Shown one piece after another: positions 1 through 41,899 of a stretch of 41,899 nt of DNA; positions within the stretch are counted from its first letter, which is position 1; each line of letters opens with the position of its first letter. Where the stretch lies: contig CAITMG010000039.1 of assembly GCA_903893445.1 (NCBI GenBank), positions 1 to 41,899 on the forward strand, written 5' to 3'. Both the position numbers and the translations under genes were made by a program. The notes below the pieces were generated by a model. The model did no database searches, was not told the DNA's origin, and saw only the letters and a program-made list of their open reading frames with translations. This DNA is from Candidatus Uhrbacteria bacterium (lineage in GTDB: Bacteria; Patescibacteriota; Patescibacteriia; 2-12-FULL-60-25).

Positions 1-229
1 CTCTCGATGCACACCTTGCATCAGAGACTCGACACGACGTGATTTCCTTTCGGAAGTCGCATCATGACGAGTATTGACAAAATGGTCTGAATGTGATAGC
101 TTTACCTGTCCACATGGGAAGATTTTCTCGAAAGTCTTTCAATGCGGCCTGGTAACCAATTCGGGTTATCGGTCCCTCGTGCTACGGAGTCGTAACGCGA
201 GGGGTGGCCCTCGCACTTTGGAGGAAATC

Positions 230-1165
230 ATGAACAAGTTCGTCGCCCTCGCTTCGGTCTTCGCGCTCGTCGGCATCATCAACGTCGTCGGCTGCGGCGA
301 TCCGAACACGGACGGCATGTGCCCGGCCAACTGCCCCAGCAACGATGCGGGGACGGACACGGCTCCGGTGTGCACCGAAACCGTGAAGGGCCTCTCGTGC
401 GCGCAGCTCGGCGTCGGCAACCTCGCGACGACGTGCAACGGCACGAAGTCGTTCGTCTGCTGCCAGCAGGCGAGCGGGACGCTCGAGTTCCAGGACGGCA
501 CCTCGTGCAGCTCCGCTCCGGCGGACACGGGCGCGCCGACCTGCAACGTCACGGCCGGTCAGGCCTGCTCGAACCTCGGGCTCGCGACGTGCAACAACAC
601 GTTCGTGTGCTGCGCCAACGGTTCGGGTGCGGTCCAGTGGACGTCGGGCAGCAGCTGCTCGGCGACCCCGCCGGTCGACAGCGGCACGACGCCTCCGGTC
701 GACAGTGGCTCCCCGGCGTCCGATCCGCTGCCCTCGGGCGGTTCGAGCGGCGCGGCCACGGTCACGATCTCGGGAACGGTTCCGATGGTCGACGGCAAGG
801 CGGCGGATCGCATCTACGTCCAGGGCGGTCAGACCACCCACGACGACATGCGGCCCGATCCGGCAGCGCAGTGGAAGCCCGGTTCCGCATGGTCGGCCTT
901 CGGGACGAACAACGACGGGCACTGCGACGTCAAGAACGGCACCACGTTCTCGTGCACGGTGAGCAAGGAAGCGGGGTACGACCTGCGCTTCCAGATCTAC
1001 GTGCAGCGCGGCGTGTCGACGTACTACCTCTGCAACACGACGCCCGTGACGTTCGACCCCGGGAAGAGCACCTACACGGTGACCTACAACGGTGGCTCGA
1101 CGCCCATCGCGTACACGTTCAACGGCGCGGATCGCTCGTGGGTCAACTGCGACGTCGGCAGCTGA
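230..1165 (+). CDS. Secreted lipoprotein with two Cys-rich repeats (cassette A)
   Basis: ATG at 230 after GGAGG; MNKFVALASVFALVGIINVVGC lipobox; two six-Cys repeats (CTETVKGLSC..FVCC..C / CNVTAGQACS..FVCC..C); Asp/Ser/Thr/Pro-rich linker. The longer ORF from 74 is a frame extension. Confidence 0.85.
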   Translation: MNKFVALASVFALVGIINVVGCGDPNTDGMCPANCPSNDAGTDTAPVCTETVKGLSCAQLGVGNLATTCNGTKSFVCCQQASGTLEFQDGTSCSSAPADTGAPTCNVTAGQACSNLGLATCNNTFVCCANGSGAVQWTSGSSCSATPPVDSGTTPPVDSGSPASDPLPSGGSSGAATVTISGTVPMVDGKAADRIYVQGGQTTHDDMRPDPAAQWKPGSAWSAFGTNNDGHCDVKNGTTFSCTVSKEAGYDLRFQIYVQRGVSTYYLCNTTPVTFDPGKSTYTVTYNGGSTPIAYTFNGADRSWVNCDVGS

Positions 1166-1268
1166 TCAACGGCTCGTACAACTTCCATCATCCTGCATAA
1201 GGATGTCTCCTCAACCCCCTCCTGCATACGTGCGGTGAGGGGGTTCAGTGTTTTAACGGGCTTTTTTT

Positions 1269-1292
1269 GAGACGCATTGCGTCTCTTTTTTA
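1269..1292 (+). terminator. Intrinsic terminator GAGACGC-ATT-GCGTCTC-TTTTTT
   Basis: Perfect 7-bp stem followed by T-run. Confidence 0.8.
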
Positions 1293-1312
1293 TTGTTGCC
1301 ATACTGCGCGTA

Positions 1313-2287
1313 ATGTCGAATCTTCCTTTTTCCGAAATCATCGGACACGCCACGATCGTGCGACTTTTATCGTCGTCGATTGCGCATCCTGCGCCGGCGT
1401 ATGTTTTTGTCGGCCGATCGCATCTTGGCAAGCGGACCATTGCTAGAGGATTTGTTGATGCGTTATTAGAGAGGTCTCCCTCTTACGAAGAGGGAGCTGA
1501 GGGAGTTAAGATCCATCCAGATTTAATCGTGTTGGCGCCGGAAGAGGGGAAGAAGCTGGTGAGTGTTGAGCAGGTACGTGATTTGCGTGAGCGTGTGTCG
1601 ATGAAACCGATGCTTGCGCCGCGTGTTGTGGTGTTTGTCCCATCGGCAGATCGTTTGAATGAAGCGGGGACAAATGCGTTGTTGAAAGTGTTGGAGGAAC
1701 CACCGGCTGATGCGGTGTTTGTTTTGGTTGCAGAGGATGTTGGGCGTTTGCCAGCAACGGTGTTGAGTCGATCTGTGGTGATGCCGTTTCAACTCGTGGC
1801 AACAACGGATATTGAGCGTGCGTTGATTGATCGAGGCGTCGCGGTAACGGACGCAGTTTCGTTATCCGTATCTGCACACGGATGCCCGGGTTTGGCGATT
1901 GAGCCGCAGGAAGGGGAGCGGATGGGCGCGCGTTTTATCGGGTCGTTTTTTGCAGCGCGAACGCTTGGATCTCGCTTGGCGATGATTGATGATCTGGCGG
2001 CCGCGTGTGAAGCGGAAGAGGACACGCAGCTCGCGTGGCGCGATGTGTTGCTTGATGCGATGTCCGCGATGCATGCATCGTTGAGTGCGATGCCAGCAGA
2101 AGGATCCGTGTTTGGCGTGGCGCTATTGCAGGCGATGCGGATGGTTGGGTCGGCGGTGTCGCCGCGTGTTGCCCTAGATGCGGGTGCGGTGCGGATGTCG
2201 AATGGTCATGCGATCGAAGAGGCGATGCGTTTGCAGCCTGCGCATGTCCCGCGCGTCACGCCGCTATTTTTTAATGAGCTGATTTGA
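1313..2287 (+). CDS. holB: DNA polymerase III delta' subunit-like AAA+ protein
   Basis: MSNLPFSEIIGHATIVRLLSSSI..AYVFVGRSHLGKRTIA..ALLKVLEEPPADAVFVLVAED. Confidence 0.75.
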   Translation: MSNLPFSEIIGHATIVRLLSSSIAHPAPAYVFVGRSHLGKRTIARGFVDALLERSPSYEEGAEGVKIHPDLIVLAPEEGKKLVSVEQVRDLRERVSMKPMLAPRVVVFVPSADRLNEAGTNALLKVLEEPPADAVFVLVAEDVGRLPATVLSRSVVMPFQLVATTDIERALIDRGVAVTDAVSLSVSAHGCPGLAIEPQEGERMGARFIGSFFAARTLGSRLAMIDDLAAACEAEEDTQLAWRDVLLDAMSAMHASLSAMPAEGSVFGVALLQAMRMVGSAVSPRVALDAGAVRMSNGHAIEEAMRLQPAHVPRVTPLFFNELI

Positions 2288-2305
2288 TACAATGCTTTTT
2301 AACGT

Positions 2306-3382
2306 ATGAACACATCGTTTCTCAAACCACTTCTCCTTGCTGGCGTGACGCTAGCGCTGTTTGGTCAGGGGTGCGGGACAACTTCAACAGGGCCAACGGG
2401 ACCGGATATGGGTGTTTGGAAGACCGTTGATGGCGGAGTCACATGGGTGAATAAAAAAGCGTATGTTTCTGGTCCTAAAGTGACCGCAGGAACAGCAAGT
2501 CTTTCCGTTCTCTCCATGGATTTTGATCCGCAAGATCGCACAGCGATTTATCTTGGTACGGCAGAGAACGGTGTTGTCTATTCGTTGGATAGCGGCGAAT
2601 CATGGCAACAGTCCAAATCGCTTGGGAGCGGCAAGGTGAACGATGTGGCCGTTGATCCAAAAGAAAAGTGTACGGTGTATGCGGTGAGTGGTAACAAGAT
2701 TTATAAGACGGTGACGTGTGGTCGCGACTGGAATCAAGTCTTTTACAATCCGCGAACCGATACCGCATTTACGCAAGTTGCGATTGATTGGTACAACCCG
2801 TTAACGATTTATGCGGGGACGAGCGACGGAGATATCTATCGATCCATTGATTCCGGTGTGTCATGGCAGACGTCGCAGCGCATCGATGGAAACGGCATTA
2901 CAAGTCTCGTCGTTGATCCACATGATTCCCGCATCGTGTATGCAGGGACGCAGAGTCAGGGGATTGCAAAGACAACGGACGGTGGTGCAACATGGACGCA
3001 GATCAAAAAAGAATTTGGAGATCAGTATGCTGACGGTGTCCGCGTGTTGCAGGTTGTGCCGGATCCAGTGACCGCAAACGTGATCTATGATGTTTCGCGC
3101 TATGGATTGCTCAAGTCTACGGATGGCGGCGCGACATGGACGGGTCTACAGCTCACAAGTCCGCCAGGAACGATCAAGATCAACGCCTTGGCCATTGATC
3201 CAAAAAATAATCAGCACATGATTTTTACGGGCGTTTCAACCCTGCAAACGACCATTGATGGAGGCAAGACGTGGACGCCAAAGAAGTTGCCAACCACGCA
3301 AACAGGCGCAAAATTGCTCTTCGATCCGATTGAGCCAAATACGATCTATCTGGGTGTGATCCCAGCGCCATCAAAGAATTAA
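2306..3382 (+). CDS. Lipoprotein with BNR/Asp-box (YCF48/sortilin-like) beta-propeller repeats
   Basis: Lipobox FGQGC; repeated S.DGG.TW motifs. Confidence 0.75.
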   Translation: MNTSFLKPLLLAGVTLALFGQGCGTTSTGPTGPDMGVWKTVDGGVTWVNKKAYVSGPKVTAGTASLSVLSMDFDPQDRTAIYLGTAENGVVYSLDSGESWQQSKSLGSGKVNDVAVDPKEKCTVYAVSGNKIYKTVTCGRDWNQVFYNPRTDTAFTQVAIDWYNPLTIYAGTSDGDIYRSIDSGVSWQTSQRIDGNGITSLVVDPHDSRIVYAGTQSQGIAKTTDGGATWTQIKKEFGDQYADGVRVLQVVPDPVTANVIYDVSRYGLLKSTDGGATWTGLQLTSPPGTIKINALAIDPKNNQHMIFTGVSTLQTTIDGGKTWTPKKLPTTQTGAKLLFDPIEPNTIYLGVIPAPSKN

Positions 3383-3392
3383 TCAACACAAG

Positions 3393-3417
3393 CTCCCCTT
3401 TATTTGAAGGGGAGTTT
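3393..3417 (+). terminator. Intrinsic terminator
   Basis: CTCCCCTT / AAGGGGAG stem. Confidence 0.6.
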
Positions 3418-3489
3418 GCTATTTACGGGGTTCTTGGACGGTTTGACTGAACCGTCAAAAAATGGAACACTAACCCCACAACTTTACGT

Positions 3490-4044
3490 ATGCCAAACCC
3501 TATTGATCTTGCAAAACCGGATTTCGAAAATGTCATCGAACACTTCGAAAAAGAACTGAAAAACATTCGCAGCGGTCGGGCAAACGCGGCCATGGTTGAA
3601 CATGTCAAAGTCGAAGCGTACGGATCCACGATGGATGTGAAAAGCGTTGCATCGATTTCGATTCCAGACGCAAAGACGATTCAGATCGAACCGTGGGACA
3701 AGGGCGTCACAAAGGATTTGGAAAAAGCATTGATTGCCGCAAACTTGGGAATGTCACCGTCTGTGACGGGCACGACGATTCGTTTGAACATGCCACCGAT
3801 GACGGAAGAAAATCGTCGCGATCAGGTGAAGATCGTTCATCAACGTGGTGAAACAGCTCGCATCAGCATCCGTAGCGTGCGCGAACAGGTTCGTGAACAA
3901 ATTTTGAAACAAGAAAAAGATAAAATCATCGGCGAAGACGAGCGTTTTCGTTTGATGGATGTGTTGGAAAAAGAAGTTTCGGATTTTAACAAAAAAGTGG
4001 ATGAGCTGGTGAAGGAAAAAGAAGAGGAAGTGATGACGATCTAA
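3490..4044 (+). CDS. frr: Ribosome recycling factor
   Basis: 184 aa; IRSGRANAAMVEHVKVEAYGS, full-length RRF-like. Confidence 0.95.
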   Translation: MPNPIDLAKPDFENVIEHFEKELKNIRSGRANAAMVEHVKVEAYGSTMDVKSVASISIPDAKTIQIEPWDKGVTKDLEKALIAANLGMSPSVTGTTIRLNMPPMTEENRRDQVKIVHQRGETARISIRSVREQVREQILKQEKDKIIGEDERFRLMDVLEKEVSDFNKKVDELVKEKEEEVMTI

Positions 4045-4048
4045 GCAT

Positions 4049-5431
4049 ATGGCGATTTCTCCTGAACAAAAAATGGATCTGCTCGTGTCGCTGTGCAAGC
4101 GACGCGGCTTTGTTTATCCGGATTCTGAGATCTACGGTGGATTCGCAAATGCGTTTGATTACGGTCCGTATGGTGTGGAATTAAAAAACAACATTCGTGA
4201 TGAATGGTGGAATCGATTTGTGAAACTGCGCGATGATGTCGTGGGTTTGGATGCGCCAATTATTCAGAATCCAAAAATGTGGGATGCGTCTGGTCATACA
4301 CAAAATTTTTCTGATCCATTGGTTGATTGTAAAAAATGTAAAAGCCGTTTTCGCGCGGATCATTTGCTCGAAGCGAAACAGGCCGAGCCGGGCTACGACA
4401 AAGAAAAGCCGGTGGAGATGAAAGATATTCGTTGTCCAAAATGTAACGGTGAACTCACGGACGTTCGTCAGTTCAACATGATGTTTAAGACGGCTGTGGG
4501 TGTGACAGACGATGCATCAAGTGTCGCGTATCTTCGACCAGAGACGGCTGGTGGCATGTTTGTGGCGTGGAAAAATATTCGTGACTCGGTGCGCAAGCGT
4601 TTGCCATTTGGTGTTGCGCAGGTCGGAAAAGCATTTCGCAACGAAATCACGCCAGGGAATTTTATTTTCCGCACGCGTGAGTTTGAGCAAATGGAAATCG
4701 AAGTATTTTGTCAGCCACATCTTGCGCCGGAAGTCTTTGAACAGTGGCTCGCTGAGATGAAGTCGTGGGTGTTTGATGTGCTCAAACTTTCACCAAAGAA
4801 TGTCGTGTTCCATGAGATCTCTGCAGAAGAGCGCGCGTTTTATTCTCAGCGTACCGTGGATATTGAATATGCGTATCCATTTGGCGTGAAAGAATTGTAT
4901 GGCATTGCCAATCGCACGGATTACGACTTGTCGCGTCATGCGGAATTTTCAAAAGAAGATTTGCGTTGGCTAGATCCAGAGACGAATGAAAAAGTGTTGC
5001 CATACGTTGTTGAACCAACCTGGGGTTTGACTCGTAGTGTGTTAGCGGTGCTCTGCGAACATTTAGATATCGACGAAGCTGACACGGCTGATGGCGCAGA
5101 TAAAGAACCACGAATGGTTTTGCGTTTGCCGCCACGTTTGGCGCCGGTCAAAGCCGCGGTGTTCCCATTGCAGAAGAAAGATGAGATGGCATCGCTCGCA
5201 AAAGAACTTGTTGCGGCGTTGCGCGCAAAGGGGATTGTGACGGAATATGACGAAAGTGCGTCCATTGGAAAGCGCTATCGCCGTCAGGATGAAATTGGGA
5301 CGCCATGGTGCTTTACCGTTGATTTTGATTCGGTGAATGACAAAACCGTGACGGTGCGTGATCGTGATGCCATGACGCAGGAGCGTCTTGCGATTGCAGA
5401 TGTGCCAGCTTGGGTTGCTGAGAGATTGTGA
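4049..5431 (+). CDS. glyQS: Glycine--tRNA ligase (class II, single-chain)
   Basis: GFVYPDSEIYGGFANAFDYGPYGVELKNNI; CxxC zinc motifs; RPETAGGMFVAWKN. Confidence 0.95.
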   Translation: MAISPEQKMDLLVSLCKRRGFVYPDSEIYGGFANAFDYGPYGVELKNNIRDEWWNRFVKLRDDVVGLDAPIIQNPKMWDASGHTQNFSDPLVDCKKCKSRFRADHLLEAKQAEPGYDKEKPVEMKDIRCPKCNGELTDVRQFNMMFKTAVGVTDDASSVAYLRPETAGGMFVAWKNIRDSVRKRLPFGVAQVGKAFRNEITPGNFIFRTREFEQMEIEVFCQPHLAPEVFEQWLAEMKSWVFDVLKLSPKNVVFHEISAEERAFYSQRTVDIEYAYPFGVKELYGIANRTDYDLSRHAEFSKEDLRWLDPETNEKVLPYVVEPTWGLTRSVLAVLCEHLDIDEADTADGADKEPRMVLRLPPRLAPVKAAVFPLQKKDEMASLAKELVAALRAKGIVTEYDESASIGKRYRRQDEIGTPWCFTVDFDSVNDKTVTVRDRDAMTQERLAIADVPAWVAERL

Positions 5432-5438
5432 TCATAAG

Positions 5439-5490
5439 ATAAGGCAGTAGGCGGTAGGCAGTAGCTACGGCCTACCGCCTACTGCCTTAT
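5439..5490. repeat. Inverted heptamer (GGCRGTA)3-GC-(TACNGCC)3 palindrome
   Basis: ATAAGGCAGTAGGCGGTAGG / CCTACCGCCTACTGCCTTAT, perfect 20-bp arms with 12-nt loop. Confidence 0.9.
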
Positions 5491-5501
5491 AAAATACAGC
5501 C

Positions 5502-6776
5502 ATGAAACCAACACCAAAAAAACTTTCCAATGGGTTGCCGGTTTTACTTGTTCCGCAAAAAGGTGCGACGTCCATGACGTTATTGGTGTTGTGTCGCGTT
5601 GGATCGCGATATGAGACGCAGGATATTAATGGCGTCTCGCATTTTATCGAGCATTTGATGTTTAAGGGGACAAAGAAACGTCCAAATACACAAATCATTT
5701 CGCGTGAACTTGATCGGTACGGTGCGGAATATAACGCGTACACGGATAAAGACGTCACCGCGTATTACATCAAGATGGATGCGGCGCAAACGCCTCTTGC
5801 CGTGGACATGCTGCACGATATGCTCTTTAACTCCAAATACGATTCCAAAGAAATTGATCGTGAACGCGGCGTGATCGTGGAGGAGATCAACATGTACGAA
5901 GACAATCCGCGGATGCACATTGATGACATTTTGGAGGAAGTATTATTTCCTAATTCGACGCTGGGATGGAATATCGCCGGTCCTCGTGAGGTCATCAAGT
6001 CTGTGCCGCGCGAAAAAATCTTGGCCTATCGCGATGCGTATTATGTGCCAGAGCGTATGACGGTTGTGGTAGCAGGGAAGATTGAATCAGGCGTGATGGA
6101 GCTGTTGAATAAAACGTTTGGATCGGTGAAGCGTCCATCTGGGAAAGACCTTCCGTTCACCGTTTTTACGCCACCGGAAAAATTATCGGATGCCATTGCG
6201 TATCAGGAAAAGAAGACCGAACAGGTTCAATTGGGCATGGCGTTTCATGGATTGCCGATCGGTCATCCGGATCTCGCCGCCGCGTCGCTCCTTGCAACGA
6301 TTCTTGGTGGCACGATGTCATCGCGATTGTTTATTCAAATCCGCGAACGCCTTGGTCTGTGCTACAGCGTCGGATCATCGCATCAAGCGCGTGAAGATAT
6401 CGGGATGTTTAGCGTGATGTCTGGCTTGGATAAGTCACGTGTGAAGGAAGCGGTGACAGCGATCACGGCAGAATTGAAAAAGACGATCAAGACGCCTGTT
6501 ACGGCAGAGGAATTACGCCGCGCAAAAGATCATATCCGCGGACGAACGATGCTCGCGTTTGAAGATTCGGCCACGCAGGCAGAGTGGTATGGCAAGCAGT
6601 GGTTATTTCAGAAAAAAGTGGAAACACCGGAAGAGCGGATGAAGCGATACGAAAAGGTGACGGCCGCACAGATTAAAAACGTGGCAAAGCAGATTTTTCG
6701 ACCGGAAAAGATGGCTTTGGCCGCGATTGGGCCGTTTGGGAAAAAGGAGCATGTTGAATCTCTCATGATGTGGTAA
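5502..6776 (+). CDS. M16 family zinc peptidase (processing-peptidase-like)
   Basis: HFIEH (HxxEH) motif; VIVEEINMYEDNP; LGGTMSSRLFIQIRERLGLCYSV. Confidence 0.9.
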   Translation: MKPTPKKLSNGLPVLLVPQKGATSMTLLVLCRVGSRYETQDINGVSHFIEHLMFKGTKKRPNTQIISRELDRYGAEYNAYTDKDVTAYYIKMDAAQTPLAVDMLHDMLFNSKYDSKEIDRERGVIVEEINMYEDNPRMHIDDILEEVLFPNSTLGWNIAGPREVIKSVPREKILAYRDAYYVPERMTVVVAGKIESGVMELLNKTFGSVKRPSGKDLPFTVFTPPEKLSDAIAYQEKKTEQVQLGMAFHGLPIGHPDLAAASLLATILGGTMSSRLFIQIRERLGLCYSVGSSHQAREDIGMFSVMSGLDKSRVKEAVTAITAELKKTIKTPVTAEELRRAKDHIRGRTMLAFEDSATQAEWYGKQWLFQKKVETPEERMKRYEKVTAAQIKNVAKQIFRPEKMALAAIGPFGKKEHVESLMMW

Positions 6777-6790
6777 GGTAAGCCCCCTCT

Positions 6791-7546
6791 ATGAAAAAGC
6801 TGTTGATCGCCAATTGGAAAATGCATTATGGTCCCATTAAAGCTGGGGCTTGGATTCGGGCGTTTCGTCGCGAACGGTTGCCAAAGGATGTGGATATCGC
6901 GGTTGCGGTGCCATTTGTCTCATTAGCCGCGGCGCGTGCGTCATTAGGACGTGCGTCGATCCCGGCACTTGCGGCACAGAATGTCTTTTGGGCCGAAGAA
7001 GGCGCGTTTACGGGTGAAATTAGCCCAAGCATGTTAAAGGAATTTGGAACGGAATATTGCCTTGTTGGACACAGCGAACGTCGTGCGCATTTGGGTGAAA
7101 CGGATGAAATGGTGCAAAAAAAGGCTGCCGCATTGCAAAAAGCGGGGATTATCCCGGTGATTTGCGTCGGTGAAACAGAGGCTCAGCGCAAGCGCGGTGA
7201 AGCAAATAAGGTCGTGCGAGCACAGGTTCAGGCCGCGATTACGGATTTGAAAATGGACGGCAAGGTGCCGGTGGCGATTGCCTATGAGCCCGTTTGGGCG
7301 ATTGGGAGTGGCAAACCGTGTACTGCGCAAGAAGCCAAGCAAATGCACGAAGTGATTCGTGTCGTGTTGCAGAAAAAGCTTGGAGCCGGAGCCGACGAGA
7401 TTCGTATTATTTACGGTGGATCTGTTGACTTACGCAACGTTTCGGAGTATGTAACCACCACGGGAATTGATGGCTGCCTCGTTGGTGGCGCATCGCTTGA
7501 TCCGCGCAATTTTGGACTGTTGTGTCGCGCGGCAAACCCGGCGTAA
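6791..7546 (+). CDS. tpiA: Triosephosphate isomerase
   Basis: IANWKMHYGP; VGHSERR; AYEPVWAIGSG; IYGGSV. Confidence 0.97.
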   Translation: MKKLLIANWKMHYGPIKAGAWIRAFRRERLPKDVDIAVAVPFVSLAAARASLGRASIPALAAQNVFWAEEGAFTGEISPSMLKEFGTEYCLVGHSERRAHLGETDEMVQKKAAALQKAGIIPVICVGETEAQRKRGEANKVVRAQVQAAITDLKMDGKVPVAIAYEPVWAIGSGKPCTAQEAKQMHEVIRVVLQKKLGAGADEIRIIYGGSVDLRNVSEYVTTTGIDGCLVGGASLDPRNFGLLCRAANPA

Positions 7547-7562
7547 TGCTGACAAGTAGCTT

Positions 7563-7606
7563 GTAGGCAGTAGGCGGTAGCACGCTACAGCCTACTGCCT
7601 ACGGCC
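7563..7606. repeat. Second inverted heptamer palindrome (GGCAGTA GGCGGTA .. TACAGCC TACTGCC TACGGCC)
   Basis: GTAGGCAGTAGG / CCTACTGCCTAC perfect arms; shares GGCAGTAGGCGGTAG with 5439-5490. Confidence 0.85.
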
Positions 7607-7607
7607 T

Positions 7608-8492
7608 ATGTTACTCATCATCTTGTTATCCATCACAGCACTCTCCGTCATTGTCATGGCGGTGCTTGTGTTACGTCATTGGAAGGAGATTCGATTGCTC
7701 AATCCGGATTCGATCAAGGAAGAGCGCGAGCGCCAAAAGCGCGATGAGTTGCTTCAACAGCGTTTTGTTCGGATGACGAAGGAAAAAGTTGGACCATTCA
7801 AGGCGATCATCCTTCGTGCAACAACGGACGTGAAAAAGTTTTATCACGCCGTGTATTTGAAATATGTGCGTTTGGAAAAGTTTTATTCGCAGGCCAAATC
7901 ACCGTTTGCCTCTGTTGCGCCGTCGGTGAAAGATCGCATCAAGTTGTTGCTTGATGAAGCGCGATCGTTGGCTCGTGATTTGAAATGGGCAGATGCGGAG
8001 CGTCGATATCTGGAAGTTCTTGGCACAGATCAACGCAATGTTGATGCGTATAAAGGTCTGGGCATGATTTATCTCAAACAAAAATTATATCCGCAGGCAC
8101 GTGAAACATTTGAATATCTCGTGAAGTCGAAAAAAGCAGATGACATTGCCTTTGCGGCGTTAGCGGAAATTGAAGAAGCCGAGGGGAATGTGTCGGCCGC
8201 CGAGACGATGCGACGGAGTGCGATTGAGGTTCGTCCGCGTCTCGCGAATCGTCACGCGGACTTGGCGGAATTTTATATCGCGCATGATCAGGTGGCTCGA
8301 GCGTGGCCCTATGCCAAGCGTGCGAATGAGTTGGATCCAAAGTCGGCAAAGTATCTTGAACTTTCTGTGGAAGTTGCTATACTCCTCGGCGATCGGAATG
8401 AAGCAAAACGCCGCTATGATAAGCTGCGTTTGCTCTCGGAAGATCAGCCAAAATTGCAATCACTGAAAGATCGGATTGAGGCCATTGCGTAG
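7608..8492 (+). CDS. Membrane-anchored TPR protein
   Basis: N-terminal TM helix; TPR-like helices (WADAERRYLEVLGTDQRNVDAYKGLGMIYLKQKLYPQARETF). Confidence 0.8.
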   Translation: MLLIILLSITALSVIVMAVLVLRHWKEIRLLNPDSIKEERERQKRDELLQQRFVRMTKEKVGPFKAIILRATTDVKKFYHAVYLKYVRLEKFYSQAKSPFASVAPSVKDRIKLLLDEARSLARDLKWADAERRYLEVLGTDQRNVDAYKGLGMIYLKQKLYPQARETFEYLVKSKKADDIAFAALAEIEEAEGNVSAAETMRRSAIEVRPRLANRHADLAEFYIAHDQVARAWPYAKRANELDPKSAKYLELSVEVAILLGDRNEAKRRYDKLRLLSEDQPKLQSLKDRIEAIA

Positions 8493-8578
8493 ATAGTTGT
8501 CATCTCTCAGCCCGTCTGATACAACTCCGTCACGAACGACGCGTCAACGCAAATTATCTTCACAGATAAAATGCCGTT

Positions 8579-8604
8579 GGCCTGGCGCTCGCGAGCGCCA
8601 GGCC
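8579..8604. repeat. 26-bp perfect palindrome overlapping the 5' end of tRNA-Thr
   Basis: GGCCTGGCGCTCG/CGAGCGCCAGGCC. Confidence 0.9.
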
Positions 8605-8677
8605 GTTGTAGCTCAGTTGGTAGAGCATTTCCATGGTAAGGAAAAGGTCACCGGTTCAAATCCGGTCAACGGCTCCA
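8602..8677 (+). tRNA. tRNA-Thr (anticodon GGT), CCA encoded
   Basis: GCCGTTG/CAACGGC acceptor; GCTC..GAGC D stem; TTTCC-ATGGTAA-GGAAA anticodon arm; ACCGG-TTCAAAT-CCGGT. Confidence 0.93.
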
Positions 8678-8678
8678 T

Positions 8679-8765
8679 GGGCAGGTACTGAAGCGGTCAA
8701 ACAGGACAGACTGTAAATCTGGTGGCCTTGCGCCTTCGAAGGTTCGAATCCTTCCCTGCCCACCA
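8679..8765 (+). tRNA. tRNA-Tyr (anticodon GTA), long variable arm, CCA encoded
   Basis: GGGCAGG/CCTGCCC acceptor; CAGACTGTAAATCTG; GGTTCGAATCC. Confidence 0.95.
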
Positions 8766-8795
8766 AAAACACAGCTCCAAAAGAGCTGTGTTTTT
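8766..8795 (+). terminator. Terminator starting immediately after tRNA-Tyr CCA
   Basis: AAAACACAGCTC-CAAAA-GAGCTGTGTTTTT. Confidence 0.9.
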
Positions 8796-8866
8796 ATTTG
8801 CGTACTTCAGCGGTCCTTGCTACAACGCATTTGTCCTGCGAAACCCGAATTGAAAGGAGGTGAGGC

Positions 8867-9601
8867 ATGGACGCGTTTCTTCGATCGGATGTGATGTGGC
8901 CGTTGAAGGCTATTGCGTGTCTGTTGGTTGGGCTTGTTACTGCCTTGCCGCTCCTTTTTATGCCAAAGTCGTGGTTGGCGCGCATGTCGCGTTACCCGAC
9001 ACTTGGACCGAATGGTCTGACGGCATGGGGGATTGTCCTGTTCTATGGCGGCATTGCGCTGATCGCTGTCGGACAGTTGATTGCCGGATGGATTATTTGG
9101 GTGATGGGTGTCATCTTTGATGTCCTGGACGGCCGATCTGCAAAGGCGATGGAGCAATTTCACGTTCCGCGATCCGAACGCAGTATCCGTTTCGGGAAGG
9201 TGTTTGATCCTGCGGCGGATAAGATCAAGTATCTTCCGCCGATCGCCGCGCTCGCGTGGTACGCCTATGTGTCTGGGTGGCCGGTTTGGCCGATGATTGC
9301 ATGTGATGTCCTTGGGACGTTGATGCGTCCGCCATTTGGACTCTTGAGTCGTTGGCAGCGCGCGACGGAAGCGATGGCGCCGGGAAAGTTTAAGGCTCTT
9401 TTTCAAGCATCAGGTTTGATCGCGTCTGCGCCGCTTCTCCTTGCGTGGTATCGGGATCCGATCGTTCCGAATATTCTGATGTACGCTGCAAGCGTTTCGT
9501 CTGTACTCAGTGTTGGTTCTCGGTTTCGAACGACGTCGGCGATTGATCGCTGGTTGAAATTTTTGGGAAAGCGCTACTTTTCGCACGATGATGTTCTCTA
9601 G
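8867..9601 (+). CDS. CDP-alcohol phosphatidyltransferase family protein
   Basis: DVLDGRSAK..G KVFDPAAD CDP-OH-P signature; multiple TM helices; very strong SD AAAGGAGGTGAGG. Confidence 0.8.
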   Translation: MDAFLRSDVMWPLKAIACLLVGLVTALPLLFMPKSWLARMSRYPTLGPNGLTAWGIVLFYGGIALIAVGQLIAGWIIWVMGVIFDVLDGRSAKAMEQFHVPRSERSIRFGKVFDPAADKIKYLPPIAALAWYAYVSGWPVWPMIACDVLGTLMRPPFGLLSRWQRATEAMAPGKFKALFQASGLIASAPLLLAWYRDPIVPNILMYAASVSSVLSVGSRFRTTSAIDRWLKFLGKRYFSHDDVL

Positions 9602-9606
9602 TTTTT

Positions 9607-9631
9607 ATCCGCAACTCTGCGGATTTTTTTA
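9607..9631 (+). terminator. Intrinsic terminator
   Basis: ATCCGCA-ACTC-TGCGGAT-TTTTTT. Confidence 0.85.
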
Positions 9632-9676
9632 TATCTTTGCGAGGTGGTATACTGAATTGAAAAATAAATCCTTTTT

Positions 9677-10837
9677 ATGCCTGTGACAAAAAAACGCCCT
9701 TTGCAAAAACGTGCATCTTCAAAAAAGATCCAACCATCAAGCCCATGGAAGGGAATTAACCAACTTCATGAGCGTTTTCCGGCAACCAGTCTTGCGTTGA
9801 TTGCCGCGATGGTTGCTGTGCCGATTGGATTGATTTCTGCCCGGACGCAGGCGTCAGGCGGGGATCGTCATGCCGCGCTGTTGCCGTTGCTTGTTGCGCC
9901 ACCGTCGAACGCGATCACGTCGCATGTTGTGACGTTGCGAGGAAAATTGACGAGCGGTGATCCACGGCGCGTGGCGTTTGTGATTGATGGTAATCCAAAT
10001 CGAACCGTTTCCGCATCGCCAACAGATGATGGGGGATGGCAGGCGAATTGGGATACATCTAACGTGGCAAATGGAGATCATACCGTTTCGCTTCGCGCTG
10101 AAAATGACGAAGCTTCAGCTATGACGGGGTCTGTGCATGTGAATGTGCAAAATACGCATCCGCCACTGCATGTGACGTTGGATCAGCCGGCGCCATATGA
10201 GGTGGAAAAAACAGATACGCTCGCGATGCATGCGACGGTTGCCGAGGGCGCGAAAAATGTGACGTTTATTATCTCGCAGCTTTTTGTTGGGAAGGAGGGG
10301 CATCGTGAGGTTGTTCCGGTGCAACGATATGTTGCTTCGGCGCAAGATACGGCGATGCAAAATTGGTCTGCGACGACGGATCCGGCGGGTATTGTTCCGC
10401 ATGCAAACGGATTATTTCAAGTGCAGGCTCAGGCAGAGATGGATGGGTATGCGCAAACGTTAAGCTCTGGCGTCCCAATGATTTTAACCAGTACGTCTTC
10501 GAAAGTTTCTTTTGCAGGTGTCCCGCAAGAGAATCCAGAAATTAATTTTATCGATATTGATGTTTCGTCGCCGGAACAGGGCGCATCCGTCTCTGGCATG
10601 GTGCCAATTGTGAGTGCTGGAACGCCAATTGATGCGGTTGTTGCGATGAAGGTGTCGGTGTGGGATGGGAAGGGATATAGTCACGATCTTCCGGCGCAGG
10701 ATGTGAAGGGGGAGTGGACGGCGATGTGGGACACGACGGGTCTTTCCAATGGATGGTATTGGATTCGATCGCAAGCGTATGGTCCGGCGTTTGTTCCAAG
10801 TTTGAGTGAACCGATTCTCGTACATCTGCAAAATTAA
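9677..10837 (+). CDS. Membrane-anchored protein with Ig-like domains
   Basis: N-terminal TM; VAFVIDGNPNRTVSAS..GGWQANWDTSNVANGDHTVSLRA. Confidence 0.65.
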   Translation: MPVTKKRPLQKRASSKKIQPSSPWKGINQLHERFPATSLALIAAMVAVPIGLISARTQASGGDRHAALLPLLVAPPSNAITSHVVTLRGKLTSGDPRRVAFVIDGNPNRTVSASPTDDGGWQANWDTSNVANGDHTVSLRAENDEASAMTGSVHVNVQNTHPPLHVTLDQPAPYEVEKTDTLAMHATVAEGAKNVTFIISQLFVGKEGHREVVPVQRYVASAQDTAMQNWSATTDPAGIVPHANGLFQVQAQAEMDGYAQTLSSGVPMILTSTSSKVSFAGVPQENPEINFIDIDVSSPEQGASVSGMVPIVSAGTPIDAVVAMKVSVWDGKGYSHDLPAQDVKGEWTAMWDTTGLSNGWYWIRSQAYGPAFVPSLSEPILVHLQN

Positions 10838-10885
10838 TTTTTCGCGTTATTATCTACGTATTTCTGATATACTAAACTGATACCG

Positions 10886-13036
10886 ATGCGCGTTCGATTG
10901 AAAGTTGGAATTTATACGATCTTAACAACGCTTGTGGCCGTCGCGACGTTGTATTTGACGTTATCGTATGCGCTTCAATCTCAGTTTGCGCAATTAGAAA
11001 ATTTTACGTCACGACGCGATGCCGGTCGTGCGGTTGAGGGGATTGCGACGGAACAGGATCGGTTAGCAGAAATCACCCTCGATTACGCGGCTTGGGATGA
11101 TTCCTACAATTTTGTCGCACATCCATCGCAGGAATTTATTGACAGCAACTTTACAAATTCGACATTGAAATTTGATGTCATCTTGTATGTTGATACGACG
11201 GGAACATTGGTGTATTCCTCTGTGTCGAATACTGAGACGCGAAAAGATTTTTCCCTTCCGGGAGTCTTTATGTCCGGTCTGCGATCAGTGAATTCCCCGT
11301 ATCATTTTACCGATGCGACAAAAAGCTTAAAGGGCGTCTTGATGACATCGCAGGGTCCATTGATTTTTGCGGCACTGCCAATTACGACGAGTGATCAAAA
11401 AAGCGATATTCGTGGAACGATCTTGATGGGGAAGATTTTAACCGGATCTGAATTAGAAAAAGTTTCGAATGCCGTTAAAATTCCGTTGACTGTTGTCGCG
11501 CTGGATAGCGCAGAGGCTGGTCAGCTTCCAGCGGATTGGAAAACAGGCAAGATGCCTGCAGATACGATTTTTGAATCTCCGGTGAGCGAGGATCGCATGC
11601 AGGTATATGCGCTTGTTGATGATATTTATGGTCATCCAGCGTTCGCACTTCGATCAGATCTCCCACGATTAACAAACATTGAGGGCCGACGTGGGTTGGA
11701 GTATCTCTTGTTTGCTCTTGTGGCGATGTCGTTTGTCTTCGGAGCGTTTTCCCTTGTTTCCATTGAACGCGTGATCGTTCATCCGATTCAACGCTTTTCT
11801 GATCTCGTTCATGAGATGGAGCGATCGCACGTGATTCCGGATGAAGCGTTGATTCGTGGGAATGACGAGATTACGGAACTCGCACATACGTTTATGCGCG
11901 CATTTGGTGCGTTGGAGTTGTCGGAAAATCGATTACGAACTGACCGCGAGCGTCTCGATGCGATATTGCAGAGCATTGGTGAAGGCGTTGTGGTTGTTGG
12001 GAAGGATCAGAACATCGTTCTTGAAAATCGCATGGCCGAACGATTATCTGGATACGCATATTCCGATATCGTCGGAAAGCCATATCGAAAATTTTTCCTG
12101 TTTTACAATGAACGGGATCACGCCGAGGAGGTTGATGTGATCGGTCAGGTGTTGCGCGATGGGACAAATACCGGTGCCGCTGTGCCGATTGTGTATTCCC
12201 GCAAAGATGGAATGACGATTCCGGTGGCATGCGTTTCCGCGGCGTTGCGTGATGTTTCTGGTCACTTGATTGGAAGCGTGATCGTTTTTCGCGATGTGAC
12301 AAAAGAGCGCGAAGTTGATCGTATGAAGTCCGAACTTGTTTCTATCGCGTCGCATCAGTTGCGCACGCCACTTACAGGCATTAAGTGGGTGTTGGAATTA
12401 TTGATGAGTGGTCAGTCGGGAAAATTAACACGCGATCAACGAGATCAGCTTGAGCATGTCGCAGAAAGCAATGAACGCATGATTGCGTTGGTTGAGGATT
12501 TATTGAACGTGTCGCATATCGAAACCGGTCGCAAGTTTACGTATGTGTTTCAGCGTCAGGACTTTATGAAGATTGTGCACGCCGTTGTTGAGGAGCAGCA
12601 GGTGTTGGCAAAAGCGAAACAAATTTCATTAACGATTTCGCGTGGTTCCCCGCGTGTGTGCGTCTCGTATGTTGATGCGGATAAAATTCGTGAGGCGATC
12701 ACTAATCTTGTGAGCAACGCCGTGAAGTACACGCCAAAGAACGGTCATGTCGTTGTTTCTGTGGAACAGAGTAATGAAGGGGAGACATTGTTCCATGTGA
12801 AAGATTCCGGCATTGGTATTCCCGTTGATCAACAAAAGAGGGTTTTTGAGCGCTTTTTTCGAGCGGATAATGCTCAGATGCAAGAGGTGAATGGAACGGG
12901 TTTGGGGTTGTATATCGCCAAAGCGATTGTTGAGGGACATCACGGACGCATTTGGTTTGAGTCTATTGAGCATAAGGGTTCAACGTTCACATTTCTCTTG
13001 CCTGAACGCCATCCGTCAAACGAGAGCAAGGTCTAA
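10886..13036 (+). CDS. Sensor histidine kinase (CHASE4-HAMP-PAS-HisKA-HATPase)
   Basis: TEQDRLAEITLDYAAWDDSYNFV; SIASHQLRTPLTGIKWVLELL H-box; NLVSNAVKYTPKNG; DSGIGI; GTGLGLYIAKAIVEGHHG. Confidence 0.93.
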   Translation: MRVRLKVGIYTILTTLVAVATLYLTLSYALQSQFAQLENFTSRRDAGRAVEGIATEQDRLAEITLDYAAWDDSYNFVAHPSQEFIDSNFTNSTLKFDVILYVDTTGTLVYSSVSNTETRKDFSLPGVFMSGLRSVNSPYHFTDATKSLKGVLMTSQGPLIFAALPITTSDQKSDIRGTILMGKILTGSELEKVSNAVKIPLTVVALDSAEAGQLPADWKTGKMPADTIFESPVSEDRMQVYALVDDIYGHPAFALRSDLPRLTNIEGRRGLEYLLFALVAMSFVFGAFSLVSIERVIVHPIQRFSDLVHEMERSHVIPDEALIRGNDEITELAHTFMRAFGALELSENRLRTDRERLDAILQSIGEGVVVVGKDQNIVLENRMAERLSGYAYSDIVGKPYRKFFLFYNERDHAEEVDVIGQVLRDGTNTGAAVPIVYSRKDGMTIPVACVSAALRDVSGHLIGSVIVFRDVTKEREVDRMKSELVSIASHQLRTPLTGIKWVLELLMSGQSGKLTRDQRDQLEHVAESNERMIALVEDLLNVSHIETGRKFTYVFQRQDFMKIVHAVVEEQQVLAKAKQISLTISRGSPRVCVSYVDADKIREAITNLVSNAVKYTPKNGHVVVSVEQSNEGETLFHVKDSGIGIPVDQQKRVFERFFRADNAQMQEVNGTGLGLYIAKAIVEGHHGRIWFESIEHKGSTFTFLLPERHPSNESKV

Positions 13037-13051
13037 TTTTTTTGAACAGAA

Positions 13052-13086
13052 AGAGGGTTGACAAAACCCTCTTTTTTTGTTATCTT
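13052..13086 (+). promoter_or_regulatory. Terminator hairpin fused to promoter TTGACA-17-TATCTT
   Basis: AGAGGGTT-GACAA-AACCCTCT-TTTTTT with TTGACA at 13058-13063 and TATCTT at 13081-13086. Confidence 0.8.
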
Positions 13087-13117
13087 ATCCCGTTCTCTTC
13101 ACACCCAAGGAGTGTCC

Positions 13118-13381
13118 ATGAAGCAGATCCTCGCGTTCGTTTTTCTTTCGTTTTCGGTGATGGCGTGCGGCGCGACGACGCAGGCGCCGTTCGCTCCGAG
13201 GTTGTCGACGAACGTCACCGCAGAGGTGAGCGTGAAGCCTGTCGCGCCGTATCACCGGCCGGCGGAACAGCTCGTCTGCATCGCGCCCAAGCCGCGTCAC
13301 GCCATCGCGATCAGGCAAGGTTGTGGATACACGCAGAGCTGCGTCGGTGACGCAACTCGCACGCCGCAACAGGCGAAGTAG
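13118..13381 (+). CDS. Short secreted lipoprotein (cassette B)
   Basis: AAGGAG SD; MKQILAFVFLSFSVMAC lipobox; C-biased codons. Confidence 0.75.
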   Translation: MKQILAFVFLSFSVMACGATTQAPFAPRLSTNVTAEVSVKPVAPYHRPAEQLVCIAPKPRHAIAIRQGCGYTQSCVGDATRTPQQAK

Positions 13382-13389
13382 CTCGTTTG

Positions 13390-13421
13390 CGCTCCGATGA
13401 TGTCATCGGAGCGTATTTTTT
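13390..13421 (+). terminator. Intrinsic terminator of cassette B
   Basis: CGCTCCGATGA-TG-TCATCGGAGCG-TATTTTTTTT. Confidence 0.9.
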
Positions 13422-13463
13422 TTCGACGGAATATTTTTCACGGAGTATCATTTTGGCATCTTT

Positions 13464-14366
13464 ATGAAAGAACAGATTGTCATTGTTGGTGCGGGTCGGA
13501 TTGGCGGAGCTGTTGCTGATGTTTTACGACGCAAGGGATATCGCGTGGATCTATGGGATATTGTTCCGGGTCTTGTTGCTGGACAGCAGTCACTCGCTGT
13601 TTTGATTCCGCGAGCGACGGGAGTGATTCTATGTGCGCCGTCGTGGGCGACGCGTGCCGTAGCGACCTCGATCGTTCCGCTGCTCCCACGGACGGCGTTC
13701 GTCCTGTCATTTGCAAAGGGGATTGAGTCGGGAACAAATCAAACCGTGAATGCGATTCTTGCGGATTGTTTCCCAAAACATGTGACGGGTGTCGTTGGTG
13801 GTCCGATGATGGCGGAAGAGCTGTTGGAGGGAAAAGGCGGAGTGGCACTTATTGGCATCAAGAAAAGTGTTCATGGACGTTTGCGTCAACTCTTTGCCAA
13901 GACGGGCGTCCAGGTTCGATTTTCCGCGGATGCGCGGGGTGTGTCGTATGCCGGGACGTTAAAAAATATTTACGCGTTTGCGCTCGGCATCGCGGACGGT
14001 GCTGGTTGGGGCGTCAATCTGACGGGGTGGTTTGCGTCTCAGGCGGTGATCGAGATGGTTTCGATTGCACGGTTTGTTGGGTCGGATGAGGCGTTGATTT
14101 TGGGTCCAGCGGGGATCGGGGACTTTATCGCGACAGCGTTTAGTCCACATTCTCGGAACCGCTCGGTTGGGGAAAAGTTGATCCAGACGGGCAAATGTCC
14201 AAAGAGCGAGGCCACGCAATCCATTTTGCCGCTTTGTGCCATCCTTGGACCGAAAGAGGTGAAAAAGCTGCCAATTTTGGCTGGATTGTCATCTGTTTTG
14301 GCCGGAAAACGCAAAATAACCGGAGTTGTCAAAGACTGGAAAACGTTGGCGGAGAAGATTGGTTGA
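13464..14366 (+). CDS. gpsA: NAD(P)-dependent glycerol-3-phosphate dehydrogenase-like
   Basis: [61 protein letters not shown]. Confidence 0.8.
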
Positions 14367-14391
14367 CGGACGTCCTGCCTTGCGGTATCCT
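14363..14391 (+). promoter_or_regulatory. Promoter TTGACG-17-TATCCT for tRNA-Thr(TGT)
   Basis: Spacing 17 nt, ~22 nt upstream of the tRNA. Confidence 0.65.
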
Positions 14392-14413
14392 CTCACCACT
14401 ATTCCTCAACTGG

Positions 14414-14488
14414 GCCGGGATAGCTCAGCGGTAGAGCAGCTGTTTTGTAAACAGCAGGTCGCAGGTTCAAATCCTGTTCCCGGCTCCA
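14414..14488 (+). tRNA. tRNA-Thr (anticodon TGT), CCA encoded
   Basis: GCCGGGA/TCCCGGC; GCTGT-TTTGTAA-ACAGC; TTCAAAT loop. Confidence 0.93.
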
Positions 14489-14503
14489 TCGAGCTCAGCT
14501 CGA
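14489..14503. repeat. TCGAGCT-C-AGCTCGA palindrome immediately after tRNA CCA
   Basis: Perfect arms, single central base, then CCACTTTTTT. Confidence 0.9.
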
Positions 14504-14517
14504 CCACTTTTTTCTGT

Positions 14518-14673
14518 ATGTCGCAAGATAACCTCATCAAGCTCGAGTGCACAGAGTGTAAAAAACTCAACTACCACTCGACAAAAAACAAGAAGACCAT
14601 CAAGGCCCGTCTTGAGCTGAACAAGTTCTGCAAGACGTGCAAGACGCGCAAGCCGCACAAGGAAACAAAGTAA
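14518..14673 (+). CDS. rpmG: 50S ribosomal protein L33
   Basis: [51 protein letters not shown]. Confidence 0.93.
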
Positions 14674-14677
14674 GGCA

Positions 14678-15001
14678 ATGGTCGGTTTTCCAACACCCCC
14701 ACCGCTGAAACAAAAGCCGACCTTGTCGGTGATTCCTGAATCGGTTCGCAAGAAGATCGAGCATCCCGAGCGCATCACGAAAATGATTATCGCGTTTGGA
14801 GTGGTCGGTCTTCTTTTTGTATTGCTTCCGAGTATTCTTGTTCTTGTGTGTACATGGGGGTGGCTTCGGGCGCATCATGTTCCGGCGTTTCTCGTTGTGA
14901 TCGTCTTATCTGTGATTGGATGGTATGGTTTTTCCCTTGGGATGATGCGCGGGCGACGAATTATTCTTGATGCGCTTCGCCACGAAGACGACGTTGTATG
15001 A
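14678..15001 (+). CDS. Small two-TM membrane protein
   Basis: Two hydrophobic helices; stop overlaps next start (ATGA). Confidence 0.65.
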   Translation: MVGFPTPPPLKQKPTLSVIPESVRKKIEHPERITKMIIAFGVVGLLFVLLPSILVLVCTWGWLRAHHVPAFLVVIVLSVIGWYGFSLGMMRGRRIILDALRHEDDVV

Positions 15002-15558
15002 CATTTTCTCCACTTCTTATTTCCGCCATCGAACTCGCTTCGATGTGGCACGAAGGTCAGATGCGCAAACATCCGACCATGCGCATCCCGTACATCGTTC
15101 ATCCGGTCACGGTCTCTTTTTTGTTGCAACGGGAAGAATATGATGACGAAGTCGTGTGCGCGGGATTGCTGCATGACGTGATCGAGGATTGTGATGTGAC
15201 AAAGGAAGAGCTCGCAGAAAAATTGTCACCACGTATCGCGGATTTGGTTTCGTGGGTGACAGAGCTTCCGAAAGAACAGTATTCTTGGTCTGAACGAAAG
15301 ACTGCGTATCGTGAACGTCTTGCGCAGGCGCCGTTAGAGGCGTTAGCGATTGCGTGCGCGGATCATGTTGCGAATCTGCATAGCTCGCTCGAAGCGGCGC
15401 GTGTGAATTCAAACGTGTGGAAGTTGTTTCATGCGAATCATGATGAGCGTCTTCAGCATGAAAAAGCAGTGCTGCACATTATCGGTCAGCGATTGGAATC
15501 CCCGTTGGTTGCGGATTACGCGCGGTTATTGCAGGATGTCGAGAGAGCGCATGTATGA
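14998..15558 (+). CDS. SpoT-like HD-domain (p)ppGpp hydrolase, hydrolase domain only
   Basis: HEGQMRKHPTMRIPYIVHP; GLLHDVIEDCDVTKEEL; ACADHVANLHS. Confidence 0.8.
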   Translation: MTFSPLLISAIELASMWHEGQMRKHPTMRIPYIVHPVTVSFLLQREEYDDEVVCAGLLHDVIEDCDVTKEELAEKLSPRIADLVSWVTELPKEQYSWSERKTAYRERLAQAPLEALAIACADHVANLHSSLEAARVNSNVWKLFHANHDERLQHEKAVLHIIGQRLESPLVADYARLLQDVERAHV

Positions 15559-17039
15559 GTTTGCATCGTGACTATTTAACGGCATCAGATTTTTATCACT
15601 TTCTCCAATGTCCGCATTGGCCGTATTACGATCGATTTGCCACAGCTGAAGAACAAAAATTACGACGCGAGCCAACGCAGAGCGAGCTTGATCGTCGCGA
15701 AGATGGAATCGCGCATGAACAGCAGGTGATTGCGAAACTCTTTTCTGGAAAAGAAATTATTGAAGCGCGCAATGAGCGTGATGCGGAGCATGATGCCGAG
15801 GCGACGTTGACGCTGATGAAGCAGGGCGTCTCGTTGATTTATCAGGGAACGTTGACGTTTGGCGATTGGACGGGTCGTCCGGATTTGTTGGAACGTCGTG
15901 ATGGGCCGAGCGTCTTTGGCGATTGGCATTATGTTCCCGTAGATGTGAAATCGACCCATCATTTGGAAAAATATCAAAAATTGCAGTTGGTTTTTTATGC
16001 GTCGTTGTTGGAGCGGATTCAACACCGTTTTCCAAGCGAACCCGCGATCATCAATCGTGATGGGTTGCGGATGCCATTTTTTGCGGAAGAATTTGTCCCA
16101 GAGTTTGAAGGGTTTGTCGCAGAGCTTGAGCAGATCCGTGCCGGTGAAAAACCGGATCCGGTGTTACGCAAAAGCTGTAATGATTCTGGACCATGGGGAA
16201 AGTTGTGTTTGCGAGATGCGCAAGCAACGAATGACATTGCGCTATTGTATAACGTGGATGTCAAAAAATTGCGTCTGTTGCGAGATCTTGGCATTCGGAC
16301 GATCGATGATGCTGCGAAGATGAATCCAATCGTATTGGATGGCGCGGCTTTGGGGTTGCGTGAGCATGGATTGTCGGTGATGAAACGTCAGGCGCAATCA
16401 CTGCAAACGCAGAGTGTCATTGTGCGCGAGCCCGTCTCGCTCAACACGAGAGGATTAGAAATTCATTTTGATATTGAGAGCGACCCGCCGAATGACGTGG
16501 ACTATCTCTACGGATTTTTGTTGCGATATGCGACAGGAGATGAATACAAGGCGTTTGTGGCTCGACGATTGGAAGATGAAGGTGACATGTGGAAATCGTT
16601 TTTAGCGTGGCTCGAGACGTTGCCGCCGGAATACACGGTGTATCATTTTGCGAACTACGAAGTGAATCGCTTATCGATTTTGGAACAACGGTATGGCGGG
16701 AGTCCGTGGTTGGATTTGTTTCGATCCAGCATGGTTGATTTGAAAGAGTTGACCACGCATAGCATTACGTTCCCACTCTATTTTTACGGACTCAAAAACA
16801 TTGCGCCGTTTTTAGGATTTACCTGGCGCAGTGATGTCAAAGGCGGGAGTCAATCTGTGGATGTGTTTGAGACCTATCTAGAAACACGCGACGAAGCGTT
16901 GTTGGATTCCATTATTTTGTATAACGAAGATGATGTGCGCGCGACCGCGCATCTCAAAGATTGGTTAGCGGCATACGCGAAAAAGGCCACGGTGCATGAA
17001 CTGCCGTATCCGTGGGAACTCCCTCAACTCCCTCTTTAG
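15555..17039 (+). CDS. TM0106 family RecB-like putative nuclease with RNase H-like C-terminus
   Basis: CPHWPYYD; GRPDLLE..PVDVKSTHHLEKYQKLQL; LEIHFDIESDPPNDVDYLYGF; YNEDDVRAT. Confidence 0.85.
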   Translation: MSLHRDYLTASDFYHFLQCPHWPYYDRFATAEEQKLRREPTQSELDRREDGIAHEQQVIAKLFSGKEIIEARNERDAEHDAEATLTLMKQGVSLIYQGTLTFGDWTGRPDLLERRDGPSVFGDWHYVPVDVKSTHHLEKYQKLQLVFYASLLERIQHRFPSEPAIINRDGLRMPFFAEEFVPEFEGFVAELEQIRAGEKPDPVLRKSCNDSGPWGKLCLRDAQATNDIALLYNVDVKKLRLLRDLGIRTIDDAAKMNPIVLDGAALGLREHGLSVMKRQAQSLQTQSVIVREPVSLNTRGLEIHFDIESDPPNDVDYLYGFLLRYATGDEYKAFVARRLEDEGDMWKSFLAWLETLPPEYTVYHFANYEVNRLSILEQRYGGSPWLDLFRSSMVDLKELTTHSITFPLYFYGLKNIAPFLGFTWRSDVKGGSQSVDVFETYLETRDEALLDSIILYNEDDVRATAHLKDWLAAYAKKATVHELPYPWELPQLPL

Positions 17040-17058
17040 CAAAGAGGGAGATTGTTTT
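17028..17058. terminator. Convergent terminator
   Basis: CTCCCTCTTT-AGC-AAAGAGGGAG between convergent genes. Confidence 0.8.
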
Positions 17059-18401
17059 TAGTGCGAATGGCCGTGATGCGAGCCTGGGACGTTTGATGGA
17101 CGGGATGGTTTTGTTTTGATCGCAATCCACGCGGCGAGAAACGCGGTGATTGGAACGGTGAAAATGAGACCAATGGTGCCGGTGAGCGAACGAACAATTT
17201 CATCAACGACCACATCGAAGTTGATAAATTTTGCCCAGGAGTTTCCGGATTGTGCGAAGAGGAGCAACGTTGAAAGTGAGCCGCCGACATACGCAAAGAC
17301 GAGCGTGTTTGCGAGGGCGCCCATGTGATCGCGTCCGACGACCATGCCAGATCGAAAGAGTTGGGTGAATGTGAGATTTGGATTTGCCTGTCGAACTTCC
17401 GCGACACCAGACGCGATGGAAACCGCGACGTCTTCAACAACGCCCATGGCCGCAATAATGATGCCGGCGAATAAGAGCGCCTGTGGGTTGAGCGTTGGGT
17501 TGTTGTCAAAAAACATGCGATCGTCTTCCGAATTGAGACCGGTGAGATGCGTCCAATTGGCGAACAGCATGGAGATGAGATACGCCACGAGGACACCGCC
17601 GAGTGTGCCAATGGATGTCACCAGACTTTTTTTATTCCAGCCCGTGGAAAAGCCCGTCGAGATGGCGGTAAGGACAACGCTTAAACCGAGCGCGATTGGT
17701 ACGGGGTTGATTCCTTTTAAAAAGGCAGGAATCAAGACGAGCCCAATAATCATCACCGAGAGAAAGATGGAGAAGGCAATTTTAAAACCTTGCCAACCCG
17801 CAAGCAGGACCATCATGAGGACGAACAGCGCAATGAGCCAATAGACGGCTGCGCGACGATCAAAGCTTTCGAGATAGGCGAGTGGTTCGCCGCCTTCGGG
17901 ATTTGGTTGAAGTGAAATCAAGACTTTGTCGCCTGGTCGTGGATTGAGACCGTAGGGATTGGAAGAAACATCACTCGAGAGCGTTCGTGTTTTTCCGTTG
18001 AGCGGTCCGGAGAGATATTGAATGGTGTATGTTTGAATCTGCTGTGCTCCTTGCGGCGTGGCAATCGTTGCGGGAGAGACGGCGGTGATGATCGCTCGTT
18101 CGTAGAGGATTTGCGGTGCGCTGTTTCCGCCATCGGCGCTTTCGTTGTTTTGTGATTTCTCTGTATCAACGGACGGTCTTGGGGTGATGACTGTATCTAT
18201 GCTAGCGTTTGCCGCTTGGACGGCGGTGGATGTTGCTGTGGTAGAGGTCGTGCTGTCGATTTGGGTTGATGTGCTTGTTGCTGTGACGGTATCTGTGGAC
18301 GTTGAGGTTGTTTTTTGTTTTGCGGCAAATGTCGGAAGCGCCAAAACCGAAAACAGAGAGACACACGTCAGGGCAACAAAAAGGGATGTACGTCGCTTCA
18401 T
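17058..18401 (-). CDS. YibE/F family membrane protein
   Basis: Signal peptide, Thr/Ser-rich stretch, multi-TM; GVVEDVAVSIASGVAEVRQANPNLTFTQLFRSGMVVGRDHMGALANTLVFAYVGGSL. Confidence 0.88.
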   Translation of the reverse strand: MKRRTSLFVALTCVSLFSVLALPTFAAKQKTTSTSTDTVTATSTSTQIDSTTSTTATSTAVQAANASIDTVITPRPSVDTEKSQNNESADGGNSAPQILYERAIITAVSPATIATPQGAQQIQTYTIQYLSGPLNGKTRTLSSDVSSNPYGLNPRPGDKVLISLQPNPEGGEPLAYLESFDRRAAVYWLIALFVLMMVLLAGWQGFKIAFSIFLSVMIIGLVLIPAFLKGINPVPIALGLSVVLTAISTGFSTGWNKKSLVTSIGTLGGVLVAYLISMLFANWTHLTGLNSEDDRMFFDNNPTLNPQALLFAGIIIAAMGVVEDVAVSIASGVAEVRQANPNLTFTQLFRSGMVVGRDHMGALANTLVFAYVGGSLSTLLLFAQSGNSWAKFINFDVVVDEIVRSLTGTIGLIFTVPITAFLAAWIAIKTKPSRPSNVPGSHHGHSH

Positions 18402-18489
18402 AGAGTCAAAATATCCTACCGTGTTGGGAATGGATTGGGAAGTTGAGGTTTTTATTGCAAAAGTTTTTGACCTGTTCTATATTTGTTCT

Positions 18490-19773
18490 ATGTCTACGTT
18501 ATTTGATGCGGCAAAAGCAAAACAACGCGCCATTCATGCGCCGTTGGCTGATCGGATGCGTCCGCAGAGTTTTGATGAAGTGCTCGGTCAGCCGCAGTTG
18601 GTTGCCTCTGGATCCGCGTTTCGATCGCTGGTTGAGTCCCAGCATGTGCCCTCGATGATTTTTTGGGGACCGCCGGGATCTGGGAAGACGACGCTCGCAA
18701 AAATGATTGCCCGTTTTGCGGGGATGGAATATTCGGAATTATCCGCCGTGACATCCGGATTAACAGAGGTGCGCCAAGTTGTTCGGATGGCAGAGACGCA
18801 ACAGGAATTTTATGGCAAACGGACGTTGTTGTTTATTGATGAAATTCATCGGTTTAATAAAGCGCAACAAGATGCATTTTTACCGTTTGTGGAAAATGGA
18901 ACAATCGTTTTGATTGGCGCGACGACCGAAAATCCGAGCTTTGAAGTGAATGCGGCGTTGCTTTCTCGTTGTAAGGTGTTTGTGCTGAATAAACTTGAAC
19001 CAGATCATCTTCGATTGCTTGTTCAACGCGCGATTGCTGATCCGGAACGTGGTTTTGGAAAATTAGAGATTGATGTGCCGGATGCGGTGTTAGATCAATT
19101 GATTGTTTCTGCGGATGGGGACGCACGAACAGCGTTGAACGCGTTGGAGATGCTTGTACATGCGAGTCCGCATGTGAAAGATGGGAAGCGTGGCGTGATT
19201 CATGTTGCATTAACGAGTGAGCGGCTTGGATCGGTTCTTCAACGGACGCATTTGTTGTACGACAAGACCGGAGAGGAGCACTACAATATTATTTCGGCAT
19301 TACATAAATCGATGCGCGGGTCTGATGTGAATGCGGCGCTGTATTGGTTGGGTCGGATGTTGGAGGGGGGAGAGGATCCATTGTATGTTGCGCGTCGATT
19401 GGTGCGTTTTGCGTCAGAGGATATCGGTCTTGCAGATCCGCAGGCACTGGTTCAGGCGGTTGCGGGATATCAGGCCTCGCATTTTTTAGGCATGCCGGAG
19501 TGCACGGTGCATCTGGCGCAGGTCGTTGCGTATTTGTCGCGAGCGCCAAAATCTAATGCGCTGTATGTCGCGTATGGAGAGGTGAAAAAAGACATTCAGG
19601 AACGACCAAATGACCCGGTTCCATTGCATATTCGAAATGCGCCAACGTCACTCATGAAAGATCTGGGATATGGAAAAGGGTATAAATACAATCCAGATTA
19701 CGATGGACCGGTTGATCAAGACTATTTGCCGGATGCCTTGCGCGATCGGACGTATCTTTCCGAGGATCTTTAA
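18490..19773 (+). CDS. rarA: Replication-associated recombination protein A (RarA/MgsA AAA ATPase)
   Basis: [62 protein letters not shown]. Confidence 0.95.
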
Positions 19774-19812
19774 TGCCTGGGGACGCGGATGCTATCATAG
19801 GACCATCAGTTC

Positions 19813-21642
19813 ATGCTGATTCGACCACGTCGTCTTGATCGTTCTGCGGCAAGTCAAACGGAACTCCGGTTTCGGGTGCTTGTGGCTGGTTTTGCGTTGA
19901 TGGGCGCGGTGTTGATTTTGCGTCTGGGATATTTGCAGATTGCGCAATATGGGATGTATTCGTTATACGCATCTGATCAGCATGAGTTAGCAAAAAAGCT
20001 GTTGCCAACGCGTGGGCAGATTTTGGTTCGCGATCGTGCGGATGGATCATTGCATCCATTGGCGACAAATCGTCTTGTGTATCAGATTTACGGCGTTCCA
20101 AAGGACATGAAAGATCCGGTGGCTGTTGCGCATGCGTTGTCGCAAGCATTAAGCGTTGATGATACGGATTTGGTGACGCGTTTTACGCGACGAAAGGATG
20201 ATCCGTATGAGTTGGTGGCTCAGGGCGCATCAGCAGATGAGGCGCAGACGGTTCGTGATTTGAAACTTGATGGTGTTGGGATGTTGCAGACGACCGCGCG
20301 TTTATATCCAGAGCCTGGCATTGGCGGTCAGTTGCTTGGTTTTGTGGCGCCAGATGCAACGGATGGTGTCAAAGGGAAATACGGCATTGAAGGTGCGTTT
20401 GATAAAGAGTTGGCCGGGACGCCAGGTTCGTTGTTGGCGGAAAAAGATGCGAGCGGGCGCGAATTAACATTTGGGAGCACAGTATTCGCGCAGGCCATGA
20501 ATGGATCGGATGTGATTTTGACGATTGATCGAACCATTCAATATAAAGCCTGTGATTTGATTCAGCGCGCGGTTGCGGAACATAGTGCGGATCGTGGAAC
20601 GTTGGTGGTGATGGATCCAGACACGGGCGCGTTGTTAGCGTCGTGCTCTTCGCCGGATTTTGATCCGGCGAATTACGGGAAGGTGAAAGATATTAGTGAT
20701 CTCAATAATCAGATCACGTTAAATGCGTATGAGCCAGGATCGATTTTTAAAGCGGTGACACTTTCTGCGGGCTTGGATTCTGGGAAGATCACTCCAAAAA
20801 CAACGTATGTTGATTCCGGCGTTGCGGATGTGGATGATATTCACATTAAGAACGCGGACTTGAAAGCACATGGACTGCAGACCATGACGGACGTCTTGGC
20901 GATGTCGCTGAATACGGGAACGGTTTTTGTGCAGCAATTGATTGGGAAAGATACATTTTTGTCGTACGTTCAATCGTTTGGTTTTGGAAAAAAGACGGGG
21001 ATTGAGTTTTCTCCGGAATCAAAGGGGAATACATCTGCGCTGTTGAATAAAGGAAAAGTCGCATCTGCAACGGCGTCGTTTGGCCAGGGGATTACGGTGA
21101 CGCCGATTCAGATTTTAACCGCGTATGCCGCGATGGCGAACGGTGGAAAATTATTACGGCCGTATGTTGTTGATGAAATCATCAAACCAGATGGAACGCA
21201 TGTCAAAACAAAACCAGAAGTCGTTGGTAATCCAATCTCGCCGCGAACATCTCGCTTGATTACGGGGATGCTTGTTTCCGTGGTTGAGGTTGGGGAAGGG
21301 AAGCATGCGGCTGTGCCGGGGTATTGGGTTGCTGGGAAAACCGGTACGGCGCAGGTCGCTCGAACCGATGGTCGTGGCTATCAAAAAGATGTGACGATTG
21401 GTTCATTTGCCGGATATGCGCCGGCGAATGATCCAAAGTTTGTCATGTTGGTAAAAATTGATCATCCGCGCGATGTGCAGTGGGCCGAATCATCTGCGGC
21501 GCCGCTTTTTGGCGATATGGCGAAATATTTGTTGACCTACATGCAGGTTTCACCGGAACGACCAATCACCGCGCCACTTCCAACCAAGCCACAGCCCGTG
21601 ACGACGTCAACGCCGGCCATGGTTTCGTCCACAGCGCCGTAG
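19813..21642 (+). CDS. Class B penicillin-binding protein (FtsI/PBP2-like)
   Basis: RGQILVRDR; EPGSIFKAVT (SxxK); SLNTG; KTGTAQ. Confidence 0.93.
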   Translation: MLIRPRRLDRSAASQTELRFRVLVAGFALMGAVLILRLGYLQIAQYGMYSLYASDQHELAKKLLPTRGQILVRDRADGSLHPLATNRLVYQIYGVPKDMKDPVAVAHALSQALSVDDTDLVTRFTRRKDDPYELVAQGASADEAQTVRDLKLDGVGMLQTTARLYPEPGIGGQLLGFVAPDATDGVKGKYGIEGAFDKELAGTPGSLLAEKDASGRELTFGSTVFAQAMNGSDVILTIDRTIQYKACDLIQRAVAEHSADRGTLVVMDPDTGALLASCSSPDFDPANYGKVKDISDLNNQITLNAYEPGSIFKAVTLSAGLDSGKITPKTTYVDSGVADVDDIHIKNADLKAHGLQTMTDVLAMSLNTGTVFVQQLIGKDTFLSYVQSFGFGKKTGIEFSPESKGNTSALLNKGKVASATASFGQGITVTPIQILTAYAAMANGGKLLRPYVVDEIIKPDGTHVKTKPEVVGNPISPRTSRLITGMLVSVVEVGEGKHAAVPGYWVAGKTGTAQVARTDGRGYQKDVTIGSFAGYAPANDPKFVMLVKIDHPRDVQWAESSAAPLFGDMAKYLLTYMQVSPERPITAPLPTKPQPVTTSTPAMVSSTAP

Positions 21643-21691
21643 TTCCTCTATACAACACAGAGCGCGCTCGTTAGGCTGTAGGTATTCATCT

Positions 21692-23002
21692 ATGTCTCTT
21701 CAAAAGACGCTCGAACAATTTCTTGGCTCCTGTGCGCGATGTGCGATTGCACGCGAACGTCCGTTTATCATCGGCGTCGCAGGATCCGTGGGAAAATCTT
21801 CTACGAAAACCGCAATTGGCGTTGCCCTTGGTGCGGGTGAGGAAGGATCGAGTGTGATTGCGACAAAAAAGAATTATAACAATGAGCTGGGTGTCCCGCT
21901 GACGATTTTTGATTGTGATGCGCCAGGACGATCGGTGTTTGCGTGGGCGGGGTTGCTTTCAAGGGCGTGGTTGATGCGCGTGGGAATCGTGCCTCTGCCG
22001 GCGCGCATGTACGTCCTGGAGATGGGAACGGATCATCCGGGTGATTTATCGTATTTAACTTCGATTGCGCCACCAAATATCAGTGTGTTAACAGCCATTG
22101 GTCCGGAGCACACGGAATTTTTTGGATCTGTCGAAGCGGTGGCAGGCGAAGAAGTTGCCATTTTGCGCGCATTGAAAGCAGATGGTGTGGCCGTGACAAA
22201 TGCGGATGATGCGATTATTCGCCAACTCATGACATCGCTCACGGTTCAAAACTATTCGTTTGGCATGGCGGAAGATGCCACCTCGCGTATTGTTGAATCG
22301 CGTTTGGTGATTGATGAGGCGTTTCCACAAGCCAGTGGATTAGAAATTCGTTTGTCATTGATTGGAACAACAAAAATTATTCGTTTGACAGGGATGGTCG
22401 GTCGTCCGCAGGCGTATGCCGTTGCTGCGGCGCTTGCGGTTGTGAGCGCGGTTGATGGAGATGAATCTCGCGCGCTTGAACGATTGGAACATGGATTTTA
22501 CGGCATGGCTGGTCGCACGCGTCTGATCGAGGGGATTAAGCGAACCTGGTTGATTGATGACTCGTACAACTCGTCGCCACTGGCGGCGCTCTCTGCGTTG
22601 CATGACCTGGCGACGTTTCCGATTCAGGACGGCTGTCACCGGATTGCGGCGTTGGGAGATATGTTGGAGCTCGGTTCACTCGCCGAATCTTCGCATCAGG
22701 AGGTTGGTCGTGCAGTCGCGTTGAATAAGATTGATCTGCTCGTTGCCTGTGGAGCATTTGCTTCGATCGTCGCTGAGGCCGCGATTGCCGCAGGGATGCC
22801 GCAGGATCGCGTGTTTACCTTTCCCGAAAGTCGCGCCGCGGGTCTCTTTATCCAGGATCGCATGAAAAAAGGGGACGTGGTGCTAATTAAAGGCTCACAA
22901 GGCTCACGCATGGAGCGCATCTCCAAAGAATTAATGGCCCATCCGGAAAAGGCAGAGGAATTGCTCGTGCGGCATACAAGAGAATGGATTGAAAAGGAAT
23001 AG
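21692..23002 (+). CDS. murF: UDP-N-acetylmuramoyl-tripeptide--D-alanyl-D-alanine ligase
   Basis: GVAGSVGKSSTKTAI; EMGTDHPGDL; IDDSYNSSPLAALSAL. Confidence 0.9.
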   Translation: MSLQKTLEQFLGSCARCAIARERPFIIGVAGSVGKSSTKTAIGVALGAGEEGSSVIATKKNYNNELGVPLTIFDCDAPGRSVFAWAGLLSRAWLMRVGIVPLPARMYVLEMGTDHPGDLSYLTSIAPPNISVLTAIGPEHTEFFGSVEAVAGEEVAILRALKADGVAVTNADDAIIRQLMTSLTVQNYSFGMAEDATSRIVESRLVIDEAFPQASGLEIRLSLIGTTKIIRLTGMVGRPQAYAVAAALAVVSAVDGDESRALERLEHGFYGMAGRTRLIEGIKRTWLIDDSYNSSPLAALSALHDLATFPIQDGCHRIAALGDMLELGSLAESSHQEVGRAVALNKIDLLVACGAFASIVAEAAIAAGMPQDRVFTFPESRAAGLFIQDRMKKGDVVLIKGSQGSRMERISKELMAHPEKAEELLVRHTREWIEKE

Positions 23003-23005
23003 TCT

Positions 23006-23038
23006 CGTCTTGACGCAGACGCTGTTTTTTGGTATGAC
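23006..23038 (+). promoter_or_regulatory. Short terminator-like hairpin overlapping TTGACG-17-TATGAC promoter
   Basis: CGTCT-TGACGC-AGACG-CTGTTTTTT; TTGACG 23010-23015; TATGAC 23033-23038. Confidence 0.6.
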
Positions 23039-23138
23039 CGATTTGTCCTTTGGACACCGCAACAGCTGAGCATTTCCCAATGCGAAGCACCGTAATAGCT
23101 CCGTGATGGAGCGTTTTAACCGTGTGTGGGGTTATGTC

Positions 23139-24062
23139 ATGAAAGAATCGTTTTGGGCCGGTAACGGCAAAGGCGCATGGTCGTCAAAGGTGGTCGTGTC
23201 GCAGACTGGTCACGCCATCGCGAAGAACTACCAGGCGAGTGATCTCCGAAAGGGGGATATCGGCGTCACGATTCGTCTCGATCGCGAGATGATTAAAGTG
23301 ATGACGGATGAACAGCGCCTCGCCGCGCAGGGACTCGTGGAGGAGATGTCTCGTGCGCTTCTCGTGACCCTCGGAAAGGTGGGGGACGAGGGAAGTGGCT
23401 TCTCTCCGGGTCAGGTCATTCTGGTCATCATGACAGATGGTTCCTCCGATGTGTTTCGTCTGGAGCGCGAATCGAAGGCAGGGATTCACGTTCGTGAGAT
23501 CGACCTGCTCAGTCTGGGAGATGTTCGTTTCGTCCCCTGGCAGAGCATTCGGGGGATTGAGGCTCGATTTCACGACTCCGAAGAGATGTTCCAGTCGATG
23601 GGTGAAGAGCTTCACGAATACCTCCTTCGAGTGGAGCCCGAAGAGGAGACGGAGTGTTACGCGCCGTTTCCTAGGAGGGCGTGCATGAAGCCCGGTACGG
23701 GCTTCATCCGTCGATTCGTTTCGCACGCAGCCATTCTGATCCAGACGTACCAGTCGACGTGGGGAGAGGACGCCCTTCAGTATTACTGGATGTACTGGTC
23801 AGAATTCGTTGTCCGCTATCCAACGGAGCATATTTCGTCGGAAGAGGCGCGAGCACTTACGGCAAAAAAGGGGTCCTGCTATTACGTTGATGACGTTCCC
23901 GTTCGCTATAACGAGCAGAGTGGAGTTATCTCCACGACGGTCGAACACCTTCTTCCGCTTCTTCGTATCACGACGTCGAAGGAGAAGCTGGAGGAGCTCG
24001 TAGCTAAAGCGACGGATGATCTCGTCCGTCAGGCGGCTGCAATCATTCTCGCAGAGCGGTAG
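23139..24062 (+). CDS. Hypothetical protein (cassette C)
   Basis: Long ORF with C-biased codons and no TTA/TTG; start uncertain (23106, 23124 GTG or 23139). Confidence 0.75.
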   Translation: MKESFWAGNGKGAWSSKVVVSQTGHAIAKNYQASDLRKGDIGVTIRLDREMIKVMTDEQRLAAQGLVEEMSRALLVTLGKVGDEGSGFSPGQVILVIMTDGSSDVFRLERESKAGIHVREIDLLSLGDVRFVPWQSIRGIEARFHDSEEMFQSMGEELHEYLLRVEPEEETECYAPFPRRACMKPGTGFIRRFVSHAAILIQTYQSTWGEDALQYYWMYWSEFVVRYPTEHISSEEARALTAKKGSCYYVDDVPVRYNEQSGVISTTVEHLLPLLRITTSKEKLEELVAKATDDLVRQAAAIILAER

Positions 24063-24069
24063 TCCGATA

Positions 24070-24104
24070 TTCCGGTTGTGCATCTCGCATAACCGGATTT
24101 TTTT
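24070..24104 (+). terminator. Intrinsic terminator of cassette C
   Basis: TCCGGTT..AACCGGA-TTTTTTT. Confidence 0.85.
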
Positions 24105-24127
24105 ATACAAAACTAAAAACTATAAAA

Positions 24128-24400
24128 CTATAAACATGCGTATCCGAGATTTGTGAGCGTGCTCTCGATTTGTAATTTTAATTGTCCACGCCCGTTTCCG
24201 CCTTTGAGAAATTTCTCTCTTCTTAATGCTTCATCTGACGTGAGATGCGCCTCGTAGTAGATGAGCTTTAGTGGCCGTCTGTCGCGCGTCGCTGTGCTTT
24301 TTCCGGCGTGATGCTCACGAATTCTTCTTTGTAAATTTGAAGAATAGCCAGTATACAATTTCGCATCTTTATAGCTAAAAAGAATATAGACGTAGTACAT
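24128..24400 (-). CDS. GIY-YIG nuclease domain protein
   Basis: MYYVYILFSYKDAKLYTGYSSNLQRRIREHHAGKSTAT..LIYYEAH. Confidence 0.9.
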   Translation of the reverse strand: MYYVYILFSYKDAKLYTGYSSNLQRRIREHHAGKSTATRDRRPLKLIYYEAHLTSDEALRREKFLKGGNGRGQLKLQIESTLTNLGYACL

Positions 24401-24561
24401 ACGTATACCGCTAATCAATTTTAGCCGCATTGTCCAGATGTGGGTGAAAAGAAAAAGCTACTCCATTGAGAGTAGCTTTCACTCACCACCCAGATGATCT
24501 CGTAACGGCTTCCCATCCTTTGACACGAAGCTTAGCTTCGTAGAACTGATCAGATGGGTAG

Positions 24562-24576
24562 CCGAGCTCAGCTCGG
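24562..24576. repeat. CCGAGCT-C-AGCTCGG palindrome immediately after tRNA-Glu CCA
   Basis: Same core as 14489-14503 (CGAGCTNAGCTCG). Confidence 0.9.
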
Positions 24577-24651
24577 TGGTAGCGCCAAGGGGAATCGAAC
24601 CCCTATTACGTGGATGAGAACCACGCGTCCTAACCGTTAGACGATGGCGCC
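24577..24651 (-). tRNA. tRNA-Glu (anticodon CTC), CCA encoded
   Basis: rc GGCGCCA..CGTGG-TTCTCAT-CCACG..GGGGTTCGATTCCCC..TGGCGCT-ACCA; upstream TTGACG-16-TACACT on minus strand. Confidence 0.93.
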
Positions 24652-24803
24652 TTGTGATGTGCGCGAGTGTACCACGCGGATACGATGCGTCAAGAATCAG
24701 CGTTGTGAATTCCATTTATCCACAGTTCAATATTTTGTCTTTATTTAGCGAAAATTATGTGTTTTTTGACGTAAAATGGTTGCCAAAATGAAGGGCGTCA
24801 TGT

Positions 24804-25253
24804 ATGCTTCCTCTTGCTATGAGAACTACTCTCACACGTGTGTGCACAGCGGTGGTGGCGCTGAGCACGGTTATCGGCCTTGTTGCCCCGTTTTCTGTTG
24901 AAGCTGCAACAAAAAAGGTCGCTAAAAAGAAGGTGACGCGTTACCACATGTCGGTTTCTGCGATCAAAGGAAAAGATGAAAAAGACTTTGCAAACCCGGT
25001 TTCTCGCTGTCTGACGGCGGACATGAAAGCCTTGTATAAGGGCGATGTCGCTCAGATGGAAAAGGACATTGCAAAAGTCGGTACGGGTCACGATGCAGCG
25101 GTCGCCTCTTACAAAATGAAACTTGATACGGTTTGGGGGGCGATGGAGCAGCCATACTGCGGGTACGGTGCCTACGGGATGACGGCAGTGAAGAAGTCCT
25201 TCAACAAGTCTGTCGAACGTGCACGCGCCGAGTTTCTGGCCGAAGCAAAATAA
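24804..25253 (+). CDS. Secreted hypothetical protein (start more likely 24819)
   Basis: Signal peptide MRTTLTRVCTAVVALSTVIGLVAPFSVEAA; TTGCCA-17-TATGCT overlaps the 24804 ATG. Confidence 0.7.
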   Translation: MLPLAMRTTLTRVCTAVVALSTVIGLVAPFSVEAATKKVAKKKVTRYHMSVSAIKGKDEKDFANPVSRCLTADMKALYKGDVAQMEKDIAKVGTGHDAAVASYKMKLDTVWGAMEQPYCGYGAYGMTAVKKSFNKSVERARAEFLAEAK

Positions 25254-25263
25254 CGATCAATCA

Positions 25264-25297
25264 AAAACACCCGATCAGCATGCTGATCGGGTGTTTT
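25264..25297. terminator. Bidirectional terminator, 34-bp perfect palindrome
   Basis: AAAACACCCGATCAGCA/TGCTGATCGGGTGTTTT between convergent genes. Confidence 0.92.
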
Positions 25298-25307
25298 GTT
25301 TTTGGTG

Positions 25308-27851
25308 TTACGGCGTGAGTTGTTTTTCCTTGTCCCAGAGTTTGGCGTAGCCGACTTTCCCAAGAAGGGTGAGTCCAGCGTATCCGATAATGATGAGGAT
25401 GATGGTTGCGATGATTGGTGTCGCGACAGGCATAAACTCGAGTGCTTTGCCGAGGCTTGTTTGTGTGATGATGATGGTTGTGGTGATGGAGATCCCGGAT
25501 GCGATGATCAGTGGGAGACTCGGACGATTGGCGAATGAGAGCTTTTGCGTTCGCAAGAGGAAGATGACCATCACTTCGCTCAGGAGAGACTCGATAAACC
25601 ACCCAGATCGAAACAGAGGAATGTTGGCATGCGCGACAAAGAGGAGAACACCAAACGTTGCATAATCGGCTAAGCTCGAGATTGTTCCAAAGAAAAACAT
25701 GAAATTGGAAATCTGTCGGATGTCCCATTTGCGCGGTTTGGAAATATCTTCTGTGGACACGCGATCCGTTGAGATGGCAAGCATCGGAATATCGCCAAGT
25801 AAGTTGAGGAGCAGGATTTGTGCTGGCAATAACGGAATGAATGGCAAGAGGAGCGATGCGCCTGCCACGGAGAGCATGTTCCCAAAGTTGGAACTGATTG
25901 TGGAGTAGATGTACGTGCGCATGTTGGCGAAGGTGCGGCGTCCTTCGCGAATCCCTTCTGCGAGCACGGAGAGATTTTTCTTTAACAAGATAACAGATGC
26001 GGCTTCCTTGGCGACATCAATCGCGTCATCAAAAGAGATGCCGACATCAGCCGCATGCAGCGCTGGTGCATCGTTGACGCCATCACCCATGTAGCCAACA
26101 GTGTGTCCGCGTTTTTTAAGTGCTTGAATGATGCGTAGTTTGTGCGCAGGTGTGATCTTCGCAAAAATATTCGCGACTTCGACGGCGTCACGCAGCTGGT
26201 GATCATCCATTTGTTCGACCTGTTCGCCGGTGTAGATGCCCGTGACATCAAAGTTGAGCTGAGATGCGACAAAAGATGTGACGCGCTCGTTATCGCCCGT
26301 TAAAATGACAATGCGAACGTTTAACTCTTTGAGTGACTTGAGTGCGGCTTTGGCGGTTTGTTTTGGTGCGTCGCTGATCACGACAAAACCCACTAAACAC
26401 AGATTTTTTTCATCGGTTGGAAGGTAGGTCGATTTTTTTTCAATGACGCGTTCCGCAACAGCAAGGAGGCGTGCGCCATTATCGTGGAGCGAGTCGGCGT
26501 AGGCGATGAGTTTTTTTCGATCCGCCTCTTGGAGCGGTGTGACGCCCTTTGCGCCTTCGCGTGTTGTGCATTGCGCGATGACCTCTGAGACAGCGCCTTT
26601 CACGATCAATCTTCGGGATTCATTAGCTGGTTGGACAACACAGCTCATGCGCCGTCGCGAAAAATCAAAGGAAATCAGATCAACAAGATCGGATGTTGGG
26701 TAGGCGGATGATGCGCCGCCGCGTTGTGCTTCAAGGATCGCTTCATCCAAGGCGGACGTTGCTCGTCCACGTCGTGTTGTTTCAATGCAATTCAGTGCGA
26801 GGGAAAGCGCACGAGGATTTGGTTCTCCGTCTGGATCGACAGAGCCGCGGACGCGGGGAGTGCCAACGGTGAGTGTGCCGGTTTTATCGGTACAAAAGAC
26901 ATCTGCATTGCCAAGATCCTCGATGGAAATGAGTCGCTTTACGAGCACATGTTTTTTGCTCATGTGCAACGCGCCGCGTGTTAGGTTAACGGTCACGACA
27001 ACAGGGAGAAGCTCTGGTGAAACGCCGACAGCAAGCGCGAGTGCGAACAACAGCGACTCCGACCATGTGCCATGCACAAAGCCTAAAAATGCCGCAACGA
27101 TAATTGTGAGACCGAGTGTGACTTTGAGGAGAAAATTTCCAAACTGACGAATCCCTTTTTGAAATTCGGTTTCCTCTGGAGCTTCGGCGAGGAGGGTTGC
27201 GGTGCGGCCGAGTTCGGTTCGTGCGCCTGTGGCGATGACGACACCCATTCCAGATCCTTGGACAACGTGTGTGCCGGCAAATGCGATGTTCGTTTGTTCT
27301 TGTGGCGGTAATCGTTCGCCGGAAATTGGGTCTGTGATTTTGGGTACAGGAACAGATTCGCCCGTGAGTGGGGATTCATCAATTTCCAAATCTTCAATAC
27401 TGATCAGTCGAAGATCTGCAGAGATGACGGTGCCAAGATCGATCTCGACAATATCTCCAATGACGAGCTGCGTTGCATCAATGGACGTGGATTTACCTTC
27501 GCGAAGAACGAGTGCACGTCGTGTTAATTTTTTGCGCAACAGCCGAACCGCGCGCTCACTGCGATACTCTTGGACGAATGCGAGTGAGCCGCTGACCGCA
27601 ACGACGCCAAGGATGATCGCGGTTTCCGTTGTCTCGCCAAGAACGCCAGAGATGACACTCGCGCCAACTAAAATGAGCACGAGCGGACTTGTAAATTGAC
27701 GAAGAAGGATTCTCCATGCCGGAACACTTTTATCCTGACCAATTTCATTTTTCCCATCTTTTTCGAGTCGTCGTGCAGCTTCGGCATGCGACAAACCGCG
27801 CTCAGATGTTTTGAGCGCGCTCAGACTTTCTTCGATTGTGTTGTTCCACAT
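25308..27851 (-). CDS. mgtA: Magnesium-transporting P-type ATPase (MgtA/B-like)
   Basis: CTDKTGTLT; GVSPELLPVVVTVNL; GDGVNDAPALHAADVGIS. Confidence 0.9.
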   Translation of the reverse strand: MWNNTIEESLSALKTSERGLSHAEAARRLEKDGKNEIGQDKSVPAWRILLRQFTSPLVLILVGASVISGVLGETTETAIILGVVAVSGSLAFVQEYRSERAVRLLRKKLTRRALVLREGKSTSIDATQLVIGDIVEIDLGTVISADLRLISIEDLEIDESPLTGESVPVPKITDPISGERLPPQEQTNIAFAGTHVVQGSGMGVVIATGARTELGRTATLLAEAPEETEFQKGIRQFGNFLLKVTLGLTIIVAAFLGFVHGTWSESLLFALALAVGVSPELLPVVVTVNLTRGALHMSKKHVLVKRLISIEDLGNADVFCTDKTGTLTVGTPRVRGSVDPDGEPNPRALSLALNCIETTRRGRATSALDEAILEAQRGGASSAYPTSDLVDLISFDFSRRRMSCVVQPANESRRLIVKGAVSEVIAQCTTREGAKGVTPLQEADRKKLIAYADSLHDNGARLLAVAERVIEKKSTYLPTDEKNLCLVGFVVISDAPKQTAKAALKSLKELNVRIVILTGDNERVTSFVASQLNFDVTGIYTGEQVEQMDDHQLRDAVEVANIFAKITPAHKLRIIQALKKRGHTVGYMGDGVNDAPALHAADVGISFDDAIDVAKEAASVILLKKNLSVLAEGIREGRRTFANMRTYIYSTISSNFGNMLSVAGASLLLPFIPLLPAQILLLNLLGDIPMLAISTDRVSTEDISKPRKWDIRQISNFMFFFGTISSLADYATFGVLLFVAHANIPLFRSGWFIESLLSEVMVIFLLRTQKLSFANRPSLPLIIASGISITTTIIITQTSLGKALEFMPVATPIIATIILIIIGYAGLTLLGKVGYAKLWDKEKQLTP

Positions 27852-27853
27852 AG

Positions 27854-29200
27854 CTAGACGATCAACGGAAGGTTTTCGAGCTCAAGATGCTCGCCCGTGA
27901 TGATTTGTTCGATGCGATAGGAGCCGTGTGTTGGTGCTTCGATAAATCCATTCCACGCGATGCGCGCTAAGGCGCCGGATTCGAGCCAATCAAACAGCCA
28001 TTCGTTCGTATATTTTGGATCGTTTTGTGTCACGCCACCGCCAACCGTCTTGAGCCACATGCGATTAAAATGTTCCTGCGATCCAATGGATGGCGCCATG
28101 ATGATCGGGATGCCTGCGCCGCAATAAAAGGAGAGTTCGCTGGGCTTGGTCCAGAGAATATCTGTTTTTCGGAGAATCTTGCTAAATTCCGTAAAGTACG
28201 ACGGACGATCGGCAAAATAATCCACGAACAAATTTTTGCCGAGCAATTTATGCATGCCAAGTTGTTCAATCTCAACGAGGAACGCATCCGCAATTTCTTT
28301 TTTCGTGCCAGCCGTCATTCGATAGGTGATCTCGCTCTTGAGGAGTTTTGGTTTGAGGCTCTTGAGTACATCAAGCGCGAGTTGAAATTGCGCACCAGCT
28401 CCACCGACGCTAAACGTGAGGGTGAGCGGATGTGTCGGGCGCATCGGGCACGTCCCAGATCCCAGCCAGGATTCTAAAACACGAACATACCGCGCAGCAA
28501 AAATCCCGTTTGGATCAAGGTTGCACAAGCGCGCTAACAAATCTTTTTTGATAATCAAACCTTCGGCGCCACCAACGAGCTCCTTTGGTAATGGAAAACC
28601 CGTGAGAAAAATATTTTCTGCTTTAACGCCGTAGAGTTTGAGCCGTTCAACAACGCGGCCGTTTGGCGCAAAATATTTGATGCGACTTTGTTTTGGATGT
28701 TTTGGCACCCACGCGCGGCTCATGTCCGCATCACACACAACGAGATAAATATCACCCGGATAATCAAAGGTTTCCGCCGCAAATGCTGGAATGAAAAACG
28801 TACAGATGAGCGGCTTTGGTTTTTTTGCGAGTTTGTTGATGAGGTGTCTGCAGAGTCCGAGGTTTTCAATCATCGCATACGTTTGAATGACCTGGAGACT
28901 TGGACGCGAGAGATCGCGTCGCGGATAAAAAACGGGAATCCGCTGAATGCGATCCATGACATTAAATAAAAAGTCACCAAGAACAGGAACGATCTTGAGA
29001 CGCGAAATCGTTTCGTACAGTTTGCGGCTTTCGGACCAAAGTTTTTTGTCCTTGTCCGGAATGCCAGCGTACGCGTTGGCGGTGATGATGCCGCCGGCCG
29101 CTAAATCGCGCAAACCATATGCGGCACGTTCATGGCCATAGCCCATGTTGACGGAGACGACGTACGCGCAATTGTGATGATGTCGAAGATGTTCCTCCAT
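27854..29200 (-). CDS. GT28/MGDG-synthase-like glycosyltransferase superfamily protein
   Basis: VSVNMGYGHERAAYGL N-terminal GxGH motif; FLTGFPLPKELVGG; PSELSFYCGAGIPIIMAPSIGSQEHFNRMWL. Confidence 0.6.
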   Translation of the reverse strand: MEEHLRHHHNCAYVVSVNMGYGHERAAYGLRDLAAGGIITANAYAGIPDKDKKLWSESRKLYETISRLKIVPVLGDFLFNVMDRIQRIPVFYPRRDLSRPSLQVIQTYAMIENLGLCRHLINKLAKKPKPLICTFFIPAFAAETFDYPGDIYLVVCDADMSRAWVPKHPKQSRIKYFAPNGRVVERLKLYGVKAENIFLTGFPLPKELVGGAEGLIIKKDLLARLCNLDPNGIFAARYVRVLESWLGSGTCPMRPTHPLTLTFSVGGAGAQFQLALDVLKSLKPKLLKSEITYRMTAGTKKEIADAFLVEIEQLGMHKLLGKNLFVDYFADRPSYFTEFSKILRKTDILWTKPSELSFYCGAGIPIIMAPSIGSQEHFNRMWLKTVGGGVTQNDPKYTNEWLFDWLESGALARIAWNGFIEAPTHGSYRIEQIITGEHLELENLPLIV

Positions 29201-29212
29201 GACGGAAGAATA

Positions 29213-29791
29213 TCACGATTTGCACGCCGTTTGAATGGCGGCAAGAATTTCGTTTCGACCTTCGGTGGTCTCGGCGGAATGGACAAGGATGTTTGCGCCT
29301 GGAAGTGCTTCACGAATGTTCTTGAGCGACTTTGCGCGTTCGTTGCCGGAGAGTTTGTCGATTTTATTCGCGATGATCAAAAAGGGAATGCCTTTTTCTT
29401 CCAACAGCATCAACATCTGAATATCGAGTGGTGTTGGACCAAGGCGTGAATCTACGATGACGACTGCGAGTTTTAGTCGTTCGGCGTGATCAAGGACGTC
29501 AAAGACGCGTTGTTGAAACTCGCGTTTTTCCCCGGCTGGAGCTTTGGCGTATCCATAGCCTGGGAGATCGATGAGATCAAAGGCGCGACCAAATCGAAAG
29601 AGGTTGATGAGGCGCGTTCGACCTGGGGTCGAACTTGTTCGACTGAGGCCTTTTTGACGCGCGATGGAGTTGATCAGGGATGATTTACCCACGTTTGAAC
29701 GGCCTAAAAGCGCCACTTGCGGAAACGAGCCGTGGGGGATTTGCTCTGGAATGGCAGAGCTGGTGATGAATGTGGCGGTGAGGTCGGACAT
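29213..29791 (-). CDS. engB: Ribosome biogenesis GTPase YsxC/EngB
   Basis: LLGRSNVGKSSLINSI; STPGRTRLINLF; DLPGYGYAKAP; IANKIDKL. Confidence 0.95.
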   Translation of the reverse strand: MSDLTATFITSSAIPEQIPHGSFPQVALLGRSNVGKSSLINSIARQKGLSRTSSTPGRTRLINLFRFGRAFDLIDLPGYGYAKAPAGEKREFQQRVFDVLDHAERLKLAVVIVDSRLGPTPLDIQMLMLLEEKGIPFLIIANKIDKLSGNERAKSLKNIREALPGANILVHSAETTEGRNEILAAIQTACKS

Positions 29792-29866
29792 GGGGGTAGG
29801 GTAGCATGATTGCCTTTTTCTCGGCGTTTGCTAGGCTTTAGGTATCATTTATTCACCTTTTTGTCT

Positions 29867-30616
29867 ATGTATCTGACACTTATCTTCGTGGTCGTGTTTA
29901 TTTTGTTGATCAGTCTCCGACAGGTTGATCAATATGAACGCGGCGTTAAATTTACGATGGGTCGATTCTCCGGGTTGGTGAATCCAGGTTGGCGTGTGGT
30001 GTTGCCGATTTTTCAGTCCATGCGAAAAGTGGATCTTCGATTAAAGGCCGTTGATGTGCCAGCGCAGGATGCAATTACAAAAGATAACGTGTCTGCCAAA
30101 ATCAACGCCGTGATTTATTACAAGATCGTTGATGCCGGTAAGGCGATCATCGAAGTAGAAAATGTGAACTACGCGATTTTGCAACTTGCACAAACAACGA
30201 TGCGCAATATCGTTGGTGAGGTCACGCTCGATGAGCTGTTGAGTCAGCGACAGGTGATCTCGGATAAGATTGAAAAAATTGTGGATGAAGCAACGCTCTC
30301 GTGGGGCGTGGAAGTGACTGCCGCGGAATTGAAGGATATTAACTTGCCGCCAGACATGGTGCGCACGATTGGAAAACAGGCGGAAGCTGAACGTGAACGC
30401 CGCGCCGTTATTATTACATCGGAAGGTGAAGTTGCCGCCGCGCAAAATCTTGCGCAAGCCGCATCCATTTTATCTGCCGCACCAGGCGCGTTGCATTTGC
30501 GCACATTGAATTCGATCAATGATATTTCGTCCGATCAATCTAACACCGTCGTGTTTACATTGCCGCTCGAAGTGTTGAGTGCGTTTGCCGGGTACAGCAA
30601 GAATGTGAATAAATAA
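29867..30616 (+). CDS. Slipin/stomatin family SPFH (band 7) protein
   Basis: RQVDQYERGVKFTMGRFSGLVNPGWRVVLPIFQSMRKVDLR; TTMRNIVGEVTLDELLSQR. Confidence 0.93.
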   Translation: MYLTLIFVVVFILLISLRQVDQYERGVKFTMGRFSGLVNPGWRVVLPIFQSMRKVDLRLKAVDVPAQDAITKDNVSAKINAVIYYKIVDAGKAIIEVENVNYAILQLAQTTMRNIVGEVTLDELLSQRQVISDKIEKIVDEATLSWGVEVTAAELKDINLPPDMVRTIGKQAEAERERRAVIITSEGEVAAAQNLAQAASILSAAPGALHLRTLNSINDISSDQSNTVVFTLPLEVLSAFAGYSKNVNK

Positions 30617-30642
30617 AAAAAAGACCCCGAGGAGATCGGGGT
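30612..30642 (-). terminator. Terminator of cassette D (minus strand)
   Basis: rc ACCCCGA-TCTCC-TCGGGGT-C-TTTTTTTT. Confidence 0.8.
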
Positions 30643-30648
30643 GGGGAG

Positions 30649-31158
30649 CTAGTGATCATCTCGGGCACGTTTGCCCGAGATGTTTCGTTCTGCGGAAAGC
30701 AGGAGCGTCGTGATGTAGTGACCGGTCGTTCGTCGAATGACGAGATCGCCTTCGTGATCGATCACCGCCTGCATGACGGCGTTCATGATGCTTTCGGAAT
30801 CTTCGATCGTTGCTCGTCGATCGAGTGCCGTGACATCCGTCCCCGTGTCGGAGATCTCGAGGAACGTGTATGTCCCTGGGCGTTTGATGCCCGGGAAGAA
30901 GCGGATTCCCGTTCGCACGCTGATGGTGCCGGGTTGCTCGCGCAGACAGCGAAGGCTGTAGCCGAGCAGTGCCGTTGTCGCGCGTTCGATGGTGTCGCTG
31001 TGTCCACGGAATAACGGGAGTGTGGTGCACGGTGGCGATTCGATGACGGCATGGTCGCCGACGTACGTGCGAAAGCAGCTGACGGTTTTCCTGATGAGAT
31101 CGTTGAGATCAAAGGTGCGGGGTGCGATCAGGGGTTTACGACCGCGAGCGCTGCTCAT
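30649..31158 (-). CDS. Stand-alone degenerate histidine-kinase-type ATPase domain (cassette D)
   Basis: DLNDLIRKTVSCFRTYVG..TYTFLEISDTGTDV..IMNAVMQAVIDHEGDLVIRRTTGHYITTLLL; SD GGAGG upstream of ATG at 31158. Confidence 0.7.
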   Translation of the reverse strand: MSSARGRKPLIAPRTFDLNDLIRKTVSCFRTYVGDHAVIESPPCTTLPLFRGHSDTIERATTALLGYSLRCLREQPGTISVRTGIRFFPGIKRPGTYTFLEISDTGTDVTALDRRATIEDSESIMNAVMQAVIDHEGDLVIRRTTGHYITTLLLSAERNISGKRARDDH

Positions 31159-31236
31159 CGTGAGCCTCCAAAAAGATGTTTCATTTTCCCCCAATGTGAT
31201 AACGAACAACGAAAGTATAGCAGGTGATGAAGGTGA

Positions 31237-31265
31237 TTGACAGAAGTGAGAATGAATGATATTAA
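31237..31265 (+). promoter_or_regulatory. Promoter TTGACA-17-TATTAA of cassette E
   Basis: TTGACA 31237-31242, TATTAA 31260-31265. Confidence 0.8.
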
Positions 31266-31310
31266 CCGTGAGCTCGCTGTTCACTGTTTTTTTTGTGATG
31301 GAGGAGTTTG

Positions 31311-31769
31311 ATGCTTCGATATCTGTGTCAGAACCCCAAGGGCGGCGCCATCCATCTGATGGTGTCGCAGAAGAACGTGGAGCACATCGCTCAATTCTCC
31401 TTTTGTGGATCCAACGTGACCCGCGGCGGCAACATCACACGCTTTGCTTCTCTCAACGATCTGCTGAATGACGCGATCGTTCGTCGTCAGCTCGGGCAGA
31501 TCGTGAGCGACCGGATCGAGCGCCTGAGCGACCCAACGGGGGCCGCAACCTGCACCTTCGCGTATCCCACTTTTCTGGGGTGGGACTGTACCAATCACAA
31601 CGAGCGAACGCGCACGCTGACGGTCGACGTGGTCATCGAGCCGCATCGGAATCGGTCGGACGTGCTCGTCGTTCATCTACGGAATCTCTACGCTGGCGCA
31701 CCAGCCGAGCCCACGCTCCTCGCCCTGTTTGGGTGGGCCATGGAGCCAGAGCTCGCAACGGGCACATAG
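31311..31769 (+). CDS. Hypothetical protein (cassette E)
   Basis: GGAGGAG SD; C-biased codons, no TTA/TTG; terminators downstream. Confidence 0.75.
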   Translation: MLRYLCQNPKGGAIHLMVSQKNVEHIAQFSFCGSNVTRGGNITRFASLNDLLNDAIVRRQLGQIVSDRIERLSDPTGAATCTFAYPTFLGWDCTNHNERTRTLTVDVVIEPHRNRSDVLVVHLRNLYAGAPAEPTLLALFGWAMEPELATGT

Positions 31770-31821
31770 GCCCGTTTTTCGCCCCTTTTTCCTCGCTCCG
31801 GCCTTCCACCGGAGCTTTTTT
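31758..31821 (+). terminator. Two tandem terminators, first overlapping the stop codon of cassette E
   Basis: ACGGGC-ACATAG-GCCCGT-TTTT then GCTCCGG-CCTTCCA-CCGGAGC-TTTTTT. Confidence 0.85.
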
Positions 31822-31849
31822 ATTTCCATGTGTTATACTCGCCAACGCT

Positions 31850-32203
31850 ATGCCAGAACTCCACGAAGTCCATGCCAAAATCCGCGAAGCGCGGAAGGAA
31901 AAAAAGAAGATCGGGGACGTGTTTCGCGATATGTTAGCGCAGTCAAAGCCGTATCAAGATGTGCTTGAGGAGCTGAATACGCTCAAGGCGAAAAAGAATC
32001 AGATCGAGACCGAACTCAAGAACGATTTTCAAAAAGAGCTGGAGGACATTGAAAAGATCGCGCAGAGCATGAAGGCGGATGTGGAATTGCTCAGCGACAT
32101 GGCACTCACCAAGATGATGAAAGGGGAGACGGTGGAAATTACGGATGAGAATGATGTGAAGTACGAACCGATTTTCAAAGTTTCATTTAAAAAAGCCAAT
32201 TAA
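31850..32203 (+). CDS. Coiled-coil hypothetical protein
   Basis: Charged heptad-like sequence; TATACT -10 just upstream; terminator downstream. Confidence 0.75.
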   Translation: MPELHEVHAKIREARKEKKKIGDVFRDMLAQSKPYQDVLEELNTLKAKKNQIETELKNDFQKELEDIEKIAQSMKADVELLSDMALTKMMKGETVEITDENDVKYEPIFKVSFKKAN

Positions 32204-32205
32204 AA

Positions 32206-32236
32206 AAATTCCTCCGATGTCCATCGGAGGAATTTT
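32206..32236. terminator. Bidirectional terminator
   Basis: AAATTCCTCCGATG-TC-CATCGGAGGAATTT. Confidence 0.9.
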
Positions 32237-32239
32237 TAT

Positions 32240-33574
32240 TTACCGCTGATCCGCGACAGATTTGAGATAGGTGAATGATGACGCGCTTCCGTTAAACCAG
32301 TATCGTTGCAACGTGTCTGGATGGATGTACCAGATTTTTGATTTGTCGGATTTTGTCACGAGAATTTTTCCGGCAAACGAACGGCGGAGATCGATATTTT
32401 GTTGTTTCTCTTGTCCGGGTTGTGGGATCTGTCTGAGTGTGGCATCTGTGACCGTCGTGGCGAGTCCTTTGAGGGCATTGAATGCCCATCGTGATTCCCA
32501 CATACGCAATGTTTGTTGCGTCGTTGGATCGGTGTAGGTCAAGATGTTTTGATTTGTGTTGAGAATGAGCCGTCCGGATGCATATTGAAGCGCTGTTTCT
32601 GCCGATGGTGCGCTTTGTGATGTTGCATCATTTGGTGATCTTGTGAGGATGAGGTTTGGGATCGGACTTGTTTGAAAAGTGGTGTCTTGTGGCGATTGGG
32701 TTTGTGTTGCGGGTTGATTTCCTGCGGTCACGATCGCACTGGCAATGAGATGTACATTGTCTACGACGGAGTTGGCGATGTAGTCACCAATGTCATCAGA
32801 GTGAATGGTGACAGATGCTTGGCCGTCTTGATTTGTCGTTCGCGTGTAGTGTGTGGCGGTTTGAAGGTTTTTTGACACCAAGATGACGACATCTTTGCTT
32901 GTGACCGGTGCGTTATTTGCATCTTTTAACGTCAACGTAAAAATAATATCTGATCCTGCGGTGCTGAGTTGCGGCTGTGCGGTGAGTGATGACGTGTTTT
33001 GTGAGACCGTCGTCGGAGTCGCTGGTGTCGTCGTTGTTGCAGCTGGTGGTACGACTTGTATGACAGGTGGCGTTACTGGTGTTGATGATGGTGTTGTGTT
33101 GAATGGGACGCTGGACTGTCCGTTGGATCTGCCACCGGTCACAACGGCACTGGCGATAAAATGCGCGCTGTCTGCGACGGTATTTGCAATATAGTCACCA
33201 ACTTCATCGGAAAGAATTGTGACGGTCGCCTGGCCATTTTGATCCGTTGTGCGTGCGTAGTGAACCGCGGTTTGGAGATTTTTTGAAACAAGAATGTCCA
33301 CGTTTTTCGCCATTACGGGATTCCCGGCGCCATCTTTCAATGTGAGGAGAAATGTAAACGATGTTCCGACGTTTGAAAGGTTTGGTTGTGCAATGAAGGA
33401 AGAATTTTGTTGTGAGACAGAGATGGCCGCGGCGCTCATTTCCATCAAGGATATTTTTTGAAGGGGAATGACTTGCAGGGATTGTGCATGCAAAACAGCG
33501 AACGGCTGCAACAAAAGGGGAAGTGCGGTTGCGGCTGAAATAAGGGAGCGTCGCGTGTTTTTTGAAAATGTCAT
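32240..33574 (-). CDS. Secreted protein with two tandem Ig-like repeats and C-terminal GKI-WYIHP module
   Basis: Signal peptide; repeats FTFLLTLKDGAGNPV..VDILVSKNLQTAVHYARTTDQNGQATVTILSDEVGDYIANTV (x2). Confidence 0.85.
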   Translation of the reverse strand: MTFSKNTRRSLISAATALPLLLQPFAVLHAQSLQVIPLQKISLMEMSAAAISVSQQNSSFIAQPNLSNVGTSFTFLLTLKDGAGNPVMAKNVDILVSKNLQTAVHYARTTDQNGQATVTILSDEVGDYIANTVADSAHFIASAVVTGGRSNGQSSVPFNTTPSSTPVTPPVIQVVPPAATTTTPATPTTVSQNTSSLTAQPQLSTAGSDIIFTLTLKDANNAPVTSKDVVILVSKNLQTATHYTRTTNQDGQASVTIHSDDIGDYIANSVVDNVHLIASAIVTAGNQPATQTQSPQDTTFQTSPIPNLILTRSPNDATSQSAPSAETALQYASGRLILNTNQNILTYTDPTTQQTLRMWESRWAFNALKGLATTVTDATLRQIPQPGQEKQQNIDLRRSFAGKILVTKSDKSKIWYIHPDTLQRYWFNGSASSFTYLKSVADQR

Positions 33575-33690
33575 ATTGGTATTTTGGATTGGCAAAAGTA
33601 TACCAAATTTTTGTGTTTTTCGTGCGATGCCCGCACCCATTGAAATTCTTTTGCCGTTTTGATACGCTTCCCGGCGTCAAGAAAAACTAT

Positions 33691-33764
33691 AGGGGCGTCG
33701 TATAATGGTAGTACAACGGTCTCCAAAACCGTTAGCGTGGGTTCGATTCCCCCCGCCCCTGCCA
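33691..33764 (+). tRNA. tRNA-Trp (anticodon CCA), 3' CCA encoded
   Basis: AGGGGCG/CGCCCCT; ACGGT-CTCCAAA-ACCGT; GGTTCGATTCC. Confidence 0.93.
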
Positions 33765-33766
33765 TA

Positions 33767-33796
33767 CAAAATAACCGCATACCAGCGGTTATTTTG
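33767..33796 (+). terminator. Terminator 2 nt after tRNA-Trp CCA
   Basis: CAAAATAACCGC-ATACCA-GCGGTTATTTTG. Confidence 0.85.
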
Positions 33797-33826
33797 TTTT
33801 ATGGAATTTTTTTGAAGACGTGGGAT

Positions 33827-34246
33827 CTACTTGCTCTCGACGCACGTTGTAAAGTTGTCGAGAATGGATTGCCAGCCGAGGCGTTGTTTATCGATTGAAT
33901 TGACATCTTCTGCTTCGAAGGTTTCGGTGACTTTGACTCCGTCATCTAATTTTTCGAAGTCGATTCTAACCTTCCGTCCGTCGCCGATAATGTAGGCGAT
34001 GCGTGATAGAGGAACGACCTCGGTGTAGGTTCCGCCGAAATCGAAACCAAAGCTCTTATCCTTGGCTTCCATGCGATAGTTGAAGGTACCGCCGACACGC
34101 AGATCGTTCATCGCTGAAGGGCATGCCCAATCGGCAGAGGCAAAATTCCACTGTTGGATATATTCAGGTTTGACCCAAATGTCCCAGACTTTTTCGATGG
34201 GAGCGTGAGCGATGGTTTTTATCGTAATTTGTTGGCGTGGTTCCAT
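33827..34246 (-). CDS. SRPBCC/AHSA1 domain protein
   Basis: ITIKTIAHAPIEKVWDIWVKPEYIQQWNFAS..GGTFNYRMEAKD..GWQSILDNF. Confidence 0.88.
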   Translation of the reverse strand: MEPRQQITIKTIAHAPIEKVWDIWVKPEYIQQWNFASADWACPSAMNDLRVGGTFNYRMEAKDKSFGFDFGGTYTEVVPLSRIAYIIGDGRKVRIDFEKLDDGVKVTETFEAEDVNSIDKQRLGWQSILDNFTTCVESK

Positions 34247-34282
34247 AGAATGTGAATATATTTTATTGTGCGCCTTTCAATA

Positions 34283-34309
34283 AAAATCCCGCATACATAG
34301 CGGGATTTT
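34283..34309. terminator. Bidirectional terminator
   Basis: AAAATCCCGC..GCGGGATTTT. Confidence 0.85.
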
Positions 34310-34312
34310 TTC

Positions 34313-34375
34313 TTATTTCTTTTTCTGTTTCGGTTTCTTTACGTTTTTCTTTTGAGCGTTGTTTCCTTTGGCCAT
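34313..34375 (-). CDS. 20-aa basic micropeptide MAKGNNAQKKNVKKPKQKKK
   Basis: Complete ATG-to-TAA ORF ending at a terminator; below ORF-track cutoff. Confidence 0.5.
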   Translation of the reverse strand: MAKGNNAQKKNVKKPKQKKK

Positions 34376-34440
34376 AGCAATATGAGTTAAATAATCTCTT
34401 TTGAAGTATAGCACGGGACTCCTTTTGAGGTTATTTTCTT

Positions 34441-34872
34441 TTATGCAAAAGTCAGTCCTGAGACTTCAACTGCTGGATAGGGTTCTTGATATGTTTCACC
34501 ACGAGCGCCGTAATACGTCACCGTGCGTGTGAAAAAATCGACTATGTATTGAATGATCCCGGCGTTCCATGAGGCCGTGAGAAACTCGGGGAATGTGCTA
34601 TTTCCTGCCTGGTCATGACGAAGCGCCGTTACAAGGGCGTCTTTATCGAAGGGGAGGACGTCTGCACTGCCGGTGACGAGTGGCGTTCCTTGAAAAACGA
34701 CGGCTCCTTCATCCATCACGTAGATACTTTGTGCGGATGGGAGTGACCAGATGTTTTTTTGGACTCCTGCCAGTCGGAGGCATTCGGCGAAAAATGGAAA
34801 ACCGCCTATGTGTGGCCGGTTGGAGATGGCGTATTCCTGCGCAATGCGAAGTTTCTCTTGTGCGGTTTTCAT
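34441..34872 (-). CDS. DUF1398-like protein
   Basis: YIVDFFTRTVTYYGARGETYQEPYPAVEV. Confidence 0.55.
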   Translation of the reverse strand: MKTAQEKLRIAQEYAISNRPHIGGFPFFAECLRLAGVQKNIWSLPSAQSIYVMDEGAVVFQGTPLVTGSADVLPFDKDALVTALRHDQAGNSTFPEFLTASWNAGIIQYIVDFFTRTVTYYGARGETYQEPYPAVEVSGLTFA

Positions 34873-34962
34873 AAGGACAATTTAACATGGCGCTCGTTGG
34901 TGAGCTAGATGGTTTTTTGTTGAATGTTGCTCAATATCTCCTCATCCTGCTACAGTGGATTT

Positions 34963-35286
34963 ATGAAAAGTGCCATTCTCAAATACGCCGGACTCAACGC
35001 ATTGGGCACGGTGCTCTATATTAGTTTGGTGGCGTCGTTGTTTTTCTATGCCCCAGTGATTTTTGGGTCAACGGGGAAAGATACGGTGCTTATTCCGATT
35101 GCGATGCTGTCTCTGTTTGTGCTTTCGGCATCGGTAACAGGGATGTTGGTTTTAGGTCGACCGATCCTTTGGTATCTGGATGGAAAGAAAAAAGAAGCTG
35201 TTTCGTTGTTGGTTATGACAGTTGCTGTATTGTTTCTTTTAACGTGTATTGCATTTGTCTGTTTGTTTCTACGAAGATCATCGTGA
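34963..35286 (+). CDS. Small three-TM membrane protein
   Basis: MKSAILKYAGLNALGTVLYISLVASLFFY.. hydrophobic segments. Confidence 0.6.
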   Translation: MKSAILKYAGLNALGTVLYISLVASLFFYAPVIFGSTGKDTVLIPIAMLSLFVLSASVTGMLVLGRPILWYLDGKKKEAVSLLVMTVAVLFLLTCIAFVCLFLRRSS

Positions 35287-35470
35287 CGGTGCATTTTTGA
35301 ACAACGTATATTTACAAAAAAAGCCGCGTTCTAACGTGGTTTTTTTGTTGTTAAACTTTTTTGATTCAATTAAAAAACGAAACGTCCAATCAATGTGTGC
35401 TATCCTGGCTGTAATAAAGCCGCTCGTCTGTTGTGAAGACGATGTTTCTTGAATCCAATTTTCTCTGAGT

Positions 35471-37879
35471 ATGTCTAAAATTTTTTACCGTACGTTGTCT
35501 GTTTTATTATTGCTTGGAGTTTCGTTGATGATCGGAGGAGTTGCGTTTGCTGATGTAAAAGGGACAAATTTTGAGGATTTTGCAACCGGCGATGTGAACG
35601 GGCAGGGCGGATGGACGAGCGGACATGGATCGTCGTTCTGTCCTGTCTACGACGTTGAGGTGACATCGAGCAATCTTGGCTATGCCGGTTTTGGCTCCAA
35701 GAGCTTGCGCATTTCGAATGCGATTACATGCGGGAGCTTTAATGATATGACATTTTCTCCGTCTCTGACGGATGAGGCGGGGGAAACGGCTGCACCTACC
35801 AGCACATTATCTGGCGGAATACGTCAGCCGCACTACGAGGCGGAGTGGGATTTTGCGTCAATGGTTCCAAGTGCGGCGCAACCAAATTTATCGGTAGTTG
35901 CGAGCGTTGATCGTGGCGATACGATGCGTATGACCTGGCTGCAGATGCTAGATACCGCAGATACGTCCACCGGACTTACGCTCAACTTTGAAGACTATCA
36001 GCATTCGATCCAAAATTTTGTTACCACATCCATCGCGACTCACCTTGATCGTACGGTTCCGCATCATATCAAGGTAACCATCGATTTCATTGATGGACCT
36101 GGTAACGATCTTGTGAATGTCTATTTGGACGGCGTTCTCGTTCATACGGGGACGACTTGGGAAGATTATTATCGCGACTTTACGTCGCCGCCAGTTCCCT
36201 ATGCCGTTGACGCGATGATGTTTCGAACAGCTGGAACAGCTGTTCCATCGACGCTCGGAAAAGGATTTTTGATCGATAATTTTTCTTCAATGAGTGGTCC
36301 GATTGGTGGCCCTATCGTCACTCCGCCCGTCGTCGTTGCACCGTCCGCATCTTCACCATCCGTTGCGCCTCTGATTAATGTGAGAAAAGTACCGAGTCCG
36401 TCTGTTTTACCGAACGGACCTGGTACGGTCACATACACCTATTCGGTTACGAATCCAGGCAGAATCCCGATCAAAAGCGTCACGCTGACGGACGACCAGT
36501 GTCCTGATGTGAGGTTCGTCTCAGGGGATACTAATGGTGATGCTCGCCTCGATCTTGATGAGACGTGGACCTATACCTGTACGATGGTGCTTACAAAGAC
36601 TACGGTGAATTATGCAGTTGCACGTGGCATTGGGAACGATATGGAGGCTATTGATACCGCGATCGTTGAGGTTGTCGTTGGAAAGACCGTTGAGCCGACG
36701 CTCATCCAGATAAGTACGATTCCGGATCCGATGATCTTGCCGGCTGATGGCGGCCTCGTTACTTTTACATATACGGTGACAAATCCGGGAACAGTTCCGC
36801 TCACCAACGTACAAGTTACTGATAGTTCGTGCGATCGGATCGTTTTTGTCTCTGGTGATGTGAACGGAGATCTCCTTCTTCAGCCAAGCGAAACATGGAA
36901 GTTTGCTTGTCAGCAATATTTGAGTACGACAAAAACAAGTTCTGCGGTGGCAACGGGTGGTGCAAGCGGCATGACGGCCACAGACGTCTCCCTTGCAAGC
37001 GTCGTCATGTCTCCGATGAACCAGCTTACGAATGACGCAGTGACGTTGAGTGCGCAAATTGCGGTCATGACATCATTAGGCTTTAACGTTCATGATCTCG
37101 TAAAATTGCAAGACGATGGGAATCCGCTGACACAAAACGATTCAACGATCTATTATTTTGGTGCAGATGGTAAGCGTCATGCGTTTCCGAGCAATCATGT
37201 CTATGATTCATGGTATTGCGATTATACGAAGGTGCGAGTGATTTCTGCGGATGATCTCGCGCGTATTCCTCTTGGGAAAAACGTTGTTTATCGACCAGGA
37301 CTACGCCTTGTGAAGTTTCCGACAAGTCCCGTGGTGTATTTAGTCCAGCCGTCTCGGGTTTTGCGTCCATTGGCCGACGAGGCCACAGCGCGGAGCATTG
37401 GTGGTTCTGAGTGGAATATGTATGTTGCCGATATTAGTGATGCTTTTTATACGGACTATACAATTGGTTCCGTCGTCACATCTGCTGACACGTCGTTGTT
37501 GAGTTCATTTCTTTCCCTGGATCAATTTCCGAGTGCGGAAATGAATATTCTTGGGTATCGTGATCCTGGAACGGCATCGTCACTCAATTGTCCGGTGCCA
37601 GTTGTTCGTTGGCCGTTTACTTCGATTCCGCAATCGTTCGTTTTTACGCATCTGTTGGATCGGGTTTCTACATTCAATCAGGATACGCGTTATCTTCAGG
37701 AGTTGCTGACTTTTCTTGGACCCGCTGTGTATCCTGAAGCAAGCGTGACGGGGAATTACGGAACCGCAACATTTGCCGCGGTGAAACGATTTCAGACGGC
37801 GCATGGTTTGACGGCGACGGGAGCGGTTGGTCCGGCAACGCTTCGGGCGTTAAATACGGTGCTTGGTCGCTACCGATGA
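35471..37879 (+). CDS. Large secreted surface protein: DUF11-like repeats, YYFGADGKRHAFP module, C-terminal peptidoglycan-binding domain
   Basis: Signal peptide; two TYTVTNPG(R/T).P(I/L) repeats; YLQELLTFLG..GNYGTATFAAVKRFQTAHGLTATGAVGPATLRALN. Confidence 0.88.
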   Translation: MSKIFYRTLSVLLLLGVSLMIGGVAFADVKGTNFEDFATGDVNGQGGWTSGHGSSFCPVYDVEVTSSNLGYAGFGSKSLRISNAITCGSFNDMTFSPSLTDEAGETAAPTSTLSGGIRQPHYEAEWDFASMVPSAAQPNLSVVASVDRGDTMRMTWLQMLDTADTSTGLTLNFEDYQHSIQNFVTTSIATHLDRTVPHHIKVTIDFIDGPGNDLVNVYLDGVLVHTGTTWEDYYRDFTSPPVPYAVDAMMFRTAGTAVPSTLGKGFLIDNFSSMSGPIGGPIVTPPVVVAPSASSPSVAPLINVRKVPSPSVLPNGPGTVTYTYSVTNPGRIPIKSVTLTDDQCPDVRFVSGDTNGDARLDLDETWTYTCTMVLTKTTVNYAVARGIGNDMEAIDTAIVEVVVGKTVEPTLIQISTIPDPMILPADGGLVTFTYTVTNPGTVPLTNVQVTDSSCDRIVFVSGDVNGDLLLQPSETWKFACQQYLSTTKTSSAVATGGASGMTATDVSLASVVMSPMNQLTNDAVTLSAQIAVMTSLGFNVHDLVKLQDDGNPLTQNDSTIYYFGADGKRHAFPSNHVYDSWYCDYTKVRVISADDLARIPLGKNVVYRPGLRLVKFPTSPVVYLVQPSRVLRPLADEATARSIGGSEWNMYVADISDAFYTDYTIGSVVTSADTSLLSSFLSLDQFPSAEMNILGYRDPGTASSLNCPVPVVRWPFTSIPQSFVFTHLLDRVSTFNQDTRYLQELLTFLGPAVYPEASVTGNYGTATFAAVKRFQTAHGLTATGAVGPATLRALNTVLGRYR

Positions 37880-37931
37880 GAACTCGCCTTTATCGTTGTA
37901 CCGTTTTGTGTTACGCTTTTTTCGCATTTGC

Positions 37932-37976
37932 CTGAAGATTGAAGCGTTCCGGGAAACGGAACCAGAACATCTTCAG
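37932..37976 (+). ncRNA. Candidate structured RNA element: two-tier hairpin with purine-rich internal loop
   Basis: CTGAAGAT-[TGAAGC]-GTTCCG-GGAAA-CGGAAC-[CAGAAC]-ATCTTCAG. Confidence 0.35.
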
Positions 37977-37997
37977 ACAAGTGCATATCTCAGAATG

Positions 37998-38016
37998 ACG
38001 ACAACTGTCGTTTTTC
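37998..38016 (+). terminator. Intrinsic terminator
   Basis: ACGACAACTGTCGTTTTTC. Confidence 0.6.
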
Positions 38017-38047
38017 AGCGTTAATTATTTTTTTGTTTTTGTGATGT

Positions 38048-38620
38048 ATGGAAGAGCTTGAAATTGTCTCAGAGGAGACGGGTGTGTCTTTGGGTCTGCA
38101 TGTTCCGCGACATGACGTGATTGCTCGTGGATTGTGGTGTCGATCAACAAATGTTTTTGTTGTGAATTCGCGTGGTCAAATCCTGTGTCATCAACGGTCA
38201 GCACAAAAAGAGCGTTTGGCGGGATTTTGGAGTACGCATCTTGGTGGACATGTTGGTCGCGGAGAAACGTTTGAATCTAATGCGTTGAAAGAGCTGGAAG
38301 AGGAATCCGGTATCCGCGTTGATGCGTCGGCATTGATCCCATGGCGGACAACAAAATTGCAACGTGCGCGTTTGTGGGTGCGAGAATTTGTCGTGTGTTG
38401 TGACGTGGAGCTTTCAGCGCTCGTTCCACAACCGGGAGAGGTTGATCGGTTTGCGTGGAAATATCCATCGGATGTGTATTGGGAGTCTGCGGCAGGGATG
38501 GTTCCGTGGTGTGCTGGGACGCATGATTTTCGAACGGAATATCAGTGTTTGCTCGCTGTTCTGACGGCCGCGCATGCAATGGGCGTGATTCCACAGCTTG
38601 TTACACCGGAGATTGTGTAG
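38048..38620 (+). CDS. NUDIX hydrolase
   Basis: GGHVGRGETFESNALKELEEESGI Nudix box. Confidence 0.9.
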   Translation: MEELEIVSEETGVSLGLHVPRHDVIARGLWCRSTNVFVVNSRGQILCHQRSAQKERLAGFWSTHLGGHVGRGETFESNALKELEEESGIRVDASALIPWRTTKLQRARLWVREFVVCCDVELSALVPQPGEVDRFAWKYPSDVYWESAAGMVPWCAGTHDFRTEYQCLLAVLTAAHAMGVIPQLVTPEIV

Positions 38621-38688
38621 AAGGGCTGGATTGTTCGTTCCGTGCTACGCTTCATATCTAAGCCTGATAACGGTTTGAAAAATACACT

Positions 38689-38868
38689 ATGGACGCAGTA
38701 CAAGGGTTAAAGACGAAAAAGACGTATATCGTTGCGGTGCTGATTATTTTGTATGGCGTGATCTTTCGCGGTTTTGGTGCAAATGATTGGAATACCGGGA
38801 CGATCATGATTTCCATTGCTCTCATTGGGATTTGTCTCCGGTTTGAGCTTGGGAAGTCCGTTGTGTAG
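38689..38868 (+). CDS. 59-aa small membrane protein
   Basis: MDAVQGLKTKKTYIVAVLIILYGVIFRGFGANDWNTGTIMISIALIGICLRFELGKSVV; below ORF-track cutoff. Confidence 0.6.
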   Translation: MDAVQGLKTKKTYIVAVLIILYGVIFRGFGANDWNTGTIMISIALIGICLRFELGKSVV

Positions 38869-38980
38869 CACGGTGATCGCATCTTTCGCGTCGCTGAAGA
38901 TCGTGGAGATTTTTTTTGCACCAAAATACGTTGCCGTGTCGTACAAATAGAAGAGTCTCTCATTTTCTTATTGTCGATTT

Positions 38981-40483
38981 ATGACACGCTTTCGCATTTT
39001 GTATCGTTTATTTGGTTGTGGTCTCGCGTTTTTGTTTGTTGCTGCTGCCTTGCCAGCCGAAGCTGCTATTCCGTCGGTCGTGAGCGCAAAGATCACGGGT
39101 CAGAATACGGCAGTCGTGACGTATTCTGAGCCGGTCTATACGCAGGCAAGTGATTATTCAAATTTTACCGGTGCACTCAGCGGTCGAACGATTACGCAAT
39201 TGAGTGGGTCAGGCGGTCCGGCGATCAATTTGACGTTTGATGGTGGTGCATTTGCCCAGGATGCGGTTGGGGGATTGAGCATCGCAACATCGACAACGAG
39301 CGTGAGTGATGGCTCTGCTCTTGGAGCGGGTTCTGTTGCGGTATCGGATGGTCAAGCGCCATTTTTATCCTCGATTAATTTTTCATCTAACAGCACGAAT
39401 GCAGCATTTGCGAAGGCAGGGGATGCGCTGAGTTTGTCATTTACGATGAATAAGTCGGTTTCAACGCCAACGGTTCTTATCGGTGGAAATACCGTTTCCG
39501 TGAATGGAAACGGCGTTGGTCCATTTACAACGTCATATACGCTCACGGGTGCAGATGCGGCAGTTTCGTTGCCCATTGCCATCACTGCGACAGACCTCTC
39601 TGGGAATATTTCGTCTAAAGTCCTCTTAAGTTTAGGTGGTGGCGTGATGACCGCTCCGAGTATTTCTTCGATTACGTCTGATGCAAATTCTTCTGGCGTT
39701 TTACATGTGGGAAACACGATCACGTTTACAGTAACCCCGACGTTCCCGGAGCCAAACGCTTCCGTTAACGGTTCGTATAATGGAACGCCGCTTGCTTGGT
39801 CTACGTCGAATGGTGGAGCGACCTACGTAGCGACGTACACCGTCGCATTAGGAAATTCGAGTCAAGCTTCTCCGTTGGAAATTAGTGGCGTTACGGTGGT
39901 CGATGCATCAGGAAACGTTAGTCCGGCGGCATCCGGGTCGGATGTTCAGCGCACCATTGCTGCAACCGTCCCTTTTCTTGCCGAAGTCTCGCGTGTCTCG
40001 ACGCCTGCATCGTCGACACCAGCTTATAGCTTTTCAAGTAGTGAATCAGGTACGATTTTGTATGGCGGTGATTGTTCGAGTCGGACAAGTTTGGCGGTCG
40101 CAGGCGTGAACGAGATTACGTTTGTTGCGTTGAGCAATGGTTTGCATAGTAACTGTGTCATCACGGTTACTGATGCTGCGGGTAATGTGAGTGCGCCGTT
40201 AACGGTGTCGCAATTTGTCGTTGATCCGGTGGTGTTGAGTGTGCCTGCGTCCGTCGCGCCCACAACAAAATTTCTTTTTACACGAAATCTTCGTTTGGGC
40301 GACGTTGGCGTCGACGTTCGACAATTACAACAGCACTTGATCACGATGGGTTTTCTCAAGGGTCCGGTCACAGGACGATTTGCGGCGCAAACTCAGGCAG
40401 CCGTCAAAAAATTTCAGTCAAAATATCATTTGACGACATTGGGTTCTGTGGGTCCTGCGACACGAGTGGAGTTAAATAAATAG
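38981..40483 (+). CDS. Secreted protein with Ig-like repeats and C-terminal peptidoglycan-binding domain
   Basis: Signal peptide LFVAAALPAEAA; LGDVGVDVRQLQQHLITMGFLKGPVTGRFAAQTQAAVKKFQSKYHL. Confidence 0.88.
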   Translation: MTRFRILYRLFGCGLAFLFVAAALPAEAAIPSVVSAKITGQNTAVVTYSEPVYTQASDYSNFTGALSGRTITQLSGSGGPAINLTFDGGAFAQDAVGGLSIATSTTSVSDGSALGAGSVAVSDGQAPFLSSINFSSNSTNAAFAKAGDALSLSFTMNKSVSTPTVLIGGNTVSVNGNGVGPFTTSYTLTGADAAVSLPIAITATDLSGNISSKVLLSLGGGVMTAPSISSITSDANSSGVLHVGNTITFTVTPTFPEPNASVNGSYNGTPLAWSTSNGGATYVATYTVALGNSSQASPLEISGVTVVDASGNVSPAASGSDVQRTIAATVPFLAEVSRVSTPASSTPAYSFSSSESGTILYGGDCSSRTSLAVAGVNEITFVALSNGLHSNCVITVTDAAGNVSAPLTVSQFVVDPVVLSVPASVAPTTKFLFTRNLRLGDVGVDVRQLQQHLITMGFLKGPVTGRFAAQTQAAVKKFQSKYHLTTLGSVGPATRVELNK

Positions 40484-40572
40484 AGGCTCCTGACGGCGGT
40501 TCTTTGTTTGTTGAAAGATGTGGTGTGAGATTTGACGTTGTGTATTCCCGTGTCTATCCTTGCATTAACCGT

Positions 40573-41124
40573 ATGAGAAAATTGATTGTGCAGGAAATGC
40601 TGAGCGTTGATGGATTTTTTTGTGGTCCACATGGCGAAATTGATTGGCACAATGTGGATGCCGAGTTTAACGAAACAGCGATCGCATTCCTTGATACCTT
40701 GGATACATTGATGTTTGGACGTGTGACGTATGAGATGATGGCAAGCTACTGGCCAACGGAGGCGGCGTTAAAGGATGATCCGCATGTCGCGAGTCGCATG
40801 AATGCGCTCCAAAAAATCTATTTCTCTCGAGATGCGGAAAAATTGCCGTGGAATCATTCGTTGAAGTTGAGTGAGATTCATGCTGATGACATTCGCGCAA
40901 TGAAAGAAGCACCTGGGAAAGATATTGCGATTTTTGGAAGCGGAAATATTATTGAGCAGCTCATGCCGTTTGATGTGATTGATGAATTTCGATTCATGAT
41001 CAATCCGGTGATTCTCGGAAAGGGGAGAACGATTTTTTCAACACTAAACAAGACGAAAACGTTACAGCTTCGTGAGACGAAAACGTTTGCCAATGGGAAT
41101 GTGTTGTTGGTGTATACCATTTGA
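40573..41124 (+). CDS. Dihydrofolate reductase / RibD C-terminal-like family protein
   Basis: MRKLIVQEMLSVDGFFCGPHGEIDW; LMFGRVTYEMMASYW; IAIFGSGNIIEQL; INPVILGKGRTIF. Confidence 0.9.
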   Translation: MRKLIVQEMLSVDGFFCGPHGEIDWHNVDAEFNETAIAFLDTLDTLMFGRVTYEMMASYWPTEAALKDDPHVASRMNALQKIYFSRDAEKLPWNHSLKLSEIHADDIRAMKEAPGKDIAIFGSGNIIEQLMPFDVIDEFRFMINPVILGKGRTIFSTLNKTKTLQLRETKTFANGNVLLVYTI

Positions 41125-41141
41125 TTATCTGAAATCATTTT

Positions 41142-41899
41142 ATGACCACATCTGAACGTCCGTTGCCAGGTGAGATGCATCCGTCCCAAGAGACGCAACC
41201 ACAAGATCTTCCTGCACCGTTTCGTGCGCTTCTCGATGAGAGTCGAGACGTTTCGTATGATGCGTACGGTGAAGGAAAAATTCTCTCGGTTCGAACACCG
41301 GATGGGAGAACGTTTCGATTTCATCGTGGCATCTCGGATTGGTCAGCAGACGTGTATGACGCTCAGGGGGAAAATCTGAAGCAGATCGATGTCTCTAAAG
41401 AGTCGGATGTTGAATTTTTGGAAAAAATTTCATCGCAAGACATTCCTGATCAACTTCGAAAACTGCTAGACGCGCATCGCGATATTTCTTATGAGGAATA
41501 TGGGGAGAAAAAAGTGGTGAGTGTAAAAACACCAGATGGAAAGACGCGGCAATTTAAGCGTGCGTCAAACGAATACGCTGATTGGGAGATGGTGACGTTG
41601 GATGATCAGGGTGAAGCGATTGATCATGTTGACCTTCGAGAAGCGAAAGATACGGAATATCTTGAGGCACTTTTTGCAAAAGATCTTACCGATGAAATGC
41701 GCACGCTATTGCAACGCGCAACCGTTGAGCGTGGCATCGAAGACCGGATTCGTATTACGATCAGTGACGGAACCGTTCGCGTTTTTATGCCGTCCCTTGG
41801 TGAGTATGCGAATTGGAAAATGGAGACGTATGACGCGCAAGGGGAATTTGTGGGAAGTGTCGACGTTCGTGAACCGGAGGATGTGGCTTTTTTAGAAGA
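41142..41899 (+). CDS. Tandem-repeat protein, truncated by window end
   Basis: Open frame from ATG 41142 to the edge; ~78-81 aa units (LLDESRDVSYDAYGEGKILSVRTPDG / LLDAHRDISYEEYGEKKVVSVKTPDG / LLQRATVERG..). Absent from ORF track because no stop. Confidence 0.8.
   Translation, partial: MTTSERPLPGEMHPSQETQPQDLPAPFRALLDESRDVSYDAYGEGKILSVRTPDGRTFRFHRGISDWSADVYDAQGENLKQIDVSKESDVEFLEKISSQDIPDQLRKLLDAHRDISYEEYGEKKVVSVKTPDGKTRQFKRASNEYADWEMVTLDDQGEAIDHVDLREAKDTEYLEALFAKDLTDEMRTLLQRATVERGIEDRIRITISDGTVRVFMPSLGEYANWKMETYDAQGEFVGSVDVREPEDVAFLE

What the first reader, a model, noticed from the sequence alone, without database searches (positions are those of the whole stretch)
8573..8608. Palindrome inserted at a tRNA-Thr 5' end with a 7-bp direct repeat
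GCCGTTG-[GCCTGGCGCTCGCGAGCGCCAG]-GCCGTTG: the 5' acceptor strand of tRNA-Thr(GGT) is present twice, flanking a GC-rich palindrome. This looks like a target-site duplication around a tiny palindromic insertion, and offers two alternative strands for pairing with CAACGGC. The hairpin also occludes the first bases of the mature tRNA, so it may affect RNase P cleavage.
Basis: partly seen in the sequence, partly recalled or inferred. Interest (0 to 1): 0.6.

Follow-up and report, generated by a model that had tools for sequence, protein, structure and literature searches.

The report
Tiny mobile palindrome at tRNA ends
The odd palindrome next to this threonine tRNA gene is one copy of an apparently undescribed DNA element, only about 22 bases long, that is scattered through ultra-small bacteria (Patescibacteria) and often sits exactly at the ends of tRNA genes, duplicating a few bases of the gene so that the tRNA stays intact.

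Summary
A perfect 26-bp palindrome (8579-8604) abuts tRNA-Thr(GGT), and tRNA bases 1-7 (GCCGTTG) occur twice, 29 bp apart. It is not a one-off. The same genome has the same architecture at tRNA-Leu(TAG): GCCGCGG-[22 bp]-GCCGCGG. Related palindromes (CACGNCGYTCG.CGARCGNCGTG) occur in 57 of 381 genomes of the class and 21 of 380 of the phylum; the distribution is patchy and reversed-pattern controls gave zero. In 121 copies, direct repeats of at least 5 bp peak only at offsets 28-29 (35% and 16%, against about 4% in chimera controls). A later set of 22 copies repeats this (16/22 at offset 28). About a fifth of copies touch a tRNA: centre to A76 is 9 nt (15/15), centre to G1 is 10 nt (8/10). Most relatives have an empty site at this tRNA-Thr. 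Best reading: a tiny non-autonomous mobile palindrome that duplicates 6-8 bp of target and favours tRNA termini, where the duplication regenerates the tRNA. The mobilising enzyme is unknown; Y1 (RAYT-type) transposases show no association. The RNase P idea is untested, though folding favours the upstream decoy copy. It is not a REP, a CGTC-repeat or a GC cluster.

The parts
8573..8579 (+). outer (upstream) copy of the 7-bp direct repeat, GCCGTTG
   Evidence: preceded by AT, like many intact tRNA leaders in relatives
8580..8601 (.). 22-bp inserted palindromic unit GCCTGGCGCTCGCGAGCGCCAG
   Evidence: same geometry as GCACGTCGCTCGCGAGCACCGT at tRNA-Leu(TAG) of the same genome
8579..8604 (.). full perfect 26-bp palindrome (arms of 13 bp)
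   Evidence: arm pairing in the family also ends at 13 bp
8602..8608 (+). inner copy of the direct repeat = tRNA-Thr nucleotides 1-7
8602..8677 (+). tRNA-Thr(GGT) gene
   Evidence: ARAGORN, Rfam RF00005 73.4 bits
8679..8765 (+). tRNA-Tyr(GTA) gene directly downstream; the Thr-Tyr pair is conserved in most relatives
8765..8795 (+). inverted repeat AAAAACACAGCTC/GAGCTGTGTTTTT ending in a T-run, probable terminator of the tRNA pair
   Evidence: I11; sequence

Best explanation
The palindrome is one copy of a dispersed, non-autonomous mobile palindrome of about 22 bp found across Patescibacteria (core GNCGYTCG.CGARCGNC, usual form CACGNCGYTCG.CGARCGNCGTG). An unidentified recombinase inserts it and duplicates about 6-8 bp of target, for a net gain of 28-29 bp. 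GC-rich sites at the termini of the mature tRNA sequence are strongly favoured. There the duplication, together with the element's terminal bases (CA, which restores the CCA end at 3' sites, or the G that becomes G1 at 5' sites), leaves the tRNA intact, so the insertion is tolerated. At the window locus it inserted at the 5' end of tRNA-Thr(GGT) and duplicated nucleotides 1-7. Shown: a family of related copies, exact tRNA-end position, direct repeats, empty sites, pairing kept through two-sided changes. Inferred: transposition as the route, and a hairpin (single-strand) intermediate. Unknown: the enzyme.
For: (1) Same-genome replicates: tRNA-Leu(TAG) TTTTAT-GCCGCGG-[GCACGTCGCTCGCGAGCACCGT]-GCCGCGG, 7/7 duplicated; tRNA-Met with a 5/7 outer copy at the same 22-bp spacing; tRNA-Ser(TGA) with TCCGCCA duplicated at its 3' end. 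(2) The consensus occurs in 57 of 381 class genomes and 21 of 380 phylum genomes, with zero hits for the reversed-pattern control, and in up to 35 copies per genome. (3) Direct repeats of 5 bp or more only at offset 28 (35% vs 3.8% null) and 29 (16% vs 3.4%); later set 16/22 at offset 28 vs 5.9%. (4) tRNA geometry: 25 of 120 copies at tRNA ends, centre-to-A76 = 9 nt in 15/15, centre-to-G1 = 10 nt in 8/10. In the later set 10 of 22 copies adjoin an annotated tRNA, all at 9 nt (3') or 10 nt (5'). A free-spacing search over 381 genomes returned one spacing in 5 of 6 hits. (5) The duplicated bases follow the tRNA: CCCACCA (Val, Leu, Tyr), CCTGCCA (Trp), CCCGCCA (Asp), CTCCGCCA (Ser). (6) Empty sites: tRNA-Thr in relatives; tRNA-Trp filled in two congeners and empty in another genus of that family. 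(7) Arms pair 86-100% to position 13 and 21% at position 14; positions 4, 7 and 12 covary (98, 98 and 95% paired vs 47, 56 and 47% expected).
Against: The window copy differs from the usual consensus at two paired positions (9-10 of the arms), so its membership rests on core, geometry and the same-genome replicates rather than on a strict pattern match. No excision or movement has been seen, and no strain-level empty/filled pair exists for this locus. Nearly half of the copies lack a clear direct repeat. Some 5' copies have poor outer repeats (Met, Phe). No mobilising gene was identified. At the tRNA-Trp site of two congeners, palindrome and duplication are identical although the flanks are only about 79% alike, which hints at selection or conversion rather than neutral decay.
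Confidence: 0.84

Rival explanations
1. A conserved functional RNA hairpin (leader or trailer) that helps pre-tRNA folding or RNase P / 3'-end processing, kept by selection and not mobile.
For: Two-sided changes keep the stem. Position relative to the tRNA is exact. Palindrome plus duplication is unchanged between two congeners whose flanks diverged to 79%.
Against: Absent from nearly all orthologous tRNA-Thr genes. Most copies are not next to tRNAs. It sits at 5' ends in some genes and 3' ends in others. Direct repeats at a fixed offset mark insertion.
Confidence: 0.07
2. A REP/REPIN-type repeat mobilised by a RAYT (IS200/IS605-like Y1 transposase).
For: Size, palindromy, dispersed distribution and compensatory changes are REP-like (PMC3116915, PMC3733652).
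Against: No unpaired GTAG or CGTC tag; the palindrome is fully paired. Y1_Tnp genes occur in 8 of 22 palindrome-bearing and 6 of 19 palindrome-free genomes. Target duplications are not expected from Y1 transposition (general knowledge).
Confidence: 0.04
3. The 28-29 bp unit (11-bp arm, 6-7 bp spacer, inverted 11-bp arm) is a cargo-less attachment site or minicircle inserted at tRNA ends by a tyrosine or serine recombinase. This is one concrete form of the best explanation, scored separately.
For: Net insertion equals arm + spacer + arm. Tyrosine recombinases use 6-8 bp overlaps and favour tRNA ends, and such recombination leaves directly repeated spacers (general knowledge).
Against: The spacer varies from site to site and follows the target, unlike a fixed attachment core. 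No cargo-bearing version was found. Association with integrases was not tested.
Confidence: 0.15
4. Intrinsic transcription terminator of the upstream gene, or a chance palindrome.
For: GC-rich hairpin between the TPR-protein gene and the tRNA.
Against: No T-run follows. Related sequences recur genome-wide with duplicated targets.
Confidence: 0.01

Closest known systems
REP / REPIN sequences and RAYT transposases (PMC3116915, PMC3733652)
   Same: Short dispersed bacterial palindromes, compensatory changes in the stem, probable passenger mobility.
   Different: No GTAG tag, no RAYT association, target duplication of 6-8 bp, strong preference for tRNA termini, found in Patescibacteria.
CGTC-tagged palindromic repeats (dRS3, RPE-4, RPE-6; PMC3733652)
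   Same: Short palindromes without a known dedicated transposase; the motif CGTC occurs in the present consensus.
   Different: Here CGTC lies inside a fully paired stem, not as an unpaired tag; stem and loop differ; duplicated targets and tRNA-end placement.
Yeast mitochondrial GC clusters (PMC4478555)
   Same: Tiny GC-rich palindromes without genes, flanked by short direct repeats, variable in copy number.
   Different: The best-studied GC cluster is 42 bp with AG or ACT repeats in yeast mitochondria; these are about 22 bp with 6-8 bp duplications at tRNA ends in bacteria.
Small dispersed repeats (SDR) of cyanobacteria (Elhai et al. 2008, cited in PMC3116915; paper not held)
   Same: From memory: very small mobile repeats in bacteria, some inside structural RNA genes.
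   Different: Could not be compared in detail; different hosts.
Dada DNA transposons (PMC3706591)
   Same: Target small RNA genes including tRNAs, with 6-7 bp target duplications.
   Different: Eukaryotic, gene-bearing, inserted inside the RNA genes rather than at the ends of the mature tRNA.

Membership tests
REP/REPIN (GTAG) | unpaired GTAG tetranucleotide at one foot of the stem | tested here: not met
   arms are fully paired and no conserved GTAG at the foot of the listed copies
REP/REPIN (GTAG) | associated RAYT/Y1 transposase gene | tested here: not met
   PF01797 in 8/22 palindrome-bearing and 6/19 palindrome-free genomes
CGTC-tagged repeats | unpaired CGTC tag, stem of 8-9 bp with AT in the first two positions, loop of 4-5 | tested here: not met
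   26-bp near-perfect palindrome with CGTC inside the stem (definition from PMC3733652)
MITE (miniature transposon) | target-site duplication of near-fixed length | tested here: met
   direct repeats only at offsets 28-29
MITE (miniature transposon) | terminal inverted repeats shared with an autonomous transposon | tested here: inconclusive
   some half-sites in G057 belong to a larger ~140-bp repeat; no gene-bearing parent recognised
GC clusters | flanking AG or ACT repeats, about 42 bp | tested here: not met
   6-8 bp repeats and 22-bp unit (definition from PMC4478555)
Intrinsic terminator | hairpin followed by a run of T | tested here: not met
   hairpin is followed directly by the tRNA gene
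tRNA-targeting integrative element | direct repeat of the tRNA end flanking the insert | tested here: met
   Val, Trp, Asp, Ser, Leu, Tyr 3' ends; Thr, Leu 5' ends
tRNA-targeting integrative element | integrase-bearing cargo between the repeats | tested here: not met
   only the palindrome lies between the repeats
Cyanobacterial SDR | sequence and target features of SDR families | not testable with these tools
   paper not held

The most novel reading that the evidence does not exclude
A 22-bp palindrome without genes, among the smallest integrating DNA units known, handled as a hairpin in single-stranded form by a recombinase that recognises the termini of mature tRNA sequences. The feet of the stem are re-made to match each target during integration (positions 12-13 pair in 95% and 86% of copies although their bases differ from site to site), so that the host tRNA is always regenerated.
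Probability: 0.25. Interest if true: 0.85.

Novelty: new variant of a known kind. Interest (0 to 1): 0.68.

Why it matters
Very small mobile palindromes are known from several genomes, but how they move is a long-standing question. Here exact insertion lengths, duplicated targets and a fixed distance to tRNA ends give unusually clear constraints on the reaction, in a phylum (Patescibacteria) for which no such element turned up in the papers searched. The element also puts a strong hairpin and a decoy acceptor strand directly next to essential tRNAs, which makes a testable challenge for RNase P and 3'-end processing in cells with minimal genomes.

Tried and rejected
Strict search for the exact palindrome found only the window copy; replaced by relaxed cores. 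RAYT/Y1 association: no enrichment. Carriage on phages, plasmids or viral contigs: no match above chance level. Terminator function: no T-run. Comparison with cyanobacterial SDR: paper not held. The idea of a singular insertion: rejected, there is a family. A crude test for intergenic location was uninformative because spurious long frames are common (42/106 vs 495/1060 random positions). Looking for a gene-bearing parent through half-sites in G057 found only a ~140-bp repeat with no recognised transposase. The whole genome was not available as a file, so copies were taken by search and by stretches.

Full report
Observation. The window reads GCCGTTG-[GCCTGGCGCTCGCGAGCGCCAG]-GCCGTTG at 8573-8608. 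The perfect palindrome is 26 bp, 8579-8604, and the second GCCGTTG is nucleotides 1-7 of tRNA-Thr(GGT), 8602-8677. The sequence is unique in the window and, within three mismatches, in the genome. Relatives of the adjacent protein are Candidatus Uhrbacteria and other Patescibacteria.

A family. Reading the 5' flanks of the genome's tRNAs showed a second palindrome flush with a tRNA-Met, ATGCCGATGGCACGGCGTTCGCGAACGCCGT|GCCGGGG. A search for the tip CGYTCGCGARCG gave nine sites in the genome against three for the reversed control. Several are long palindromes of the form CACGNCGYTCG.CGARCGNCGTG, one at the 3' end of tRNA-Ser(TGA). The consensus occurs in 22 of 41 genomes of the family (up to 35 copies), 57 of 381 of the class and 21 of 380 of the phylum, each time with zero hits for the reversed control. 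The distribution is patchy even among close relatives.

Same-genome replicates. At tRNA-Leu(TAG) the sequence is TTTTAT-GCCGCGG-[GCACGTCGCTCGCGAGCACCGT]-GCCGCGGTGG: an exact 7-bp duplicate of the tRNA start around a 22-bp insert, the same geometry as the window. The Met site has the same 22-bp spacing with a 5/7 outer copy. tRNA-Ser(TGA) has TCCGCCA before and after the insert.

Direct repeats. For 121 de-duplicated copies I compared the sequence left and right of each palindrome at every offset from 22 to 37, with a null made of left and right halves taken from different copies. Runs of at least 5 identical bases occur at offset 28 in 35% of copies (null 3.8%) and at offset 29 in 16% (null 3.4%); other offsets are at or near the null level. 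Twenty-two further copies, fetched afterwards and all from outside the window's family, many from outside its class, gave 16/22 at offset 28 (null 5.9%). Copies at the same tRNA type, and copies from congeners, are not fully independent. The net insertion is therefore 28-29 bp, about 22 bp of element plus a 6-7 bp duplication; where the target itself ends in CA the duplication can be read as 8 bp.

tRNA ends. Of 120 copies, 25 lie at tRNA ends. The palindrome centre is 9 nt from A76 in all 15 copies at 3' ends and 10 nt from G1 in 8 of 10 copies at 5' ends. In the later set 10 of 22 adjoin a tRNA, all at these distances. Four of the 25 (L001, L002, L012, L043) came in through tRNA-directed searches, so the fraction is slightly inflated; the distances are not. 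The duplicated bases follow the tRNA in question: CCCACCA for Val, CCTGCCA for Trp, CCCGCCA for Asp, CTCCGCCA for Ser. A search allowing 2-30 free bases between the palindrome core and TAGCTCAG in 381 genomes found six sites, five with the same spacing and one a base shorter. Because the element begins with CA and the duplication supplies the rest, the CCA end of the tRNA is regenerated; at 5' ends the tRNA keeps nucleotides 1-7. This would explain why insertion next to essential tRNA genes is tolerated (inference).

Empty sites. At the tRNA-Thr(GGT) locus, all but two of about 29 distinct relatives lack the palindrome; the exceptions are the window genome and G017, which has a family member at the same position. 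At tRNA-Trp, two congeners share the insertion and another genus of the same family is empty (CCCCTGCCA|AGAAAG). In the two congeners the palindrome and duplication are identical although the flanking sequence is only about 79% alike, so some copies may have become useful or be homogenised.

Structure. Across copies the arms pair in 86-100% of cases out to position 13 and in 21% at position 14. Positions 4, 7 and 12 change on both sides together (98, 98 and 95% paired against 47, 56 and 47% when one side is shuffled). Positions 12 and 13 lie outside the conserved 22-mer and differ from site to site, yet stay paired. At the tRNA-Trp sites the right-hand copy departs from the tRNA sequence just at the base needed to pair. 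Hairpin formation thus appears to matter for insertion or maintenance. Whether this reflects target choice, copying during insertion, or later correction of imperfect palindromes is open.

Effect on the tRNA. The upstream copy can replace the tRNA's own 5' strand. For 8573-8677 the decoy structure is -49.4 kcal/mol and the one with a proper acceptor stem -40.8. For the longer transcript 8560-8765 the decoy dominates (0.97-1.00 for the first five pairs), but for 8493-8677 other structures take over, so the prediction depends on where transcription starts. No processing data exist. The weak outer copies at some 5' sites (Met, Phe) would fit selection against the decoy, but this is speculative.

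Mobiliser. Y1 transposase genes are not enriched in palindrome-bearing genomes (8/22 against 6/19). No match above chance level was found in viral contigs, plasmids or phages. Net lengths of 28-29 bp equal 11 + 6 or 7 + 11, the layout of a recombinase core site, but spacers vary with the target, so this is only a suggestion.

Comparison with the known. REPs carry an unpaired GTAG tag and RAYTs, and CGTC-repeats an unpaired CGTC tag (PMC3733652, PMC3116915); neither fits. Yeast GC clusters are the nearest analogue (tiny GC-rich palindromes with short direct repeats, PMC4478555), and Dada transposons target tRNA genes with 6-7 bp duplications (PMC3706591). Cyanobacterial small dispersed repeats could not be compared. 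No description of this element was found in the papers searched, which cover only openly licensed texts.

Verdict. The larger finding is a phylum-wide family of about 22-bp mobile palindromes that favours the exact ends of tRNA genes.

Noticed in passing
window 5439-5490 and 7563-7602: Two further intergenic palindromes built from GTAGGC(A/G)GTAG units (26-bp and 19-bp arms), a second dispersed palindromic repeat type, unrelated in sequence to the one studied.
   Followed up: no
L002 1314-1389 and 1410-1483; L003 1410-1485: Tandem tRNA-Thr-like genes with expanded anticodon loops (ARAGORN gives four-base anticodons ggct, ggtc) directly upstream of the normal tRNA-Thr in G025 and G012; one carries the palindrome at its 5' end.
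   Followed up: no
L198 about 400-490: A tRNA-like sequence with the palindrome at its 5' side and another palindrome, TCCGCCAGCTGGCGGA, where the D-loop should be; not called as a tRNA.
   Followed up: no
L109, L110, L111, L118, L120 (G057): A ~140-bp repeat containing a half-degenerate and an intact copy of the palindrome next to tRNA-Ser genes and elsewhere; L118 and L120 share an identical 165-bp stretch after it, up to the fetched or contig end.
   Followed up: partly
L108, L112-L114, L116, L117, L119, L122-L126 (G057): The palindrome sits inside copies of another dispersed repeat (GTCATTGCGAGGAGTCCGACGA...GTGGCAATCTGCTTA).
   Followed up: partly
L023 around 1490-1590 (G020): tRNA-Thr flanked by inverted repeats GCCTGGTACG / CGTACCAGGC that would extend the acceptor stem.
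   Followed up: no
L042 about 1376-1402 (own genome, contig C22): A degenerate family copy with a GCTTGCC duplication about 50 nt upstream of tRNA-Pro(CGG).
   Followed up: no
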